DNA of 64,000 nt from Candidatus Nitrosomarinus catalina (GTDB lineage Archaea > Thermoproteota > Nitrososphaeria > Nitrososphaerales > Nitrosopumilaceae), in NCBI RefSeq assembly GCF_002156965.1, contig NZ_CP021324.1, forward strand, positions 818,681 to 882,680, given 5' to 3'. Position 1 is the first letter of the stretch. The number at the start of each line of letters is the position of its first letter. Shown piece by piece: positions 1-64,000 of this stretch. A program made the translations under genes and the position numbers. Below the pieces are notes generated by a model. That model did not search any database, was not told the origin of the DNA, and worked only from the letters and a program-made list of their open reading frames with translations.

Positions 1-663
1 TTTCCAGTTACAAACAGAGAATATTTAGAATTCATGAATGATGGAGGATATGAAACTTACAAACACTGGTTATCAGACGGATGGGAGAAAGTCAAATCAA
101 ATGATTGGAAATCTCCAATGTATTGGGAAAAAATTGATGACGAATGGTATGTGAGAGACTTTTTAGGAATTAGAAAAATTAATCCAAATGAACCAGTGTG
201 TCATGTTAGTTACTATGAAGCTGACGCATATTGTAAATGGGCAGGAAAAAGATTACCTACAGAGGCAGAATGGGAAAAAGCAGCATGTTGGAATGATGAA
301 AAACAAGAAAAAACAACATTCCCATGGGGAAACACCAGTCCTACAGAAGAAAATTGTAATTTATTAGAATCATATCATTGGGGATGTACAGAAATAGGCA
401 CATACCCCAATGGAAAAAGTCCATCAGGATGTCAACAAATGATTGGAGATGTTTGGGAATGGACATCATCAGAATTTGTAGGATATCCAGGGTTCAAATC
501 AGGTTTTGATGAATATAATGACAAATGGTTTACAAATCAAAAGGTTTTGAGAGGAGGATCATTTGGAACTCCAAATATGTCAATTAGAGGAAGTTATAGA
601 AATTTCTTCAGATTAGACGAAAGATGGTTATTTTCAGGATTTAGATGCGTAGAAAAAATTTAA
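1..663 (+). CDS. egtB: EgtB-like ergothioneine synthase, C-terminal part (5' end outside window)
   Basis: The reading frame is open from base 1, so this is the C-terminal 220 or so residues of a longer protein. It shows the formylglycine-generating-enzyme/sulfatase-modifying fold typical of EgtB: a PVTNREYLEF segment, VSYYEADAYCKWAG followed by RLPTEAEWEKAA, GDVWEWTSSEF with a following GYPGF, and a terminal RGGSF...RGSYRNFF...FRC series. EgtB is a non-heme iron enzyme that couples oxygen-dependent C-S bond formation to trimethylhistidine in ergothioneine synthesis. The N-terminal DinB-like iron-binding domain must lie upstream of the window. The neighbour egtD faces it tail to tail and shares the last four bases, which supports the pathway call. 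Confidence 0.85.
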   Translation, partial: FPVTNREYLEFMNDGGYETYKHWLSDGWEKVKSNDWKSPMYWEKIDDEWYVRDFLGIRKINPNEPVCHVSYYEADAYCKWAGKRLPTEAEWEKAACWNDEKQEKTTFPWGNTSPTEENCNLLESYHWGCTEIGTYPNGKSPSGCQQMIGDVWEWTSSEFVGYPGFKSGFDEYNDKWFTNQKVLRGGSFGTPNMSIRGSYRNFFRLDERWLFSGFRCVEKI

Positions 664-1682
664 TTTTTAGAAACCAAGGTTAACGAAAAATATTTTTTAT
701 CATCTAACCACATTTTTTTTATTTCAAATCCAGCATCACAAAGTATTTTTTTGATTTGATTCACTTGATACTTGTGAGAATATTCAGTATGAATTAATTC
801 ATTTTTTTCTAAATTTAGAAGTAAGTTAGATTTTGAGATAATTACAGATTGAGATACGAGAGATTTTAAGTTCATTTCAATTCGTTGATCAATTTCATTA
901 TAAATTGAGTAATGTGAAAAATTGTTAAGATCAAAATCAGCATCAAGTTCATTATTAATTCTTGATAAAACATTGAGATTGAATTGAGCAGTAATATCTG
1001 CAGAATCATCATAAGCAGATTCCAAAATATTTTTCTCTTTAACTAAATCTAAACCAATTAAAAAAAGATCACCTGATTTCATTGTAGAAAAAATATTTTT
1101 TAAAAATGCTTCTCCGTTAGTTGGAGTGAAATTCCCAAAACTAGAGCCAAGAAAAATTATTAGATTTTTTTTCTCATCATAATTTTTTAGAAATTCTAAA
1201 CCTCCCTCATAAGTATCAATTATCCCAGTAATGTGTAAAGTTCCATAGTCTTTCAATAATTGTTCTGAACTTTCAGTAAGAATTTCAGAAATATCAATCG
1301 GAAAATACTCAGTTTTTGTCTGCAATTTTGTAAAAATGTCAATTAGAACTCTAGTTTTTACTGATGCACCACTTCCAAGTTCAACTAATTTGGTTTGTTC
1401 ATCTAAAAAAGGTAGTAAATCAGATTCCAAATTTTTTAAAATACCAAGTTCAGTTCTAGTTGGATAGTATTCAGGCAGCAAGCAAATGGATTCAAACAGT
1501 GATGAGCCCTTAGAATCATAAAAAAATTTTGGATTGATAAATTTTGAATTCTGAGATAGACTAAAAGATATTTCTTCAGCAAAAGATTTTTCAATTTTTG
1601 TTGCATGAGGTTTAAAATAGCGAAGTTTAGAATCAACAACATATTGTTTATAATCTAATTTTTTATCAGAGAAATCATTCAA
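660..1682 (-). CDS. egtD: L-histidine N-alpha-methyltransferase EgtD
   Basis: A 340-residue protein of the EgtD/DUF2260 SAM-dependent methyltransferase family. It makes hercynine (trimethylhistidine), the substrate of EgtB. Visible family features are the early NPKFFYDSKGSSLFESICLLPEYYPTRTE region, a SAM-binding LVELGSGASVKTRVLID motif, FLGSSFGNF, and a late YSHKYQVNQIKKILCDAGF segment. Length fits the family. The start used is TTG; no upstream ATG fits. It converges on egtB with a TTAA tetranucleotide that supplies both stop codons. The two genes are therefore not one operon but are clearly a functional pair. Confidence 0.9.
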   Translation of the reverse strand: MNDFSDKKLDYKQYVVDSKLRYFKPHATKIEKSFAEEISFSLSQNSKFINPKFFYDSKGSSLFESICLLPEYYPTRTELGILKNLESDLLPFLDEQTKLVELGSGASVKTRVLIDIFTKLQTKTEYFPIDISEILTESSEQLLKDYGTLHITGIIDTYEGGLEFLKNYDEKKNLIIFLGSSFGNFTPTNGEAFLKNIFSTMKSGDLFLIGLDLVKEKNILESAYDDSADITAQFNLNVLSRINNELDADFDLNNFSHYSIYNEIDQRIEMNLKSLVSQSVIISKSNLLLNLEKNELIHTEYSHKYQVNQIKKILCDAGFEIKKMWLDDKKYFSLTLVSKN

Positions 1683-1777
1683 ACAATAATTCCTTTTTTG
1701 ATTAACTTAAAATTCTTGTCACAAAAATTACGCACAGAACATATTTCTTGATATACTGGATAAAATATCTACAAACA

Positions 1778-2743
1778 TTGACAGAAATATTGAAAATAGA
1801 ACATTTAAAAAAATATTTCATTAAAAAGAAAATTTTTTCATCAGAAACTTCCACAGTTAAAGCTGTAGATGATGTCTCATTTTCATTAAAACAGGGGGAA
1901 GTTTTTGTATTGGCAGGAGAATCAGGTTCTGGAAAATCAACAATAGCAAAATTAATTTTAAAATCAATTAAAGCAGATTCTGGAAAAATTATTTTTGAGC
2001 AGGAACACACAGATGATCAAAAAAGAAATTTAGAAAAAATTAGAATGAATTGTCAAATGATTCATCAAGATCCATATGATTCAATTAATCCCAGAATGAG
2101 AATTAAAGATATCATTTCCGAACCACTTGAAATTCATAATATTATGAATAAAGAGGAAATAAACAATAGAGTAATTCAAGTATTAAAAGAAGTTAAACTA
2201 GAACCAGCTGAAGAAATTAGTAGAAAATATCCGCATATGCTATCTGGAGGGCAAAGGCAAAGAGTAGTTTTAGCTAGAGCATTAGCAATTAAACCAAAAA
2301 TCATTTTAGCTGATGAACCAGTATCAATGCTAGACGTATCAATTAGAGCTGAGGTGTTAGAATTAATGAGAGAGTTACAAAAAAAATACAATATTTCATT
2401 TATCTACATTACACATGATTTGGCAACAGCCAAATATTTTGGTCAAAATATTGGAATTTTATATTTAGGGAAAATTGTGGAGAGAGGTCCAATTAACCAA
2501 GTACTAGATAGCCCAAAACACCCATACACTCAGGCATTAATTGATGCAATTTCAGAACCAAATCCTGAAAATTTAAACAAAGATAGAGTGATCAGGATTA
2601 AAGAAACAACAGGAGTTAAAAAAAACGAAGGATGTAAATTTAGAGATAGATGCCCATATGAAATTGAAAAGTGTTCAGTTGAACCAAATTTAGAAGAAGT
2701 AGGAAATGAGCATTATTCAGCATGTCATGTTAAAATCAGCTAA
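1778..2743 (+). CDS. Oligopeptide/dipeptide ABC transporter ATP-binding protein (OppF/DppF type)
   Basis: An ABC ATPase of about 321 residues. Walker A (GESGSGKST), the Q-loop region (MIHQDPYDSINPRM), the signature LSGGQRQRV and Walker B (IILADEPVSMLD) are all intact, followed by the oligopeptide-transporter C-terminal extension with three cysteines (CKFRDRCPYEIEKC). It should energise peptide or metal-chelate uptake. The frame is open upstream to a TTG at 1748, but similarity to the family begins near ILKIEHLKKYF, so TTG at 1778 or 1790 is more likely. No permease is adjacent; a possible binding protein lies far away at 27886. The stop overlaps that of smc by four bases (CTAA). Confidence 0.85.
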   Translation: MTEILKIEHLKKYFIKKKIFSSETSTVKAVDDVSFSLKQGEVFVLAGESGSGKSTIAKLILKSIKADSGKIIFEQEHTDDQKRNLEKIRMNCQMIHQDPYDSINPRMRIKDIISEPLEIHNIMNKEEINNRVIQVLKEVKLEPAEEISRKYPHMLSGGQRQRVVLARALAIKPKIILADEPVSMLDVSIRAEVLELMRELQKKYNISFIYITHDLATAKYFGQNIGILYLGKIVERGPINQVLDSPKHPYTQALIDAISEPNPENLNKDRVIRIKETTGVKKNEGCKFRDRCPYEIEKCSVEPNLEEVGNEHYSACHVKIS

Positions 2744-5700
2744 GTAGTCTTAACAGAAGGTACACGCTTATCCTTATAGGTCACAACATTTGAAACTCCA
2801 TTCTTTGGGAAAACACCATAAATCAATTTTGCTTTTTGTATAACTGAATCTTTTAGAGAAACCATAATGAATTGACTTTCTTTTGATCTTTCCTCCAGAA
2901 TTGTAGATAATCTTTCAGCATTAGGTGCGTCAAGATGTGCATCAACTTCATCAAACAAATAGAATGGAGAAGGTTTGAGTTTTTGCAGTGCAAGGACAAA
3001 TACAATAGCAGCAAGTGTTTTTTCACCACCACTAATAGAAGTGGATTCTCTTTTTGGTTTATTTGGAAATTGAATCAAATAAGATATTCCAGAATTAAAT
3101 ATATCATCCTCATTTTGTAATTCCAACCAAGCATTACCACCAGTCATTTTATTGAAAATTAATCGAATTTCTTTATCGACTTTATCAAATGCATCCAAGA
3201 AGGTTTGTCGTTTATCTCTTTCAATACTTTCAATAAACCTAACAATTCCTGTTCTTTCTTCCTCTAATGAATTCTTTCTAACAGACATTGATCTGTAACC
3301 GTATGAAACTTCAAGATATGTTTCAGGAGCCTTTGCATTTAGTGCATTTAGAGATGACAATTCAGTAGTCAATCCCTGAACAATTGGATCAACATCAAAT
3401 GTTTCCATATTTTTATCAAATCCAAATGCAGAAAGAATGTGTTGTAGTTTTGTCTCATTTTCAATCAAATCATGTAAATCACGATTTAATGAATCAGATT
3501 GACGCTCAAAATTATTAATTTGTTTAGTCAAATCTACATCTTTTCCAGTTAAAGTTTTGAGTTTACCATCTATTTCTTGAACTTCTCCAATAGAGGAACC
3601 AGATGTTGAAATTAATTCTTGTTCCTTTTGTCTTAAACTTTCCAAAATTTTGCGTTTAGGATCTTTTTGTTTTTCCAAATCATTAATTTTTGATTCAATC
3701 TGTTCAGACTCCAAATGTAAAGAATTTTCTTCATCATTTAATCTAGTTGTTTGAGATTTTTCACGATTATCTTGTGTTTGCATAGTTGTTAGTTGTGATG
3801 ATTTATCACGGTAATCATTCATAATTGAAGTATACAATTTTTCAATATCAGATTTTTTAATATTTATTTTTGATAATTCACTTGCAATTCTAGTTTGTTC
3901 TCCACTAGCATAATTTTGTTCAACAATTCCTATACGATCAAGTAAAGATTCAAGATGAGATTCATTAGTAGAAACTTCGGATGAAATAATATTATTTCTT
4001 GATATCAAATCAGAAATTCTTTTTGTTAGTTGAACTTTTGTATTTTTTGCAGAAACAATTCTAGATTTTAGATTTGTGTAATTTTCAGATGCTGATGTTA
4101 AAGCATTTTCAGAAATAGAAAGTCTATCAGAGTACGATTGTATTGAATCTTCCAATTTTTTTAATGAATATTTTTTCTTTAACATGTATTTTTTAATCAG
4201 ACTGATAGATTGAATTAATCCATCAATATCACTACTCATGGAAATTAATTTTGTTAATTTTGAGATTTTTGAATTTATGTCAATTACAACAGTACCGCCC
4301 TTAGCTTCAAAGAATTCCCCTTCAAGAGTTACAGATTTGTAGCCTAATTGGGATAAATTGTAAGCTGATTCACGACTGTCAGCCAGAATAATATTTCCAA
4401 AAAGGAATGTTTTGAGTGCAGAGTATGTATCAGCACATTTAACAAAATCAGATAAGACACCAATAATCCCAGATTCCTTAGGCATGGAAAGTTTGAATTT
4501 TGGTATAGCATCAAGCGGAATAATTTTTAATTTTGGAAGTTTTTTACTTCGAGCAACTTCAGCGATACCAAGTAATGTTGCAAAATCTTTTACCACTAAT
4601 GCCTTAATCCAATCAGAACTAACAGCAAGAACAGAGCGCTCATATTTTTTATCCCAAGAAATCATTTCATAAACTAAGCCATCTATTCCCAATTTGTCAG
4701 CATCCTCTTTTAATTTTGCAACAGTATAATCTTCATGCATGAAACCTTTTACGGTTTTTATTTTTGATTCATATTGATTAGCAGCTTTGTCAGATTTTTC
4801 TAAAATAAATCCTAATTCATCCATATCATGAATTATTTTTAATTTTTTTGTTTTTAATTTTGAAATTCTAGATTTTAATTCAGAAATAGTATCTTGGTGA
4901 TTATTTGTTAATGAGGATAATTTTGATTCTAAAGTAGTTAGTTCTACAATATCTTTTTCCAATTCATTTAATTTTTCAGAATTAGACTTTATTTTTAATT
5001 CAGATTCTTCTTTTTCGTGTAAGATTTTAGAAAGTTTTAGTTTGACATTATTAGATTGATCAGTTAGAATTTTTATTTTATCATCAATTTCAGATTTTTT
5101 TGCTGCAGCTTCAGATTGTTCAGTTAGAATTTTGTTACGTTCCGAATCAATTAATTCCAAATCATGATTAATTTTATTTTTTTCTCCATTAGTGATTTCT
5201 ATTGAATCCTTAATTTTTTGTATTTGTGAATCAATGTCAGCTCTAGCATTTACAATTTCCTCTAATTCAATTTTTATTTGAGGCAGTCTGGTGTTAATTT
5301 GTTCAAGTCGCTTATTTGATGCAGATATTGCGGTATTATCAATTTCATATTGTTCCATTGCAGAACTGATTTCAGCATCAAGAGTGGCTTTGGCTTGAGT
5401 ATAATCATTTGCAGCATTCATTAATTTTGATTTTTCAGTATCTAAGACACTAATTTCATCTCTTAAGATGGACCTTTCACCATCTAAAGTAGTAATTTGT
5501 AATTTCAAACCATCTAATTTCCCTTCTTTTTCGGATTTTTGTAGAGAAATGGTCTTCATTTTGTTTGCAGCAGATATGGCTTTGTATCGATTTAATTCAC
5601 GTTCAAGAATATCATGACGTAATTTTTGATTCCGTTCTTCTTCCAATTCATCAATACGTTTCTTAATTTCACCCATTTTTGCAAGTGCAATCTCAAGACG

Positions 5701-6267
5701 TCTATCAGCTTCATCAAGTTGTTTAATGGACTCAGATTTTTTTTCGTCAAAATAAGAGAGTCCAATTAAATCTTCAATAGTCTTTCTTTTTTCTTCTGAA
5801 GTAAATTCAGAAATTCTAGTTACAGTTCCTTGTTGTACAGCATTGAGTTGGCCAAGTCCAGCATTGGCCATATCTAGTAAATCGAGAACATGACTACGTT
5901 GAGTTTTCTTTTTGTTTAGATAATAGGTATTATCACCATTTTCATCTAGCTCCCTAGTAATTTCAACAACATCACTATCTACAGGGATTTTTCTATCGGT
6001 ATTATCAAAGTGTACACTTGATCTTGCCATTTTAGGACCACGGCGACCACTACCTTCAATATCATGAATCAGTGATCGAAGTTTATCAACGCGCATGACT
6101 TTGGGTTTGTTTTCACCCATTGCAAAAATGATTGCATCTAAGATGTTACTTTTTCCTGAACCATTTGGGCCTGAGATCGATACAAGTCCAGGTTCAAAAT
6201 TTACAGTGGTATTTCTAAATCCAAATGATTTGAATCCAAAGATCTCTACTTTTTTTACATGTACCAA
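2740..6267 (-). CDS. smc: Chromosome segregation protein SMC
   Basis: A full-length 1175-residue SMC ATPase. The N-terminal head has Walker A (GPNGSGKSN, residues 33-41), the C-terminal head has the signature SISGGEKTLAA and Walker B YLFDEVDAHLD, and two long coiled coils flank a hinge at roughly residues 500-650 that is richer in Gly and Pro. It is expected to act as a homodimer in chromosome organisation, normally with ScpA/ScpB-type partners; no kleisin gene is visible next to it. The start is TTG, giving MVHVKKVEIFGFKSF, which matches the usual SMC N-terminus. It is one of the longest genes here and is intact. Confidence 0.97.
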   Translation of the reverse strand: MVHVKKVEIFGFKSFGFRNTTVNFEPGLVSISGPNGSGKSNILDAIIFAMGENKPKVMRVDKLRSLIHDIEGSGRRGPKMARSSVHFDNTDRKIPVDSDVVEITRELDENGDNTYYLNKKKTQRSHVLDLLDMANAGLGQLNAVQQGTVTRISEFTSEEKRKTIEDLIGLSYFDEKKSESIKQLDEADRRLEIALAKMGEIKKRIDELEEERNQKLRHDILERELNRYKAISAANKMKTISLQKSEKEGKLDGLKLQITTLDGERSILRDEISVLDTEKSKLMNAANDYTQAKATLDAEISSAMEQYEIDNTAISASNKRLEQINTRLPQIKIELEEIVNARADIDSQIQKIKDSIEITNGEKNKINHDLELIDSERNKILTEQSEAAAKKSEIDDKIKILTDQSNNVKLKLSKILHEKEESELKIKSNSEKLNELEKDIVELTTLESKLSSLTNNHQDTISELKSRISKLKTKKLKIIHDMDELGFILEKSDKAANQYESKIKTVKGFMHEDYTVAKLKEDADKLGIDGLVYEMISWDKKYERSVLAVSSDWIKALVVKDFATLLGIAEVARSKKLPKLKIIPLDAIPKFKLSMPKESGIIGVLSDFVKCADTYSALKTFLFGNIILADSRESAYNLSQLGYKSVTLEGEFFEAKGGTVVIDINSKISKLTKLISMSSDIDGLIQSISLIKKYMLKKKYSLKKLEDSIQSYSDRLSISENALTSASENYTNLKSRIVSAKNTKVQLTKRISDLISRNNIISSEVSTNESHLESLLDRIGIVEQNYASGEQTRIASELSKINIKKSDIEKLYTSIMNDYRDKSSQLTTMQTQDNREKSQTTRLNDEENSLHLESEQIESKINDLEKQKDPKRKILESLRQKEQELISTSGSSIGEVQEIDGKLKTLTGKDVDLTKQINNFERQSDSLNRDLHDLIENETKLQHILSAFGFDKNMETFDVDPIVQGLTTELSSLNALNAKAPETYLEVSYGYRSMSVRKNSLEEERTGIVRFIESIERDKRQTFLDAFDKVDKEIRLIFNKMTGGNAWLELQNEDDIFNSGISYLIQFPNKPKRESTSISGGEKTLAAIVFVLALQKLKPSPFYLFDEVDAHLDAPNAERLSTILEERSKESQFIMVSLKDSVIQKAKLIYGVFPKNGVSNVVTYKDKRVPSVKTT

Positions 6268-6424
6268 TGTAGATCATTTTAAATTCGATAGGATAATCGA
6301 TGATTAACAATTTTTGTTGACTCTATTGATTAATTTTTCTTGTTACATTATCAAATTTTTCGTAACGGAGGTAATTATGAAATAACTTTGTAAAAATATG
6401 ATTTAAAAATAATTGAGCCTAAAA

Positions 6425-7519
6425 TTATTCATTAGCAACAAATTGCTCACAATCTTGTCTTGCTTGGACATCAGATGTTTGTTCAATAGGATGTTTCATC
6501 AAATAAGCACTAGCAGATTTTATTGGACCTCCAATTCCTCTATCTAATGCAATTTTTGCCAATCTAACTGCATCAATTACAATTCCAGCAGAATTTGCTT
6601 TATCATCAACGTCTAAGCGAACTTCCATATTGTAAGGAATGTTTGCCCATTGTCTTCCCTCAATTCGCATAAACATTAGTTTAGTATTACCTAAGAAAGG
6701 AATGAAATCAGAAGGACCAACATAGATTTGATCATCGTCTAATCGTTCATCCAGTTGACTTTGTACACTCTCAGTTTTTGATATTTTTTTAGAAACTAGT
6801 CGATCTTGCTCTTTCATGTTAAGAAAATCAGTATTACCACCAACATTGATTTGGTATGTTTTTTCAATTTTTGTGCCTCGATCATTACATAATTTTGCCA
6901 ATGTTCTATGAACTATAGTTGCACCCACCTGACCTTTAATATCATCACCAATACATGGAATATTTTTTTCTTGGAATTTTTTTGCCCAAGTTTCATCAGA
7001 TGCAATGAATGAAGGAATACAATTAACAAAAGCAGTATTAGTGTCCAGACATATTTGAGCCCAGAATTCTGTTACTTTATCAGAACCAACTGGCAAATAT
7101 GAAACAAGAATTTCAGCACCAGTTTCTTTAAGAATTTTTTTTGCATTTTCTGCAAGTTCAGCATCAGTTAATTTTGTTTCAACAGGTTTTACACGATTTT
7201 CAACCCATATTCCAACACCATCTAACAATGGACTTTGATACACTTTTGCCTCAGTTTTAGGCATAGTATCTTTTGGTATCCAATCAACCATGTTTGGGTA
7301 TGCATAAATTGCTTCATTGAGTGGTTGGCCTACTTTGTTTTCACCGACATCAAATCCACATACAAAGTCAATATCATGAATGCCATATCCTGCTAATTTA
7401 TCGTGAATAATTCCAATTACCTCTTGGGAAGGGTTTTGTCGATAATATTCAATTCCTTGAATTAGTCCTGAAAAACAATTGCCAATACCAACTAAAGCAA
7501 CTTTAATTCTACCTGTCAT
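6425..7519 (-). CDS. ino1: Myo-inositol-1-phosphate synthase
   Basis: A 364-residue NAD-dependent enzyme converting glucose 6-phosphate to inositol 1-phosphate, the precursor of inositol-type archaeal phospholipids. Evidence: N-terminal Rossmann motif VALVGIGNCFSGLIQGIEYY, a PSFIASDETWAKKF region, the central GDDIKGQVGATIVHRTL segment and NVGGNTDFLN, all landmarks of archaeal/actinobacterial Ino1. Length fits the family. ATG start. The 157-base gap to smc upstream (on the + map) shows no gene; it holds a short Shine-Dalgarno-like stretch followed by a three-codon frame, which I do not call. Confidence 0.95.
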   Translation of the reverse strand: MTGRIKVALVGIGNCFSGLIQGIEYYRQNPSQEVIGIIHDKLAGYGIHDIDFVCGFDVGENKVGQPLNEAIYAYPNMVDWIPKDTMPKTEAKVYQSPLLDGVGIWVENRVKPVETKLTDAELAENAKKILKETGAEILVSYLPVGSDKVTEFWAQICLDTNTAFVNCIPSFIASDETWAKKFQEKNIPCIGDDIKGQVGATIVHRTLAKLCNDRGTKIEKTYQINVGGNTDFLNMKEQDRLVSKKISKTESVQSQLDERLDDDQIYVGPSDFIPFLGNTKLMFMRIEGRQWANIPYNMEVRLDVDDKANSAGIVIDAVRLAKIALDRGIGGPIKSASAYLMKHPIEQTSDVQARQDCEQFVANE

Positions 7520-7644
7520 AGCAATTCTAATAAAATAAGGCGGTTTAAAGTTTGCTTAATCAACTAGGTTTCAAAGCAAAGTAAAAATTTTTCTTGAGCA
7601 GGTGTCCAGAAAAGCCTATTATTTAATAAAATTACAGAATAATC

Positions 7645-8361
7645 ATGACGTCTGATGAGATCAACATTAAAGAATTTAAAAAAATTGATTTAGAAGGAGG
7701 TTATTTGATTGATGGATTTCCTTCAGTAGGATTTAGTAGTGCAATTGCTACAGAATCAATGATCAATACATCACACTTTGAATTAGGGGGAATTATTGAC
7801 TCAGAAATATTCCCGCCAATCAGCGTAATTAAAAATGGAAAACCAAATTATCCATCAAGAATTTTCGTTAATGAAGATTTGAAAGTAGGAGTATTTTCAT
7901 CATATCTTAATTTAGATCAATCATTACATAGACAAGTTTCAGATTTAATGTTACAGTGGGCAAAAACACACAAAATTAAATTAATTGTTAGCAGTGTTGC
8001 AGTAAAATCAGATAAAGAAAATTCTGAAATGATGGGCGTAGGAAGTACAGATTCAGCCAGAAAGAAAATAGAGGAAGCAGGATTAAAAATTTTAGATCAC
8101 GGAACAATTCCAGGAATTCCTGGGATGTTACTAAATGAAGGAAGCATAACAAATCAAGACGTCATTGTAATAATTTTCAATACATTAGGAGACGGTCCAG
8201 ATTTCAAATCTAGTGCAGATTTGTGCATGTCAATGTCAAAACTAATTCCAGGAGCTTCATGTGACATTCCATCCTTACAAAAAGAAGCTGAAAAAGCTGA
8301 AACAACAATTAAAGAAACACAAGAAGAATCAACTCACCTTAAAGATTCAATGTACAGATAA
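7645..8361 (+). CDS. PAC2 / proteasome assembly chaperone family protein (paralog 1)
   Basis: A 238-residue member of the archaeal DUF75/PAC2 family. The family signature is visible as GGYLIDGFPSVGFSSAIA at the N-terminus and GTIPGIPGMLLNEG in the middle, the latter being the conserved glycine-rich loop. Eukaryotic homologues help assemble the 20S proteasome; the archaeal role is not settled. The C-terminal 30 residues are charged and helical. ATG start. A second paralog lies at 46127 in this window. It is divergent from ino1 and 32 bases ahead of the LysE gene. Confidence 0.85.
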   Translation: MTSDEINIKEFKKIDLEGGYLIDGFPSVGFSSAIATESMINTSHFELGGIIDSEIFPPISVIKNGKPNYPSRIFVNEDLKVGVFSSYLNLDQSLHRQVSDLMLQWAKTHKIKLIVSSVAVKSDKENSEMMGVGSTDSARKKIEEAGLKILDHGTIPGIPGMLLNEGSITNQDVIVIIFNTLGDGPDFKSSADLCMSMSKLIPGASCDIPSLQKEAEKAETTIKETQEESTHLKDSMYR

Positions 8362-8393
8362 TTCTATTCTGATGGGAAACATATGAAAGAATT

Positions 8394-9014
8394 ATGAGCA
8401 ATATCATTGAATTTGCAATTATCGTCATAATAATTTCAGCGTCAGGAGTAATGTCACCAGGCCCATTATTTGCAGCAAATATCACATATGGATTAAAGCA
8501 GGGAACCAAAGCAGGAATAAAAATTGCAATAGGGCACTCACTTGTAGAATTACCATTAGTAATTTTATTAGGAATCGGGATTTTTTCGCTAGAAATTTTT
8601 CCAGAATTTAAAATAATTATTTCAATCTTAGGAGCCATTACACTTTTTGTATTTGCATTTATGCAAATTAAATCAACATTAAAGAAAAATGAAAAATCTG
8701 AAACAAAACTGAAGCAAGGGCCAATCATTACAGGAGTTTTACTAAGTGCATTAAATCCATTTTTTATAATTTGGTGGTTAACAATTGGTTTAAAATTAAT
8801 TTCAGATGCAATGGCAATATGGGCATTTGTAGGAATTTTAATTGTATTTGTATTGCATGTATGGATGGATTTTGTATGGTTAGGAGCTACCGCATTTTTA
8901 ATATCAAAAAGTAAAAAAATCATTTCAAATACAAATTATAAAATAATAATGTTGGCGCTAAGTGTAATATTGATTTATTTTGGAATTACATTTTTGACAG
9001 ATGTGATTAATTAG
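8394..9014 (+). CDS. LysE/RhtB family amino-acid exporter
   Basis: A 206-residue integral membrane protein with about six hydrophobic segments. The N-terminal SPGPLFAANITYGLKQGTKAGIKIAIGHSLVE segment is the classic LysE/RhtB signature (here cited in part: SPGPLFAANI, then GTKAGIKIAIGH), and LSALNPFFIIWW is the second half-repeat landmark. Such proteins export amino acids or related small metabolites; the substrate cannot be told. Its stop shares a TTAG tetranucleotide with the opposing small gene. Confidence 0.88.
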   Translation: MSNIIEFAIIVIIISASGVMSPGPLFAANITYGLKQGTKAGIKIAIGHSLVELPLVILLGIGIFSLEIFPEFKIIISILGAITLFVFAFMQIKSTLKKNEKSETKLKQGPIITGVLLSALNPFFIIWWLTIGLKLISDAMAIWAFVGILIVFVLHVWMDFVWLGATAFLISKSKKIISNTNYKIIMLALSVILIYFGITFLTDVIN

Positions 9015-9247
9015 CCACAATCTAAAATTTCAATTACAGGAGTACAACTATCATTATAAACAATTACTTTTTCAAGTATTTCTTCACAGAATTCAGGATT
9101 AAGAGATTGTTCATAAATTTTTATCTCATTTAAAATATACATATGATCTATACCGCATGATTTTTCATTTGTAAAAAAAAATATAACAACAGCAATTATT
9201 AAAATAATGAAAAAAATATTCCTAAAGTTATTCTTTTGTAATATCAA
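9011..9247 (-). CDS. Small single-span protein with four extracytoplasmic cysteines
   Basis: About 78 residues if TTG at 9247 is used: a short basic N-terminus, one strongly hydrophobic helix ([14 protein letters not shown]), then a roughly 50-residue outside domain with four Cys (in SCG, FCEE, SCTP and DCG contexts), a pattern suggesting two disulfides. I do not recognise a family. An upstream in-frame ATG at 9280 would overlap the preceding Alba gene by over 50 bases; TTG gives a 20-base overlap, so it is preferred. It probably forms a transcription unit with the Alba-type gene upstream. Confidence 0.6.
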
Positions 9248-9800
9248 TTTCCATGTTAGAAACGTTTCGCTGTTTTCCATCTTGGGAAGTAAGTGAATCA
9301 GAAGAAATTCGAACGTCACTAATTACATAACCAACAGTATCCATTCTTTTAACAATCATTTGAGATACATCGACTGCCTGAGTAATTCTTTTTCCTCGAG
9401 CTTTAATTGTAATACTAGGTCTAGTGGAAAGTTGAGTCAAGGTTGCAGAAACATAACTCATTATAGGTTTAGTTCCGATGAAAATTATATTTCGCTCTTC
9501 AGTAGTATTTGATTTTATAGAATTTTCAGGTGTTGGTTCTGGTTCAGGTGTTGGTTCAGGTGTTGGTTCAGGTGTTGGTTCTGGTTCAGGTGTTGGTTCT
9601 GGTTCAGGTGTTGGTTCTGGTTCAGGTGTTGGTTCTGGTTCAGGTGTTGGTTCTGGTTCAGGTGTTGGTTCTGGTTCAGGTGTTGGTTCTGGTTCAGGTG
9701 TTGGTTCGGGTTCAGGTGTTGGTTCGGGTTCAGGTTTAGTTCTAGAATCAAATTCAGATAAAATATCTTCTGCATCATTAGATTTGTTATTAAAACTCAA
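9228..9800 (-). CDS. Alba-family nucleic-acid-binding protein with long Pro-Glu-Thr repeat tail
   Basis: A 190-residue protein in three parts. Residues 1-22 are acidic; residues about 23-92 are a near-perfect [10 protein letters not shown] repeat; residues about 100-190 form a complete Alba domain ([43 protein letters not shown], ending in VSNMEIDI). Alba proteins bind DNA or RNA and coat archaeal chromatin; the usual family length is about 90-100 residues, so the tail doubles it. The only possible start ahead of the repeat is TTG at 9800, since a TAG stop lies three codons earlier. The tail is unstructured and strongly negative, opposite to the usual basic tails of chromatin proteins. Confidence 0.85.
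9531..9738 (-). repeat. Tandem 18/12-bp coding repeat encoding [10 protein letters not shown]
   Basis: About a dozen tandem units inside the Alba-type gene. Most are 18 bases, two or three are 12 bases, and all are multiples of six codon bases so the frame is kept. Near-identical third positions (only a few ggttcg variants) point to recent expansion or slippage. Confidence 0.9.
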
Positions 9801-9839
9801 TTTGAATTCCTATAGTAACAAATTGACTTTATCTTTTAT

Positions 9840-10109
9840 TTAATTATTCAGGTGCTTGCCTTGGAGATAGTCTTCAAATAATTTTTCTAGATCATTGTCA
9901 GATTCACAATTCTTAATTTGTTCAACCAGATCAGGTTCCTCAATCTCATAACAATTCATCATGTCTTGAGAATCTTTGAATATCAGCATGGCTTTATTTT
10001 TAAAAATACAATGGTACAGTTTTTCTTTTTCCATATTATCAGGATTAAAGTTTACACCATTCTCATCAACAGAAACAGGATATACCATAAGAACCATAGG
10101 TGACATCAA
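9840..10109 (-). CDS. Small acidic hypothetical protein
   Basis: An 89-residue soluble protein, acidic in its C-terminal half (ENCESDNDLEKLFEDYLQG type composition), with a plausible beta-rich N-terminus (VLMVYPVSVDENG) and two central cysteines. I do not recognise it. It lies 40 bases upstream of the Alba-type gene on the same strand and may be cotranscribed. The exact start among three closely spaced methionines is unsure. Confidence 0.55.
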   Translation of the reverse strand: MMSPMVLMVYPVSVDENGVNFNPDNMEKEKLYHCIFKNKAMLIFKDSQDMMNCYEIEEPDLVEQIKNCESDNDLEKLFEDYLQGKHLNN

Positions 10110-10208
10110 TATTTAGATTTTAACTATAATTTTATAGTAATTCACTAACAAATCATAAAAGCAATAAATACAAAAATTATTAATTTCAAATAGAATAAAA
10201 AATATCAA

Positions 10209-11081
10209 ATGAACGAATCAACTCTTAAATTTATCAAATGTCCAAAATGTAATGGAATTATTGATTTAGAAATTTACGAAAATAAAAAAGAAATTATTGA
10301 AGGAATGTTAAAATGTGATAAATGTGAATTAGTGTTTCCAATTATCGATAAGATTCCAATAATGTTAACTAATTTTAAAAAATATATTTCTGAACATCGA
10401 ATTTTAAGTGGAAAATTATACAGATTAGCCTCAAGTAAAGAAGTAAAAAAATTTCTCAAATCAACATTAGATGAAATTATTTGGGAGAATAATGACAAAT
10501 CAGGAATTGAGGAAAGATGGACACAAATTTACAATAATAATAAAAATAATAAATTCTATAAAATAATAAAATCACATATAGAAAAAATTCCAAAAAGTAA
10601 ATCAGTTCTAGAATATGGGTCTTCAATTGGAATAATTAGCAATCATATTTCAAATGTAAGTGAAAATGTTTTTGGAATAGATAAATCATTTAGTGCAATT
10701 CAATATGCAAAAAAAAATCAAAATAATAATTTAGATTATATTGTTTCTGATTTTGCATCACATCCTTTTGGAAATAAAAAATTTGATTTGATAATTGGCT
10801 TAAATGTACTTGAGTTAATGGAGCCAAGAATTCTGCTTAAAATGATGTCTAACCAAATATCAAATGGACATTTAATAATTTCAGATCCATATGATTACGA
10901 CCGTGGAATGAATTCAGTAAAACAGCCTATGAGTGAAAATATTTTACGGGAAAAATTAGTAGAACTTAAATTTAAAATAATTAACAATACAAAAAAACCA
11001 TCATTTACACCATGGAATCTAAGACTATACGACAGAGCAAGTTTAAACTACAAAGTGGATATAGTTATTGCAAAAAAATAA
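10209..11081 (+). CDS. SAM-dependent methyltransferase with N-terminal Trm112-like zinc ribbon
   Basis: A 290-residue protein. Residues 10-60 look like a Trm112/YcaR-type domain: IKCPKCNGIIDLE, later KCDKCELVFPIIDKIPIML, giving two CxxC pairs. Residues about 130-240 form a class I methyltransferase core with motif I VLEYGSSIGIISNHIS, an acidic VFGIDKSF strand end and a FDLIIGLNVLELMEP motif IV-like region. Motif I has GSSIG rather than GxGxG. The substrate is unknown. It stands alone, with 100 bases before dinB. Confidence 0.75.
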   Translation: MNESTLKFIKCPKCNGIIDLEIYENKKEIIEGMLKCDKCELVFPIIDKIPIMLTNFKKYISEHRILSGKLYRLASSKEVKKFLKSTLDEIIWENNDKSGIEERWTQIYNNNKNNKFYKIIKSHIEKIPKSKSVLEYGSSIGIISNHISNVSENVFGIDKSFSAIQYAKKNQNNNLDYIVSDFASHPFGNKKFDLIIGLNVLELMEPRILLKMMSNQISNGHLIISDPYDYDRGMNSVKQPMSENILREKLVELKFKIINNTKKPSFTPWNLRLYDRASLNYKVDIVIAKK

Positions 11082-11182
11082 TTCCAATATCAAAATTAAT
11101 TTTAAAAACAGCATAGAAGTTAATAAAGAAAAATTGTGTGACATTCAAAATATAATAATAATCAAAAGAATTAGAAAAGATA

Positions 11183-12274
11183 TTGGGAAGAGTAGTTTTC
11201 CACATAGATTTTGATTATTTTTACGCTCAATGTGAAGAAGTAAGAAAACCAGAATTAAAAACAAAACCAGTATGTGTTTGTGTTTTTTCTGATAGAGGTG
11301 GAGATAGCGGAGCAATTGCAACTGCAAACTATACAGCCAGACAATTTGGAGTAAAATCAGGCATACCAATTACATTTGCAAAAAGGAGATTAGAACAAAG
11401 AAAAGATGCAGTATTTTTACCAGTAGATTTTGAATATTATGAAAAAATTACTGAAAAAGCAATGAAAATAATGAAAGATAATGCAGATATTTTTGAATAT
11501 GTGGGAAGAGATGAAGCATACTTAGACGTTACAAAAAGAGTTGAAGAGGATTTTACTAAAGCAAGTCATCTTGCACAACAAATAAAAAATTTGATTAGAA
11601 CAGAATTAAAATTAAGTTGTTCGATAGGGGTTTCATCAAATAAATTAATTTCAAAAATAGCTTCAGATTATCAAAAACCAGATGGTTTAACGATCGTTCA
11701 ACATGATAAAGTTGAACAATTTCTAGCACAACTAAATATTCGAGTCATTCCAGGAATAGGTAAAAAAACTGAACAGAGATTTAAAGAAATGAAATTAGAA
11801 ACAATAGAAGAAATAAAGAAAATAGATGTGTTTACTTTGAATAAAGAATTTGGAAGAAAGAGTGGGACATACATTTACAATGCAATTAGAGGAATAAATG
11901 ATGAACCAGTAAAAGAAAAAGAAGAAAGTATTCAGTATAGTAAAATTATCACTCTAAAAAAAGACTCTAAAGAATATGAATTTCTTTTAGAAAATTTGCA
12001 TGAATTATGTAAACAAATTCAAAACATAGTTAAAAATAATAATAAAATGTTTAAATCAATTGGAATACATTTTGTACAATCAGATCTAAGTAACAAATCA
12101 AAATCAAAAATGTTACGTAATTCAACTAACAATCTTGAAGAGTTAAAGAAGAATGTGGAACAATTGTTAATAGATGCATTAGAAGATCAATCTATCACAA
12201 TTAGAAGAGTAGGAGTAAAAGTTTCAGATTTGAGTGAAATTAAAGGTCAAAGTGACATAACTAATTTTTTTTAA
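11183..12274 (+). CDS. dinB: DNA polymerase IV (Y-family, Dpo4/DinB)
   Basis: A 363-residue translesion polymerase. Catalytic carboxylates are in DFDYFYAQCEE (residues about 7-17) and GRDEAYLDVT (about 105-114; the family often has S-x-DEAYLD, here GRDEAYLD). A helix-hairpin-helix thumb follows (VIPGIGKKTEQRF), then the little-finger domain. It ends with a short GQSDITNFF, resembling a PCNA-interacting tail. The start is TTG. Its 3' end overlaps the opposing archaeosortase gene by 14 bases. Confidence 0.95.
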   Translation: MGRVVFHIDFDYFYAQCEEVRKPELKTKPVCVCVFSDRGGDSGAIATANYTARQFGVKSGIPITFAKRRLEQRKDAVFLPVDFEYYEKITEKAMKIMKDNADIFEYVGRDEAYLDVTKRVEEDFTKASHLAQQIKNLIRTELKLSCSIGVSSNKLISKIASDYQKPDGLTIVQHDKVEQFLAQLNIRVIPGIGKKTEQRFKEMKLETIEEIKKIDVFTLNKEFGRKSGTYIYNAIRGINDEPVKEKEESIQYSKIITLKKDSKEYEFLLENLHELCKQIQNIVKNNNKMFKSIGIHFVQSDLSNKSKSKMLRNSTNNLEELKKNVEQLLIDALEDQSITIRRVGVKVSDLSEIKGQSDITNFF

Positions 12275-13196
12275 GATTCTCAGATTCAGATTTTTTGAGA
12301 CGTCTAGATTCTATCACAATTACAACTAAAATAAAAGCAAATAACCATGGCAAGAACATTATTTCACCAGCAATTTTGTGATATTCCTCCCAGGCAACAG
12401 GATCAGTTGTAACTTTAAGAGCATACCAAGATAATGAAAAAATACGAATTAGATTAACAATAATCGTTCCTATGATTCCTATAATGAAATATACAACTTT
12501 ACGACTTTTCACTATATTCATTTTTAACATAAATGCACCAATTACCAGTGAAAAAATAATAATACTATGAACGCCTGCAGAAGGCCAAAAAACTTGTAAT
12601 GCCATTGAACCATGATCACCACGTAAGAACATTATGTTATCACGTGCTATTGCAGTTCCAAGATCAAGTGCAGTAATTACCCAAACATTAGCTTGAACAA
12701 AATAAGGAACAATGTATTGTAATGGACCAAGTGTGTCATATGGAAAGAATGCATCTAATGAAAGAATTATTGCAGTGCCACTAAGAAAAATTGGTGCAGC
12801 AGGTGCAATTCTAATCCAGCGTTTACCAAAGAAGATAGTCAATCCAATAACAATAAAAATTGCCATTACAATGAAATCCCACATCCAAGTCCAAGAATAA
12901 ATTAATTGAACATTAAATTGTGTTGCAGATTCAATCAGAAATTCTCTTAAGCCATATTCTAAAGAAATTAAATAAGATATCGTAAGTAATGCAATAGGAG
13001 TAAGTGAAAGTAATCTTTTTTTGGAAATAATTATTTTCAAACCAATTAATTCAGCAATAACAAAAACTAAAGCAAAAAAGTATCCACCTCTCCCTTCATT
13101 CCAACTCCAAGCAATTGAATCAGGAAATGCAATCATTGCAAATAAAATTGGGCTAGAAATTAGAAATATGCCAACAAAAAGATTCCAATTTTGCAT
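12261..13196 (-). CDS. Archaeosortase/exosortase-family membrane protein with Ser in place of catalytic Cys
   Basis: A 311-residue polytopic membrane protein with eight or nine hydrophobic helices. The three family landmarks are in order near the C-terminus: a VFWPSAGVHS motif where exosortases normally have a C-S-G-[IL] type active-site Cys, then the Arg-bearing NLIRI, then the His-bearing HKIAGEIMF. Arg and His are kept but the Cys position reads Ser. Archaeosortases cut and re-anchor C-terminally tagged surface proteins. I see no classic PEF- or PGF-type tag in this window. A thaumarchaeal subfamily of these enzymes is recognised in family collections; I cannot check here whether Ser is general in it. 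Confidence 0.8.
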   Translation of the reverse strand: MQNWNLFVGIFLISSPILFAMIAFPDSIAWSWNEGRGGYFFALVFVIAELIGLKIIISKKRLLSLTPIALLTISYLISLEYGLREFLIESATQFNVQLIYSWTWMWDFIVMAIFIVIGLTIFFGKRWIRIAPAAPIFLSGTAIILSLDAFFPYDTLGPLQYIVPYFVQANVWVITALDLGTAIARDNIMFLRGDHGSMALQVFWPSAGVHSIIIFSLVIGAFMLKMNIVKSRKVVYFIIGIIGTIIVNLIRIFSLSWYALKVTTDPVAWEEYHKIAGEIMFLPWLFAFILVVIVIESRRLKKSESENLKKN

Positions 13197-13278
13197 ATAA
13201 TGAAGCTAAAAACGGCAAATAAAAATCTGAACTAGACAACGAACAAAGTCAATTTTTAGATAAAGTAGGGATAGAAAA

Positions 13279-13356
13279 TCAGTCTTCAGAATCTTCTATT
13301 TCATCGAGATCGGAGTCTCTTCTGCTTGGTCGTATTGGAACATAAATTATTGTCAC
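13279..13356 (-). CDS. Possible 25-residue microprotein
   Basis: A short frame with GTG start reads VTIIYVPIRPSRRDSDLDE and ends in an acidic tail. It has a hydrophobic-basic-acidic layout that looks like the C-terminus of a small membrane protein, but a stop lies five codons upstream of the GTG. The 239-base gap around it holds nothing else I can name. It could be chance. Confidence 0.2.
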   Translation of the reverse strand: MTIIYVPIRPSRRDSDLDEIEDSED

Positions 13357-13435
13357 AATAATGAATAATTAGACTAGATGATACAATCTAAGGTTGTAAA
13401 AATTTGTCTAATTGGTAATTTTCAATCCATCAGAA

Positions 13436-13915
13436 CTAAAAATTTACCTTACATTCAGTTTTTAGAGATTTGATCGTAGTGAAATACGTGATAACAAGTA
13501 TTGAGATAGCAATTATTCTAATTGGAATTTCATAATTTGTAAGAAAGGCAGTAGCAGTAGCACCAATTGAACCAAAAGTCGAAATTACAGCAAATCCAAT
13601 AGGTCCGCAGCTACATGCTCCTGCAATAGAACCAATAATGGAACCAAAGATACCACCACTAATTTTTTGTTTAGAATTTTTTAGATGTGTTATTCTAAAA
13701 AGATTCATAGGAATTACAATTGCAGATAAGATAGAAAGAATTACAATTAGACTAAACCCAAGTTCACTTCCAGAAGGCATGTGAGATACAAAAAAAGGTT
13801 CAAAGAAAATAAATTCAGAAACAAATAACAAAACAACCATCATAGATGAAAAAATTATTAGAGATAGTAAAACAAATTGAAAGTTAGAAAAAACTAATTT
13901 TAAAATATTTATCAT
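13436..13915 (-). CDS. Four-helix membrane protein with GACSCG motif
   Basis: A 159-residue integral membrane protein with four hydrophobic segments. A GSIAGACSCGPIGFAVIS stretch at the third segment places two Cys (C-S-C) near a membrane face. I do not recognise a family. Its ATG immediately follows the stop codon of the DsbA-like gene with no gap, so the two are almost certainly cotranslated. By position and Cys pattern it could be a redox partner for the DsbA-like protein, in the manner of DsbB, but that is inference. Confidence 0.75.
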   Translation of the reverse strand: MINILKLVFSNFQFVLLSLIIFSSMMVVLLFVSEFIFFEPFFVSHMPSGSELGFSLIVILSILSAIVIPMNLFRITHLKNSKQKISGGIFGSIIGSIAGACSCGPIGFAVISTFGSIGATATAFLTNYEIPIRIIAISILVITYFTTIKSLKTECKVNF

Positions 13916-14599
13916 TTATACCATAGAATCCAAAACTTGTTTGAATACAGAGAAAGGTTGAGCACCACCTATTTGTTTCTGATTAAAATCAGGACCAACT
14001 ATAAAAAATCCAGGTGTTCCGTTAACACCATTATCTCTAGCCTGTTGGGAATTATATTGTACACGTTTAGAATATTTTTCGGAATCAAGACATTCATTAA
14101 ATAATTCCATATCAAGGTTCAAACTAAAAGCAAATGCTTTCAGTCTTTCAGTATTTGCCCATCCACTATCAATTTTTGATTCTTGTGAAGTATACAAAAT
14201 ACCGTGATATTCCCAGTACATATTTTGATCATCAGCACAATAAGTTGCCTGTGCAGCTTTTGGCGAATCCTTACCTAAAAATGCAAAATCAACAAAAACT
14301 AAATTTGCTTTTCCAGTTTCAATATAATCTCGCATTATCAAAGGTTTAGTGTCATGAAACCAATTGTAACATTGATGACATTGATAATCACCAAATTCAA
14401 CTATTGTAATAGGAGCATCAGGATTACCCAATACTGGAGAGCCTAAAGCTGTAGAAACACTACCATGAGTTCTACTCATATCAACATCATATTGCTCAAA
14501 CGAGTTTGATTCATTATCAGATGAAGATGCTAATGCTGCAATTCCAGCAATTATAGAAATAATAATTATTCCTAAAATAGGACCTTTTTTCTTCATCAA
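13916..14599 (-). CDS. DsbA-family thiol-disulfide oxidoreductase, membrane-anchored
   Basis: A 227-residue protein. Residues 6-26 form an N-terminal membrane anchor or signal, followed by a Ser-rich linker. The thioredoxin-like domain starts near residue 58 (GNPDAPITIVEFGDYQC) with active-site CHQC (C74, C77) and a cis-proline loop NGVNGTPGFFIVG near residue 190. It should catalyse disulfide formation or isomerisation outside the membrane. It is followed without spacing by the CSC membrane protein and preceded at 29 bases by a C2H2 zinc-finger gene, all on the minus strand. Confidence 0.9.
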   Translation of the reverse strand: MMKKKGPILGIIIISIIAGIAALASSSDNESNSFEQYDVDMSRTHGSVSTALGSPVLGNPDAPITIVEFGDYQCHQCYNWFHDTKPLIMRDYIETGKANLVFVDFAFLGKDSPKAAQATYCADDQNMYWEYHGILYTSQESKIDSGWANTERLKAFAFSLNLDMELFNECLDSEKYSKRVQYNSQQARDNGVNGTPGFFIVGPDFNQKQIGGAQPFSVFKQVLDSMV

Positions 14600-14628
14600 T
14601 TATTGAAATTTCAATGACTTAAAAAAAC

Positions 14629-14826
14629 CTATTTGAGATTTTGAGAAGATTTTCTTTTAAGTAAATTTACAAATTTCTCGATTACAGTGTCAATAGGACA
14701 AACATCACAAGGAATTGTTGATGAATGAGTTTCTAGATGTTTAAGAAATTTTTCACGTGAATTTAATACCAAATCACATTTTTCACAGTAGACTTTAGTA
14801 GGATTAGAATTTGAGGATTTTTTCAC
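14629..14826 (-). CDS. Small C2H2 zinc-finger protein
   Basis: A 65-residue protein with a textbook single C2H2 finger: YCEKCDLVLNSREKFLKHLE then TH, spacing C-x2-C-x12-H-x3-H. A second CxxC (PCDVC) follows, then a basic C-terminal helix. Such small proteins in archaea are candidate DNA- or RNA-binding regulators. It lies 53 bases after another C2H2 protein and 29 bases before the DsbA-like gene. Confidence 0.8.
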   Translation of the reverse strand: MKKSSNSNPTKVYCEKCDLVLNSREKFLKHLETHSSTIPCDVCPIDTVIEKFVNLLKRKSSQNLK

Positions 14827-14879
14827 AATGAATAGCTAAAATAATTGCTTATAAAGATCATGTTAAAAATAAACAAAAA

Positions 14880-15248
14880 TTAGAGATAATGCATTCTCAT
14901 ATGAACATTAAGTTCAACTTGGTATTGAGTAACAAACCCACAGTGAGTACATGAAAAGAGTTGAGATTGTTGAGGTTCAGATTCCCGTTGTAATACTTCA
15001 CCAGTTACAGATTTGATGTGAATTATTTCTTTATTAGAAATTACAGCAAAATTTGAACCTTCATTAATAAAATCAAAATATTCCTTTATAGCTGAAATTA
15101 CTAATTCAACATCAATTATTTCATCATCCAAAGTAGACAATGTGAATTGATGATTTTTTAAAGTTGGAATTGCTTCGACTTTATCTGCCACATAAACAAC
15201 TAATTCATTTTGAATTGAAGTTACATCAGCACAATCAACTGTAAGCAT
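14880..15248 (-). CDS. Hypothetical protein with C-terminal C2H2 zinc finger
   Basis: A 122-residue protein. The first 95 residues are an alpha/beta domain I do not recognise; the last 25 form a C2H2 finger (SCTHCGFVTQYQVELNVHMR then MH; C-x2-C-x12-H-x3-H). The domain arrangement suggests a sensor or oligomerisation domain joined to a nucleic-acid-binding finger. It heads a minus-strand run with the next C2H2 gene and the dsbA pair. Confidence 0.8.
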   Translation of the reverse strand: MLTVDCADVTSIQNELVVYVADKVEAIPTLKNHQFTLSTLDDEIIDVELVISAIKEYFDFINEGSNFAVISNKEIIHIKSVTGEVLQRESEPQQSQLFSCTHCGFVTQYQVELNVHMRMHYL

Positions 15249-15329
15249 GAAATTTCAGAGATTAATGAATATTTTAGTTTAACAGTGGTTTGAAAATGAT
15301 ATTAATACATTGTAATTAGAAATGAGAGT

Positions 15330-15716
15330 ATGGGAAATTCTGAAACATTTGGAGTTCAAAAAGGTCACGGTGAGGAGATTATTAACTGGTTAAATGAGCA
15401 GTCAAAAACACACAAAGGCAAACTAGAAGCTAGATTATACGGATATACAGTAACAACAAAAAATTTTGGAGAATTTGAAATGTTCTCATGGATTGGGGAT
15501 GTGCAAATTGCAAGAAAACTCATCATAAAAGCTAGTAAAAAATTCAAAATCAAAATAATTGAAGGAGGGTATAAGCCAAAAGAAAAAGTGTTTAAAATGA
15601 AAAAATTTGATTTTGCTAAAGTCAAAAAAGGAGATAAAACAGTAGGTCAATTAGAATTTGCAGTATCACGATTTGGAAATGCAGAATGGGAAATTCAAAA
15701 TGAAGAACGACATTAA
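15330..15716 (+). CDS. Conserved-looking hypothetical protein
   Basis: A 128-residue soluble, Lys-rich alpha/beta protein (FGVQKGHGEEIINWLNEQ at the N-terminus). No motif that I can assign to a family, no signal peptide. ATG start. It is followed after 21 bases by the hydroxyacid-dehydrogenase-like gene on the same strand and may be cotranscribed. Confidence 0.65.
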   Translation: MGNSETFGVQKGHGEEIINWLNEQSKTHKGKLEARLYGYTVTTKNFGEFEMFSWIGDVQIARKLIIKASKKFKIKIIEGGYKPKEKVFKMKKFDFAKVKKGDKTVGQLEFAVSRFGNAEWEIQNEERH

Positions 15717-15737
15717 TAAAAATTCAAGGAGTGTAAA

Positions 15738-16616
15738 ATGAAAATCGGAATAATAGGAGTAGGAATGTTAGGAGAAGCAGTTGCACTAAATCTATTGAAT
15801 TTGGGTTTTCAGGTATCAGTATACAATAGAACTAAAGAAAAAGTATCAGAAGTTGAAAAAAATGGTGCAATAGTAATGAATTCACCAAAATTAGTAGCAG
15901 ATAATTCTGAATTAATCATCATCGTTGTAAAAGATGCAGTTGCAGTAAAAGAAGTCTCATTTGGAAAGGAAGGGATCACAGAGTCCAAAAATAAAAAAAT
16001 AATCGTTGCAGATATGAGTACAATTGAACCAACAGAATCAAAAGAAATTGCAGATAATTTTAAACAAAAACAAATTCAGAAATTAGAAATCCCAGTAATG
16101 GGAGGGCCAAATGTTGCAATTACAGGCAAATTAGTAATGATGGCATCAGGTCCAAAAAATAGTTTTGAACAATGCAGATCAATTTTTGAAAAAATTGCGA
16201 ACAAAGTATTTTTTCTAGGAGAACAAGGTACAGCAAATTCAATCAAATTAGCCATGAATTTACAAATTACAATGTTAGCATTATCACTATCAGAAGGAAT
16301 CACATTAGTAGAAAAATCAAAAGTTGACCCAAAAATCTTTTTAGAAGTTCTAAATTCAACATATTTCAAAACGGGTATGAGTGAAAACAAAGCATTCAAA
16401 ATGATTGAAGGGAATTATGATGCAACTTTCACATTATCAAATTTGAAAAAAGATATCACAACAATGATCAATACATCTAAAAAATTGGGAGTAAATTTAC
16501 CAATGATAGTAAAAGCTGAAGAGATATACAAAAATGCGATTAAAGAAGGATTTGGAGATGATGATTATACAGGAATTATACAATATATTAAAAAAATCAA
16601 TAATTCCCAAAACTAA
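15738..16616 (+). CDS. NAD(P)-dependent beta-hydroxyacid dehydrogenase family protein
   Basis: A 292-residue member of the 3-hydroxyisobutyrate/6-phosphogluconate dehydrogenase superfamily. The N-terminal Rossmann motif is IGIIGVGMLGEAVALNLL; the substrate-binding EIPVMGGPNVAITGKLVMM segment and the catalytic-lysine helix (SIKLAMNLQITMLALSLSEG; usual GxxxxxKxxxN) are present. Family members reduce semialdehydes such as glyoxylate or methylmalonate semialdehyde, or oxidise the hydroxyacids. The exact substrate is not decidable from sequence. ATG with an upstream AAGGAG ribosome binding site, which is unusual among the mostly leaderless genes here. Confidence 0.88.
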   Translation: MKIGIIGVGMLGEAVALNLLNLGFQVSVYNRTKEKVSEVEKNGAIVMNSPKLVADNSELIIIVVKDAVAVKEVSFGKEGITESKNKKIIVADMSTIEPTESKEIADNFKQKQIQKLEIPVMGGPNVAITGKLVMMASGPKNSFEQCRSIFEKIANKVFFLGEQGTANSIKLAMNLQITMLALSLSEGITLVEKSKVDPKIFLEVLNSTYFKTGMSENKAFKMIEGNYDATFTLSNLKKDITTMINTSKKLGVNLPMIVKAEEIYKNAIKEGFGDDDYTGIIQYIKKINNSQN

Positions 16617-16625
16617 GCAGGTAAA

Positions 16626-16730
16626 TTATTTTTTTTTGAGATATTTCCTATAAGAAAAACCAAAAACCAACATTGTAATTCCAGTTAGTCCACTCCACAT
16701 TATAAAAGAAGTAAGATCAAATTCAGACAT
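16626..16730 (-). CDS. 34-residue single-span membrane microprotein
   Basis: A short frame with ATG start: a hydrophilic MSEFDLTSF N-terminus, one hydrophobic helix (IMWSGLTGITMLVFGFS) and a basic YRKYLKKK end that fits the positive-inside rule. It fills most of the gap between two plus-strand genes. The composition argues for a real membrane microprotein, but no family is recognised. Confidence 0.5.
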   Translation of the reverse strand: MSEFDLTSFIMWSGLTGITMLVFGFSYRKYLKKK

Positions 16731-16782
16731 AGATTAGGAAAAATATTGAAACATCTAAATAGATTTGCGATTGAGATATTTT

Positions 16783-16992
16783 ATGCCTGAATTTAGATGT
16801 GAAGATTGTGGAAAACGTCTATTTCATGAGAATGAAACCACTTTAGAAGTGCAAAAAACAATTCATTCAAAATTCTGTAGAAACATAAAAGGAGAAACAC
16901 ACAGTTACATGCACAGGGATCCAGCACATATGGAAACATTTGACATAGAAAGAGAAAACGATACAACAGGCGAACCTGTATTAAAAAAATAG
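16783..16992 (+). CDS. Small zinc-binding hypothetical protein
   Basis: A 69-residue protein starting MPEFRCEDCGKRLFHENE. The CxxC pair and later His/Cys (HSKFCRN) suggest a single zinc site. The frame is open six codons further upstream to TTG, but the ATG fits the start of the conserved-looking segment. Function unknown. Confidence 0.6.
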   Translation: MPEFRCEDCGKRLFHENETTLEVQKTIHSKFCRNIKGETHSYMHRDPAHMETFDIERENDTTGEPVLKK

Positions 16993-17042
16993 AAATTCTA
17001 TAACCTCAAAATTATATCCTAGATAATTATCATGAATTTTAA

Positions 17043-18254
17043 TTGACAGAAGAATACAATTATGATTTAGTTGTGGTTGGAGGTGGGCCAGCAGGTTCAT
17101 CAGCAGCATTTGCTGCAGCAAAAAACGGGATTAAAGTGGCATTGATTGAGAAAGAAAATTCAATTGCTGAGACAGTTAGAACAAGCGGAGTCACATGGAT
17201 TAAAAGTATTAAAGAATTTGAAATACCTGAAAATTGCTATCATCCAATCAAGAACTTCTCATTTGCATCACCAAATAATGAAGTTACCATTAGTGATTCA
17301 ATTGCTACAGCAGCAGTCTTAGATGTAAGAAAAACTTATCGATGGTTATCTGAAGAAGCAAAAAAATTAGGAGTAGATATTTTTGTAAAAACTAACATTA
17401 ATGATGTAATTAAGGATGAAGAACAAAACATCATAGGAGTAAAAGGAACAAGAGCAGAAGAAAAAATTACGTTTAATTCTAAAGTTGTAATTGATGCTAC
17501 AGGATTTACATCAACTATTTCAAAAACAATGGGATATGTAACACAATGGGAAAGATTTGGAGCAGGAGCAGAATACGAAGCTGAAGTTGAAAATGCAGAC
17601 CCAGATACATGGTGGTTAATGGTAGGGCAAGAGTACACACCTGCAGGGTATGCATGGATTTTTCCACTTGGAAACAATATTGTTAGAATTGGGGTAGGTG
17701 TAGGAAAACCAGAATCAAACATAGATCCAACTCAAAGACTAAAAGAAATAATAGAAAAAAAATTAGGACCAATAAAAAAACTAGGAAAAATTACGCCAAT
17801 AGAATTTCATTACGGATTAATTCCAAATGATGGGTTATCTAGAAAGACAGTTTATAATAATTTGATATTGGTTGGAGATACTGCAGGTCAAGCTAATCCA
17901 TTAGTTTTAGAGGGCATCAGGTATGCAATAAAATTTGGAAGAGTTGCAGGAGAAGTTGCAGCAAAAGCAATTAAAAATAAAAAAACAGATGAGACTGCAC
18001 TTTATCCATATGAGGAAAATTGGAGAAACGCCATTGAATCAAAAATTAATTCAGCAGGTAAAGTTCAAGATAGATGGATTAAATTGTCAGATGAAGAATG
18101 GGATAAAGAATTAGACATAATAAAAGAATTAAAAACAGAAGAATTTTTGGATTTCATTAAAGCAGATTTTGGGTTATCAAACATGCTAAAATTGGCTATG
18201 AGTCATCCCAAATTGGCAGTCAGACAATTATTCAATTTGGTTAAATCCAAATAA
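17043..18254 (+). CDS. Geranylgeranyl reductase family FAD-dependent oxidoreductase
   Basis: A 403-residue flavoprotein. N-terminal FAD motif DLVVVGGGPAGSSAAFAAA, an Arg-rich RTSGVTW segment, the family YAWIFPLGNNIVRIGVGV motif, and the second FAD contact LILVGDTAGQANPLVLEGI. In archaea these enzymes saturate the isoprenoid chains of membrane lipids; related members act on other polyprenyl substrates. TTG start, with no alternative ATG in frame close by. Intact and of normal length. Confidence 0.9.
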   Translation: MTEEYNYDLVVVGGGPAGSSAAFAAAKNGIKVALIEKENSIAETVRTSGVTWIKSIKEFEIPENCYHPIKNFSFASPNNEVTISDSIATAAVLDVRKTYRWLSEEAKKLGVDIFVKTNINDVIKDEEQNIIGVKGTRAEEKITFNSKVVIDATGFTSTISKTMGYVTQWERFGAGAEYEAEVENADPDTWWLMVGQEYTPAGYAWIFPLGNNIVRIGVGVGKPESNIDPTQRLKEIIEKKLGPIKKLGKITPIEFHYGLIPNDGLSRKTVYNNLILVGDTAGQANPLVLEGIRYAIKFGRVAGEVAAKAIKNKKTDETALYPYEENWRNAIESKINSAGKVQDRWIKLSDEEWDKELDIIKELKTEEFLDFIKADFGLSNMLKLAMSHPKLAVRQLFNLVKSK

Positions 18255-18263
18255 TAGAAAAAA

Positions 18264-18500
18264 TCATGCCGTAGCAACTAATGGAAAATAGATGCTAGGC
18301 ATGATTTTAGGCACAGATACGGTATGGTCGGTTGGCTTGGACATACATAACGAATGAAATTGCTCAGTAGTCATTGTAGAGCAATGTTTGCAAATCATTA
18401 CTACAGTTTTGAAGCACTGTGAGCATTTTTTTGCTTCAATCAAATTTCCTCCACAGTTTCTACATGATTCATAAGGCAATTTCTTTTCAAAAATATTCAT
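18264..18500 (-). CDS. Zinc-ribbon hypothetical protein
   Basis: A 78-residue protein with three CxxC knuckles (CRNCGGN, CSQCFKT, CKHCSTM) in the first 45 residues and a hydrophobic C-terminus. Probably binds two zinc ions. Function unknown. ATG at 18500; a TTG directly before it is also in frame. Confidence 0.65.
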   Translation of the reverse strand: MNIFEKKLPYESCRNCGGNLIEAKKCSQCFKTVVMICKHCSTMTTEQFHSLCMSKPTDHTVSVPKIMPSIYFPLVATA

Positions 18501-18591
18501 CAAAAATTAGTTATAAAGAGGACGTAGAATTTATTCGAATAAATCATCAGTACGAAGAAAGTTATAATTGAATTAAAAAAGTAAATCAAAC

Positions 18592-19221
18592 ATGGATGAG
18601 ATTAGTAAAAAATTTGATGAATGGGCAACTAACGGAAAAGCAGAATCTATGGAAAAAGGACATGGAGGAAATGTTTTAAAATTCTTGAAAAATATTTCAT
18701 TTGATCAATCATTTACCTTTTTGGATGTAGGATGTGGAAACGGATGGGTGATCAGATACGTTACAGAAATTCCCACATGTAAAAAAGCTGTAGGAATTGA
18801 TAAAAGTAAAAAAATGATCATACAAGCAAATAAAAAAATTAGAAACAAGAAAGAGAATTTTATTCATACAGATGTAGAGTCATGGAAATATACTGGAAAA
18901 TTTGATTTCGTTTTTGCAATGGAATCAATTTATTATTCAGATTCAATGGGAGACGCAATTAAAAAAATTTACAAATTATTAAAACCGGGAGGACAATTTT
19001 TCTGTGGAACCGACTTTTATACAGAAAATGAAGATACAACAAAGTGGGCAAATATGATGAAAATTCAAATGCATTTACATTCAAAAAAAGAGTGGAAAGA
19101 ATTTTTTAGAAATGCAGGATTTTCAGTTCAAACAAAACAAATCAAAGATTCAAAAGGAAATGAAAAATGGAAAAGAGAAATGGGTACATTGTTCGTTACA
19201 GGCACAAAACCCCTAAAGTAA
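18592..19221 (+). CDS. Class I SAM-dependent methyltransferase
   Basis: A 209-residue UbiE/COQ5-like methyltransferase. Motif I is FLDVGCGNGWVIRYV, the acidic strand-2 end is VGIDKSKKM, motif IV is FDFVFAMESIYYSDSM, and LLKPGGQFFCGTDFY is the post-motif strand. Substrate unknown. It ends 29 bases before RNase P RNA. Confidence 0.85.
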   Translation: MDEISKKFDEWATNGKAESMEKGHGGNVLKFLKNISFDQSFTFLDVGCGNGWVIRYVTEIPTCKKAVGIDKSKKMIIQANKKIRNKKENFIHTDVESWKYTGKFDFVFAMESIYYSDSMGDAIKKIYKLLKPGGQFFCGTDFYTENEDTTKWANMMKIQMHLHSKKEWKEFFRNAGFSVQTKQIKDSKGNEKWKREMGTLFVTGTKPLK

Positions 19222-19250
19222 TATTCAAATCATATTAAAAAAATACCATG

Positions 19251-19534
19251 ATGTGAGCTGGAGCACGAAACGCTGCTACGGCAGAGGAAACTCCTCCCTC
19301 CATACAGGAAATGTGATCTGGAGATAGATAATCAGAGATGGTTGGCAACGATGCAGAAAAAAATCCAATATGGCGCACTGTGATGGTGAAAACCTGAGAT
19401 TTCCATAAAAGGAATGAAAAAGACGACCCACATGGAGCAAAGCCAAACAGAACCATAGGTTCCTGTACCAGGTTCAGGTAGGCTGCAAAGCGAAATATCG
19501 TGAAAACAGAAGGAGGGTTACTCCCAGCACACAT
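19251..19534 (+). ncRNA. rnpB: RNase P RNA (archaeal type A)
   Basis: The catalytic RNA of RNase P, which matures tRNA 5' ends. Helix P1 closes the molecule: ATGTG-A-GCTGG at 19251-19261 pairs with CCAGC-A-CACAT at the 3' end. Conserved region I is GAGGAAACTCC near 19285; an archaeal GAGCAAAGCCAAACAG block is near 19436; conserved region V appears as ACAGAAGGAGGGTTACTCCC near 19508. The CR I/CR V pairing that forms P4 is present. The region is more GC-rich than flanking genes, as expected. A T-rich stretch after 19535 may end transcription. Confidence 0.92.
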
Positions 19535-19566
19535 TATTTTATTTCAAAAATTTAATTTTTTTAGTA

Positions 19567-20958
19567 TTAACTCATTTCGTTAACTTGTTCTTTACAAATA
19601 TCGGCGTTACAACGACATGTTGCATCACATAAGCAGGAACCATGCATTTCACAATCACATTCTGTGCCAATTTCTGCAGATGCAGCACATCCACATGCTG
19701 CTTCATCACCACCAGAAGGCATTGTTTGTTCCGGAACAGTTTCTTGAGGAGTTGTCTCTTGAGGAGTAACTTCTGTAGATTGCTCATAAACACTTCTTGT
19801 TTGTTCGTAATCAGTATCAGATTTCAATTGTGCTTCACCTCTATTAGTTTGATAACCACCGGAAGATGCGCTGGTCTGATATCCAACAAGATTGCTAGGA
19901 TCAATTCCTTGTTGTCCAACTTTTTGGTTCTTCATAGATCTACTACTGATAAAGAAAAATCCAATACCTGCTGCTGCTGCCAATCCAGCCATTCCATAAA
20001 TAATCATTACAGGGAAACCACCAGTTGATGTTGTCATATAATCCTCAGGAGGAGTTGGAGTGACACCAATAATTTCAACACCATCTAAAATATCTAAAGC
20101 ACCAAATCCAATTGAAGACAAGTTTGCAGTATCAGTAGATTGAACACTTCTTACAATGTATAGTTCATCGGCCATTACTTCTGCTTCAAAGACGCGTTCA
20201 ACTTGTCTACCTTCTCTAATACTACTTTCACCCATTGTCCAACTTGAAACAACAAAGCCTTGAATTGAGTCATCTAATCCAAATGTATTTGCATCAGCAT
20301 TGATTCCAGTTGGATCAAATAAGAAATGCCAATTAGTCAATGGTTGTTCTAGAATAAAATCAGCGTTGATTAGTTCTCTATTCAAAACATTTTCAGCTTC
20401 AGTATCAACAAAGGTATTGTATAGAATTGGTTCTTCAGTTTTCAAAATATCTAAAGGAATATTGATTTCAACGCCATCAATGACAATAGAAGATGTAGTG
20501 GTCAAACCCCTCCATCCTAAATCAACTAATTTTTTTTGAGAATCTTCTGTAATAATATAATCAGTTATACTTCCTTCTAAAATTACACGGTAATCAATAG
20601 AAGTTTGTAGACTTCTACCAGTTAATTGAAATTCGTATATTACGTTCAAGTCAGAAACTCTTGCTTGACTTCCATCTTTTTGAATTCCGTCGTTAAGTGC
20701 CATCATTAATTCTTGAACTCCAGGATTTGTTGCATCAGCAGTTCCAGCAGTTTTCCATTGAGTTCCACCTAAGGCGTTAAACAAATCACCGCCATTTGGA
20801 TATTCAATAAAGACAGTTTTTAGATAACTCATTTTAAATGGAGATTCAGCATTATTTGGATTAATTGTAGTATCTAATTGTGCAGCCCATGCAGGTCCAC
20901 TCGTACTAATAACAATAAGTCCTGCCAGTAAAACTGTCATTAATACTGCTTTAGTCAC
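19567..20958 (-). CDS. Secreted/membrane protein with C-terminal anchor and nine-Cys tail
   Basis: A 463-residue protein. Residues 1-25 are a signal peptide ending in AWAAQ. Residues about 26-320 form an exported domain with mixed alpha/beta composition and no recognised family. A membrane helix (MIIYGMAGLAAAAGIGFFFI) follows, then a Gln/Thr/Ser-rich linker and a cytoplasmic tail whose last 45 residues hold nine Cys in CxC and CxxxC spacings plus a His. The tail resembles a metallothionein or a metal-sensing module. GTG start; an ATG lies six codons later. Confidence 0.75.
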   Translation of the reverse strand: MTKAVLMTVLLAGLIVISTSGPAWAAQLDTTINPNNAESPFKMSYLKTVFIEYPNGGDLFNALGGTQWKTAGTADATNPGVQELMMALNDGIQKDGSQARVSDLNVIYEFQLTGRSLQTSIDYRVILEGSITDYIITEDSQKKLVDLGWRGLTTTSSIVIDGVEINIPLDILKTEEPILYNTFVDTEAENVLNRELINADFILEQPLTNWHFLFDPTGINADANTFGLDDSIQGFVVSSWTMGESSIREGRQVERVFEAEVMADELYIVRSVQSTDTANLSSIGFGALDILDGVEIIGVTPTPPEDYMTTSTGGFPVMIIYGMAGLAAAAGIGFFFISSRSMKNQKVGQQGIDPSNLVGYQTSASSGGYQTNRGEAQLKSDTDYEQTRSVYEQSTEVTPQETTPQETVPEQTMPSGGDEAACGCAASAEIGTECDCEMHGSCLCDATCRCNADICKEQVNEMS

Positions 20959-21092
20959 GACTAAAAATCACTATAAAGCCGTAATAAACTTATCCAAAAA
21001 AATTAGAACAAATGCCAACTTAGCGATCATAGGATCTTCTAAAAAGTAATATGTAGTGACACTGTAGAAAAATCGTTTTAGAGGTATATGAT

Positions 21093-22013
21093 ATGATTAC
21101 AGTTTTAGCAGGAGGGACAGGTTCCGTCAAATTAGTCAGAGGGCTAGTTGCACAAGAAAAAAAAGTTAACGTAATTAGCAATGTAGGAGACAATTACTGG
21201 CTTTATGGATTGTATGTATGTCCAGATATTGATACAATAATTTATGGATTAGCAGATCTCTTAGATCAAGAAAAAGGTTGGGGTATTAAGAAAGACACAT
21301 TCAACTTTTTGCGCCAAATGGAAGTGTTTGGAGAAGAGACATGGTTTGGAGTTGGAGATAGAGATGCAGCCACACATTTGATCAGAACCAATATGTTGAA
21401 AAATGGAAGAAATCTTAGTGACATTACAAAATGGATGTGTGAAAAATTTGCAGTCACAGCAAACATCATTCCAGTTACGGACAATACAGTTGAAACAAGA
21501 ATTACTACAAACAAAGGAGAATTACATTTACAAGAATACTGGGTAAAGCATAGAGGATTAGATCCAGTAGAAGGAATTCAATACATAGGAGCAGATAAAG
21601 CTAGACCAAATCCTGAAGCAATAAACGCAATTCATGATTCAGACATGGTAATTTTAGCTCCAGGTAACCCACTAACATCAATTGGTCCAATGTTACAACT
21701 AAAAGGAATAAGAAAAGAATTATCAAAAATGAAGAAAAAGGTAATTGCAGTTAGTCCGCTAATAGGAGATAAATCAATTAGCGGTCCAGCAGCAAAATAC
21801 ATGCAAGCTGCAGGAATTGAATCAAATGCATACGGATTAGCAAAAATGTATTCAGATGTTTGTTCAAATGTCATAGTAGATACAAAAGATAAAGCACTTG
21901 TCAAAAAGATTCAAGGATTGGATATGAAGGCATATGAAACAAAAATTACTATGAAAAATAAATTAGCAGAAGAAGCATTAGCAAATTTCATCTTAAAACA
22001 AGTGCACGTTTAA
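21093..22013 (+). CDS. cofD: 2-phospho-L-lactate transferase CofD
   Basis: A 306-residue enzyme that joins the activated phospholactate (or phosphoenolpyruvate) moiety to the deazaflavin Fo, giving F420-0. Family marks: ITVLAGGTGSVKLVRGL at the N-terminus, VISNVGDNYWLYGLYVCPD, and the LAPGNPLTSIGPML loop. ATG preceded by a GAGGT-like ribosome binding site. Directly followed, one base later, by cofC. Confidence 0.95.
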   Translation: MITVLAGGTGSVKLVRGLVAQEKKVNVISNVGDNYWLYGLYVCPDIDTIIYGLADLLDQEKGWGIKKDTFNFLRQMEVFGEETWFGVGDRDAATHLIRTNMLKNGRNLSDITKWMCEKFAVTANIIPVTDNTVETRITTNKGELHLQEYWVKHRGLDPVEGIQYIGADKARPNPEAINAIHDSDMVILAPGNPLTSIGPMLQLKGIRKELSKMKKKVIAVSPLIGDKSISGPAAKYMQAAGIESNAYGLAKMYSDVCSNVIVDTKDKALVKKIQGLDMKAYETKITMKNKLAEEALANFILKQVHV

Positions 22014-22014
22014 T

Positions 22015-22647
22015 TTGAAAATTGCAGCAATTATTCCAGTAAAGACTTTTTCAAATGCAAAAACCCGCTTAAAATTACCATCAGAAAAAATTGAAGAATT
22101 ATGCAAAGTGATGTTAGAAGAAATTTTACAAACATTATCCATATCTCCAAAAATTGATGAAATTATACTCATCACAAAAGAACAAAAAGCCATTGAATTA
22201 GGTAAAAAATTCAAAACAATTACAATAATTGATGAGAAAGAAAAAAGCGTAAATGAAGCAGTATCTCTTGCTGACAAATATTTACTGGAAAATGACTTTA
22301 ATGCATCGATTGTCTTCCCTCAAGACATACCATTTATCAAAACTCAAGATATTGATTTCATATTAAAACATCAACTACATCCAAATTTTGTAATTATTGT
22401 ACCTTCAAGAAAATTTGATGGAACAAATGCACTTGTAAGAATGCCAATCAATATCATGAAAACACATTATGATGATGACAGTTACAGAAATCATATGAAG
22501 ACAGCAAAGGAACACACACTAAATGTTGCAATGGTTTTTGTAAAAAGAGTAATGTTAGATGTGGATGATCAAGAAGACTTGAATGCATTATTAGAACAAA
22601 ATGAAAAACCACATTTAATAGAAAAAATTAAAAAAATTCTAAATTAA
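22015..22647 (+). CDS. cofC: 2-phospho-L-lactate guanylyltransferase CofC
   Basis: A 210-residue nucleotidyltransferase that activates 2-phospholactate (or a related substrate) with GTP for CofD. The N-terminal IAAIIPVKTFSNAKTRLK segment and later FPQDIPFIKTQDIDFIL are typical. The start is TTG one base after the cofD stop, so cofD-cofC are one transcription unit and are coupled in the pathway. The stop shares TTAA with the opposing CPBP protease gene. Confidence 0.93.
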   Translation: MKIAAIIPVKTFSNAKTRLKLPSEKIEELCKVMLEEILQTLSISPKIDEIILITKEQKAIELGKKFKTITIIDEKEKSVNEAVSLADKYLLENDFNASIVFPQDIPFIKTQDIDFILKHQLHPNFVIIVPSRKFDGTNALVRMPINIMKTHYDDDSYRNHMKTAKEHTLNVAMVFVKRVMLDVDDQEDLNALLEQNEKPHLIEKIKKILN

Positions 22648-23618
22648 TTATTTTTTAAATAGAATTTATTTAAAAATAAAATACAGATTGCTAAAATTCC
22701 AGCAAATAAAAATAACAATTCTAAAGTGAACATCAAAGGATTAGAAAAAGCCAATTCTAAAGGAACATAATTAATTTGAGAAATAAAATGAGCGTATGCA
22801 AAAATAAAATAATTTGTAGCCCAATGAATCAACAAGGAAGCAACAAAACCATATCGAAGATATACCCAGCCCAAAATTATACCACCAGCAGTGGCTTGAG
22901 CAAATTTTCCTTCACTCCAAGAATCACTAAATGCAATGTGAGCAAATCCAAACGAAATACCTACAAAAACAATTACAAAAATTGCTTTTTTAGAGTCAAG
23001 TATGTTTAAGGATGAAGGAGTCCAGAGACATTTCAGAAAATAACGAATCGAGGCACGACTAGAATATAATGCAAATAAAGGAATTCCGATTAAAATAATT
23101 CTAAAAATAAATTCTTCAAATAGGGGTGCAAGAGAGACATAAAAAAATTGGATTAAGTTATTATCGCCCAGAGGAGGAACGGTTTCAATTCCAAAAGACT
23201 CTTGAATTACATTAATTATTGCAGAAACTAAAACTAGAACAGATAACCATTTTGTAATAGCAAACATGTAATTTAATTTAACATCATATTTGCCTAATGA
23301 AATTAAAGAAGAAATAGATTGTAGAAAATTCTGTTTAGGACCTAAAATTGAAATTACAAAAATAAAAAGATAAAACAACCATAAAACTACAAAGGCATCA
23401 CCAATACTTAGATCAACATCAGATTGATAAAAAGAAGAATTTTGAAAAATATCTAAATGGCTAATAGGATAATCATAATTAATTGATTCACCTATGTCGG
23501 TTTCAAATACAATATAGATTCCAATAGGAAATGAAATTACAAGTAATCCAAAAAGAATTGATAAAACTGCAGTGAAAGGAATTCCAAGTAGTTGAAGAAT
23601 CTTATTTGAATTTTGCAA
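22644..23618 (-). CDS. CPBP (Abi/CAAX) family intramembrane metalloprotease
   Basis: A 324-residue polytopic membrane protein with about eight hydrophobic segments. The catalytic motifs of the CPBP family are all visible: EEFIFR (EExxxR), FGFAHIAF (FxxxH) and HWATN (HxxxN). Eukaryotic Rce1 cuts prenylated CAAX proteins; in prokaryotes roles include peptide processing and self-immunity. The target here is unknown. It is six bases after the SUI1 gene. Confidence 0.85.
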   Translation of the reverse strand: MQNSNKILQLLGIPFTAVLSILFGLLVISFPIGIYIVFETDIGESINYDYPISHLDIFQNSSFYQSDVDLSIGDAFVVLWLFYLFIFVISILGPKQNFLQSISSLISLGKYDVKLNYMFAITKWLSVLVLVSAIINVIQESFGIETVPPLGDNNLIQFFYVSLAPLFEEFIFRIILIGIPLFALYSSRASIRYFLKCLWTPSSLNILDSKKAIFVIVFVGISFGFAHIAFSDSWSEGKFAQATAGGIILGWVYLRYGFVASLLIHWATNYFIFAYAHFISQINYVPLELAFSNPLMFTLELLFLFAGILAICILFLNKFYLKNN

Positions 23619-23623
23619 TTTTT

Positions 23624-23932
23624 CTAATGAAGTTCAATAGTATCTTCTGCAAATCCCAAATTAACTAAAGTGTCCTTAATAGTATCCCTATGGTCACCTT
23701 GTAAGAAAATGTAACCTTCTTTTGCAGTTCCACCACAAGCATACTTATTTTTAAGATCTTTAGCGACAGTTTCTAAATTATTTAATTTTGGATCAAGACC
23801 TTCAATCATAGTTCCTTTTTTCTTAAATCTCCTAGTTTCTAATCGGATTATAATTTTAGTACTGTCTTTTGCAAGTTCTCCACATGCACACAAATCTTCA
23901 GGTAGACCACAAGTATTACAAATTACTGCCAT
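23624..23932 (-). CDS. Translation initiation factor SUI1/eIF1
   Basis: A 102-residue archaeal SUI1 protein. An N-terminal zinc-binding CNTCGLPEDLCACG is followed by the SUI1 fold (KIIIRLETRRFKKKGTMIEG, KNKYACGGTAKEGYIFLQG, LVNLGF). It monitors start-codon choice on the small ribosomal subunit. It directly precedes the CPBP protease. Confidence 0.95.
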   Translation of the reverse strand: MAVICNTCGLPEDLCACGELAKDSTKIIIRLETRRFKKKGTMIEGLDPKLNNLETVAKDLKNKYACGGTAKEGYIFLQGDHRDTIKDTLVNLGFAEDTIELH

Positions 23933-24030
23933 ACGTTCGAATTGATTTCAATGATACGCACTATTAAGCCTTGTTTGATGAATAAAGTGAAAATACTCAG
24001 ATTTTTTAAATCCAAAAACAATGGAAAACG

Positions 24031-24360
24031 ATGTCAAAAGATCTTCAAAAGCGAGCAGCAGAAATGCTGCTTAATGGTGCAACATTGCTAAGTGAACCAT
24101 GCCCATATTGTAAAGGAGTAAGAGTGATGAAAGAAGGCCAGGCATTATGTATCAAATGTGGCAAAGAACCAGAAAAAAGAGAAATTCCAAAAGAAAACAA
24201 GCAGGAGAAAAAGGAAAATCCACTTAAAAATACACTTGAAAAAAAATTAGAAGTGTTATCTAAAGAACTAGAGCAAGAGGAGGATCACGAAAAACAACAA
24301 TCTATTCTCAAATCCATTAACTCAGTAATGGAAACAATAGACAAAATTAAAGAAAAATAA
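24031..24360 (+). CDS. Sjogren's syndrome/scleroderma autoantigen 1 (p27) domain protein
   Basis: A 109-residue protein. The N-terminal half matches the autoantigen p27 zinc-ribbon family: KRAAEMLLNGATLLSEPCPY with CPYCKG and CIKCGKE pairs. The rest is a charged helix, likely a coiled coil. The archaeal role is unknown. It is followed after 38 bases by Sec61-beta. Confidence 0.85.
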   Translation: MSKDLQKRAAEMLLNGATLLSEPCPYCKGVRVMKEGQALCIKCGKEPEKREIPKENKQEKKENPLKNTLEKKLEVLSKELEQEEDHEKQQSILKSINSVMETIDKIKEK

Positions 24361-24398
24361 GAAAGTTTTTATGGTAAAATCCGTTTTTCTGAATCATA

Positions 24399-24560
24399 AT
24401 GGCAGATAAATCAGCTCCACTTCCAGCATCAAGTGGAGGCCTCATGAGATTCTTCGAGGACGAAACAAAAGGTTTCAAGATGGATCCAAGAATAGTAGTT
24501 TCAATTCCAATTAGCTTAATTGCAATCTCATGGATAGCTGACCTATTTTTTGCTCCGTGA
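24399..24560 (+). CDS. secG: Preprotein translocase Sec61-beta subunit
   Basis: A 53-residue protein with the archaeal Sec61-beta layout: a short polar N-terminus (MADKSAPLPASSGGLMRFFE), the IDP-like MDPRIVV junction, and one C-terminal membrane helix (VSIPISLIAISWIADLFF). It is the small accessory subunit of the SecYE channel. ATG start. The DUF2070 gene starts eight bases after its stop. Confidence 0.9.
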   Translation: MADKSAPLPASSGGLMRFFEDETKGFKMDPRIVVSIPISLIAISWIADLFFAP

Positions 24561-24567
24561 AAAAACA

Positions 24568-26316
24568 ATGGAAAAGGAACAAGACGACGTTTCAAGTATT
24601 CACAACAGATTTTCACTTACTCTAGTTAATCCAGGGTCGCATTATTTTTCATTAGCTGCATCTATGGGAGTAGGATTAGTAATTGTACTTGCAACATATT
24701 TTGGATATTTTAACAACTTAGGTATCGAAGAATTTTGGTACAGAATCCCAATGGTGTTAGGAGTATTAGCAATAATACAAGTTCTAGATACAAGATTTAC
24801 AAAGAAAAAAGAATATTCAAAATCATTACATTCATCATTATTTGGAAATATGCTTTGGGTAGTTACCATTCTAATGGGAATATTATCAAGTGTAGTACTA
24901 GGAAAAAATATTGAATTATTTTTTATTACTTTTGGAATGATTTTATTTGCAAGTTTCAGAATAGGAATTTACACAACAACATTAGGATTAAGCCTAAAAA
25001 AAGCATGGGCCATTGCATTCATTCAACCATTAGCAATGTTCTTTGTATTGATTCCACAAGAATCATGGTATACAATACTTAGTGAACCATTAGGAATAAT
25101 CTACGGATTTGCATTTTGGATTATTGCAACTGTATGGTCACGAACGACAGATAGAGCAGGTAGACCAGGAATGGAAAGTACCCACAAAACCATTCAAGCA
25201 TATCTTGCATCACAAGGAAATGATTTTGAAGATGCTGAAGAATTAATGGAACAACATGCAACTGAAACAAAAGTAGGAACTTCACAAATCAAATTTTCAT
25301 CCAAAGATGGATCCAATGAATTCCGCATGGTGTTACCAGAAATACATCCAGGTCCATATCATCCAGTAGGCGGTAGCAATATCCCATATCTAATTTATAA
25401 AAATTTGGAATCATCAGCAATGGTAATGCATAGTATTTCTGATCATGCATTGAATTTACCATCACGAAATGAAGTGAATAATTATTTGAAAAATTTAGAA
25501 AATAGTGTTGTTAAAGAAGAAGGAATGACTTGTACAGAGCCAGTAATAGTTCAAATCAATAAAGCCAGAGTAACGGGAATGCTTTTTGGAAATAATCCAT
25601 TACTAATGCTTTCATTGTCACCACACGGAATGGAAGACATTCCAAGTTACATCAAAAAAGAAATTGAGCAATATGGAAAGAATAGAAATTTTACAAAAAT
25701 TATGACTATTGATTGTCATAATGCAATGGGGGAAGAAATTTCAAGTGAAGATGGCGAAGACTTGTTAAAAGCTACAAAATCATGTTTGGACTCACTAATT
25801 ACAAAAGATAGCTTTCCAATTGAATTAGGGTATGCAAATTCAAATGACATGGATGTATGGACTGAAGATCTTGCAAAAGGAGGGTTAGGAATTACTTGTT
25901 TAAAGATAAACAATAAAAAATATTTTCTGGGATGGGCAGATGCAAACAACATGGAAAATGGAGTTAGAGAGAAAATAATTAAAAACTTTGAAGATGAAGG
26001 ACATAATTTATTAGAAATTTGTACATCAGATACACATTATGCAGCAGTTAAAGCTAGAAATAGAAATGGCTACTATCAACTAGGACTAATAACCAGTGCA
26101 GACAAACTTTCAAAATGGTTTTTAGAAATTGCAGAAAATGCAGTATCAAAAATATCATCAGCAAAATATGAAATTTTAGAAAATGAGACACAAGTTAAAG
26201 TCATGGGTCAAAGCATCTATGAAGATTATTCAAAAGCTTTAGAGAATTCATTAAGAATTACCAAAATGTTTGTTATTGGAGGACTAGGGTTATTCATCAC
26301 TAGTCTTTTTCTATAG
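24568..26316 (+). CDS. DUF2070 family membrane protein
   Basis: About 582 residues. The N-terminal 200 residues carry six or seven membrane helices; the C-terminal 380 residues are a soluble domain with a MVLPEIHPGPYHPVGGSNIP motif, a MTIDCHNAMGE motif with possible metal-binding Asp/His, and a conserved-looking CTSDTHYAAVKARNRNGYYQ. This is the archaeal DUF2070 architecture, of unknown function; His/Asp-rich motifs suggest a hydrolase-like site. ATG at 24568 chosen because a TTG upstream would overlap secG. Overlaps the opposing nuclease-like gene by 17 bases. Confidence 0.85.
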   Translation: MEKEQDDVSSIHNRFSLTLVNPGSHYFSLAASMGVGLVIVLATYFGYFNNLGIEEFWYRIPMVLGVLAIIQVLDTRFTKKKEYSKSLHSSLFGNMLWVVTILMGILSSVVLGKNIELFFITFGMILFASFRIGIYTTTLGLSLKKAWAIAFIQPLAMFFVLIPQESWYTILSEPLGIIYGFAFWIIATVWSRTTDRAGRPGMESTHKTIQAYLASQGNDFEDAEELMEQHATETKVGTSQIKFSSKDGSNEFRMVLPEIHPGPYHPVGGSNIPYLIYKNLESSAMVMHSISDHALNLPSRNEVNNYLKNLENSVVKEEGMTCTEPVIVQINKARVTGMLFGNNPLLMLSLSPHGMEDIPSYIKKEIEQYGKNRNFTKIMTIDCHNAMGEEISSEDGEDLLKATKSCLDSLITKDSFPIELGYANSNDMDVWTEDLAKGGLGITCLKINNKKYFLGWADANNMENGVREKIIKNFEDEGHNLLEICTSDTHYAAVKARNRNGYYQLGLITSADKLSKWFLEIAENAVSKISSAKYEILENETQVKVMGQSIYEDYSKALENSLRITKMFVIGGLGLFITSLFL

Positions 26317-26935
26317 TTTTCATTTCTTCAATATTTCCATAAAATTCATCTATAAATGAAGAAAATTGAAAAATAGGCACAATAGGAACTTTGTCTATAA
26401 AATCAATCTTATCCTGATACAAAGTAACAATCACAGGCACAGCCATTGATCCTTCAGTCTTTGCAACATATTGTTTAGTTCTTTCAATTTGCTTTTTTAC
26501 TGCAGATGCTAGTGAAGAAGAATTGTATCTTTTCCAATGTTTACAATCAATCAATATTGCAATACCTAAACGAATGCCAACAACATCAATTTCCATTCTA
26601 GGCTTTGTCAGCATCATATTTTTAATTACAGCAAAATTTTTTGAGGATAATATTTCTGCAGTTAATCCTTCAAAATCCCTCCAATCCAATACAACTGAAA
26701 TCTCATCTAAAGGAAATCCATTTTCAAGTAAAGTCATTGCAATTTTTAATTTATCACCATCTTCAAAAAAATAAAAATTATCTTTCAGAGTTCCAATTCC
26801 ATTATTTAATAAATTATTTAAAATATTTTCAGAGTCAATAGAACTAATCTGAGTGACAGTAGAGAAATCCTTTACAGATACACCACCAGAAATTATTCCA
26901 TTCAGACCTTGAATCATTTTAGGATGAGTTTTCAA
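26300..26935 (-). CDS. PD-(D/E)XK (Mrr-like) nuclease-fold protein
   Basis: A 211-residue protein. Residues 1-85 look like a winged-helix region; residues about 86-190 have the restriction-endonuclease fold: DWRDFEGLTAEIL helix with Glu, then EIDVVGI and LIDCKHWKR, giving the E...D...DxK-type catalytic set (Glu, Asp, D-C-K). It could act in DNA repair or as an Mrr-like enzyme; no methylase or other restriction subunit is adjacent. TTG start; ATG six codons later. Confidence 0.75.
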   Translation of the reverse strand: MKTHPKMIQGLNGIISGGVSVKDFSTVTQISSIDSENILNNLLNNGIGTLKDNFYFFEDGDKLKIAMTLLENGFPLDEISVVLDWRDFEGLTAEILSSKNFAVIKNMMLTKPRMEIDVVGIRLGIAILIDCKHWKRYNSSSLASAVKKQIERTKQYVAKTEGSMAVPVIVTLYQDKIDFIDKVPIVPIFQFSSFIDEFYGNIEEMKTIEKD

Positions 26936-27018
26936 TAACCAATTTTGAATAAGATACAGGATATAGGTTTTAGGTTAAGATAGAATGTCTTTTTTTAGTA
27001 CGATGTACAAAAAACATT

Positions 27019-27243
27019 ATGGAATTTAATAAAAACTATGGTCAGATAATTATAGGATACGGATTACTTTCAATCGGAATCACATTAATGATGTTATTTA
27101 TGCAAACGTCTGGGATTTTTTGGCTAATTTTATCAGGTACAACAATTGTTGGAGGGATTTGGATTATCAAAAAAGAAAGAAATGACAGAAAAAAGTATGA
27201 TTCAGATAACGAGTGTGCATTCCAAGACAACAAACCAGATTAG
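27019..27243 (+). CDS. Small two-span membrane protein
   Basis: A 74-residue protein with two hydrophobic helices (IIIGYGLLSIGITLMMLF and IFWLILSGTTIVGGIWII) and a charged cytoplasmic tail (KKERNDRKK, then acidic). Unknown function. ATG start. Confidence 0.6.
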   Translation: MEFNKNYGQIIIGYGLLSIGITLMMLFMQTSGIFWLILSGTTIVGGIWIIKKERNDRKKYDSDNECAFQDNKPD

Positions 27244-27294
27244 TTTTCACAATAACCCATCCCTCTTAAGGAGAGCGGAGATAATCTAAGAGTC

Positions 27295-27408
27295 GTGAAG
27301 ATTTATTGTACTTTATGCAACAAAGAAATTAGATTAAAACCTCAAATACGAAATAGTCATTGGTATCACAAAAGATGCACCGCTAAGATTGATTTGTTAT
27401 TAAATTAG
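27295..27408 (+). CDS. 37-residue zinc-finger-like microprotein
   Basis: A GTG-started frame reading MKIYCTLCNKEIRLKPQIRN, then SHWYHKRCTAKIDLLLN. Cys-x2-Cys and a His/Cys pair (WYHKRC) form a plausible single zinc site. Length, basic charge and metal ligands argue for a real gene; family unknown. Confidence 0.5.
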   Translation: MKIYCTLCNKEIRLKPQIRNSHWYHKRCTAKIDLLLN

Positions 27409-27425
27409 GCACAAATTCTCAAAAA

Positions 27426-27545
27426 TCAAGCATTTGGGCAATTCATGGTAGGATTAGTGTGACATTGATTACAAGTTTCTTTGCAACAGGGGTTTGATTT
27501 AATTTCAAAAACTCTTCCACAACAAAGACATTTGTTTTCAATCAT
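27426..27545 (-). CDS. 39-residue Cys-rich zinc microprotein
   Basis: An ATG-started frame with eight Cys and one His (KCLCCGR, NPCCKETCNQCHT, NCPNA). Its ATG overlaps the TGA of the upstream TPR gene as ATGA, which supports translation coupling and reality. Probably binds one or two metal ions; function unknown. Confidence 0.6.
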   Translation of the reverse strand: MIENKCLCCGRVFEIKSNPCCKETCNQCHTNPTMNCPNA

Positions 27546-27730
27546 AATTTCATTAATGAATTATTTTTAAGAAGTAATAAATTTGGATCAGATTCTCCCC
27601 CCAGACTTTTATCAATACTAATTGCTTCATCAAAGTGAAGTATTGCATCCTGATGTTTTCCTTCCCTTTGTAATGAAATACCTTTGTTAACTAGTTCTTC
27701 AATTTTTTCTAAATCATCTTCTTGGGTCAT
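27542..27730 (-). CDS. Small TPR-repeat protein
   Basis: A 62-residue protein with about one and a half tetratricopeptide repeats (NKGISLQREGKHQDAILHFDEAISID). Usually a protein-protein interaction module. It overlaps the following Cys-rich microprotein by four bases. Confidence 0.65.
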   Translation of the reverse strand: MTQEDDLEKIEELVNKGISLQREGKHQDAILHFDEAISIDKSLGGESDPNLLLLKNNSLMKL

Positions 27731-27885
27731 ATCAAATATTCCTAGATTTGTCTAAATGTGTGATTCTATTATATCTATTACATATTTTGGTTTTTTTACA
27801 TGTAAATTTTAGCACAACTATAACCAGAGATTTAAAAAATAAAAATTCAACATAGGTTTTATTACAAGCATAGGAAAATAAAACT

Positions 27886-30345
27886 ATGAAAAAAATGCTA
27901 GTGATATTACTAGCGCTTTTAGTTATAGCAATAACATACAATGAATCATTTGCAGAAAAAAGTACCCATGTAAATTCAATAAAATTTATTCAATATTTAG
28001 ACGAGAATACAGCATTAGAGGAAGTAAAAAATGGAAATTTGGATTTATATTATTATAGAATTTCACCAGATAGATTAGAAAATGAACAAAGTGCAGAAGG
28101 ACTAAAAATTTATGATTCAACAGGAGGATCATATAGCTTACTAATCAATCCAGCAGAATCCGAAAAGTTTAATCCATTTTCAGAAAAAGATGCAAGATTT
28201 GCCTTAAATTATCTAGTAGATAGGAAATTAATTGTAAATGAATTGATGGGCGGATATGGCTCTCAAATTATATCCTATTACGGACCGACAGATCCAGAAT
28301 ATCTTACAATAATCAAAGAATTAGAATCATTTAATTTTAAATACAATCCGACATTGGCAAATAAAATAATCTCAGAGTCAATAATGGAGAGAGGAGTAGA
28401 AAAAATTAATGGAAAATGGGTAAAAAATAATGAAGAAGTAGAAATTAGTATTTTTATCAGAAGCGATGATCCAGTTAGAAAATCTATTGGAGAAATACTA
28501 GCTAAAGAGCTAGACGATATGGGATTTAAAATTAAAAAAGACTACGGGGATTTGAATAAAGCATTTGTTGTAGTTTATGGTTCAAATCCAGCAGACATGA
28601 ATTGGAATTTATACACAGAAGGATGGGGTCGTTCTGCATTTGTAAAATATGATTCAATTGGATTAGGTCAAATGTACTCACCATGGTTTTCAAACATGCC
28701 AGGTTTTAATGACCCATCATATTGGAATTATGAAAATAAAAGATTAGACGAATTAACTCAAAAAATCTACAAAGGAGATTTTGAATCTTCAGAAAAAAGA
28801 TCTGAATTAATTCAAGAAGCAGTGGTAGAAGGAATTAATGAGTCAGTAAGAATTTTTTTGGCAAGTAAAGTTGATCAATACGTAGTTAATCAAAATGTAG
28901 AAGGAGTAGTTAATGATTTAGGAGCAGGGATACCAAGTCGATTTACACCAATTAATGCAAAAACAAATGACGAAGAATTAACCATCGGAGTTAAACAAAT
29001 CTATCAAGGGGCATGGAATCCAATAATGGGTTTAACAGATACATACAGTAGACAGATTTGGGGAATTATTTCAGACCCCATTACATTTAAGCATCCATTT
29101 ACAGGTGAAACATTTCCAGTTCGAGCACAGTGGGAAGTAGAAACATCAGGATTAGATAAAAAAATCAATGTTCCTACAGAAGCAAAAATGTGGAATCCAA
29201 CAGTACAGAAGTGGGAAAAGGTGTCAACTGAAACATTTGCAACAAGCAAAGTTACATTTGACTTTAAGTTCAGTAATTGGCACAACGGAGAGGCAATGGA
29301 TATGAATGATATTTTACATTCATTGTATTTTACTATAGAGTGGGGCACACAGATAGATGAAAAAGACAAAACGTTTGATACAGAATTCACGCCAAGAGCG
29401 GCTCAAAGCATTCAAACAATAGTTGCAATTAACGAAATTGACAAAGACACAGTAGAAGTATATGTTAATTATTGGCATTTTAATGAAAATGAAATTGCCG
29501 AATGGGCTGCTATGTGGAGTCCAGTTCCATGGGAATTAACTGCAGCTATGGAAAAAGCAGTGATAGATGGAAAAGTATCATTTTCAAGATCAGGTGCTAC
29601 AAGTAAGAGTGTGAATTGGTTATCATTAATTGTTCCAAATGATGCACAAATTATCAAAGAGTATTTGAAAGAATTTAGAGATAATGAATTCATTCCAAAT
29701 TCATTAAAACAAAGTCAGAAACAACAACAATATTTTGATGACAGATTTGATTCATCAATAAAATGGATTGAAAAAAAGAATCATGCAGTAATTAGTAATG
29801 GGCCATTTTATTTAGAGACATACTCACCAGAATCAAGAACAATTTTAGTAAAAGCATTTGAGGACAAGTCATATCCATTTGAAATTGGAACATGGTCAAA
29901 ATTTGAAAATATGCAATTTCCAAGCATCAAAAAAATCAACATAGAAAAAATAATTCAGCAAGGAGAATTTACTCAAATCGACATAGAAACTGAGGGAGTC
30001 ACATCAATACTATATTTCATATTAGACAGCGAAGGACAAATTCAGATATCAGAAGAATCAGAAATTAATGAAAATGAATTAAATATTAAGCTCACATCAG
30101 ACATTACAAAAAAATTGCAAGTAGGAACTAACCAAATCAAGATATTTGGAATCTCAAATTCAGTTTTAAAACCAGATATTTATGAAACTAATTTCATAGT
30201 AACAAACGAAAAATCAGAAATTCCAAAAACTGAAATCAATTTCCAAAATATTGAAAATGAAATAAGTTATGATATTGGGATAATTGGAATGACAGTAGTA
30301 GCAATAATGATTGGAATTACAATATTTCTAAAAAAGAGATTTTAA
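27886..30345 (+). CDS. Peptide/nickel-type ABC substrate-binding protein with circularly permuted motif order, membrane-anchored
   Basis: An 819-residue secreted protein. Residues 1-23 are a signal peptide. Residues about 30-360 match the second half of the SBP_bac_5 (DppA/OppA) family: DENTALEEVKNGNLDLYYY (39-57), FALNYLVDRKLI (about 105), the PxxA-like half-helix regions and KRSELIQEAVVEG. Residues about 362-690 match the first half: TIGVKQIYQGAWNP (366), VTFDFKFSNWHNGEAM (456) with the DILHSLYF helix, and GPFYLETYSPESRTILV (639). The order is thus C-half then N-half. An Ig-like domain and a C-terminal helix (793-813) with KKRF anchor it outside the cell. No permease is adjacent. ATG start. 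Confidence 0.85.
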   Translation: MKKMLVILLALLVIAITYNESFAEKSTHVNSIKFIQYLDENTALEEVKNGNLDLYYYRISPDRLENEQSAEGLKIYDSTGGSYSLLINPAESEKFNPFSEKDARFALNYLVDRKLIVNELMGGYGSQIISYYGPTDPEYLTIIKELESFNFKYNPTLANKIISESIMERGVEKINGKWVKNNEEVEISIFIRSDDPVRKSIGEILAKELDDMGFKIKKDYGDLNKAFVVVYGSNPADMNWNLYTEGWGRSAFVKYDSIGLGQMYSPWFSNMPGFNDPSYWNYENKRLDELTQKIYKGDFESSEKRSELIQEAVVEGINESVRIFLASKVDQYVVNQNVEGVVNDLGAGIPSRFTPINAKTNDEELTIGVKQIYQGAWNPIMGLTDTYSRQIWGIISDPITFKHPFTGETFPVRAQWEVETSGLDKKINVPTEAKMWNPTVQKWEKVSTETFATSKVTFDFKFSNWHNGEAMDMNDILHSLYFTIEWGTQIDEKDKTFDTEFTPRAAQSIQTIVAINEIDKDTVEVYVNYWHFNENEIAEWAAMWSPVPWELTAAMEKAVIDGKVSFSRSGATSKSVNWLSLIVPNDAQIIKEYLKEFRDNEFIPNSLKQSQKQQQYFDDRFDSSIKWIEKKNHAVISNGPFYLETYSPESRTILVKAFEDKSYPFEIGTWSKFENMQFPSIKKINIEKIIQQGEFTQIDIETEGVTSILYFILDSEGQIQISEESEINENELNIKLTSDITKKLQVGTNQIKIFGISNSVLKPDIYETNFIVTNEKSEIPKTEINFQNIENEISYDIGIIGMTVVAIMIGITIFLKKRF

Positions 30346-30845
30346 ATCAAACCATAATCGGCAACGATATTCTGAATATCTTCTTCAGTTGTAGATTCAG
30401 AATAATCATTTAGTAGATTTTGATTCAACTCATAAAATGTATGCCCCCACTTGAATTTGTTTAATAATTCTAAACTTTGTTCTTTAAAGCCAAGAATGTA
30501 TAATGAACCAGATAAGGCTTCAGCAGTGGTTAATTTGTTTAATTTAGAATAGTTCACAGGATTTCCAGCAAGCAAAGGAGGCAATTTTCTTTTAATCCCA
30601 TTGAATTTTTGAGAAAAAGCATGATCTGCCAAATTCCATGAGCAATCAATGCCTACAATAGAATGAATAACAGAAGCATCTTTAGGAAGTAAAGTTTTTT
30701 CAGCAAATGGATCTAAAACTAATCCTTTTGAACCAATTTTTTTAATATTTTGAGCAAGTCCAAATTTTACCATTTTTGCAGCAGTACATTTCTTGGGATC
30801 ATCCTGATAGAACATCAAAACTTGTAATTTCAATTTAATTGACAA
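30342..30845 (-). CDS. tsr3: 16S rRNA aminocarboxypropyltransferase Tsr3
   Basis: A 167-residue protein of the DUF367/Tsr3 family, which transfers the 3-amino-3-carboxypropyl group of SAM to a small-subunit rRNA pseudouridine. Landmarks: DDPKKCTAAKMVKFGLA, IVGIDCSWNLADHAF, RKLPPLLAGNPVNYSKLNKL and TTAEALSGSLYILG. TTG start. Stop shared with the substrate-binding protein through TTAA. Confidence 0.93.
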   Translation of the reverse strand: MSIKLKLQVLMFYQDDPKKCTAAKMVKFGLAQNIKKIGSKGLVLDPFAEKTLLPKDASVIHSIVGIDCSWNLADHAFSQKFNGIKRKLPPLLAGNPVNYSKLNKLTTAEALSGSLYILGFKEQSLELLNKFKWGHTFYELNQNLLNDYSESTTEEDIQNIVADYGLI

Positions 30846-30867
30846 TTACAGTAAGAGTATTTGGAAT

Positions 30868-32898
30868 TTACTGTATAGTTTTGTAAGTTACTTTATAATA
30901 AAATCTAGAAATCTCACTATCTTTTAAGACCTCAACATTCCAGTTTGTATCAGGCAAGAAATCTTCAGAGGATTGAGGTAAAATACTAAATTTTTCAAGT
31001 CGCACATCAGGGCCAGAATATCTCACATTAAGATTCATTCCATCAAGTTGGATTACTTCAAAAATTTGTCCAGGTTTTCTAGTGGATTCACTTACTAGAC
31101 AATCAGAATTCTGACCAATGATACAAATTCCAGATGCAGATAAAACTTGTAAATTCACTTTAGAGATATCAGTTTTTGATGGAGTAATCATAGAACCAGA
31201 TAAAACTCTAGGTTGTACAGATTGTTCTTCAAGAATTTTATCTGTAGTCTCAATAGAGATTAAACTGTCTGAAATTCGATTAGTTTTTTCAATCATAGTT
31301 TTTACACTAGATACAGCATATCCTCCTGCATCTTTTTCTTCAGAAACAGATTGTTTTCCAGGAATTGAAGCATTGGGATTACCATCGCCAAGGGTTTTAT
31401 CAATTGCAAAATCTTCGTTAGAGATTACAGAAAAATTTTCTGATGCCAGTAATCCACCATAATTAGCTTTTACAATATAATCACCAACAGGAAACATTAC
31501 AGAAGGGATTCTAACATCTACAGCAAAATTCCCATAAACGTCAGGTACAGCAGTAGAAGTGAAAAGAATTTGTTGTGCACCAGCAGAATTATCCATTATT
31601 GCACTAGTAAAAGCGATAGGCTTTCCATCAGAAGTGTAAAAATTCAGATATACTACTTGATAGTAAATATCACTATCGGGATCAAAGTTTGGAAGTATTC
31701 CAGAGATTTTTACATAAGCATTTTCAACATATTGAAAATCATCTAAAGTGAAAATCATCTCATTAGAAGAATCATCAGTTACAATTTCAATGGTTTTTTC
31801 AATTAAAGAAAATTTGGTAGATGAAATATGTTCACCATATTCAGCAGTGATGATGTATTCACCAAATACCGGAATAGCAGAATTAATTGAAATGATCGTA
31901 TCAAATTCACCATCTACAGTAAACAGACTTCCGCTATCAATTTGTTTACCAGTAGGATCTAATATAGTAAATTTCATACTCTCATATGGAATTATTTCGT
32001 TAGTTGTTCCAGTAAGTAAGATTGTTTGTTTAAGAAAATATTCATTTTGATCAACACCAATTTTAAAAACAGAATCCACAGTTTCGGTAGTTTCAATCAT
32101 TTTAGATTCAACAGAAAAACTAGTAGTTTCAGAAACACCAGCATAAGTTACAGTCACATCATAAGTGCCTTCAGAAATTCCCATAACTTGAACTAAGTCT
32201 AAACTAGTTTCATAATTTAGATTGTAATCAGGATATAATGAAACAGATTGTTGAAAATCAGGACCAGAAATAGTTATTGAAATAACTGCTGCTTGAAAAG
32301 TAGGAATTTCTACAAAAACTTTTTCTGAAACAGTTCCTTGAATTATCGTAGTTTCATCAAATACATAATTTGCTTTATCAGTAGATAACGTTACTTCAAC
32401 TGCAGAAGTATTATCAGATGACATTAATTTACCATTTGAACCACCAGCGTTACCAAGAGAGAATTCCCAATCAGTATGACCATCATAACTTCTCTGCCAG
32501 GACATAAAATCATTTTTCAAATCAGTAATTTCAGGGGTTTTATCAATTACATTACCAGAAGAATTTCTTAATTCTACAGATTCAGATGAATCAGTAAACC
32601 AAACTTTAGTGTAAGTGAATGGCAATATTTGTTCAGGAGAAATTATAGTTCCATCAGGAATTGTAAATGTTTTTTTCAAAACAGTGGTCGAAGCAATTTG
32701 CCAACCACTCAAATCCACATCAGAATCAGTAGGATTGTAAAGCTCTACCCATTCAGAAATTGCAAGAGAGTCATCACCAAAAGGATTAGTGTCAACCTCA
32801 TTAATTACAACATGATCAGTTATCAGTTCACCATATGCAGGAACGGAAATCATAGTAACTAGTACTGCAATTATTACAAGTAGGGGAGAGCGATTCAT
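30868..32898 (-). CDS. Secreted lamin-tail-domain surface protein
   Basis: A 676-residue exported protein. A signal peptide covers residues 1-23; residues about 28-150 form a lamin-tail domain (VVINEVDTNPFGDDSL, EWVELYNPTDSDVDLSGWQI, SVELRNSSGNVIDK, SWQRSYDG). Three or more Ig-like/big beta domains follow, each with a FKIGVDQNEYFLKQTILLTG-like strand pattern. Two Cys occur near residue 590. No C-terminal membrane helix or sortase tag is visible. Probably a cell-surface or secreted adhesin-like protein. Confidence 0.75.
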   Translation of the reverse strand: MNRSPLLVIIAVLVTMISVPAYGELITDHVVINEVDTNPFGDDSLAISEWVELYNPTDSDVDLSGWQIASTTVLKKTFTIPDGTIISPEQILPFTYTKVWFTDSSESVELRNSSGNVIDKTPEITDLKNDFMSWQRSYDGHTDWEFSLGNAGGSNGKLMSSDNTSAVEVTLSTDKANYVFDETTIIQGTVSEKVFVEIPTFQAAVISITISGPDFQQSVSLYPDYNLNYETSLDLVQVMGISEGTYDVTVTYAGVSETTSFSVESKMIETTETVDSVFKIGVDQNEYFLKQTILLTGTTNEIIPYESMKFTILDPTGKQIDSGSLFTVDGEFDTIISINSAIPVFGEYIITAEYGEHISSTKFSLIEKTIEIVTDDSSNEMIFTLDDFQYVENAYVKISGILPNFDPDSDIYYQVVYLNFYTSDGKPIAFTSAIMDNSAGAQQILFTSTAVPDVYGNFAVDVRIPSVMFPVGDYIVKANYGGLLASENFSVISNEDFAIDKTLGDGNPNASIPGKQSVSEEKDAGGYAVSSVKTMIEKTNRISDSLISIETTDKILEEQSVQPRVLSGSMITPSKTDISKVNLQVLSASGICIIGQNSDCLVSESTRKPGQIFEVIQLDGMNLNVRYSGPDVRLEKFSILPQSSEDFLPDTNWNVEVLKDSEISRFYYKVTYKTIQ

Positions 32899-33036
32899 TG
32901 ATATTTCCTATATTTCTTCACAAAATGACTCATTTTAGAATTAGATAGAGAAAAAGTTGAGCTATTTGTTAAAGTCAAAGATCTTAAAATCAACAAAAAA
33001 TAAGTAAAATTCAAGACTTTAAGGAATTCGAAGGAA

Positions 33037-33282
33037 TTATTCCTCTTCAGAATCACAATTTGTGCATTTTTTATTGATAATTTTAGAGCCACACTCCATG
33101 CAAATTCCCTCACCAACATCACGCTGAATTAATTGGCGCTTTTTACCAACATAGATCTTTATTCCAAAATAAAGCCCAATTACAATAATTGCAGAATAAG
33201 CAGGTCCCAAGTATTGAATTAATGCAAGCATGACAAGAATCAAGCCTACAATTAGAATAATATCTCGACGCTCAAAATTCAA
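33037..33282 (-). CDS. Two-span membrane protein with C-terminal zinc ribbon
   Basis: An 81-residue protein with two hydrophobic segments in residues 8-45, a basic loop and a C-terminal zinc ribbon (GICMECGSKIINKKCTNC). TTG start. Function unknown; the layout puts the ribbon in the cytoplasm. Confidence 0.65.
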   Translation of the reverse strand: MNFERRDIILIVGLILVMLALIQYLGPAYSAIIVIGLYFGIKIYVGKKRQLIQRDVGEGICMECGSKIINKKCTNCDSEEE

Positions 33283-33312
33283 TAAAATGTCTTAAATTGA
33301 ATCGATAAAAGT

Positions 33313-33384
33313 TTGCCGGGCTCAGGCCATTAGTTTACTTCATTTCAAAAGTCATTTCTCTAACTCATCTTCATTGCTCGGCAA
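33313..33384 (-). ncRNA. Candidate box C/D guide sRNA behind tRNA-Pro
   Basis: Read on the minus strand, a terminal stem (TTGCCGAGC with GCCCGGCAA, one A/C mismatch) encloses a C-like box ATGAAGA directly after the stem and a perfect D box CTGA directly before the closing strand. A D'-like ATGA and C'-like TGAAATGA lie between, with about 12-base guide spacings. It starts 38 bases after the 3' end of tRNA-Pro on the same strand. On the plus strand the stem is perfect with one G-U pair, so another structured RNA on that strand is possible. Confidence 0.4.
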
Positions 33385-33422
33385 TAAGAAGAAGAGTCAA
33401 TTTGATAATAAGATAATGATTA

Positions 33423-33499
33423 TGGTGGGATCGGCGAAATTTGAATTCGCGACCTCTGCGTCCCAAACGCAGAATCATACCAAGCTAGACCACGATCCC
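33423..33499 (-). tRNA. tRNA-Pro (UGG anticodon), 3' CCA encoded
   Basis: On the minus strand a full cloverleaf: acceptor GGGATCG with CGATCCC, anticodon stem CTGCG/CGCAG around loop TTTGGGA (anticodon TGG), and a T arm with TTCAAAT. The discriminator is A and the CCA end is encoded in the DNA (33423-33425). Confidence 0.95.
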
Positions 33500-33571
33500 A
33501 GCGAAATACGAAAATGCCCCAATTTAAGCTTCACAGATAATAATTTTAAAGGCAAATGAAGGATCAAATTT

Positions 33572-34471
33572 GTGACAATTGAAAATTATGTTAAAGCAGG
33601 TAAAATTGCAGCAGAAGTAAGAGAGATGGTTCGAGTAAAAGACTGGGTTGGTAAAACAGTTTATGAGATTTGTGAAGAGGTAGAAAATGAAATTAGAAAA
33701 AGAGGGGCCAAGTGTGCATTTCCAGTGAATGCAAGTATTAACGAAATTGCAGCACATTACACAGCAGAACCAAATGACCCAATTACAATCAAAGATACAG
33801 ATTTAGTAAAAATTGATCTTGGTGCACAAATTGATGGATACATTGCAGATACGGCTGTCACAGTTTGTTACGATGCACAATTTGATGGATTAGTTCAAGC
33901 AGCTGAAGAGGCACTGGGCAGTGCAATGTCAATGATCAAAACAGGAGTTAAAGCAAGCGACATTGGTCGTACAATTGAAACAACGATTAAACAAATGGGA
34001 TTCAAACCAATTGCAAATCTTAGCGGACATTCACTAGAACAATATACAATCCACGCAGGAAAATCAATTCCAAATATTTGGTCAATTGGAGGATTCTCAC
34101 TTTCAGAAAATACAGCTTATGCATGCGAACCATTTGTAACAACAGAACAAGGTGGAGGATTTGTAAGAAATGGGAAAATAAAAAATATTTTTGCAATCAA
34201 TTCTAGAAAGAAAACAAAAAATGAGGAGGCAGATAAATTATTGAATTTCATATGGGAAAATTTCAACATGTTGCCATTTGCATTAAGATGGATTACAAAA
34301 GAATGGGAAGAAAAAGAAGCTAGAGAATTACTAGATATTTTGATAAAGAAAAAAGCTGTCCAAGCATATCCAGTATTAATTGAAGTGAATGAACAAAGGG
34401 TGGCCCAAGCAGAGCACACATTCATCCCAATTGAAAGTGGAGTCACAGTTACAACAAAAGCATTAGAATAA
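33572..34471 (+). CDS. map: Type II methionine aminopeptidase
   Basis: A 299-residue enzyme that removes N-terminal Met. Type II features: FPVNASINEIAAHYTAEPND, metal-binding KIDLGAQIDGYIADTAVTV (two Asp), NLSGHSLEQYTIHAG (His), YACEPFVTT (Glu) and the C-terminal AQAEHTFI (Glu). A 60-residue helical insert typical of type II is present. GTG start, right after the divergent tRNA-Pro region. Confidence 0.96.
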   Translation: MTIENYVKAGKIAAEVREMVRVKDWVGKTVYEICEEVENEIRKRGAKCAFPVNASINEIAAHYTAEPNDPITIKDTDLVKIDLGAQIDGYIADTAVTVCYDAQFDGLVQAAEEALGSAMSMIKTGVKASDIGRTIETTIKQMGFKPIANLSGHSLEQYTIHAGKSIPNIWSIGGFSLSENTAYACEPFVTTEQGGGFVRNGKIKNIFAINSRKKTKNEEADKLLNFIWENFNMLPFALRWITKEWEEKEARELLDILIKKKAVQAYPVLIEVNEQRVAQAEHTFIPIESGVTVTTKALE

Positions 34472-34474
34472 GAA

Positions 34475-34588
34475 ATGAGTGAAGAGATTAGACCATGTCC
34501 CAAGTGTGGAGGATTAATGTTTAGAGAACAAGGTGAAACAATCACTTGGTTTTGTCCTTCATGTAAGCTAAAATTTAAGACAAAGTGA
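34475..34588 (+). CDS. 37-residue zinc-ribbon microprotein (TFIIS/RPB9-like)
   Basis: ATG start three bases after the map stop. It reads EEIRPCPKCGGLMFREQGET, then WFCPSCKLKFKTK: two CPxC knuckles separated by 15-20 residues, a classic zinc ribbon like the C-terminal part of RPB9/TFS. Probably cotranscribed with map. Overlaps the opposing HD gene by 14 bases. Confidence 0.65.
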   Translation: MSEEIRPCPKCGGLMFREQGETITWFCPSCKLKFKTK

Positions 34589-35138
34589 TTTTTCGTTGGC
34601 CATATTCTTTTAGAACTGAATTTAGCATTATTTCAGCCTGAGATAAATTAGGAATTCTCTTTTTATTTTGAATAATTCCAGATTTTATTTCATTTAGATA
34701 TTTTATTTTATATTTTACTTGTACAATTTTTTGCATTCTATTCAATTCAGAGTTTTTTAAATCAGAAACATTTGCCAAAATATCAGCAAATTTGACAACT
34801 TTAGATTGCCATGAAGAATTAGAGAGTTGTTTTAGATAGTTTTTTTCTTGTTGATTTTTAGGTAGACGTGTTTCTTTTGTTAAATCAGACACAATTTGAG
34901 CAATTTTTTTACCAAAATGTTTTGAAACATCATCAAAATCAGACGAAGTGTCTTCAATAGAATCATGTAACCATCCAGAACATAAAATGGATTCATCCTC
35001 AATTCCCATCATCTCAAGATTTTTCACTACATCTTGCAAATGATGCCAATAGGGGGTTTTGTTATTTTTACGATATTGTCCCTTATGCTGTTTTATTGCA
35101 TATTGTTTAGACATATCCAATTTATTTTTCTGCGTCAT
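34575..35138 (-). CDS. HD-domain protein, small alarmone hydrolase-like
   Basis: A 187-residue HD hydrolase similar to the hydrolase half of RelA/SpoT and to MESH1: KQHKGQYRKNNKTPYWHHLQ, then SGWLHDSIEDTSSDF with the H...HD...ED metal/catalytic set, and FADILANVSDL with the last Asp/Asn. MESH1-type enzymes hydrolyse (p)ppGpp or NADPH. No synthetase domain is present in the protein or nearby. ATG start. Confidence 0.8.
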   Translation of the reverse strand: MTQKNKLDMSKQYAIKQHKGQYRKNNKTPYWHHLQDVVKNLEMMGIEDESILCSGWLHDSIEDTSSDFDDVSKHFGKKIAQIVSDLTKETRLPKNQQEKNYLKQLSNSSWQSKVVKFADILANVSDLKNSELNRMQKIVQVKYKIKYLNEIKSGIIQNKKRIPNLSQAEIMLNSVLKEYGQRKITLS

Positions 35139-35199
35139 CTAATCAAATTAAAAAAAGATACTGTATTTATCCAATTACAAAAACAGAGAGTTTAGCAAG

Positions 35200-35382
35200 T
35201 TATTTTTGGAATATTTCACCATAAATTTTTTCGATAACTGTAATTCCATCACAAAATGAGCAATCAGAAGAAGGCATAAACAAAACATCACCTTCAGAAA
35301 AATCTCGTCTGTTGAGTTTATTGCATTTAGGACATCTTTCAACAGTATATGCCAATATTGTTTCTTCTTTTGAAAAAATCAT
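35200..35382 (-). CDS. Small zinc-binding protein cotranslated with DUF1512 protein
   Basis: A 60-residue protein with CPKCNKLNRRDF and CSFCDG knuckles, a likely single zinc site. Its ATG overlaps the TGA of the DUF1512 gene as ATGA, so the two are translationally coupled. Unknown function. Confidence 0.7.
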   Translation of the reverse strand: MIFSKEETILAYTVERCPKCNKLNRRDFSEGDVLFMPSSDCSFCDGITVIEKIYGEIFQK

Positions 35383-36500
35383 TGTGGAACTCCTACAGTA
35401 TTTCCAACCCCAATTATCACAACAGATTGTCCTTCAGCAGTATTTTCTAGAATCATCTCGTATACCTGTGAACGAACATTATCAGCCTGATCAGCAATTT
35501 CTTTACTCATCAGAGTAATTGCCTCTTTTACGGATTGCTTTACAATAATTGAAAAGACTGGAATTTGATTGGTAGTTGCAATTGCTTCAATTTGGAATTT
35601 TTCAGTACCTATTCCACCTATAGCAGCTCCAAATCCCCTTGCAATAGATGCAGAATCTTCACCCTCCATTTTTAATGCTGCATCAACCATTATTATTGCA
35701 TCAATTTTATTAGTTTCAATAATTTTTTGTAATGCTTCATCAGGTCTACCAACAGTAGAACTAGGTCCTTCAGCTTTTAGTAAAAATAATTTTCTTTGTT
35801 CAAAAGTAGTTTTTGCCATAACGGTTTGAAATGAAATAATTTCTTTTTCTTCATTTAACATCATTTTACCAACTACCATAGGTCCAATTCCATCACCAAT
35901 TGGCTGTCCTGTTTTAAATGCGGGAATTGCAGCTTGCATTGCTTTTGCATGCTCCATAATGAATGGTAAAATCATTTGTAGAGGCAAAATTAATGGATAA
36001 TTTTTTTGTTTTTTTGCAGTCAAAAACATGTGATTTACAATTTTGTGAATCATTTGTAGTGAGGAAGCAAGTTCAAGTAATGTCTGAACACGGTTTAATT
36101 CAATTTCCGAAATATTAGGCAATAGAGATTGGATATGATTTCGCGTATAGTCTTCTCTGGATCTTACAGTATGTCTTACTTTTTCAACAATTCCATTAGG
36201 ATCCATGTCAACTGGCATTATTGTGAAATAGTCTAAAAATTGCTCAATTTTTTTTGTAGGTTCATCTACAGGTTCTAGATTTTTCTGGACATAATCAATT
36301 AATTCTTTTTTAGAATCAGTACTGAATTTATCTAATTTTTTAATTGCTTTTTTTATTTCACCAGAAGTAACTAGTAATTGAATTTGTTGTCCATAAAATA
36401 CAAAAATAATTATCGGAATTATCCAAACCAACATCATCAAAGGATCGCTGTCATCACTCATGGAGAACATTTGTTCAAAATCTGTAAAATTCAACAACAA
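35379..36500 (-). CDS. DUF1512 family membrane-anchored protein
   Basis: A 373-residue archaeal protein. One N-terminal helix (MLVWIIPIIIFVFYGQQIQ) anchors a large helical cytoplasmic domain; the C-terminal half contains KAEGPSSTVGRPDEALQ, a glycine-rich GFGAAIGGIGTEKF and a final VVIIGVGNTVGVP. This matches the conserved archaeal DUF1512 family of unknown function. The start is one of three TTGs or a later ATG (residue 11). Confidence 0.85.
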   Translation of the reverse strand: MLLNFTDFEQMFSMSDDSDPLMMLVWIIPIIIFVFYGQQIQLLVTSGEIKKAIKKLDKFSTDSKKELIDYVQKNLEPVDEPTKKIEQFLDYFTIMPVDMDPNGIVEKVRHTVRSREDYTRNHIQSLLPNISEIELNRVQTLLELASSLQMIHKIVNHMFLTAKKQKNYPLILPLQMILPFIMEHAKAMQAAIPAFKTGQPIGDGIGPMVVGKMMLNEEKEIISFQTVMAKTTFEQRKLFLLKAEGPSSTVGRPDEALQKIIETNKIDAIIMVDAALKMEGEDSASIARGFGAAIGGIGTEKFQIEAIATTNQIPVFSIIVKQSVKEAITLMSKEIADQADNVRSQVYEMILENTAEGQSVVIIGVGNTVGVPQ

Positions 36501-36573
36501 GAAAACTTTGTAGATCTAAATTAAATGATTCGTAAAATCAACTAAATCTAAAAGCAGAGAGAGATATTGTCCT

Positions 36574-36582
36574 TTTATATAG
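36574..36582 (+). promoter_or_regulatory. TATA box of tbp
   Basis: TTTATATAG centred about 26 bases before the tbp ATG. This is the spacing for leaderless archaeal transcription, so the mRNA probably starts at or next to the ATG. Confidence 0.7.
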
Positions 36583-36603
36583 TAGGACCGAAAAAAACTC
36601 GAT

Positions 36604-37164
36604 ATGCCACAAACAAAACCAATGATAAGCGTTGTTAACGTAGTTGCTTCAGCATCAGTTGATCAAAAAATGGACTTGAACGAGATTACAAAAACATTCC
36701 CAGATGTAGAATATCATCCAGACGTATTTCCAGGCCTTGTTTACAGATTAAAAACCCCAAAAAGTGCAACATTGATTTTTAGTTCCGGTAAAATGGTGTG
36801 TACAGGATCCAAGTCAGAAGAATTAGCTAAAAAAGCAGTAAAAACAGTAGTTCAACAACTTCGAAAAGGAGGCATCAAAGTCAAAAAAGACGCCGTAGTT
36901 TCAATTCAAAATATCGTATCTTCAATCAACCTTGGAGGCAAAGTCAACTTGGAGCAAGCAGCAAGAACTTTACCAAGAAGCATGTACGAACCTGAACAAT
37001 TCCCAGGTCTTATCCACAGAATGCTTGACCCAAAGACAGTCATCTTGATTTTTGCATCAGGAAAACTTGTTTGTGTAGGAGCTAAACTTGAGAAAGAAGT
37101 ATACAGATCAGTAAACAACGTCCATTCATTATTAGAAGAAAAAGACTTGATGGTTTACGATTAA
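36604..37164 (+). CDS. tbp: TATA-box-binding protein TBP
   Basis: A 186-residue general transcription factor made of two imperfect TBP repeats (PDVEYHPDVFPGLVYRLKTP and RSMYEPEQFPGLIHRMLDP; each followed by ATLIFSSGKMVCTG or VILIFASGKLVCVGA). It binds the TATA element and recruits TFB and RNA polymerase. Preceded by its own strong TATA box. ATG start; length fits archaeal TBPs. Confidence 0.98.
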   Translation: MPQTKPMISVVNVVASASVDQKMDLNEITKTFPDVEYHPDVFPGLVYRLKTPKSATLIFSSGKMVCTGSKSEELAKKAVKTVVQQLRKGGIKVKKDAVVSIQNIVSSINLGGKVNLEQAARTLPRSMYEPEQFPGLIHRMLDPKTVILIFASGKLVCVGAKLEKEVYRSVNNVHSLLEEKDLMVYD

Positions 37165-37175
37165 TTAAAAATTAT

Positions 37176-37505
37176 TTATTTTATAGGACTACCCAAAGCA
37201 ACATCTTCAGTTACAGTAAGCCAATATGGTTTATCATCAACATCAGCTGCCAACAACATTGCATTAGATTCAACACCAGCCATTGTTTTAGGTTCTAAGT
37301 TTGCAAGAACAATCACAGTTTTTCCAACAATTTCATCAGGTTGAAAATACTGAGCTCCTCCAATAATTACATCTCTTTGATCATCACCGCCCAAATCAAT
37401 TTTACCTTTAATTATTCGAGATTTTCCTTCAATTGGTTCAGTAGAAATAATTTTAGCAACTCTAAGGTCTAGTTTTGCAAAATCATCATACGAGACAGTG
37501 GTCAT
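37176..37505 (-). CDS. MetRS beta-subunit-like tRNA-binding protein
   Basis: A 109-residue OB-fold protein (FAKLDLRVAKIISTEPIEG, VIGGAQYFQPDEIVGKTVIV, LEPKTMAGVESNAMLLAA). This is the stand-alone form of the C-terminal tRNA-binding domain of methionyl-tRNA synthetase (MetG beta, CsaA-like). It raises tRNA affinity in trans. ATG start. Confidence 0.9.
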   Translation of the reverse strand: MTTVSYDDFAKLDLRVAKIISTEPIEGKSRIIKGKIDLGGDDQRDVIIGGAQYFQPDEIVGKTVIVLANLEPKTMAGVESNAMLLAADVDDKPYWLTVTEDVALGSPIK

Positions 37506-37542
37506 AAAACATCTAAGATTTTCCGCTTAAAATGAATTTGCA

Positions 37543-37740
37543 TTATTGTAACTCTTTTTTTGTAATTCCACTCGTTTCAATCTCATATTTTAAAGCAGCA
37601 GGTAATTCAAGATATTTTTTATTTACCAATTCAATAATTTGATCATCAGGAACATTAACTTTCTTTAACAATTTTCCACGCTGGTGAGCATATGCATTTT
37701 TCCAAAAAGTTCCTGCATCAAAAGTACCAATTTTTGCCAT
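37543..37740 (-). CDS. Small hypothetical protein
   Basis: A 65-residue protein starting MAKIGTFDAGTFWKNAYAHQ. No known family; helical and slightly basic. The ATG at 37740 lies about 28 bases after a TATA-like box, so a leaderless start there is better than the in-frame ATG six codons upstream. Confidence 0.65.
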   Translation of the reverse strand: MAKIGTFDAGTFWKNAYAHQRGKLLKKVNVPDDQIIELVNKKYLELPAALKYEIETSGITKKELQ

Positions 37741-37763
37741 ATAGCAAGTAAATTCCATGTTCT

Positions 37764-37771
37764 TTTAAATT
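37764..37771 (-). promoter_or_regulatory. TATA-like box for the 65-residue gene
   Basis: An A/T box (TTTAAATT, near-palindromic) about 28 bases upstream of the ATG at 37740. It lies just downstream of the candidate RNA, so the gene need not depend on that RNA for transcription. Confidence 0.45.
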
Positions 37772-37777
37772 TTAATG

Positions 37778-37856
37778 GACTGTGACGGAAGAATGGTCAA
37801 GGCCATTAGAACCGGAGTTAGTGTTCTGGATTTTAGGCATTGGCCCATCACAGTCT
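37778..37856 (-). ncRNA. Candidate independent structured RNA of unknown class
   Basis: On the minus strand the segment starts with GACTGTGATGG, which pairs with CCGTCACAGTC at its other end: an 11-bp stem with one T-G wobble (on the plus strand that pair is a C/A mismatch, so minus is favoured). Inside are two local hairpins (AGAAC/GTTCT with a 10-base loop, AATGG/CCATT with a 6-base loop); GGGCCA could alternatively pair with TGGCCT. A TATA box 27 bases before the first stem base predicts transcription starting exactly at the stem. No known RNA family recognised. Confidence 0.5.
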
Positions 37857-37880
37857 GTTTCAGTACATAGTGGAATCTAA

Positions 37881-37887
37881 TATATTT
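37881..37887. promoter_or_regulatory. Bidirectional TATA element
   Basis: TATATTT. On the plus strand it is about 29 bases before the ATG at 37913; on the minus strand it is about 27 bases before the base of the candidate RNA stem at 37856. One element could serve both directions. Confidence 0.5.
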
Positions 37888-37912
37888 GATGCAAAAATCA
37901 TTTCAAACAAGA

Positions 37913-38329
37913 ATGGCAACAATTGTGGTTCAAACAGAAATTAATTCCAGCCTGGATAAGGCATGGGAAATTATTTCAGACATAGATAATGAACCAAAAT
38001 TTTGGAAAGGGACAAAAGAAGTAAAGACGTTATCTACAGAAGGAGACACAATAAAAAGAGAAATTACAATAGCATTTAGAGATCAAAAATGCTTACAAGA
38101 AGTTCAGCTAAACCCAAAAAATGAAATCAAAGCAAAATTTACAAAAGGTATTCTTAATGGAACAAAAATTATTACACTAACACCAAATAATGGAAAGATC
38201 ATCATGAAAACATCTTGGGAAATTAAATTATCAGGAATGATGAACATGTTTACAGCAGTAATTAAGAATCATATCAAAAGTGGAACTGAACAAGCAATGC
38301 AAAGTATCAAAAGAGAAATCGAGGGATAA
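37913..38329 (+). CDS. SRPBCC (START-like) family protein
   Basis: A 138-residue protein of the polyketide cyclase/START-like lipid-binding superfamily: TEINSSLDKAWEIISDIDNE, FWKGTKEVKTL, and a C-terminal IKSGTEQAMQSIKREI helix typical of the fold. It may bind a hydrophobic ligand. ATG at 37913 is preferred over TTG/ATG nine codons upstream because of TATA spacing. Two bases before the glycosyltransferase start. Confidence 0.8.
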   Translation: MATIVVQTEINSSLDKAWEIISDIDNEPKFWKGTKEVKTLSTEGDTIKREITIAFRDQKCLQEVQLNPKNEIKAKFTKGILNGTKIITLTPNNGKIIMKTSWEIKLSGMMNMFTAVIKNHIKSGTEQAMQSIKREIEG

Positions 38330-38331
38330 TA

Positions 38332-39540
38332 TTGGAAGTAGTAATTGAGATTTTTACATATATTATTGCATCAATTTTAATTGGAATTTGTGGAGCTTGG
38401 ATATACTTAATCAAGTCCATGATTGAATCATTTACAAAAACACCGTATTTAGATAAATTTGAAAATACAAATAATTCAACACCAAAATTATCAATAATTC
38501 TTCCAGCAAGAAATGAAGAAAAATATCTTGCAAAGTGTTTAGACTCATTGATTGATCAAGATTATGAAAATTATGAAATCGTAGTAATTGATGATTCATC
38601 AGAAGATTCTACAGGAAAGATAATTTCAGATTATGCAAAAAATAATAATAAAATCATTCATGTTTCAGCAAATTCAAAACCTGAAGGATGGATGGGGAAA
38701 AATTGGGCATGTATGGAAGGATACAGACATGCAAAAGGGGAACTTCTATTGTTTACAGATGCAGATACAAAACATTCTAGACAAGTCATATCATTATCAG
38801 TTTCACATTTGTTAAGTTTGCAATTAGATGCATTGTCTGCAATTCCAAGGTTGTTAACTTTTGATTTTTTTACCAAAATATCATTACCAATGATATCAAC
38901 ATTTTTGCATACAAGATTTTCAGCAATTAATGTAAATAATCCAAAGAAAAAGGCAGCATATTTTTTTGGTAGTTTTTTCATCATTACAAAAAAAACATAC
39001 GAAGAAGTAGGAATGCATGAAGGAGTAAAGCATGAGATTGTTGAAGATGGAGCACTTGGTAAAAAAGTGAAAGAATCAGGATACAAAATGAGAATAGTTA
39101 GAGGAGATGATCTAATTGATGCAGTTTGGGCCAGAGACTCAAAAACACTTTGGCATGCTTTAAAGAGATTAATGATTCCACTTTATTTGCAGAGTGAAAA
39201 AATTGCAATTGGAAGTTTTCTTGCAGTATTATTTTTACTATTTATTCCGTTTCCAATATTTGCCATAACTAACTTTATTCCAATAGAATCATTATCTACA
39301 AAAATACTGCATTATTCTGCTGCAATTGCATCTACACTGATTTACATTGGTGCAATCATTGAAGTGAAAATGGGATTAAAATTAAGATTAATTCATGCAT
39401 TATTTGCACCATTAGGAGGATTAGTAGTCACTTTAGGATTCCTCACAGGATTAATTCAAGCAAAAGGTTCATCGTCAGTTTCATGGAGAGGAAGAAGTTA
39501 TTCAATGAAAGATCATGCTCAAAGTTCACTTAGCATATAA
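38332..39540 (+). CDS. Membrane glycosyltransferase, family 2
   Basis: A 402-residue protein. One N-terminal helix, a GT-A domain (SIILPARNEEKYLAKCLDSL, VVIDDSSEDSTGKI, LLFTDADT as the metal-binding DxD, and IVEDGALGKKVKE as the catalytic ED) and three or four C-terminal helices. It resembles carotenoid/hopanoid-type or lipid glycosyltransferases; the substrate is unknown. TTG start, probably cotranscribed with the SRPBCC gene. Confidence 0.85.
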   Translation: MEVVIEIFTYIIASILIGICGAWIYLIKSMIESFTKTPYLDKFENTNNSTPKLSIILPARNEEKYLAKCLDSLIDQDYENYEIVVIDDSSEDSTGKIISDYAKNNNKIIHVSANSKPEGWMGKNWACMEGYRHAKGELLLFTDADTKHSRQVISLSVSHLLSLQLDALSAIPRLLTFDFFTKISLPMISTFLHTRFSAINVNNPKKKAAYFFGSFFIITKKTYEEVGMHEGVKHEIVEDGALGKKVKESGYKMRIVRGDDLIDAVWARDSKTLWHALKRLMIPLYLQSEKIAIGSFLAVLFLLFIPFPIFAITNFIPIESLSTKILHYSAAIASTLIYIGAIIEVKMGLKLRLIHALFAPLGGLVVTLGFLTGLIQAKGSSSVSWRGRSYSMKDHAQSSLSI

Positions 39541-39581
39541 AAAAGAATACTTTTACATACAAATGAGAAAAAATTATTCTC

Positions 39582-40742
39582 ATGGATAAATCAGGAATAT
39601 TTGTGGGTGCTACTGTAGGTAGTATCAGTGTATTTATCATATTTTCAATAATTTTCATCATACCAGCAGGGTCAGATGAGACAACAATTCAAATGCAAAA
39701 TCAAATAGACCAAAATGAATTACAAGTTCAAAACCAAATAGATAAAATCAATAATTTGATTTTAGATGAATCAAAATCATTATCATTAATGGAAATTTTT
39801 GAAAAAGCAGAACCAGGTGTAGTTAGAGTCAATACAATTAGAAATCAAACTAGCGATACGGGAGGAGTAGGTTCGGGATTTGTTTATGATAAAATGGGAC
39901 ACATCATTACAAATGCACATGTTATAGAAGGTTCGACAAAAACAGTTGTGACATTTTTAGATGGTAGATCATATAATGCAGAAATTATCGGGATGGATGA
40001 GTATACAGACATAGGAGTAATCAAAGTTAATGCAGATTTAAAATTATTAAATCCTTTATCATTAGGGGATTCATCTAATCTCAATGTTGGAGAACCAATT
40101 GCTGCAATAGGTAATCCATTTGGATTATCGGGTTCAATGACATCAGGAATTGTTAGTCAAATGGGCAGATTGCTACCATCAGGTTCAGGTTATTCAATTC
40201 CAGATGTTATTCAAACTGATGCAGCTATTAATCCAGGAAATTCAGGAGGACCCCTATTAAACATGAGAGGAAACATAGTGGGGATTAATACTGCAATACA
40301 ATCTACAACAGGGGAATTTACTGGGGTAGGATTTGCAGTACCATCCCAAACGGTTGCAAAAATTGTTCCAACATTAATCAATGATGGAGAATACAAACAT
40401 CCATGGATTGGAATTTCAGGCAGAGATATTGATCCAGATACAGCAAACGTATTAGGATTAAAAGATGCATTAGGATTTCTAGTCATAACAGTAGTAGAAA
40501 GTAGTCCAGCCGCAGATGCAGGACTTGTTGGTTCTGATAAGATGATAGAAGTAGATGGGAGGGAATATCCAGTTGGTGGAGACATCATAGTGGCAGTAGA
40601 CGGTATGGATGTTAGAAAAATTGACGATATTTTGATACACCTTCAGAGAGTTAAAACAGTTGGAGATGAGATGAATCTAGAAATTTTGCGAGATGGTAGG
40701 ACTACAAACGTTACAATTATTCTTCAAGAAAGACCAAATTGA
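39582..40742 (+). CDS. HtrA/DegP-type serine protease with PDZ domain
   Basis: A 386-residue S1C protease. An N-terminal anchor (residues 6-28), a Gln-rich coiled linker, then a trypsin-like domain with the triad His113 (TNAHV), Asp143 (YTDIGVIKV) and Ser221 (NPGNSGGPL), and a C-terminal PDZ domain (LGFLVITVVESSPAADAGL, GDIIVAVDGMDV). It should degrade or refold damaged proteins outside the membrane. ATG start. Confidence 0.93.
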   Translation: MDKSGIFVGATVGSISVFIIFSIIFIIPAGSDETTIQMQNQIDQNELQVQNQIDKINNLILDESKSLSLMEIFEKAEPGVVRVNTIRNQTSDTGGVGSGFVYDKMGHIITNAHVIEGSTKTVVTFLDGRSYNAEIIGMDEYTDIGVIKVNADLKLLNPLSLGDSSNLNVGEPIAAIGNPFGLSGSMTSGIVSQMGRLLPSGSGYSIPDVIQTDAAINPGNSGGPLLNMRGNIVGINTAIQSTTGEFTGVGFAVPSQTVAKIVPTLINDGEYKHPWIGISGRDIDPDTANVLGLKDALGFLVITVVESSPAADAGLVGSDKMIEVDGREYPVGGDIIVAVDGMDVRKIDDILIHLQRVKTVGDEMNLEILRDGRTTNVTIILQERPN

Positions 40743-40789
40743 AAGTAAATGGATACAAGCATAAATACATCCACAAAAAAAATCTTCTA

Positions 40790-41959
40790 ATGACAAATGT
40801 GATTTTAGAATCTGAGATACTAAATAATGTATTAGAGAATAAAGAAATCGATCGTCATGAAATAATAGATATTTATCAAAAATCAATTAGTAGTTCAAAT
40901 GAATTATTTGCAACCGCACAAAAACTTCGAATTAGAAATAAAAATAATTCAGTAACCTTTTCCAAAAAAGCATTTTTCAACATAATTAATCTGTGTAAAG
41001 ACACATGCTCATATTGCACATACAAAGCAGAACCCGGAGAAGGAAAAATTTCTTTAATGTCTAAACAACAAATTAAAGAATTATTACAATTAGCAAAAAA
41101 ATACACATGTGTAGAAGCATTATTTGTGACAGGAGAACAACCAGAAAAAAAATATCCTGAAGCAAGAAATTGGCTAAAAGAAAATGGATTCAAGTCAACC
41201 GTAGAATATCTAATTCATTCATCTGAAGAGGCATTGGAATTAGGATTATTTCCACATACAAATGCAGGAAATTTGAATTATGATGAAATGAAAGAGCTCA
41301 AAAAAACGAATGTTTCGATGGGAATAATGTTAGAAAACATTAGTGAAAGATTAACAAAAAAAGGAATGCCACATTATTTAGCAGCCAGTAAAAAACCAAA
41401 AACACGATTAAAAATCTTAGAAAACTCAGGGAAATTACAAATTCCAATGACTACAGGTATTTTGGTAGGAATTGGAGAGACGATTGAAGAAATTATTGAT
41501 TCATTATTGGCAATAAGAGATCTTCATAAAAAATATGGAAATATTCAAGAAGTAATTTTACAAAATTTCCAACCAAAGCCAGATACAATAATGAAAGATT
41601 CACCATCAGCAAATGAAGAATATTTCAAAAAAATTGTAGCATTAACAAGAATTGTAATGCCAGAAATGAATATACAAATTCCACCTAATTTGTCTCCAAA
41701 ATCATATCAAAGTTTCTTACAAGTAGGAATAAATGATTGGGGAGGAATTTCACCATTGACACCAGATTTCGTTAATCCAGAATTTTCTTGGCCAGAAATC
41801 AATAAAGTTGAAGATTATTCAAAGAAAGCAGGATATGATTTAAAATGCAGGTTTCCAATTTATCCAGAATTCTTTTCTTTTATTAATAATAGGTTAAGGG
41901 ATAAAATAGCAGTGATTCAAAATGAAGATGGGTACGTAAAGGAAGAGTATTGGAAATGA
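40790..41959 (+). CDS. cofG: Fo synthase subunit CofG (radical SAM)
   Basis: A 389-residue radical SAM protein. Iron-sulfur cysteines are in CKDTCSYC (C69, C73, C76; CX3CX2C). Family marks include LFVTGEQPEKKYPEA, TNAGNLNYDEM, GMPHYLAASKKP and PPNLSP...GINDWGGISPLTPD. With CofH it makes the deazaflavin chromophore Fo of F420. ATG at 40790 is preferred; the frame is open to 40739, overlapping htrA. The stop overlaps the cofH ATG (ATGA). Confidence 0.95.
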   Translation: MTNVILESEILNNVLENKEIDRHEIIDIYQKSISSSNELFATAQKLRIRNKNNSVTFSKKAFFNIINLCKDTCSYCTYKAEPGEGKISLMSKQQIKELLQLAKKYTCVEALFVTGEQPEKKYPEARNWLKENGFKSTVEYLIHSSEEALELGLFPHTNAGNLNYDEMKELKKTNVSMGIMLENISERLTKKGMPHYLAASKKPKTRLKILENSGKLQIPMTTGILVGIGETIEEIIDSLLAIRDLHKKYGNIQEVILQNFQPKPDTIMKDSPSANEEYFKKIVALTRIVMPEMNIQIPPNLSPKSYQSFLQVGINDWGGISPLTPDFVNPEFSWPEINKVEDYSKKAGYDLKCRFPIYPEFFSFINNRLRDKIAVIQNEDGYVKEEYWK

Positions 41960-43215
41960 CAATTAACATAGATTCACTATTTAGAAATGCAGATCCAGTC
42001 ATATCTGAAATTTTAAACAAAGCCCTATCTGAAAAAGAGATTTCAGCAAAAGAAGGATTAGAACTTTACAAAACAAAAGGAATTGATTTTCACTTAGTAG
42101 GGCTAGTTGCAGACGAATTACGAAAAAGAAGAGTAGGCAACATTGTATCTTATGTGGTAAATCGAAATATCAATTTCACAAATGTATGCATAAAACAATG
42201 TGGTTTTTGTGCATTTAGTAGAGATTTTAGAGAAGAAGAAGGATATTTCCTACCTACAGAAGAAATTGTACGTAGAGCAAAAGAAGCCCACAGTCTAGGT
42301 GCAACAGAAGTGTGTATTCAAGCAGGATTGCCTCCAGACATGGATGGAAATTTGTATGAAAACATATGCAGAGAAATCAAAAAAGAGATTCCAGACATAC
42401 ACATTCATGGATTTTCACCAGAAGAAATCCTATACGGAGCAACCAGATCAAATATCAAAATTGAAGAATTTCTAAAGAGAATGAAAGAAGCAGGAGTTGA
42501 CACATTACCAGGAACATCTGCAGAAATATTAGATCAAAAATTAAGGGATAAAATTTCTCCAGGAAGAATAACAGTAGAACAATGGGAAGAAGTGATAAAA
42601 ACAGCCCACAAGATTGGAATAAACACAACATCTACTATGATGTTTGGCCATTTAGAAAGTCTAGAACATAGAATTGAACACATTGTTAAGTTAAGAGAAA
42701 TACAAAAAGAGACATCAGGATTTACAGAATTTGTTCCATTAAATTTTGTCCATTCAGAAGCACCCATGTACAAGCATCAACTACACGAAGGAATACAGCA
42801 AGGCGGAAGTGGAAATGACGTATTACTTACGCATGCAATTGCAAGGATTATGTTCAATAACACAATAGACAATATTCAGATGTCATGGGTGAAAGAAGGT
42901 CAAAAAATGTCACAGCTGCTATTGATGTGGGGAGCAAATGATTTTGGAGGAACACTAATCAATGAAAGTATATCCACATCAGCAGGTTCAGAGTACGGAC
43001 AATTGTTAAGACCAAAAGAAATTAGACGGATGGTCAGAGAGATTGGAAGAATTCCAGCGGAAAGAAATACACAATACAAAATGATAAAAAAGTTTGAAAC
43101 AGAAAACGAAGTAGATGAAGGGTTAGATAAGATAACAAATAACTCTCAGTTTGGATCATATAAAGAATTAATTAAAATTAATAAATTCAGATACAAAAAC
43201 CCCAGAGAAGAATAA
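41956..43215 (+). CDS. cofH: Fo synthase subunit CofH (radical SAM)
   Basis: A 419-residue radical SAM enzyme with CIKQCGFC (C78, C82, C85) and the CofH/MqnE-like SPEEILYGATRSN, DTLPGTSAEIL and WGANDFGGTLINESIS segments. It joins tyrosine-derived and ribityl-uracil parts before CofG closes Fo. It is translationally coupled to cofG and directly followed by tldE. Confidence 0.94.
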   Translation: MTINIDSLFRNADPVISEILNKALSEKEISAKEGLELYKTKGIDFHLVGLVADELRKRRVGNIVSYVVNRNINFTNVCIKQCGFCAFSRDFREEEGYFLPTEEIVRRAKEAHSLGATEVCIQAGLPPDMDGNLYENICREIKKEIPDIHIHGFSPEEILYGATRSNIKIEEFLKRMKEAGVDTLPGTSAEILDQKLRDKISPGRITVEQWEEVIKTAHKIGINTTSTMMFGHLESLEHRIEHIVKLREIQKETSGFTEFVPLNFVHSEAPMYKHQLHEGIQQGGSGNDVLLTHAIARIMFNNTIDNIQMSWVKEGQKMSQLLLMWGANDFGGTLINESISTSAGSEYGQLLRPKEIRRMVREIGRIPAERNTQYKMIKKFETENEVDEGLDKITNNSQFGSYKELIKINKFRYKNPREE

Positions 43216-44577
43216 TTGTCAGCCTTAGAAAAGGCAATCACATATTCAAAAAAAGCAGGAATAGACGAATGTGAAATTGTATCGGTTAAAAAAAATATCA
43301 CTACAGTAAGAATTACAGATTCAGAAGTAGTTGAAATTAAACAAAATTTTGATGAAAATTTTGGGATCAGATTAATACATAATAAAAAAATTGCATCAAT
43401 ACAAACAACTAATGAAGAAAACATACCAGATTCAATAGCAAAAGGAATCAAATCAATCAAAAATCTAAAACCAAGAGAATTCTGGAGGGGATTACCAGTA
43501 AAAAAAGAATATCAACAACTAGAAGGAATATTTGATAAAAAAATTAAACATATTTCAGGCTCAAAAGCTACGGATATCGCTCAAAATATGATTAATTCAT
43601 CTGAAAGTCTTAAAATTAATACAATTACAGGATCGCTGAATTTAGTTTATGAAAATTTTGAATTAAGTAATTCTAATGGACTAAATTTCAATAATGAATC
43701 AACATACATTTCAGGAATTATCAATGCAGAATCAGAGCAAAGCATAGTACCAGTTTCAGGAATTGGACATGCATGTGGAAGGACATTATCAAAATTCTCA
43801 TCAGAGCAAATAGGAATAGATGCAAAAAATATGTGTACAAATTCAATTAATCCAAAAAAAATTGATTCAGATACATATTCCATAATTTTTGAACCTTACT
43901 CAGTGGGAGAAATATTATCATTTGTAGTAGCATCAAATTTTAATTTTAAAACATTTAAAGAAAAAAAAAGTTGCTTCTCCAATAAATATAAAGAAAAAAT
44001 TTCAATGGAAGAATTCAATTTAACAGATAATCCACATATCCCAGAAGGGATTGGAACAAAGTCAATAGACAGCGAAGGAATAAAAACTGAGAAGAGTGAA
44101 TTAATTGAAAATGGGGTTTTTACAAATGTTTTTTCTAATCTTTATGACAGTTACAAAGAAGGGGAAAAAGAATCATCAGGAAATGCAATAAGAATAGGAT
44201 CACCCATGGGAAACAGTGCAGAACCAATTCCAGTTTCAGCCCCACATAATTTGATAGTCACACCAGGAAAAAGTAAACAAGAAGACATGATCAAAGACAC
44301 CAAACAAGGGATTTTGATAGGAAGATTATGGTATACATATGCAGTTAATCCAATTAAAGGAGATTTCTCATGTACTGCAAGAAGCGGAATACAAATTATA
44401 AAAAATGGGGAAATAGTAGGACCTGGAAAATCAGTAAGAATAGTACACAATCTTCCAAAATTATTAAACAACATATCAGATATTGGAAATGATCAACGTC
44501 AAGTGATTCAATGGGCATCATTACCGTCAATCACCCCATCAATCAAAGTTGAAAATATTGCAGTTAATTCAATTTAG
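43216..44577 (+). CDS. tldE: TldE/PmbA-like protein (TldD/TldE protease family, non-catalytic type)
   Basis: A 453-residue member of the TldD/PmbA superfamily: N-terminal EKAITYSKKAGIDECEIVSV, a central ISGIINAESEQSIVPVSG, and C-terminal SPMGNSAEPIPVSAPHNLIV with RSGIQIIKNGEIV. The HExxxH motif of the metal-bearing TldD subunit is not seen, so this is the partner (TldE) type. The TldD subunit must lie elsewhere. The TTG start abuts the cofH stop without a gap, so cofG-cofH-tldE is one unit. Confidence 0.85.
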   Translation: MSALEKAITYSKKAGIDECEIVSVKKNITTVRITDSEVVEIKQNFDENFGIRLIHNKKIASIQTTNEENIPDSIAKGIKSIKNLKPREFWRGLPVKKEYQQLEGIFDKKIKHISGSKATDIAQNMINSSESLKINTITGSLNLVYENFELSNSNGLNFNNESTYISGIINAESEQSIVPVSGIGHACGRTLSKFSSEQIGIDAKNMCTNSINPKKIDSDTYSIIFEPYSVGEILSFVVASNFNFKTFKEKKSCFSNKYKEKISMEEFNLTDNPHIPEGIGTKSIDSEGIKTEKSELIENGVFTNVFSNLYDSYKEGEKESSGNAIRIGSPMGNSAEPIPVSAPHNLIVTPGKSKQEDMIKDTKQGILIGRLWYTYAVNPIKGDFSCTARSGIQIIKNGEIVGPGKSVRIVHNLPKLLNNISDIGNDQRQVIQWASLPSITPSIKVENIAVNSI

Positions 44578-44597
44578 GCATGAAATTTAGGCACATA

Positions 44598-45533
44598 TTA
44601 TTTAAAAAACGTAGTCACCAAATACAAAACATATCCCGTTGCCAAAATAATACCCATAGTTCTGTTAATGATTTTAGTTTTCAATCCAATCAATAATGAA
44701 AGACTAAAGATAATCATTATCGCATAATCCACATAAACATCTGAAGTTATCAAAACACCACCAAGTGCAGCACCTACACCCATGATCATCAAGACATTGT
44801 AAATATTGCTTCCAATAATATTTCCAATTCCAATGTCACTGTGTCCTTTACGAATTGCAATAATAGAAGTAATTAATTCAGGAAGAGAGGTTCCAATTGC
44901 AATTACAGTTAATCCAATAATTTTTTCAGATAAACCAAATTCAGATGCAATGATTACAGCATTGTCAACTGTGAGTATTGCACCGATATACAATACAACA
45001 ATTCCAATTGCAATTAATCCAAAAGATTTTAGATAAATATTATTTTTAGTATTTTCAGAATCATCTGAAGGTTTTGTTCTTTGTTTTAATGCATCCCTAA
45101 ACGTGAAAAATGCAAAGACACCAAGTCCAACAAGAAGTAAACCACCATCATATATAGAAAGTTCACCATCAATAGAAAGCAAAACAAGTAATAAAGAAAC
45201 ACCCAACATTATCGGAATTTCTTTTCGTAATACAGATTTTTGAATTGCAACGGGAATCAAAATTGCAGATACCCCAATCACCATACCAACATTTGCAATA
45301 TTACTTCCAACAATATTTCCCAAAATTATTGCACCATGATCACCAGCTGCTGCAATACTTGCTGCAAGTTCTGGAGTAGATGTCCCATATGCAACAATAG
45401 TCATACCAATTACAAGATTGCTGATACGAAATTTTTTAGCAATTCCAACTCCACCGCTAACTAGCCAATTCCCACCAAAACACAACATCACCAATCCAAT
45501 AACAAGTAATGTAGCACTTAGTATGACTTCCAC
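44598..45533 (-). CDS. Calcium/sodium:cation antiporter (CaCA family)
   Basis: A 311-residue membrane protein with about ten helices in two inverted halves. Each alpha repeat is visible: GMTIVAYGTSTPELAASI with GNIVGSNIANVGMV, and GLTVIAIGTSLPELITSI with GNIIGSNIYNVLMI. It exchanges Ca2+ for Na+ or H+. GTG start. The 227-base gap upstream to the next gene shows promoter-like A/T boxes but no gene. Confidence 0.92.
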   Translation of the reverse strand: MEVILSATLLVIGLVMLCFGGNWLVSGGVGIAKKFRISNLVIGMTIVAYGTSTPELAASIAAAGDHGAIILGNIVGSNIANVGMVIGVSAILIPVAIQKSVLRKEIPIMLGVSLLLVLLSIDGELSIYDGGLLLVGLGVFAFFTFRDALKQRTKPSDDSENTKNNIYLKSFGLIAIGIVVLYIGAILTVDNAVIIASEFGLSEKIIGLTVIAIGTSLPELITSIIAIRKGHSDIGIGNIIGSNIYNVLMIMGVGAALGGVLITSDVYVDYAIMIIFSLSLLIGLKTKIINRTMGIILATGYVLYLVTTFFK

Positions 45534-45740
45534 AACAAAATTTTACAGTATGGTTGTTTAAAGGAGATGATTCACTATATTTTCACAAATGTAACAATTC
45601 AAGCTAAGTTCAAAAAATAACATATTTTTGGAAACATATACTCAATTTCAGGAATTAAAATCCCAAAAATAGTCAAAACAAGTGTAAAAAAACTACCTAG
45701 ATAGATAAAAAATAGACAAGTCAAAGACTAATAAGGTAAT

Positions 45741-45759
45741 GTACCGTACCATACAGTAT
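45741..45759. promoter_or_regulatory. Double 9-bp inverted repeat at gene start (putative operator)
   Basis: Two inverted repeats, GTAC-C-GTAC and ATAC-A-GTAT, are separated by one base, so their centres are exactly 10 bases (one helical turn) apart. The second ends one base before the ATG at 45761, over the likely transcription start of a winged-helix gene, suggesting autoregulation. Confidence 0.45.
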
Positions 45760-45760
45760 A

Positions 45761-46105
45761 ATGAAAGCAAGACTAACTTATGTGCCACTAGAAGTGGCAG
45801 ATCAATTTGAAGACTTCATCATAGAAAGAGAAGAGCAAATTCTGGATGCAGTAAAAGCAAGAACCAAAGATTTCAGCACGTTATCTTTGTTAAAGTTGTT
45901 ATATCAACTCAAAGGAAATCCAATGACATTTTCACATCTATATTCAAAATCAAAAATTAGAATGAAAAAATCATTTTTGAATTACTTACACCTTTGTGTG
46001 AACTACAACTTTATAGAAAAAGAAGCAGTTGGACCAAATGTAATCTATACAATTACAGATAAAGGAAGAATAATGTTAAATCTGTTCATGCAAAAAAGTA
46101 ATTAG
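45761..46105 (+). CDS. Winged-helix DNA-binding protein
   Basis: A 114-residue protein. Helices in LSLLKLLYQLKGNPMTFSHL and SKIRMKKSFLNYLHLCVNYN give a helix-turn-helix, followed by a wing (VGPNVIYTITDKGRIMLNLF). This is a common archaeal transcription-factor fold. The double inverted repeat at its start may be its own operator. It is 21 bases ahead of a PAC2 gene that it may control. Confidence 0.75.
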   Translation: MKARLTYVPLEVADQFEDFIIEREEQILDAVKARTKDFSTLSLLKLLYQLKGNPMTFSHLYSKSKIRMKKSFLNYLHLCVNYNFIEKEAVGPNVIYTITDKGRIMLNLFMQKSN

Positions 46106-46126
46106 ATAGAGCATAGCGTTGAAATT

Positions 46127-46852
46127 GTGCAAAAAGAATTTCCAGAAGCTGAAATATTTGAAATTAAAAAAACAGAGTTAAAAAACCCGATAATTTTTGC
46201 AGGATTTGTAGGTGCAGGTCTTGTAGGACCATTGGCAATCAATCACATAATTACAGAATTGAAAATGACAGAAATTGCAGTGATGAGATCAAAATATCTT
46301 CCACCATCAACAGTTTTCATGAGAGGCAGATTACGTCATCCATTTAGATTCTATGCAAATGAAAGTGGAACAATTTGTGCAATAATTTGTGAAATCACAT
46401 TAAGGATGGATGGGTTGTATTCATTAGTATCATCAATTTTAGATTGGGCTGAAAAAAATGGATCAAAAGAAATAGTGATTTTAGATGGGGTTGCAAGTAC
46501 AGAACACGACGACAAAGCATATTGTGCAGCAGAAGAAGATTTAATCAGAACCATGGCAGACAAAGACATTAGTTTAATTCCACAGGGATTCATTACAGGA
46601 ATTCCAGGAGGCATTCTAAATGAGTGTCTAGTTAGAGAAATTCAAGGACTAACATTATTGGCAAAAGCAAACAAAATAGAGCCAGATTCAGGCGCAGCTG
46701 CAACTCTAATTGAGGCATTAAACAGATTTTATGAGATGGAAATAGATACATCAGATTTACAAGAGGAGAAAGAAAGAATCCATTCAGAATTTAGCGAATT
46801 ATCTCAAAAATATGTGGAACACAGAGAAGAGATATCTGGAATGTACATGTGA
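46127..46852 (+). CDS. PAC2 / proteasome assembly chaperone family protein (paralog 2)
   Basis: A 241-residue paralog of the protein at 7645, with AGFVGAGLVGPLAINHII and GFITGIPGGILNECL as the conserved loops and a C-terminal coiled helix (LQEEKERIHSEFSELSQKYV). GTG start. Possible role in proteasome assembly or protein quality control. PurM follows, 49 bases on. Confidence 0.88.
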   Translation: MQKEFPEAEIFEIKKTELKNPIIFAGFVGAGLVGPLAINHIITELKMTEIAVMRSKYLPPSTVFMRGRLRHPFRFYANESGTICAIICEITLRMDGLYSLVSSILDWAEKNGSKEIVILDGVASTEHDDKAYCAAEEDLIRTMADKDISLIPQGFITGIPGGILNECLVREIQGLTLLAKANKIEPDSGAAATLIEALNRFYEMEIDTSDLQEEKERIHSEFSELSQKYVEHREEISGMYM

Positions 46853-46901
46853 TCGAAATAACAGGCAAATTCTTTTATTCACAACAAATGCGGAACAAAT
46901 T

Positions 46902-47924
46902 ATGACTTTAACATACAAAAAAGCAGGAGTAGATATTTCAAAAATTAAACAAAGTCAAAAGGCAATTGGTAAACTAATCACATCAACTCATAAACTTCAG
47001 AAAAAAGCAAAGATAGCTCATGGTTTTGGACACTATGCAGGAATTGTAGAAATTCCTGGAGGAAAATTATTAGCGACACATACAGATGGAGTAGGAACTA
47101 AAGTAGTAATTGCAAATATGATGAAAAAATACAACACAATAGGAATTGATTGTGTTGCAATGAATGTAAATGACATTATTTGTATTGGTGCAACACCAAT
47201 ATCATTTGTAGATTATATTGCTGCAAACAAAAATGATGTACCAATATTTAAAAAAATTGTAGAAGGATTAGTTACAGGTGCAAAAAAATCTTCAATGCCA
47301 ATTGTTGGCGGAGAAACTGCAATTATGCCAGATGTAATTGAAGGAAAAGGATTTGCATTTGATTTAGCAGGAATGGTTGTGGGTCTATTGGATAAAAAAG
47401 ATATGATTTTAGGAAATAAAATTAAAGCAGGTGATGCAATTATTGGAGTAAATAGTTCAGGAATTCATTCAAACGGATATTCACTTGCAAGAAAAGCTTT
47501 GCTAACAAAATATTCAGTTAAAGATAAAGTAAAAGGAGTTGGAACTATAGGAGACGCATTACTAAAACCTACAGAAATTTATACAAACCCAGTTCTTGAA
47601 ATTAATCAAAAATGTAAGATAAATGGACTAGCTCACATCACAGGAGGATCATTTACCAAACTATTACGCCTCAAAAACACAGGTTATGAGATAGATTCAC
47701 TTCCAAAAATACCTCCAATAATGGGATTAATAGAGGAACAAGGAGTAAAACCAGAAGAAATGTACAAAACTTTCAACATGGGAGTAGGATTCTGCATAAT
47801 GGCACCAAAAGATCAGGTAAGTAAAATTGAATCAATATTCAAAAAACATAAAATCAAAAGCCAGCAAATAGGTCAAGTAATTTCTAAAAAAGGGGTTTCA
47901 GTAAACTCAATAAAAATTGCTTAA
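46902..47924 (+). CDS. purM: Phosphoribosylformylglycinamidine cyclo-ligase (AIR synthetase)
   Basis: A 340-residue ATP-dependent enzyme of purine synthesis that closes the imidazole ring. Landmarks: MTLTYKKAGVDI, HTDGVGTKVVIANMM, DCVAMNVNDIICIGATPISF, IVGGETAIMPDVI, GVNSSGIHSNGYSL and GLAHITGGSFTKLLRL. ATG at 46902 chosen; the frame is open further upstream but the extra segment has no family character. Confidence 0.96.
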   Translation: MTLTYKKAGVDISKIKQSQKAIGKLITSTHKLQKKAKIAHGFGHYAGIVEIPGGKLLATHTDGVGTKVVIANMMKKYNTIGIDCVAMNVNDIICIGATPISFVDYIAANKNDVPIFKKIVEGLVTGAKKSSMPIVGGETAIMPDVIEGKGFAFDLAGMVVGLLDKKDMILGNKIKAGDAIIGVNSSGIHSNGYSLARKALLTKYSVKDKVKGVGTIGDALLKPTEIYTNPVLEINQKCKINGLAHITGGSFTKLLRLKNTGYEIDSLPKIPPIMGLIEEQGVKPEEMYKTFNMGVGFCIMAPKDQVSKIESIFKKHKIKSQQIGQVISKKGVSVNSIKIA

Positions 47925-47998
47925 TTTAACAACAACAAAATAATTTTTAGCTTGGTATCATCTTATATTACAGATTTCTGTGATTTTACTAGATAGTA

Positions 47999-49246
47999 AT
48001 GAGTGAAGCCCATTTCATAGAGACAATAATTGGAGTAGGAATACTACTATTTGCAGCTAAATTAATGGCAGAGCTTTTCCTCAGATTAAAGCTCCCAATT
48101 GTGTTAGGAGAATTATTAGCAGGAATGATTGTTGGCCCATTTGCCTTAGGAGCATTTTTTGTAATTGATGGAAAGCAATTACTTCAGATAAATGATGAAA
48201 TAAGAATACTAGGAGAAATGGGTGCAATTGTAATTCTGTTTATGGCAGGATTGGAAATGACACCAAAAGAATTCCTCAAAGGAGGAAAAGCATCATTTAC
48301 AGTAGGAACGTTGGGGGTGGTTGTTCCATTTTTTGCAGGATTAGCAGTTTTCCAAATGTTTGGATTTGATGCATTACAATCAATGTTAATTGCAACAGCG
48401 CTTACAGCGACAAGTATTGCAATTTCAATTCAAGTATTAAGTGAATTTGGAAAAATCAAAACGCCCGAAGCTAGATTAATCATAGGTGCCGCAGTAGTAG
48501 ATGACATTTTAGCAATTGCAGTATTATCAGTGGTATCATCAATTGCAGGATCAGATGGAGGGGTAGACAATATAGACATCACAGAAGTCACAATTACAAT
48601 TTTGAAAGTATTAGGATTCTTTGTAATAATGTTAGTAGTTGCAGTTGTAGTAATACCAAAAATAATCACACCAAGATTATGGAAAGCAAAAGGCAGTGTG
48701 GAAGGAATTGCAACAGCGTCTTTCTTTGGTGCAGCAGCACTTGCAGGATCCATCGGACTATCACCCATAGTAGGAGCGTTTGCTGTAGGAATGGCATTAT
48801 CAACCACAAAAGTATTTGAGAAAATTGAAAACTATATTGGAAAAATAGGATTGATTTTTGCACCATTGTTCTTTGCAATCATTGGAGCACAAGTAGACTT
48901 GAGAGCAGTTAATTTGGAGATTTTAATGATAAGTGCTGTAGTTATCATAATTGCAGTTGTAACAAAATTGGGCGGTTGTGGATTACCGGCAATGTTCTTT
49001 TTGAAAAGTAAGGCACAAGGAATGAGAGTAGGTATTGGTATGATTTCAAGAGGAGAAGTAGGATTAATTGTTGCAGGGGTAGGAGTTACAGCAGGAATTC
49101 TTACATCAGAAGTATACTCAACAATAGTAATCATGGTAGCAGTAACTACAATTATCACACCAATTTGGTTGAAAATGGAGTATAGAAAAGAACAAAAAAA
49201 CGACAATAACGAATCAAATAAAACAGTAGAACAAAAATCAGAATAA
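47999..49246 (+). CDS. Monovalent cation:proton antiporter-2 family protein
   Basis: A 415-residue membrane protein with about 12 helices, Kef/NapA-like. Key features: LPIVLGELLAGMIVGP, IVILFMAGLEMTPKEF, an ATALTATSIAISIQVL region and the ion-site AAVVDDILAIAVLSV with two Asp. It exchanges Na+ or K+ for protons. The charged C-terminus (about 25 residues) is cytoplasmic; no TrkA-type regulatory domain. ATG start. Confidence 0.92.
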   Translation: MSEAHFIETIIGVGILLFAAKLMAELFLRLKLPIVLGELLAGMIVGPFALGAFFVIDGKQLLQINDEIRILGEMGAIVILFMAGLEMTPKEFLKGGKASFTVGTLGVVVPFFAGLAVFQMFGFDALQSMLIATALTATSIAISIQVLSEFGKIKTPEARLIIGAAVVDDILAIAVLSVVSSIAGSDGGVDNIDITEVTITILKVLGFFVIMLVVAVVVIPKIITPRLWKAKGSVEGIATASFFGAAALAGSIGLSPIVGAFAVGMALSTTKVFEKIENYIGKIGLIFAPLFFAIIGAQVDLRAVNLEILMISAVVIIIAVVTKLGGCGLPAMFFLKSKAQGMRVGIGMISRGEVGLIVAGVGVTAGILTSEVYSTIVIMVAVTTIITPIWLKMEYRKEQKNDNNESNKTVEQKSE

Positions 49247-49275
49247 ATTTTAACAGTGAAAAACATAGAGAAGAC

Positions 49276-50862
49276 ATGAACAAGTTAGATCCAGCAATAT
49301 CCAAAGCATGTACTGAAATTACAAAAAATTTACTGACAATAAATGAACCAAGTAAAAAACAAGTTAAAGAAGAAATTATTAAAATTTGTACAAAATACGC
49401 ATTAGAAAGAATTCCAAAAAATTATGAAATATTATCAGTGGTGAGCAACTCTGATTTTGATAAATTAAAAAAAGTGTTGATTAGAAAACCAGCAAAAACA
49501 GCATCAGGAGTATCAGTAGTAGCATTAATGCCAAAACCATATGCATGTCCTCATGGAAGATGCACATATTGTCCAGGAGGAATTGAGTTTAATTCTCCAA
49601 ACAGCTATACAGGAAAAGAACCATCATCATTAAATGCAATTCAAAATGAATTTGATCCTAAATTACAAATTACATCAAAAATTGAAAAATTAATTGCATT
49701 TGGACACGATCCATCAAAAATGGAAATTGTGATTGTAGGAGGAACATTCCTATTCATGCCAAAAGATTATCAAAAAGATTTCATAAAATCATGTTATGAT
49801 GCACAAAATGGAACAGATTCAAAAAACTTGGAAGAATCTAAATCAAACAACGAGCATGCAGAAATAAGAAACGTAGGATTTACAATTGAAACTAAACCAG
49901 ATTATTGTAAAAAAGAACATGTAGATTTAATGTTAAGTTACGGAGTTACAAGAGTAGAGATTGGAGTTCAATCATTACAAGAAAGAGTTTACAAAATTAT
50001 CAATAGAGGACACGATTATAATGATGTAACAGAATCTTTTCAAATTTCAAAAGATGCAGGTTACAAAATTGTTGCACATATGATGCCAGGATTACCCACA
50101 ATGACTCCAGAAGGAGATATTGCAGATTTTAAAAAATTATTTTCAGATCCTCAATTACGTCCAGATATGTTGAAAATTTATCCATCGTTAGTTATTGAAA
50201 ATACACCACTCTATGAAGAATACAAAGAAGGAAAATACACTCCATATTCTGACGAGGATATGATCAAAGTATTAACAGAAGCAAAAAAGAATGTTCCAAA
50301 ATGGGTGAGAATCATGAGAGTGCAAAGAGAAATTTCACCAAAAGAAATCATAGCAGGTCCAAAATCAGGTAACCTCAGACAAATTGTACATCAAAATCTT
50401 GCCAAACAAGGATTATCATGTAAATGTATCAGATGTAGAGAAGCAGGATTAGCAGATAAAAAAACAGCAAATCAAGACATAGAATTGAAAAGAATAGATT
50501 ATGACTCTTCAGATGGAAAAGAAATTTTTCTATCATATGAAGACAAAAATGAAGCAATCTATGGATTTTTGAGACTAAGAAAACCAAGTTTTGAAGCTCA
50601 TAGAGATGAAATTGATGAAAATACATGCATAGTTAGAGAAATTCACGTGTATGGAAAATCATTGAAATTAGGAGAAAAAGAAACTGATGAAATTCAACAT
50701 TCAGGATTAGGAAAAAATTTGATGAAAGAAGCTGAAAAAATATCTAAAGAAGAATTTGATGCAAAAAAAATACTAGTGATTAGTGCTGTAGGTACTAGAG
50801 AATATTATCAAAAATTAGGGTATTCGTTATATGGGCCATACATGTCCAAAATATTGAATTAA
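49276..50862 (+). CDS. elp3: Elp3: tRNA U34 carboxymethyltransferase (radical SAM + GNAT)
   Basis: A 528-residue archaeal Elp3. Iron-sulfur Cys in CPHGRCTYCPGG (CX4CX2C), radical SAM core (MEIVIVGGTFLFMP, GFTIETKPDYCKKEH, VEIGVQSLQERVY, HMMPGLPTMTPEGD), a Cys-rich CKCIRCREAG zinc site, and a C-terminal GNAT acetyltransferase domain (EIQHSGLGKNLMKEAEKIS). It makes cm5U at the wobble base of tRNAs. Ten bases before lysK. Confidence 0.96.
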   Translation: MNKLDPAISKACTEITKNLLTINEPSKKQVKEEIIKICTKYALERIPKNYEILSVVSNSDFDKLKKVLIRKPAKTASGVSVVALMPKPYACPHGRCTYCPGGIEFNSPNSYTGKEPSSLNAIQNEFDPKLQITSKIEKLIAFGHDPSKMEIVIVGGTFLFMPKDYQKDFIKSCYDAQNGTDSKNLEESKSNNEHAEIRNVGFTIETKPDYCKKEHVDLMLSYGVTRVEIGVQSLQERVYKIINRGHDYNDVTESFQISKDAGYKIVAHMMPGLPTMTPEGDIADFKKLFSDPQLRPDMLKIYPSLVIENTPLYEEYKEGKYTPYSDEDMIKVLTEAKKNVPKWVRIMRVQREISPKEIIAGPKSGNLRQIVHQNLAKQGLSCKCIRCREAGLADKKTANQDIELKRIDYDSSDGKEIFLSYEDKNEAIYGFLRLRKPSFEAHRDEIDENTCIVREIHVYGKSLKLGEKETDEIQHSGLGKNLMKEAEKISKEEFDAKKILVISAVGTREYYQKLGYSLYGPYMSKILN

Positions 50863-50871
50863 GGAAAAGAT

Positions 50872-52464
50872 ATGTCTGAAGAAAAAATTATTGGTAAAGG
50901 AACATGGATAGACAAATTAGCATCAGAATTACTTGAACGTGAAAAAGAACTTGGGAGAAATTTAGATCTGATAAATGTAGAAAGCGGATTAGGCGCATCA
51001 GGAATTCCACATATCGGAAGTTTAGGAGATGCAGTTAGAGCATATGGAGTAAAGCTCGCATTAGAAAATTTAGGATACAAGTCAGAATTAATTGCATATT
51101 CAGATGACCTAGACGGGTTAAGAAAAATTCCAGAAGGGATGCAAGAATTTGGTTTAGATGAGCATTTAGGAAAACCAGTTTCACTAATTCCAGATCCTTA
51201 TGGATGTCACGATTCTTACGGAATGCACATGAGCAGTATTCTATTAGATGGATTAGATAAAGTTGGGATAGAGTATGAATTTAGAAGAGCTAAAGAGACA
51301 TACAATCAAGGATTATTAAAAAATCAAATACATACGATATTAGAAAACAGTACAAAGATTGGAGATAAAATTTCAGAATTAGTTGGACAAGAAAAATATC
51401 AAAAATATTTACCATATTTCCCAGTGTGTAAGGAATGTAATCGACTTTACACAGCAGAAGCTACAGAATACATATCAGATAAAAAAATTGTCAAATACAA
51501 TTGTCATGATACAGAAATAGGTTCAAAAATGATCAAAGGTTGCGGTCATCAAGGGGAAGCAGACATTACAAAAGATTTAGGAAAATTAGCTTGGAAAGTA
51601 GAATTTGCTGCAAGATGGTCAGCATTTGACATTAGATTTGAAGCATATGGAAAAGACATCATGGATTCAGTCAAAGTAAATGATTGGGTGGCAGATGATA
51701 TTTTACAATTCCCACACCCACATCATGTAAAATATGAGATGTTTTTAGATAAAGGAGGAAAGAAAATTTCAAAATCACTAGGAAATGTGATTACTGCACA
51801 AAAATGGTTAGAATTTGGAAATTCAAAATCAATTTTACTTCTACTGTACAAAAGAATTACGGGGGCTAGAGAATTAGGATTTGACGACATTCCAGGTTTG
51901 ATGAATGAATACAATGAGCTTGAAGATACGTATTTTGGCAGAATCAAAGTAGACAATCAAGCAAAACTAACCAAATTGAAAGGACTGTATGAATATGTAA
52001 ATTTGCTTAATCCTCCAAAACAATCTAGTATTCATGTAAATTACAGATTATTAATTGAATTAACAAAAATTTTCAAAGAAAACAGAAATGAGAGAGTTAT
52101 GAAAAAACTCATTGATTATGGAGTAATAAAAGAAGAAGGCAATCAGGAAATACAAAAATTGATAGAAATAGCAGGGAATTATTCTGATGAGTTTGATGAA
52201 CAAGAAAAAATAGAAGTAGAACTTGACAATACTGCTAAAAAAGCAATATCATTACTCATTACAGAGTTAGAAAAAGAAGAAGATCCAGAAGATATTCAAA
52301 ATACAATATATCAAATTGCTAAAGGAAATGACGTACAACCAAAAGACTTCTTTAGAATACTATATCAAATAATTTTGGGAACATCAAGAGGTCCAAAGAT
52401 AGGACCATTTATCACAGATATTGGAAGAAAGCAAGTTGCCAAAACACTATCAGAGTATGTTTAA
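50872..52464 (+). CDS. lysS: Lysyl-tRNA synthetase, class I
   Basis: A 530-residue class I LysRS, the archaeal form. Catalytic motifs: GASGIPHIGSLGD (HIGH-type) and KKISKSLGN (KMSKS-type); a zinc-ribbon-like segment FPVCKECNRLYTAEA lies between. ATG start. Being directly behind elp3, which modifies the wobble base of tRNA-Lys among others, it may be coregulated with it. Confidence 0.97.
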   Translation: MSEEKIIGKGTWIDKLASELLEREKELGRNLDLINVESGLGASGIPHIGSLGDAVRAYGVKLALENLGYKSELIAYSDDLDGLRKIPEGMQEFGLDEHLGKPVSLIPDPYGCHDSYGMHMSSILLDGLDKVGIEYEFRRAKETYNQGLLKNQIHTILENSTKIGDKISELVGQEKYQKYLPYFPVCKECNRLYTAEATEYISDKKIVKYNCHDTEIGSKMIKGCGHQGEADITKDLGKLAWKVEFAARWSAFDIRFEAYGKDIMDSVKVNDWVADDILQFPHPHHVKYEMFLDKGGKKISKSLGNVITAQKWLEFGNSKSILLLLYKRITGARELGFDDIPGLMNEYNELEDTYFGRIKVDNQAKLTKLKGLYEYVNLLNPPKQSSIHVNYRLLIELTKIFKENRNERVMKKLIDYGVIKEEGNQEIQKLIEIAGNYSDEFDEQEKIEVELDNTAKKAISLLITELEKEEDPEDIQNTIYQIAKGNDVQPKDFFRILYQIILGTSRGPKIGPFITDIGRKQVAKTLSEYV

Positions 52465-52466
52465 CA

Positions 52467-52667
52467 ATGGTTCACGGAGAACACAATAAAAGTAGAAACA
52501 GTGGAGGATTTGCACTAATTATTTTAGGAGCACTAATGTTGATTGTAGGTCCTCAGGAAGCAATAGTTCCAAAAAGTTTGAGCGTAATTGTATGGATTGG
52601 CGGCATAGCTATTGGCAGTATAGGCTTTTATCTAAAATTCGTGAGAAATAGAGTCAAACGGCAATAA
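52467..52667 (+). CDS. Small two-span membrane protein
   Basis: A 66-residue protein with a polar N-terminus, two hydrophobic helices (GGFALIILGALMLIVGPQ and SVIVWIGGIAIGSIGFYL) and a basic end. Starts two bases after the lysS stop. Similar in layout to the archaeal TIGR00304/DUF131 type, but that match is uncertain. Confidence 0.65.
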   Translation: MVHGEHNKSRNSGGFALIILGALMLIVGPQEAIVPKSLSVIVWIGGIAIGSIGFYLKFVRNRVKRQ

Positions 52668-52704
52668 AGAAATATTCATCTTTTGGAACATATGTGATAA
52701 GAAA

Positions 52705-53466
52705 ATGGGATTTTTTAGCAAAAAAAAAGAAATTAAAAATGATGATGAAGATGAATCAATTTTAAAAGAAGAGTTAGAAACTGAAGTTGAAAAGCTTCAA
52801 ACAGAATTCAGAACAAAACAAGAAGAAATAGTAAAAGTTTCAGAAAAGATTCAGACTGTAAAAGAAGAATACGATACTACAGTAAGTAATCTAATGTCAG
52901 TAAAAAAAGAATTCAATCAAAAAAAAATGGAATTAGACATTGTTCAAAGAGAATACAGAGAAATTAGAGAGAAAATAAAAAATGCTCAACAAATTAAAGA
53001 TACAAAATCAATTAATGAGTTCAATAAAACTGAAAAAGAATATAAAAAAATTAAAGATGAATTAGAACAAATGATGAAGGAACAAAAACAAATTAAGGAG
53101 GAAATTGCAAAAGGACAATCAACGATACATGGATTAAGAAAGCAACAAGTTGAAGTAGGTAAAGAATTAGATGAAGCAAATTCAAGATTATACAATGCAA
53201 AAGAGGAATTAGATAAAAAAGATAAATTTCAAGATACTAGTGTCTTAACATCAAAGGAGAAAAAAGAAATTAAAAATAATTCACCTACTGAAAAAGCTAA
53301 TGCAGGAGTAATTGAGGCAGCAAGTATAGTTGTTGGATCATTAAAATCAAAACTAAACACGGCACATAAGGAATTAGAACAAATTCAAGGGGTTTTAGAA
53401 GAAGAAAGAGAGGCACATAAAAAAACAAGACAAGAATTAATGAAGATTAAATCTGAAAAAAATTAA
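52705..53466 (+). CDS. Coiled-coil protein
   Basis: A 253-residue, highly charged protein. Residues 15-165 and 205-253 are almost continuous heptad-type helix, with a 40-residue less ordered linker containing NAGVIEAASIVVGSLKSKL. No enzymatic motif. It may be a scaffold or cytoskeletal-like protein. ATG start. Confidence 0.75.
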   Translation: MGFFSKKKEIKNDDEDESILKEELETEVEKLQTEFRTKQEEIVKVSEKIQTVKEEYDTTVSNLMSVKKEFNQKKMELDIVQREYREIREKIKNAQQIKDTKSINEFNKTEKEYKKIKDELEQMMKEQKQIKEEIAKGQSTIHGLRKQQVEVGKELDEANSRLYNAKEELDKKDKFQDTSVLTSKEKKEIKNNSPTEKANAGVIEAASIVVGSLKSKLNTAHKELEQIQGVLEEEREAHKKTRQELMKIKSEKN

Positions 53467-53471
53467 AGTAA

Positions 53472-53918
53472 TCATAAATCATTAAAATATTTCTTCCATC
53501 TTAATTTTATTTCAGTCTCAGATCTGCCCAAATCATAGAGAGGAGAAGTTACTTCAGAAATAGATGAAACAGTAACTAATACAACAGAGTTAATTGGACT
53601 TTGAATTCCATTGTTTCTATAATAATCGACAATTTCATCAAACAAAGGAGTATCTTTAATAATTTTTCCAGTTCCAATAAACAAATATCCCTTGCGAGAT
53701 AAGGGATCAATTACATTAATTTCCACAGAAGGATTATTTCTTAAATTACTCATAGTGTCTGGTGAGCGAATATTTGCAAATACAAGAAGTTCAGAAGTCC
53801 AAGAAATTATAGTTCCCTTTGGAGAAATGTTAGGTTTTCCATCAGATGAAACAGTTGCAACATAACCTAATTTTTGAGAATTTAAAAAACTCTTAATTTC
53901 TGAAGAGATAACAGACAT
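53472..53918 (-). CDS. Pyridoxamine 5'-phosphate oxidase-family FMN/F420-binding protein
   Basis: A 148-residue split-barrel flavoprotein of the PNPOx-like superfamily: SFLNSQKLGYVATVSSDGKP, NISPKGTIISWTSELLVFAN, and KGYLFIGTGKII. Given F420 synthesis in the same window, it could be an F420-dependent reductase, but no cofactor-specific residues can be assigned. ATG at 53918 chosen because family similarity starts there. Confidence 0.8.
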   Translation of the reverse strand: MSVISSEIKSFLNSQKLGYVATVSSDGKPNISPKGTIISWTSELLVFANIRSPDTMSNLRNNPSVEINVIDPLSRKGYLFIGTGKIIKDTPLFDEIVDYYRNNGIQSPINSVVLVTVSSISEVTSPLYDLGRSETEIKLRWKKYFNDL

Positions 53919-54015
53919 ACTACTTGTAATGTATTGAACGTAATTAATTTTAAGAATTATCAAACATAGTCGAAATTAGTTAATTTTCAAATAACATCGT
54001 TGAGAGAAGCATTTG

Positions 54016-54150
54016 CTAATATTTTTTTGGTTTCTTTTTCCTTGTATTTTCTTGTTGTTTCTTTTTATAATTTCTAATACGCTGTTTTTGTTCAGCGTCC
54101 TTTTGACCTTTACGTTTTCGTTTATCGATTTTCTTTTTTGAACCAGCCAT
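54016..54150 (-). CDS. 44-residue highly basic microprotein
   Basis: ATG-started frame, MAGSKKKIDKRKRKGQKDAE, continuing with more than half Lys/Arg/Gln to the end (PKKY). A likely nucleic-acid-binding or ribosome-associated peptide. First of three tiny minus-strand frames in a 490-base span. Unknown family. Confidence 0.5.
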   Translation of the reverse strand: MAGSKKKIDKRKRKGQKDAEQKQRIRNYKKKQQENTRKKKPKKY

Positions 54151-54169
54151 AATAGAAATTATCAAATTT

Positions 54170-54340
54170 TTATAATTTATTAGCTATCTTTAGCTGGAAA
54201 ATCGTAATCAACCCAATAATTATCAAAATACTGCCAATAGGCAACAAATAGTCTAATGATGGAAATGCAAAATATCCAATTAACACAAAAATTCCAATTA
54301 AAAGAAACCCAGATATTCCATTTACAGCAAGTTTGCTCAT
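54170..54340 (-). CDS. 56-residue two-span membrane microprotein
   Basis: ATG-started frame with two hydrophobic helices (GFLLIGIFVLIGYFAF and YLLPIGSILIIIGLITIF) separated by a short PSLD turn, and a basic C-terminus. Unknown family, but the clean two-helix pattern supports it. Confidence 0.55.
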   Translation of the reverse strand: MSKLAVNGISGFLLIGIFVLIGYFAFPSLDYLLPIGSILIIIGLITIFQLKIANKL

Positions 54341-54362
54341 AAATTCATCACTTTTTACGATT

Positions 54363-54461
54363 TTATCGCATGAATTCAGCCATTTCTATTGAGAAAAAGA
54401 AAAACCCAATGCCTCCCCCAATCATTGCAATCCATGCAATAACTTGTTGCTTTTTATTCAT
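54363..54461 (-). CDS. 32-residue single-span membrane microprotein
   Basis: ATG-started frame: MNKKQQVIAW, one glycine-rich helix (IAMIGGGIGFFFFSIEMA), EFMR end. Similar in kind to the tiny protein at 16626. Unknown function. Confidence 0.45.
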   Translation of the reverse strand: MNKKQQVIAWIAMIGGGIGFFFFSIEMAEFMR

Positions 54462-54553
54462 AAAATAAAAAAAATATACTCATTATTGAATCTAATTGAA
54501 ATGTTAAGACAAGTGACCTTTTTCTAAATCGATAATTCATAAAAACAATAAAG

Positions 54554-54823
54554 TTATTCTTGATCAGCAATTAGTTGGGTTACTTTTTCCATCTTCTCCC
54601 CCCACCACCAAAATCTTCCGGATTCAATTCGTGCACCATCTTTGTAAACTTTAGAAGTGATTATGGATTTGATGATTTCAATATTTTCAAGATTCAATTC
54701 AATTTCTTTATGTTGTGATAAAATGTGTTCTTTCAGTTTCGACCATACTTCTTCCATGTTTTCGTCATTAAATGACCATGTACAATCTCTCTCGGCATCT
54801 TTACAAGTAATTGGTCTTGGCAT
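54554..54823 (-). CDS. DUF1059-like small protein
   Basis: An 89-residue protein whose N-terminal half resembles DUF1059: ITCKDAERDCTWSFNDENME followed by EVWSKLKEHILSQH. Two Cys and two His in the order C-C-H-H suggest a metal site. The C-terminal half is not recognised. ATG start. Confidence 0.7.
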   Translation of the reverse strand: MPRPITCKDAERDCTWSFNDENMEEVWSKLKEHILSQHKEIELNLENIEIIKSIITSKVYKDGARIESGRFWWWGEKMEKVTQLIADQE

Positions 54824-54998
54824 TATCCCTTGATTAACTACTAAATTTTACACTAAAAAAAGTCACTGCGTCATTTTGGCGCATATTTTAAGAAAATATC
54901 TATTTATCGAACACAGGAGAATTATTTGAAAGGGTTAACTCACAACTATATGTCAAATTAAAGACAATTATAATTACAATTAAAATAAAGGAATAGAG

Positions 54999-55157
54999 TT
55001 GGTAAGTATCAAAGACATAGGCAAATTATTCGTTTTTGTAGTAGTAGGATTAGGAACAATAATTGTTGGTTCTTTTATGATTAGAGGCACTATGCATATG
55101 TGGGATAACGTAGATGATGAAGGAAAAGATGCAGGGAATAAAAATACTAAAAAGTAA
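54999..55157 (+). CDS. 52-residue single-span membrane protein
   Basis: A TTG-started frame: short basic N-terminus, one strongly hydrophobic helix (LFVFVVVGLGTIIVGSFMI), then a charged acidic/basic tail with HMWDNVDDE. An antisense frame of similar length exists but has no such pattern. Precedes a hypothetical gene by 20 bases. Confidence 0.5.
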   Translation: MVSIKDIGKLFVFVVVGLGTIIVGSFMIRGTMHMWDNVDDEGKDAGNKNTKK

Positions 55158-55177
55158 AAGATAGAGAGCATAAGATA

Positions 55178-55477
55178 TTGCTTCAAAACTCAACTATTAG
55201 AAAATCATTGGATGAGTATATCAAAAGACGAATAAAAGAAATACCAACTGAAATTGAACAAACTTTTCCAAACATTAAAAAAATTTGGAAATGCAATGAT
55301 GAGTTAGATTTTCTATATGGTTATTATGTCGGAAAAATTGAAGAAGGAAGTTTACACTATTTACTCAAGGCAACACGTGCATCAGCAGGGGGATATGTAG
55401 ATACTTTTGAAATAAGAGGGATTATTGAAGAAAATAAAATACAACTTCAAGAAACTATTAAAAATACACTAAATTAG
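55178..55477 (+). CDS. Hypothetical protein
   Basis: A 99-residue soluble protein; N-terminal helical segment (KSLDEYIKRRIKEIPTEIEQ) and an alpha/beta C-terminal half (LHYLLKATRASAGGYVD). No family recognised. TTG start. Confidence 0.55.
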   Translation: MLQNSTIRKSLDEYIKRRIKEIPTEIEQTFPNIKKIWKCNDELDFLYGYYVGKIEEGSLHYLLKATRASAGGYVDTFEIRGIIEENKIQLQETIKNTLN

Positions 55478-55512
55478 TGAACTAAAAATACTAGAGAAAT
55501 CATAGAAAAAAT

Positions 55513-55686
55513 ATGGTAGGACCACAAGATGGAGGATTTGGTTTTGATCAATCTAAAAAATATACTAAAGTTGAAAATATCGAGGAAGTTTGTGTTCAAT
55601 GCCAAGCTGGTCAACATAAAAAATGTCTAAAAAAATCAAAAGAACAAGATGTTTGTGAATGCGAACACTGTATGATTTACGGTTAG
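55513..55686 (+). CDS. 57-residue Cys-rich protein
   Basis: ATG-started frame; MVGPQDGGFGFDQS N-terminus, then VCVQCQAGQHKKCLK and VCECEHCM: six Cys with two His, likely a zinc-binding microprotein. It ends nine bases before the opposing carbonic-anhydrase-like gene. Confidence 0.6.
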   Translation: MVGPQDGGFGFDQSKKYTKVENIEEVCVQCQAGQHKKCLKKSKEQDVCECEHCMIYG

Positions 55687-55695
55687 ATTAACAAA

Positions 55696-56076
55696 TTATT
55701 CAACTAAATGAGGAACAAAATTTTCATCTATCCACACACCAACTACATCTGCATCTAGATTCCAAGAAGAAATTATTTCTACACTTTTTTTAATATGAGT
55801 AAAATGTTCTTCATCAGAAACAGGGTTACCTGCACAGCCAAAATGACCGGAAACCACAATATGATTGGACTTGTGATTAGTTACAGAGATCATTACACTT
55901 TTTTTAAGAGATTCAACATTTCCATCAAACATTACTTTATCAATTCCAGGAGCGGTAATAGTATCAACAAAATCTACACCATATTTTGCCTTAATCCAGT
56001 CATTCATAGGAATTTGAACTCTTCCATCCATACAAGATAACGAGGTTGCAAAAGATTTTTCAGTCAAAGTATTCAA
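55696..56076 (-). CDS. Short beta-carbonic-anhydrase-like protein
   Basis: A 126-residue protein with the beta-carbonic anhydrase zinc/catalytic set: Cys15-x-Asp17-x-Arg19 (SCMDGR) and His78-x2-Cys81 (GHFGC, followed by AGNP). Beta-CAs are normally about 160-220 residues, so this is a minimal or divergent form lacking the C-terminal helical extension. It may hydrate CO2, of interest for an autotroph, or be a related zinc protein. TTG start. Confidence 0.7.
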   Translation of the reverse strand: MNTLTEKSFATSLSCMDGRVQIPMNDWIKAKYGVDFVDTITAPGIDKVMFDGNVESLKKSVMISVTNHKSNHIVVSGHFGCAGNPVSDEEHFTHIKKSVEIISSWNLDADVVGVWIDENFVPHLVE

Positions 56077-56134
56077 TATTCTTCAAAATTATTACAAATA
56101 TTAAATTTTAGGAAAAACAGTATATAATAAAAAA

Positions 56135-56392
56135 TTAATTTTCAACGTCATATCTTAACAGGATTTCATCAGCCTTTCCCAATATTTCCAAAATGCTTGT
56201 ATTTACAGCAATTTCATTCTGGTAAATCCCAATATAGGAAGTAAGCATATCTTTAGATGTCGGAAATGATTCATGTTTTGGAAGTTCTTTTTCAAAATCA
56301 TCAATAGAATTTTGAAGAGACACATTTCTTTTTTCCAATTTATTTGTGGCTTCTCTAATTAATTTTTCAACAATTGGATCTAATTTTGTCAC
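56135..56392 (-). CDS. Small helical hypothetical protein
   Basis: An 85-residue, mostly helical, charged protein (VEKLIREATNKLEKRNVSLQ). GTG start. No family recognised. Confidence 0.55.
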   Translation of the reverse strand: MTKLDPIVEKLIREATNKLEKRNVSLQNSIDDFEKELPKHESFPTSKDMLTSYIGIYQNEIAVNTSILEILGKADEILLRYDVEN

Positions 56393-56459
56393 TGATCCCT
56401 AATGATTTTCTTAAATTTATCTATGATCTTTTCAAAACGTATTGTGTCATAGATAATAA

Positions 56460-57014
56460 TTATTTCAAATATTTGAAGCAATTAGCAGTATGATCATTAA
56501 CCATCCCTATGGCCTGCATAAATGCATAACATATTGTAGGTCCAACAAAAGTAAATCCATGCTTTTTAAGATCTGTACTAAGTTTTTGAGAGAGTTCAGT
56601 ATATGCAGGTAAATCAGAATATGTTTTGAATTTATTTTTAATTGGTTTATAATTTACAAATCCCCACAAATAGTTATCAAAAGTTCCAAATTGTTTTTGA
56701 ATTTTAAGAAAGTGTTTAGCATTATTAATCGCAGAATTAATTTTGAGTTTATTTCTAATAATTGATGGGTTTTGGATTAATTTTTCAATATCTTTTTGAT
56801 TGAGTTTTGAAACAAGATTAGCATCAAAATTGTAAAAAGCTTCGCGATATCCATTTCGTCGATTAAGAATAGTAGTCCAAGATAATCCAGCTTGTGCACC
56901 CTCTAAAATTAAAAATTCAAATAATTTTCTATCATCATGTTGAGGAACTCCCCATTCAACATCATGGTACGTTAAATTAGGCTCATTTTTAGCCCATTCG
57001 CATCTTTTTTTCAT
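56460..57014 (-). CDS. tag: DNA-3-methyladenine glycosylase I
   Basis: A 184-residue Tag-type glycosylase that removes 3-methyladenine. N-terminal RCEWAKNEPNLTYHDVEWG holds a zinc Cys; LILEGAQAGLSWTTILNRR is the helix-hairpin-helix-like core; the C-terminal FVGPTICYAFMQAIGMVNDH with the terminal HTANCFKY gives the remaining His and Cys ligands. ATG at 57014 fits the family start. Confidence 0.94.
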   Translation of the reverse strand: MKKRCEWAKNEPNLTYHDVEWGVPQHDDRKLFEFLILEGAQAGLSWTTILNRRNGYREAFYNFDANLVSKLNQKDIEKLIQNPSIIRNKLKINSAINNAKHFLKIQKQFGTFDNYLWGFVNYKPIKNKFKTYSDLPAYTELSQKLSTDLKKHGFTFVGPTICYAFMQAIGMVNDHTANCFKYLK

Positions 57015-57064
57015 AATTATCCACAATTGATACAGAATATTAATTCTAAAAAATTCAATTAATT

Positions 57065-57490
57065 ATGAAAATAAATAAGCAGTTATTGCAAATCAATAGA
57101 AATTTCATTATTTGTTTTATTGCTTCTGCATCATTATCAGCTGTAGCTGCTCAATTATTAGCAGGTTATGAAAATTATCAAACCACAACAATAACAATAA
57201 TTATCGGGTACGTAATTTACTTTGGATTATTCTCTAGTTTGTTTTACATAGACAATAGAAAAAGATACAAGACGATGGAATCTAAATTAATTAAAAAAGA
57301 ACTATTAAAATTAATTTCATCTTTTGGAGTTGGGGAGATAATATATTTAGGAATTAGATGGCCAAGTTTGTATTATTTTTTAGAAATAGGAATTGAACCA
57401 TATCTTGCATCAATTATTTCAGAAGTTATTGCTACAACATGCTATATGATATCAGTAACAGTATTTCTCAGAAAAACTAAAACTTTCTAG
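57065..57490 (+). CDS. Four-span membrane protein
   Basis: A 141-residue membrane protein with four hydrophobic segments and a central cytoplasmic basic loop (DNRKRYKTMESKLIKKE). The layout resembles GtrA-like flippase proteins but sequence evidence is weak. Its stop codon abuts that of the opposing CBS gene. Confidence 0.65.
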   Translation: MKINKQLLQINRNFIICFIASASLSAVAAQLLAGYENYQTTTITIIIGYVIYFGLFSSLFYIDNRKRYKTMESKLIKKELLKLISSFGVGEIIYLGIRWPSLYYFLEIGIEPYLASIISEVIATTCYMISVTVFLRKTKTF

Positions 57491-57889
57491 TTATTTACTG
57501 AGTTGAGTCACTAAATCAGTTGATGTTATTAATCCAATAATTTTTCCATTATCAGTTACACCTAATTTTCTAATTTTTTTTGTAGTCATTCTTTCTGCAG
57601 CTGCAGAAATGGTTGCATCAAAATTTATTGTGATTAATGGGGTAGACATAATTTTTTCTACAGAAGTATCGGAAGGTAAATCATTGCATACAATTTTTGT
57701 TGCGTAATCTCTATCAGTCACTATTCCTTTAAGATTATTATCTTTCTTTACAAGAACTGCACCAATTCCACCTTGCTCCATCATCTTGGCTACTTGAAAA
57801 ACGGTTGTTTCGCCAGGGACAGAGATAATTGCTTGTGTCATAATATCTTTAACTAAAATGGAGGACGATTCAAAGTCTTTACGGCTCAT
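57491..57889 (-). CDS. CBS-domain pair protein
   Basis: A 132-residue protein made of two CBS motifs (VKDIMTQAIISVPGETTVFQ, GIVTDRDYATKIV; then VEKIMSTPLITINFDATISA, GLITSTDLVTQL). It should bind an adenine nucleotide and act as an energy or SAM sensor for a partner. ATG at 57889. Confidence 0.92.
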   Translation of the reverse strand: MSRKDFESSSILVKDIMTQAIISVPGETTVFQVAKMMEQGGIGAVLVKKDNNLKGIVTDRDYATKIVCNDLPSDTSVEKIMSTPLITINFDATISAAAERMTTKKIRKLGVTDNGKIIGLITSTDLVTQLSK

Positions 57890-57925
57890 CAATATACTGA
57901 GAAATTATGATATTTAAGAATAAAG

Positions 57926-58000
57926 AGGGCGCAATGGGATTCGAACCCACGACCTATAGATCCGCAATCTATCGCTCTATCCAAGCTGAGCTATACGTCC
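57926..58000 (-). tRNA. tRNA-Arg (GCG anticodon)
   Basis: On the minus strand: acceptor GGACGTA with TGCGCCC, D arm TAGCTC...GAGC, anticodon stem ATAGA/TCTAT around TTGCGGA (anticodon GCG, reads CGC/CGU), T arm GTGGG-TTCGAAT-CCCAT. CCA is not encoded. One acceptor pair (3:70) is A/C rather than Watson-Crick. Confidence 0.93.
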
Positions 58001-58038
58001 AAGAACATTGAGAATTGTGCACTTAATTTGGATTGCTA

Positions 58039-58863
58039 TTACTGGAAATATTTTGAAAAAACATATTGGGTTTCATCAGATTCCTGAAACGACCAAGCAG
58101 TAGGTAATGGAATATTTTGAATTAATTTTAAAGAATTATTTTCCATAAAAGTACCCCATCCAGACATATTTTTTGGATCAGCAGAATATTTTTTTGATAT
58201 AGTACCAGCAAATCCCCATCCAGAATTTTGGAACAAATCAGAATTCAATTTAATTTTATTTAAAATTCCTGTAGCTAATTCTATTCCACCCATTTGAGCT
58301 AGTCCACCTATGAAGAATAACGGTTTGATTAAATTTAATGAGGAATAGTCAAATTGGGTTGCATCAAAACAGTAAGGATTAAAATCAATTTTTGTATTAA
58401 GGGATTTTTGAAGATCAGTTAATTGGTTATCAAGTTCAATACTGTATGACTCAAGACCTATCACCTCACCACAATAAGCAATTCTTCCATCACCAGAGCC
58501 AATATCAATTATTTGGGAATAACCATTTTCCTTTGCAAATAATGTCAAGATATATGCAGACATAATCCATGTAGGAGAAAAAGGAGCATGACTTGAATTA
58601 TGTTGAATACTGTTTAACCAGTATTTGTTAATATCACCTTCATATACAATACAAGGAATTCCACCAAGTGTTTTTTTAAATGAATTATAGTAAATAGGAT
58701 TTTTTTCAGCAAATTCATGAAGTAGTTTTAGTTCGTCCTTATCAATTGGAAATAAATCAGAATTTGAAAGTGGAAGAAATTCTTGAATTTGGCTTGAACC
58801 ATCATATTTACCAGCAAATTCTTTTTTTAAATTAACTAAATTTTCAGCAAGTTTTTCAATCAT
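58039..58863 (-). CDS. Methyltransferase-like hypothetical protein
   Basis: A 274-residue protein. The middle has a class I SAM-binding pattern (IIDIGSGDGRIAYCGEVIGL, then SIELDNQLTDLQ and FDATQFDYSS). The N-terminal 100 residues are helical and unassigned. Its ATG lies inside the 3' end of the upstream helical gene (8-base overlap), so they are cotranscribed. Substrate unknown. Confidence 0.7.
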   Translation of the reverse strand: MIEKLAENLVNLKKEFAGKYDGSSQIQEFLPLSNSDLFPIDKDELKLLHEFAEKNPIYYNSFKKTLGGIPCIVYEGDINKYWLNSIQHNSSHAPFSPTWIMSAYILTLFAKENGYSQIIDIGSGDGRIAYCGEVIGLESYSIELDNQLTDLQKSLNTKIDFNPYCFDATQFDYSSLNLIKPLFFIGGLAQMGGIELATGILNKIKLNSDLFQNSGWGFAGTISKKYSADPKNMSGWGTFMENNSLKLIQNIPLPTAWSFQESDETQYVFSKYFQ

Positions 58864-59290
58864 CAGATAAACCTGCATCATATTGTTTTACAAATTCTTT
58901 TGTACTCATCAGTTCACGTAATTTTTCATATAATTTAGCCTCATTTTCAATGGTTTCTTTTGACTTTTGTTCAGAATTTAGAGATTGTAAATTCTTAGTA
59001 ATTTCCAAAACAGAATTTGAAATATTTGACATTATTTTAGGATGAATTGTGGAATTGAATTTTTCAGAAATAAAATTTTCGGCATTTGAAATTTTTTCAA
59101 AAGAACTCAAATCAGATTTATCAATTTGTTGCCTCATCACCTCAATCAGTGATGAGACATTAGTGATTTGATAGTAAATCTCAACAATTTGATTTACATC
59201 TAATTCATTTTCAGAATTTATTTGATTTGCTAAATTTTCTAATTTTTCAAATTCAATGATAAATAATTCAATCAATTCGTTTGAGGACAT
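58856..59290 (-). CDS. Helical hypothetical protein upstream of methyltransferase-like gene
   Basis: A 144-residue, almost wholly helical acidic protein (SSNELIELFIIEFEKLENLA, VIEVMRQQIDKSDLSSFEK type). No family recognised. It overlaps the following gene by eight bases and could be its partner. Confidence 0.65.
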   Translation of the reverse strand: MSSNELIELFIIEFEKLENLANQINSENELDVNQIVEIYYQITNVSSLIEVMRQQIDKSDLSSFEKISNAENFISEKFNSTIHPKIMSNISNSVLEITKNLQSLNSEQKSKETIENEAKLYEKLRELMSTKEFVKQYDAGLSDD

Positions 59291-59337
59291 TATCAAAAAA
59301 CGATTTTAAATTTTTAAAAATGTTGGTATTTAGAAAA

Positions 59338-60051
59338 TTAATCTTCTTGTTCTGCTTTGTTTACGTAAATGAAAGTCATCAAAGCACCGGCAATAATACC
59401 ACCGATGATTGGACCAACCCAATAAATCCATTGAACTTCCCATAATCCAGCATCACCTGAAATTAATGCAGGAGAAAAGGATCTTGCAGGGTTCATTGAT
59501 GCACCAGTTAAAGGTACACCGATTAAGTGTAATAAGAAAACCATACCACCAATTGCTGCACCATAAACACTCTTTGGTGCTTTTTTGTGAACAGCAGTCA
59601 TAAAGATTACAACTACTAAGAAGAATGTGAAAATAGCCTCTAAAACAACTGCAGAAATTAAACTACCATTGATAATTTCACTTGGTCCACCATGAGCACC
59701 CCAAAGCACTTGTTTTCCAATTTCTGGAAATATTACTGCAAGGGTGGCAGTTGCAATTACTGCACCAATTATTTGAAATAGAATATACCCAATTCCATCT
59801 TTGATACCAATTTTTTTAGTAATCATCATAGGAATGGTTACTGCAGGATTAATGTGAGCTCCTGAAACATGACCAAATGCATATACCATTAATGCAATTG
59901 CACCACCGTGACCCAATGAAATGAAAATTACGGCTTCTGTAGATAATCCATCACCATACCATGCTGCAGCCAAGATTACAGATAGCGGACCAAAGAATAC
60001 GAGTCCAAATGTTGCAATTGCTTCAGCAAGCCATGCGCGAGTGTTAACCAT
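59338..60051 (-). CDS. MIP-family aquaporin/glycerol channel
   Basis: A 237-residue channel with six helices and both NPA boxes (GAHINPAVTIP and GASMNPARSFSP). The aromatic/arginine filter Arg follows the second NPA. It carries water and possibly small solutes such as ammonia or glycerol; specificity is not readable. ATG at 60051 chosen, as the frame upstream lacks family character. Confidence 0.94.
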   Translation of the reverse strand: MVNTRAWLAEAIATFGLVFFGPLSVILAAAWYGDGLSTEAVIFISLGHGGAIALMVYAFGHVSGAHINPAVTIPMMITKKIGIKDGIGYILFQIIGAVIATATLAVIFPEIGKQVLWGAHGGPSEIINGSLISAVVLEAIFTFFLVVVIFMTAVHKKAPKSVYGAAIGGMVFLLHLIGVPLTGASMNPARSFSPALISGDAGLWEVQWIYWVGPIIGGIIAGALMTFIYVNKAEQED

Positions 60052-60170
60052 CAAGCAATTCCCAAAAGATTTCAATATAAACAATTGGATTAGGATTAGA
60101 TCTTAGAACATACTAGCACCATGATGAAAATGGGGAATTTGTATAAATAATGAATTTCTAAAAAAATGGT

Positions 60171-60629
60171 ATGTTAGAAGAAGGAGATTCAGTTCCAAAA
60201 TTTACTCTAAATGATGCAGATGGAAATAAAATAAAATCAACAGATTTCAAAGGAAAAAAACATGTCATCTACTTTTATCCAAAAGACTTCACTCCAGGAT
60301 GTTCAACTCAAGCAGATGAATTTTCAACAGAATACAAAAAATTTCAAAAAGAAGATATTGAAATTATTGGAATTAGTCCAGACGACATAGATTCCCATAA
60401 AAAATTCTGTACTAAAATGGGAATCAAATATGTGTTATTATCAGATTCAGAAAAAGAAGTTTCTAAACAATTTGGTGTTTGGGGAATGAAAAAATTCATG
60501 GGGAGAGAATACATGGGAGTTACCAGAAGCTCATTTTTAGTTAATGAGAAAGGAAAAATTTTCAAGACATATCCAAAGGTCAAGCCCAAAGGACATGCAT
60601 TATTAGTTTTAGAAGATTTTAAAGAATAA
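60171..60629 (+). CDS. bcp: Thioredoxin-dependent peroxiredoxin (BCP/PrxQ)
   Basis: A 152-residue peroxiredoxin. Peroxidatic Cys44 lies in DFTPGCSTQADEF; the resolving Cys five residues later seen in many PrxQ proteins is absent, and the next Cys is in KKFCTKMG. VTRSSFLVNEKGKI is the conserved C-terminal Arg segment. It removes H2O2 or organic peroxides. ATG start. Confidence 0.93.
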   Translation: MLEEGDSVPKFTLNDADGNKIKSTDFKGKKHVIYFYPKDFTPGCSTQADEFSTEYKKFQKEDIEIIGISPDDIDSHKKFCTKMGIKYVLLSDSEKEVSKQFGVWGMKKFMGREYMGVTRSSFLVNEKGKIFKTYPKVKPKGHALLVLEDFKE

Positions 60630-60643
60630 AAATAAAGAAAAGG

Positions 60644-61588
60644 TTAGAAACCTTTTGGTAGTGTACCTCTTGAAGATTTAGCTGGTTCTGGTTCAGCCTT
60701 TGCTTCAAATCCTTTTGGCAATGCACCACCTTTCTTGTTAGCAGATACTTTTGCAGCTGCTTCTGCTGCAGCTGCTTCTGCTGCGGCTTTTGCATCATCA
60801 ATTTTTTGCTGTTCCAGTCTTTTCAAATAATCAGCTTCATAGTCCGATAATTTGTCTTGTTTGGATTTACCATCATCGTTTGGAGCAGTTTGTGGTGGTG
60901 GAGCTTGTTCAGAAACTTGTGGTTTTGGAGCTTCTTGAGCAGTTGCTTTTGCAGTTACACCTTCAGCAGTCATATTTACACCACTGAAACTTCCAAATCG
61001 TTTTTGAGGTGGATGATATGCAAGTCTAGGTCTTGTTGCAAAGTATTGTTCTGATGGTTGTGTATAACCAGTTACTGTTGCTTTTTGATCATTCCAATTT
61101 TTAGTTGGGATTTTACCTACCGGTGCATAACCTCTAACAAAGTATCTGTTAGGTGCTGGTGTGTATCCAGTGACTTTTGCTCTGTACTGATGGAAATCAG
61201 TCATTGCTGCATTCATGTATGCATCTTCTAATGCATCTTGGAATGTTGCGGGAGGTTGTGATTTTGTCTCAGCTGGTTTTGGAGCTTCCTTTGGTTTTGG
61301 TGTAGAACCTTTTGGAAGTGTAGGTTTTGGCTTTGCTGTCTCAGCTGGTTTTGGAGCTTCCTTTGGTTTTGGTGTAGAACCTTTTGGAAGTGTAGGTTTT
61401 GGCTTTGCTGTCTCAGCTGGTTTTGGAGCTTCCTTTGGTTTTGGAGCTTCCTTTGGTTTTGGGGCTTCATCAGATGTTGTAGCAGAAGGAGGATCTAATT
61501 GTTCAGATAATTTTGATAATTTTGCCTCTAATTCTGCAATCTTTTCTTCAAGATCTTTTTTTGTATTAGTTTTGCGTTTTGTGGCCAT
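60644..61588 (-). CDS. Repeat-rich protein with LPKG motifs (paralog A)
   Basis: A 314-residue protein in five parts: a basic N-terminus and coiled coil (DLEEKIAELEAKLSKLSEQL), a Lys/Pro/Ala-rich 24-residue repeat region (PKEAPKPAETAKPKPTLPKG), a conserved block (DALEDAYMNAAMTDFHQYRA) containing two copies of a VTGYTxPxxxYFxxR unit, an Ala-rich helix, and a C-terminus ending SRGTLPKGF. No family recognised. The Lys/Pro/Ala tail resembles histone H1-like or ribosome-associated basic tails. ATG start. Confidence 0.75.
   Translation of the reverse strand: MATKRKTNTKKDLEEKIAELEAKLSKLSEQLDPPSATTSDEAPKPKEAPKPKEAPKPAETAKPKPTLPKGSTPKPKEAPKPAETAKPKPTLPKGSTPKPKEAPKPAETKSQPPATFQDALEDAYMNAAMTDFHQYRAKVTGYTPAPNRYFVRGYAPVGKIPTKNWNDQKATVTGYTQPSEQYFATRPRLAYHPPQKRFGSFSGVNMTAEGVTAKATAQEAPKPQVSEQAPPPQTAPNDDGKSKQDKLSDYEADYLKRLEQQKIDDAKAAAEAAAAEAAAKVSANKKGGALPKGFEAKAEPEPAKSSRGTLPKGF
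61131..61240. repeat. 110-bp perfect match to 62592-62701
   Basis: Identical over all 110 bases, third codon positions included, within the conserved block of both paralogs. Flanks diverge. This suggests recent duplication or gene conversion. Confidence 0.9.
61266..61460 (-). repeat. 72-bp tandem coding repeat (24-residue unit)
   Basis: Two complete near-identical 72-base units plus partial ones encode the KPKEAPKPAETAKPKPTLPKGSTP-like unit (24 residues). A single copy of the same unit occurs in paralog B near 62817-62890. Confidence 0.85.
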
Positions 61589-61719
61589 TCAAATAACTAA
61601 TAATTTCATTGTTTATTTACATTTTGTTTAGAATTTTAAAAATAAATTAATTAAATTCAAAAAAACATATTTTTTCTGCTATTTTATTGAAAAAATTATT
61701 AAATTATTTTTATAGATGG

Positions 61720-61911
61720 TCAATCTGGCTCCCAAAATTGCATAACATACATGCAATTGTTACAACGCCATAATCTTACATGAATTCCATTTTCAGCATC
61801 AGCAACATATTTTCCATCTTTTAATTTCACCACTTGAGGAAGATAGCTTAATTCATTATTTTCAAGCCATTCATCTTCTTGACAATTAGGACAAGGAATT
61901 TTTGGAGCCAT
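61720..61911 (-). CDS. Small zinc-ribbon protein
   Basis: A 63-residue protein with CPNCQEDEW near the start and WRCNNCMYVMQFWEP at the end, a two-knuckle zinc ribbon with a beta-hairpin between. ATG start. Function unknown. Confidence 0.75.
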   Translation of the reverse strand: MAPKIPCPNCQEDEWLENNELSYLPQVVKLKDGKYVADAENGIHVRLWRCNNCMYVMQFWEPD

Positions 61912-61977
61912 TTACAATTCAGTTAAGACAAAACATGCATATTACTTTTTTACAAAATGATTACAAAAATTACTAGT

Positions 61978-62193
61978 TCATAATTTTAATCGTTTAGAAT
62001 CTAGTTCGTTTTTAAAAATAATTATCAATTCTTCAACAGTACAATTTTTTAAAGATGATGGTAAAGTGGACGGATCAAAAGACTGGAATTTATGGATTTT
62101 TTTTCCAATCAATAATTTAACGAAACTTGGTATATTTGCATCAAATTTTTCGTTAACATAATCAACAATTTCATCTATTTCATTTTGTTTCAT
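61978..62193 (-). CDS. Small hypothetical protein
   Basis: A 71-residue helical protein (EIDEIVDYVNEKFDANIPSF), basic at its end. No family recognised. ATG start. Lies between the two repeat-protein paralogs. Confidence 0.55.
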   Translation of the reverse strand: MKQNEIDEIVDYVNEKFDANIPSFVKLLIGKKIHKFQSFDPSTLPSSLKNCTVEELIIIFKNELDSKRLKL

Positions 62194-62290
62194 ATTAATT
62201 ACAAATTCAAATCACATAATAAAGTTAAAAAAAATACTGAATAACCAAAGTTAAAGAAGAATAAAAATAGAAAATAATGGATATTTTGAA

Positions 62291-63028
62291 TTAGAAACCT
62301 TTTGGTAGTGAACCCTTTCCTTTAGCTTTCATTTCTGAAGCATAGGATTCTTTTGCCAATTTTTCTGCTTCCTTTGGAGTCAATTTAGGAGCTTCTTTTG
62401 GTTTTGTTTGTACACTAAGACCGTCAACAGTCATAGCTACACCACTGAAACTTCCAAATCTCTTTTCTGCTGGATGATATGCAAGTCTAGGTCTTGTTGC
62501 AAAGTATTGGTTTGATGGTTGTGTATAACCAGTTACTGTTGCTTTTTGATCATTCCAATTTTTAGTTGGGATTTTACCTACTGGAGCTGTGCCTCTAACA
62601 AAGTATCTGTTAGGTGCTGGTGTGTATCCAGTGACTTTTGCTCTGTACTGATGGAAATCAGTCATTGCTGCATTCATGTATGCATCTTCTAATGCATCTT
62701 GTACAGTTGTTGGAGCAGATGCTTTTTCAGCTGGTTTTGGAGCGTCTTTTACAGTTTCTGCAGGTTTCTCAAATCCTTTTGGCAATGTACCTTTAGGTTT
62801 TGTTGTTGCTGCAGGTCTCTCAGCTGGTTTTGGAGCTTCCTTTGGTTTTGGTGTAGAACCTTTTGGAAGTGTAGGTTTTGGCTTTGCTGTCTCAGCTGGT
62901 TTTACCTCAGCAGGTTTAGTTTCTGCTGGTTTTGCGGTAAGCTGATCAGATAATTGATTTAATTTTGCTTCTAATTCGGCAATCTTGTCTTCAAGATCTT
63001 TTTTTGTTTGCTTTTTAGCAGCTGCCAT
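62291..63028 (-). CDS. Repeat-rich protein with LPKG motifs (paralog B)
   Basis: A 245-residue paralog of the protein at 60644 with the same order: basic N-terminus, coiled coil (DLEDKIAELEAKLNQLSDQL), one copy of the 24-residue Lys/Pro repeat with TLPKGS and a TLPKGFEKP variant, the conserved double VTGYT block, and the KGSLPKGF end. The Ala-rich segment is shorter. ATG start. Confidence 0.75.
   Translation of the reverse strand: MAAAKKQTKKDLEDKIAELEAKLNQLSDQLTAKPAETKPAEVKPAETAKPKPTLPKGSTPKPKEAPKPAERPAATTKPKGTLPKGFEKPAETVKDAPKPAEKASAPTTVQDALEDAYMNAAMTDFHQYRAKVTGYTPAPNRYFVRGTAPVGKIPTKNWNDQKATVTGYTQPSNQYFATRPRLAYHPAEKRFGSFSGVAMTVDGLSVQTKPKEAPKLTPKEAEKLAKESYASEMKAKGKGSLPKGF
62592..62701. repeat. 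110-bp perfect match to 61131-61240
   Basis: Second copy of the perfect match, inside paralog B. Confidence 0.9.
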
Positions 63029-63124
63029 TAATTTTGATGCCTAATTCGGGGTTTATGTACATTTGGTTTGAACTAGGTGTACAAATATGATCAATTTTAT
63101 ATGTTTAATCTGATGTTCTTTCGT

Positions 63125-63499
63125 ATGGACGACTTTGAAAAAGAATATCCAGATTTTGATTGGAAAAATACACCAGCATACAAACATCCAGGTGGAAGAA
63201 ATTGCCCATGTCCAAAACACGAATACATCAGAGAACAAATCAATTTCACAAAACAAGTCAACGAGAAAGGTAAAGAGCCTTCCAAAGTCACACTAAAGTT
63301 TTGTCCAGATCACTACAGAGTATATCTAGATGAAGTAATCCCAGCAATGCCCTTGAAATATAGAATATTAACAAAAATTGCACTAAAATTAGGTGCAATT
63401 CAAATTGAACAATTGAAATACATGGAATCAGAATTATGTTTTTACTGCAAATTTGGTTCTGGCGGTCATGACAAAAAAACAGAACTACCACCAATGTAA
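63125..63499 (+). CDS. Cys-rich hypothetical protein
   Basis: A 124-residue protein with GGRNCPCPKHEYIRE, KFCPDHYRVYLDE and ELCFYCKFGSGGHDKK: five or more Cys and three His that could bind two metal ions. No family recognised. ATG at 63125 is chosen; the frame upstream is hydrophobic and lacks similar character. Confidence 0.65.
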   Translation: MDDFEKEYPDFDWKNTPAYKHPGGRNCPCPKHEYIREQINFTKQVNEKGKEPSKVTLKFCPDHYRVYLDEVIPAMPLKYRILTKIALKLGAIQIEQLKYMESELCFYCKFGSGGHDKKTELPPM

Positions 63500-63531
63500 A
63501 TAGTAACAAAGTTCAAAAAATCCAGTTAAGC

Positions 63532-63537
63532 TTATAC
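63532..63537 (+). promoter_or_regulatory. TATA-like box of ubiD
   Basis: TTATAC about 26 bases before the GTG at 63560. The spacing favours GTG as a leaderless start over the in-frame ATG at 63545. Confidence 0.4.
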
Positions 63538-63559
63538 CTGATTTATGAAGAGCTTGTGT

Positions 63560-64000
63560 GTGCCAATACAAGATACTCAAGAATTCATCAAAGAACTTGA
63601 AAAACAAGGTGAGCTAAAAAGAGTCAAAACAGAAGTAGATCCAGATTTAGAAATTGCAGAAATTTTAAGAAGAGAAATGTATTCCAACGGTCCAGCTGTT
63701 CTTTTTGAAAATGTAAAAGGGCACAGCATGCCAGTTTTAGGCAATGCATTTGGTTCAATGAGGAGACTTGAGATAGGACTTGAGATGACAGATTTTACAG
63801 AAATAGGTCAACGCATTACAGACATGACAAAAATGGATATGCCATCAGGAATTCTAAATAAAATTAAAAAATTACCAGAACTTTCAAAAATGACAGCATC
63901 ATTCCCAAAATTAGAGTCTAGTGGGTTAGTTACAGAAATGACGTCAAAAGATGCATCGTTTGACGATTTACCAATTATAAAATCATGGCCTAACGATGCA
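63560..64000 (+). CDS. ubiD: UbiD-family decarboxylase, N-terminal part (3' end outside window)
   Basis: The first 147 codons of a UbiD-type prenylated-FMN-dependent decarboxylase: PIQDTQEFIKELEKQGELKR, VDPDLEIAEILRREMYSNGP, AVLFENVKGHSMPVLGNAFG, and DASFDDLPIIKSWP just before the edge. In archaea it may serve menaquinone or other aromatic-acid metabolism. The gene runs off the window with an open frame. GTG 63560 or ATG 63545 may be the start. Confidence 0.93.
   Translation, partial: MPIQDTQEFIKELEKQGELKRVKTEVDPDLEIAEILRREMYSNGPAVLFENVKGHSMPVLGNAFGSMRRLEIGLEMTDFTEIGQRITDMTKMDMPSGILNKIKKLPELSKMTASFPKLESSGLVTEMTSKDASFDDLPIIKSWPNDA

Follow-up and report, generated by a model that had tools for sequence, protein, structure and literature searches.

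Along the chain of the bacterial binding proteins DppA, OppA, AppA and NikA (SBP_bac_5 family, PF00496), the elements of the family stand in a fixed order, and these proteins are soluble or N-terminally lipid-anchored. A gene of Candidatus Nitrosomarinus catalina, located within a stretch of 64,000 nucleotides of contig NZ_CP021324.1 (positions 818,681 to 882,680; hereafter the window), raises the question whether a protein of this type can occur naturally with its late elements placed before the early ones and, if so, whether it can still serve an importer. The host genome comprises 1.36 Mb on a single contig. The open reading frame, which starts with ATG, was confirmed, and the nearest public relative found is a protein of Nitrosopumilus sp. 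MED-G94 with 93% identity. Along the chain, DENTALEEVKNGNLDLYYY (from about residue 39) and FALNYLVDRK (about 105) are followed by TIGVKQIYQGAWNP (from about 366), WHNGEAM (about 465) and GPFYLETYSPESR (about 639), and all motifs quoted in a preliminary description of this DNA are thus present in the order given there. The parts of the protein and the genes related to it are listed in Table 1. Two further genes of the window lie on its minus strand. One encodes a protein of 676 residues that looks secreted and combines a Lamin Tail Domain (PF00932) with repeated beta-rich segments (30868-32898), the other a 211-residue protein with a weak match to Mrr-type restriction endonucleases, which is below the cut-off (26300-26935).

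Table 1 Parts of the permuted binding protein and related genes. Positions refer to the window unless a locus is given
Feature	Position	Strand	Basis
Whole gene, permuted SBP_bac_5 protein, 819 aa	27886..30345	+	ORF, Pfam and PDB sequence matches
Signal peptide, residues 1-23, cleavage after about SFA	27886..27954	+	Hydrophobic segment 1-19; start conserved among relatives; cleavage site by inspection
Segment A, residues 24-360, canonical mid-to-late part placed first	27955..28965	+	Matches 7fi3 323-619 and Pfam profile 136-349
Junction of the former C- and N-termini via a short linker, about residues 352-372	28939..29001	+	Position inferred from match ends
Segment B, residues 363-675, canonical early part placed second	28972..29910	+	Matches 7fi3 18-309
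C-terminal beta-rich spacer domain, residues 676-792 (~110 residues)	29911..30261	+	Without Pfam match
C-terminal TM anchor, residues 797-815, then KKRF (basic tail)	30274..30330	+	Predicted TM segment
DppF/OppF-type ATP-binding subunit (ABC_tran and oligo_HPY), probable partner	1748..2743	+	Orthologue shares operon with permuted SBP in relatives
Canonical-order homologue	L342:7877-10123 (G510)	n/a	Half-profiles read B then A
Long-loop DppC of the host genome	L288:7521-8888 (G000 C1 528.5-529.9 kb)	n/a	TM spacing

Evidence for a circularly permuted chain

The protein matches the SBP_bac_5 profile with 94.4 bits, well above the curated cut-off of 32.4, and is named here a permuted form of this family because the late part of the profile comes first and the early part second. 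Among solved structures, 7fi3_A stands out in a phmmer search of the PDB, in which the query aligns in two pieces of swapped order, residues 372-664 with 18-309 of 7fi3 (i-E 6e-29) and residues 30-299 with 323-619 (i-E 1e-19). This structure, in which according to its PDB description the OppA protein of Thermococcus kodakarensis holds an endogenous pentapeptide, is the closest solved relative by sequence and by fold (about 27-33% identity per half) and differs from the query in its canonical chain order. When the halves of the query are exchanged, a single match results, residues 11-589 to 7fi3 18-618 (E 2e-53), which is unbroken at the rejoined cut, and the two Pfam stretches of the native chain likewise become one (profile 28-349, 100.6 bits). 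The un-permuted query also aligns in one piece with a canonical-order homologue of 748 residues from the same phylum (L342 in Table 1; residues 71-731, 205 bits), and both halves of the fold are therefore present, as judged from the coverage of 7fi3 residues 18-618 and of L342. The order proposed previously, opposite to that of DppA and OppA, and the permutation-aware alignment suggested as a check on it agree with these results: each segment occurs in a single copy, the order is rotated, and the alignment is continuous only after rotation. Judged by its sequence, the protein is a complete binding protein of the OppA/DppA type with a circularly permuted chain.

Structure prediction had been proposed as a further check, and it answers in part. 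AlphaFold models of the full-length protein (pLDDT 63) and of the ectodomain only (pLDDT 73, pTM 0.69) are of middling confidence overall and least confident in segment A. The best PDB match of both is again 7fi3, to which the ectodomain model aligns with an rmsd of 2.2 over 295 columns, corresponding to one half of the protein, because Foldseek does not align across a permutation. The models thus point to the same relative, with a superposition covering one half; preservation of the canonical fold, with A packed on B, is a presumption.

Distribution and origin of the permuted order

A phylum-wide sample of 299 genomes was searched with the family model, which gave matches in 192. For classification of the order, this model was split into A (residues 24-360) and B (residues 363-675) and applied to open reading frames, and A preceded B in all 213 homologous frames carrying both halves (some genes entered this count under two locus ids). 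These frames range from those of Nitrosopumilus to those of remote members of the phylum. Close relatives have the permuted order throughout. Identity to distant lineages drops to about 25-30%, and the swap is therefore probably old. The homologue search, which had been suggested for thaumarchaea, consequently showed that the permuted order extends beyond them across the phylum sampled. A search with the 7fi3 sequence revealed rare homologues of canonical order, which come from two members of a single genus (genomes G510, locus L342, and G513, locus L343). The half-profiles read both of these as B then A, so the classifier can see both orders. A third genome of this genus (G519, locus L344) has the permuted form.

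For an artefact, that is, a misassembly, a wrong reading frame or a chance likeness of motifs, nothing speaks except the oddity of the order itself, and this reading is refuted to practical certainty by the recurrence of the same order in many independent assemblies across the phylum (213/213 frames) and by the shuffle control against 7fi3, in which shuffled halves reached at most 23-25 bits compared with 115 and 98 bits for the real halves, each of which matches significantly (1e-19 or better). Alternatively, the protein could be a fusion of two partial binding proteins or form domain-swapped pairs, so that A and B would pack on the halves of another molecule, which would fit the moderate confidence of the models. 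This is highly improbable, as each segment is found once, A and B are complementary parts of one known fold, the un-permuted halves give one alignment that runs through the cut without a gap, and the linker joining the old termini is short.

With respect to the origin of the circular permutation, the proposed route by duplication and trimming was not borne out: profiles of the start of A compared with the tails and of the end of B compared with the heads gave nothing significant, and no leftover duplicated segment was found (hits of the start of A to the heads are due to the overlap of the cut-outs and are not remnants). The 7fi3 sequence scores 57-230 bits against un-permuted members of the family, and a 7fi3 search among 20 canonical binding proteins of the same class found none. 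In a tree of binding proteins, 7fi3 and the permuted family form one side with a support of 99. In quick trees, 7fi3 and L342 are placed among or beside the permuted rows with long branches and weak support, and monophyly of the permuted sequences is compatible with the AU test (p 0.19). A tblastn search in plasmids gave weak bacterial hits only.

Membrane anchor, partner genes and putative function

The C-terminal membrane anchor that had been assumed for the protein is supported by a predicted transmembrane segment (Table 1). A clear segment of this type is present in 195 of the 212 permuted frames with a readable tail, most of the remaining ones being truncated or just under the cut-off. 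L342 has an N-terminal transmembrane helix followed by a Thr/Pro-rich linker and no clear C-terminal segment. Chain order and tethered end therefore go together in the permuted family and L342, a correlation whose canonical side is one lineage. The earlier suggestion that the new position of the termini may favour a C-terminal anchor gains from this correlation and is limited to the same extent by the single canonical-order lineage available for comparison. The bacterial proteins DppA, OppA, AppA and NikA, to which the protein is similar by its Pfam match and by Foldseek (E below 1e-5), have neither the C-terminal spacer nor the transmembrane segment.

In the host genome, the permuted protein is the only SBP_bac_5 member, and the parts of a Dpp/Opp-type importer, two permeases (BPD_transp_1) and two oligo_HPY ATPases, are present in dispersed form: one DppB-DppC pair at about 528.5-531 kb, one ATPase at 478 kb and the other within the window (Table 1). 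The other two permease hits were assigned by inspection to other ABC types; they lie in small clusters close to a candidate binding protein. At the distant loci examined, the gene of the permuted protein mostly adjoins those of DppB and DppC, often together with both ATPases. The dppABCDF parts of such an operon are dispersed to at least four places in the genomes of the host and other Nitrosopumilaceae, and all of them are kept. Among 300 genomes of the class, 272 have both SBP_bac_5 and oligo_HPY proteins, 11 have neither, and 12 and 5 have one only, a co-occurrence (Fisher p 1e-10) that counts any SBP_bac_5 protein and treats the genomes as unrelated. The 12 genomes with oligo_HPY ATPases and no SBP_bac_5 profile hit include G098, a 99% complete genome of the same genus on a single contig with two such ATPases. 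Apparently, the importer encoded there either works with a different binding protein or has lost its own. Neither SBP_bac_5 nor oligo_HPY proteins were found in two 0.8-Mb genomes of the same family (G155 and G174) and in most f13 genomes, which is consistent with a loss of the whole importer.

The protein is very probably a natural circular permutant of the substrate-binding subunit of a peptide-type ABC importer, with the role of DppA or OppA. Its former C-terminus would be joined to its former N-terminus via the short linker, and the cut that gave the new termini would lie between a hairpin, GPFYLETYSPESR, and a strand, SIKFIQYLDENTALEE. The signal peptide would direct export of the protein, the C-terminal helix would tether it behind the beta-rich spacer, and the two lobes would close on a peptide-like ligand, which may then be delivered to DppBC in a step powered by the two oligo_HPY ATPases.

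An orphan surface sensor or adhesin that has kept the binding fold and plays no role in import could explain why the gene stands alone in Nitrosopumilus and why G098 and some other genomes have the ATPases without an SBP_bac_5 hit. We regard this as very unlikely in view of the orthologues located within dppABCDF operons, the matching DppB, DppC and two ATPases kept by the host genome, which has no other SBP_bac_5 protein, and the 11 genomes in which SBP_bac_5 and the ATPases have been lost together. More weight is given to the possibility that the ligand is a sugar, a metal complex or another compound that is not a peptide. Several Opp/Dpp-type systems carry such compounds, the ligands of SBP_bac_5 proteins are diverse, the Foldseek matches include NikA and binders of chitooligosaccharides, and Dpp-type systems for oligosaccharides are known in archaea. 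The endogenous pentapeptide held by the closest solved relative argues against this possibility, and a non-peptide ligand is the less probable alternative, although clearly a more serious one than the sensor or adhesin. A permuted substrate-binding subunit for peptide-like ligands thus remains our preferred reading.

The predicted external loop of DppC and relation to known systems

The DppC permeases encoded beside permuted binding proteins (L268-L287) and the DppC of the host genome have a gap of 205-255 residues between the first two transmembrane segments, TM1 and TM2 (368 in one case), compared with 38-58 residues in 20 DppC proteins encoded beside canonical binding proteins of the same class. 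Where TM1 had been split in two by the TM caller, the gap was counted from the second piece, and the DppC of L301 (608 aa), which has an over-long start overlapping DppB, was read by its TM spacing. No Pfam match was obtained in the long stretch, which by the usual topology would be located outside the cell. The two kinds of DppC, both of which occur at locus L276, separate cleanly in a tree based on conserved core columns alone (support 100/98). The operon of L342, which like those of many permuted relatives contains DppB and both ATPases, also encodes a long-loop DppC (190 residues). The loop as a consequence of the permutation was therefore rejected; it marks the archaeal OppA type. It is possible, and we propose it tentatively, that archaea have a distinct importer architecture made up of the permuted OppA with its C-terminal tether and of DppC with its 200-residue loop. 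In this architecture, the binding protein would be held and docked in an orientation that differs from that of the solved Opp/Dpp systems, and the loop would act as an extra docking domain.

Circular permutation of binding proteins is familiar from biosensors, which are engineered and not natural, and, judging by titles and abstracts, papers that pair the two terms deal with biosensors or unrelated work. In agreement with the preliminary description, a literature search that covered few subscription papers found no paper describing an SBP_bac_5 protein that is permuted in nature. Ordinary domain annotation hides the rearrangement, since databases report an SBP_bac_5 hit and do not flag the swapped order. 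The chain of a classic transporter protein has here been rewired in evolution, apparently with its job kept, and a large, two-lobed transport protein that is stably permuted throughout a phylum represents an experiment of nature that can tell whether folding, tethering and docking depend on the order of the chain. In its long loop, DppC offers a specific and testable candidate docking feature of the peptide-type importers of archaea, among them those of marine ammonia oxidisers, which are abundant and may use organic nitrogen.
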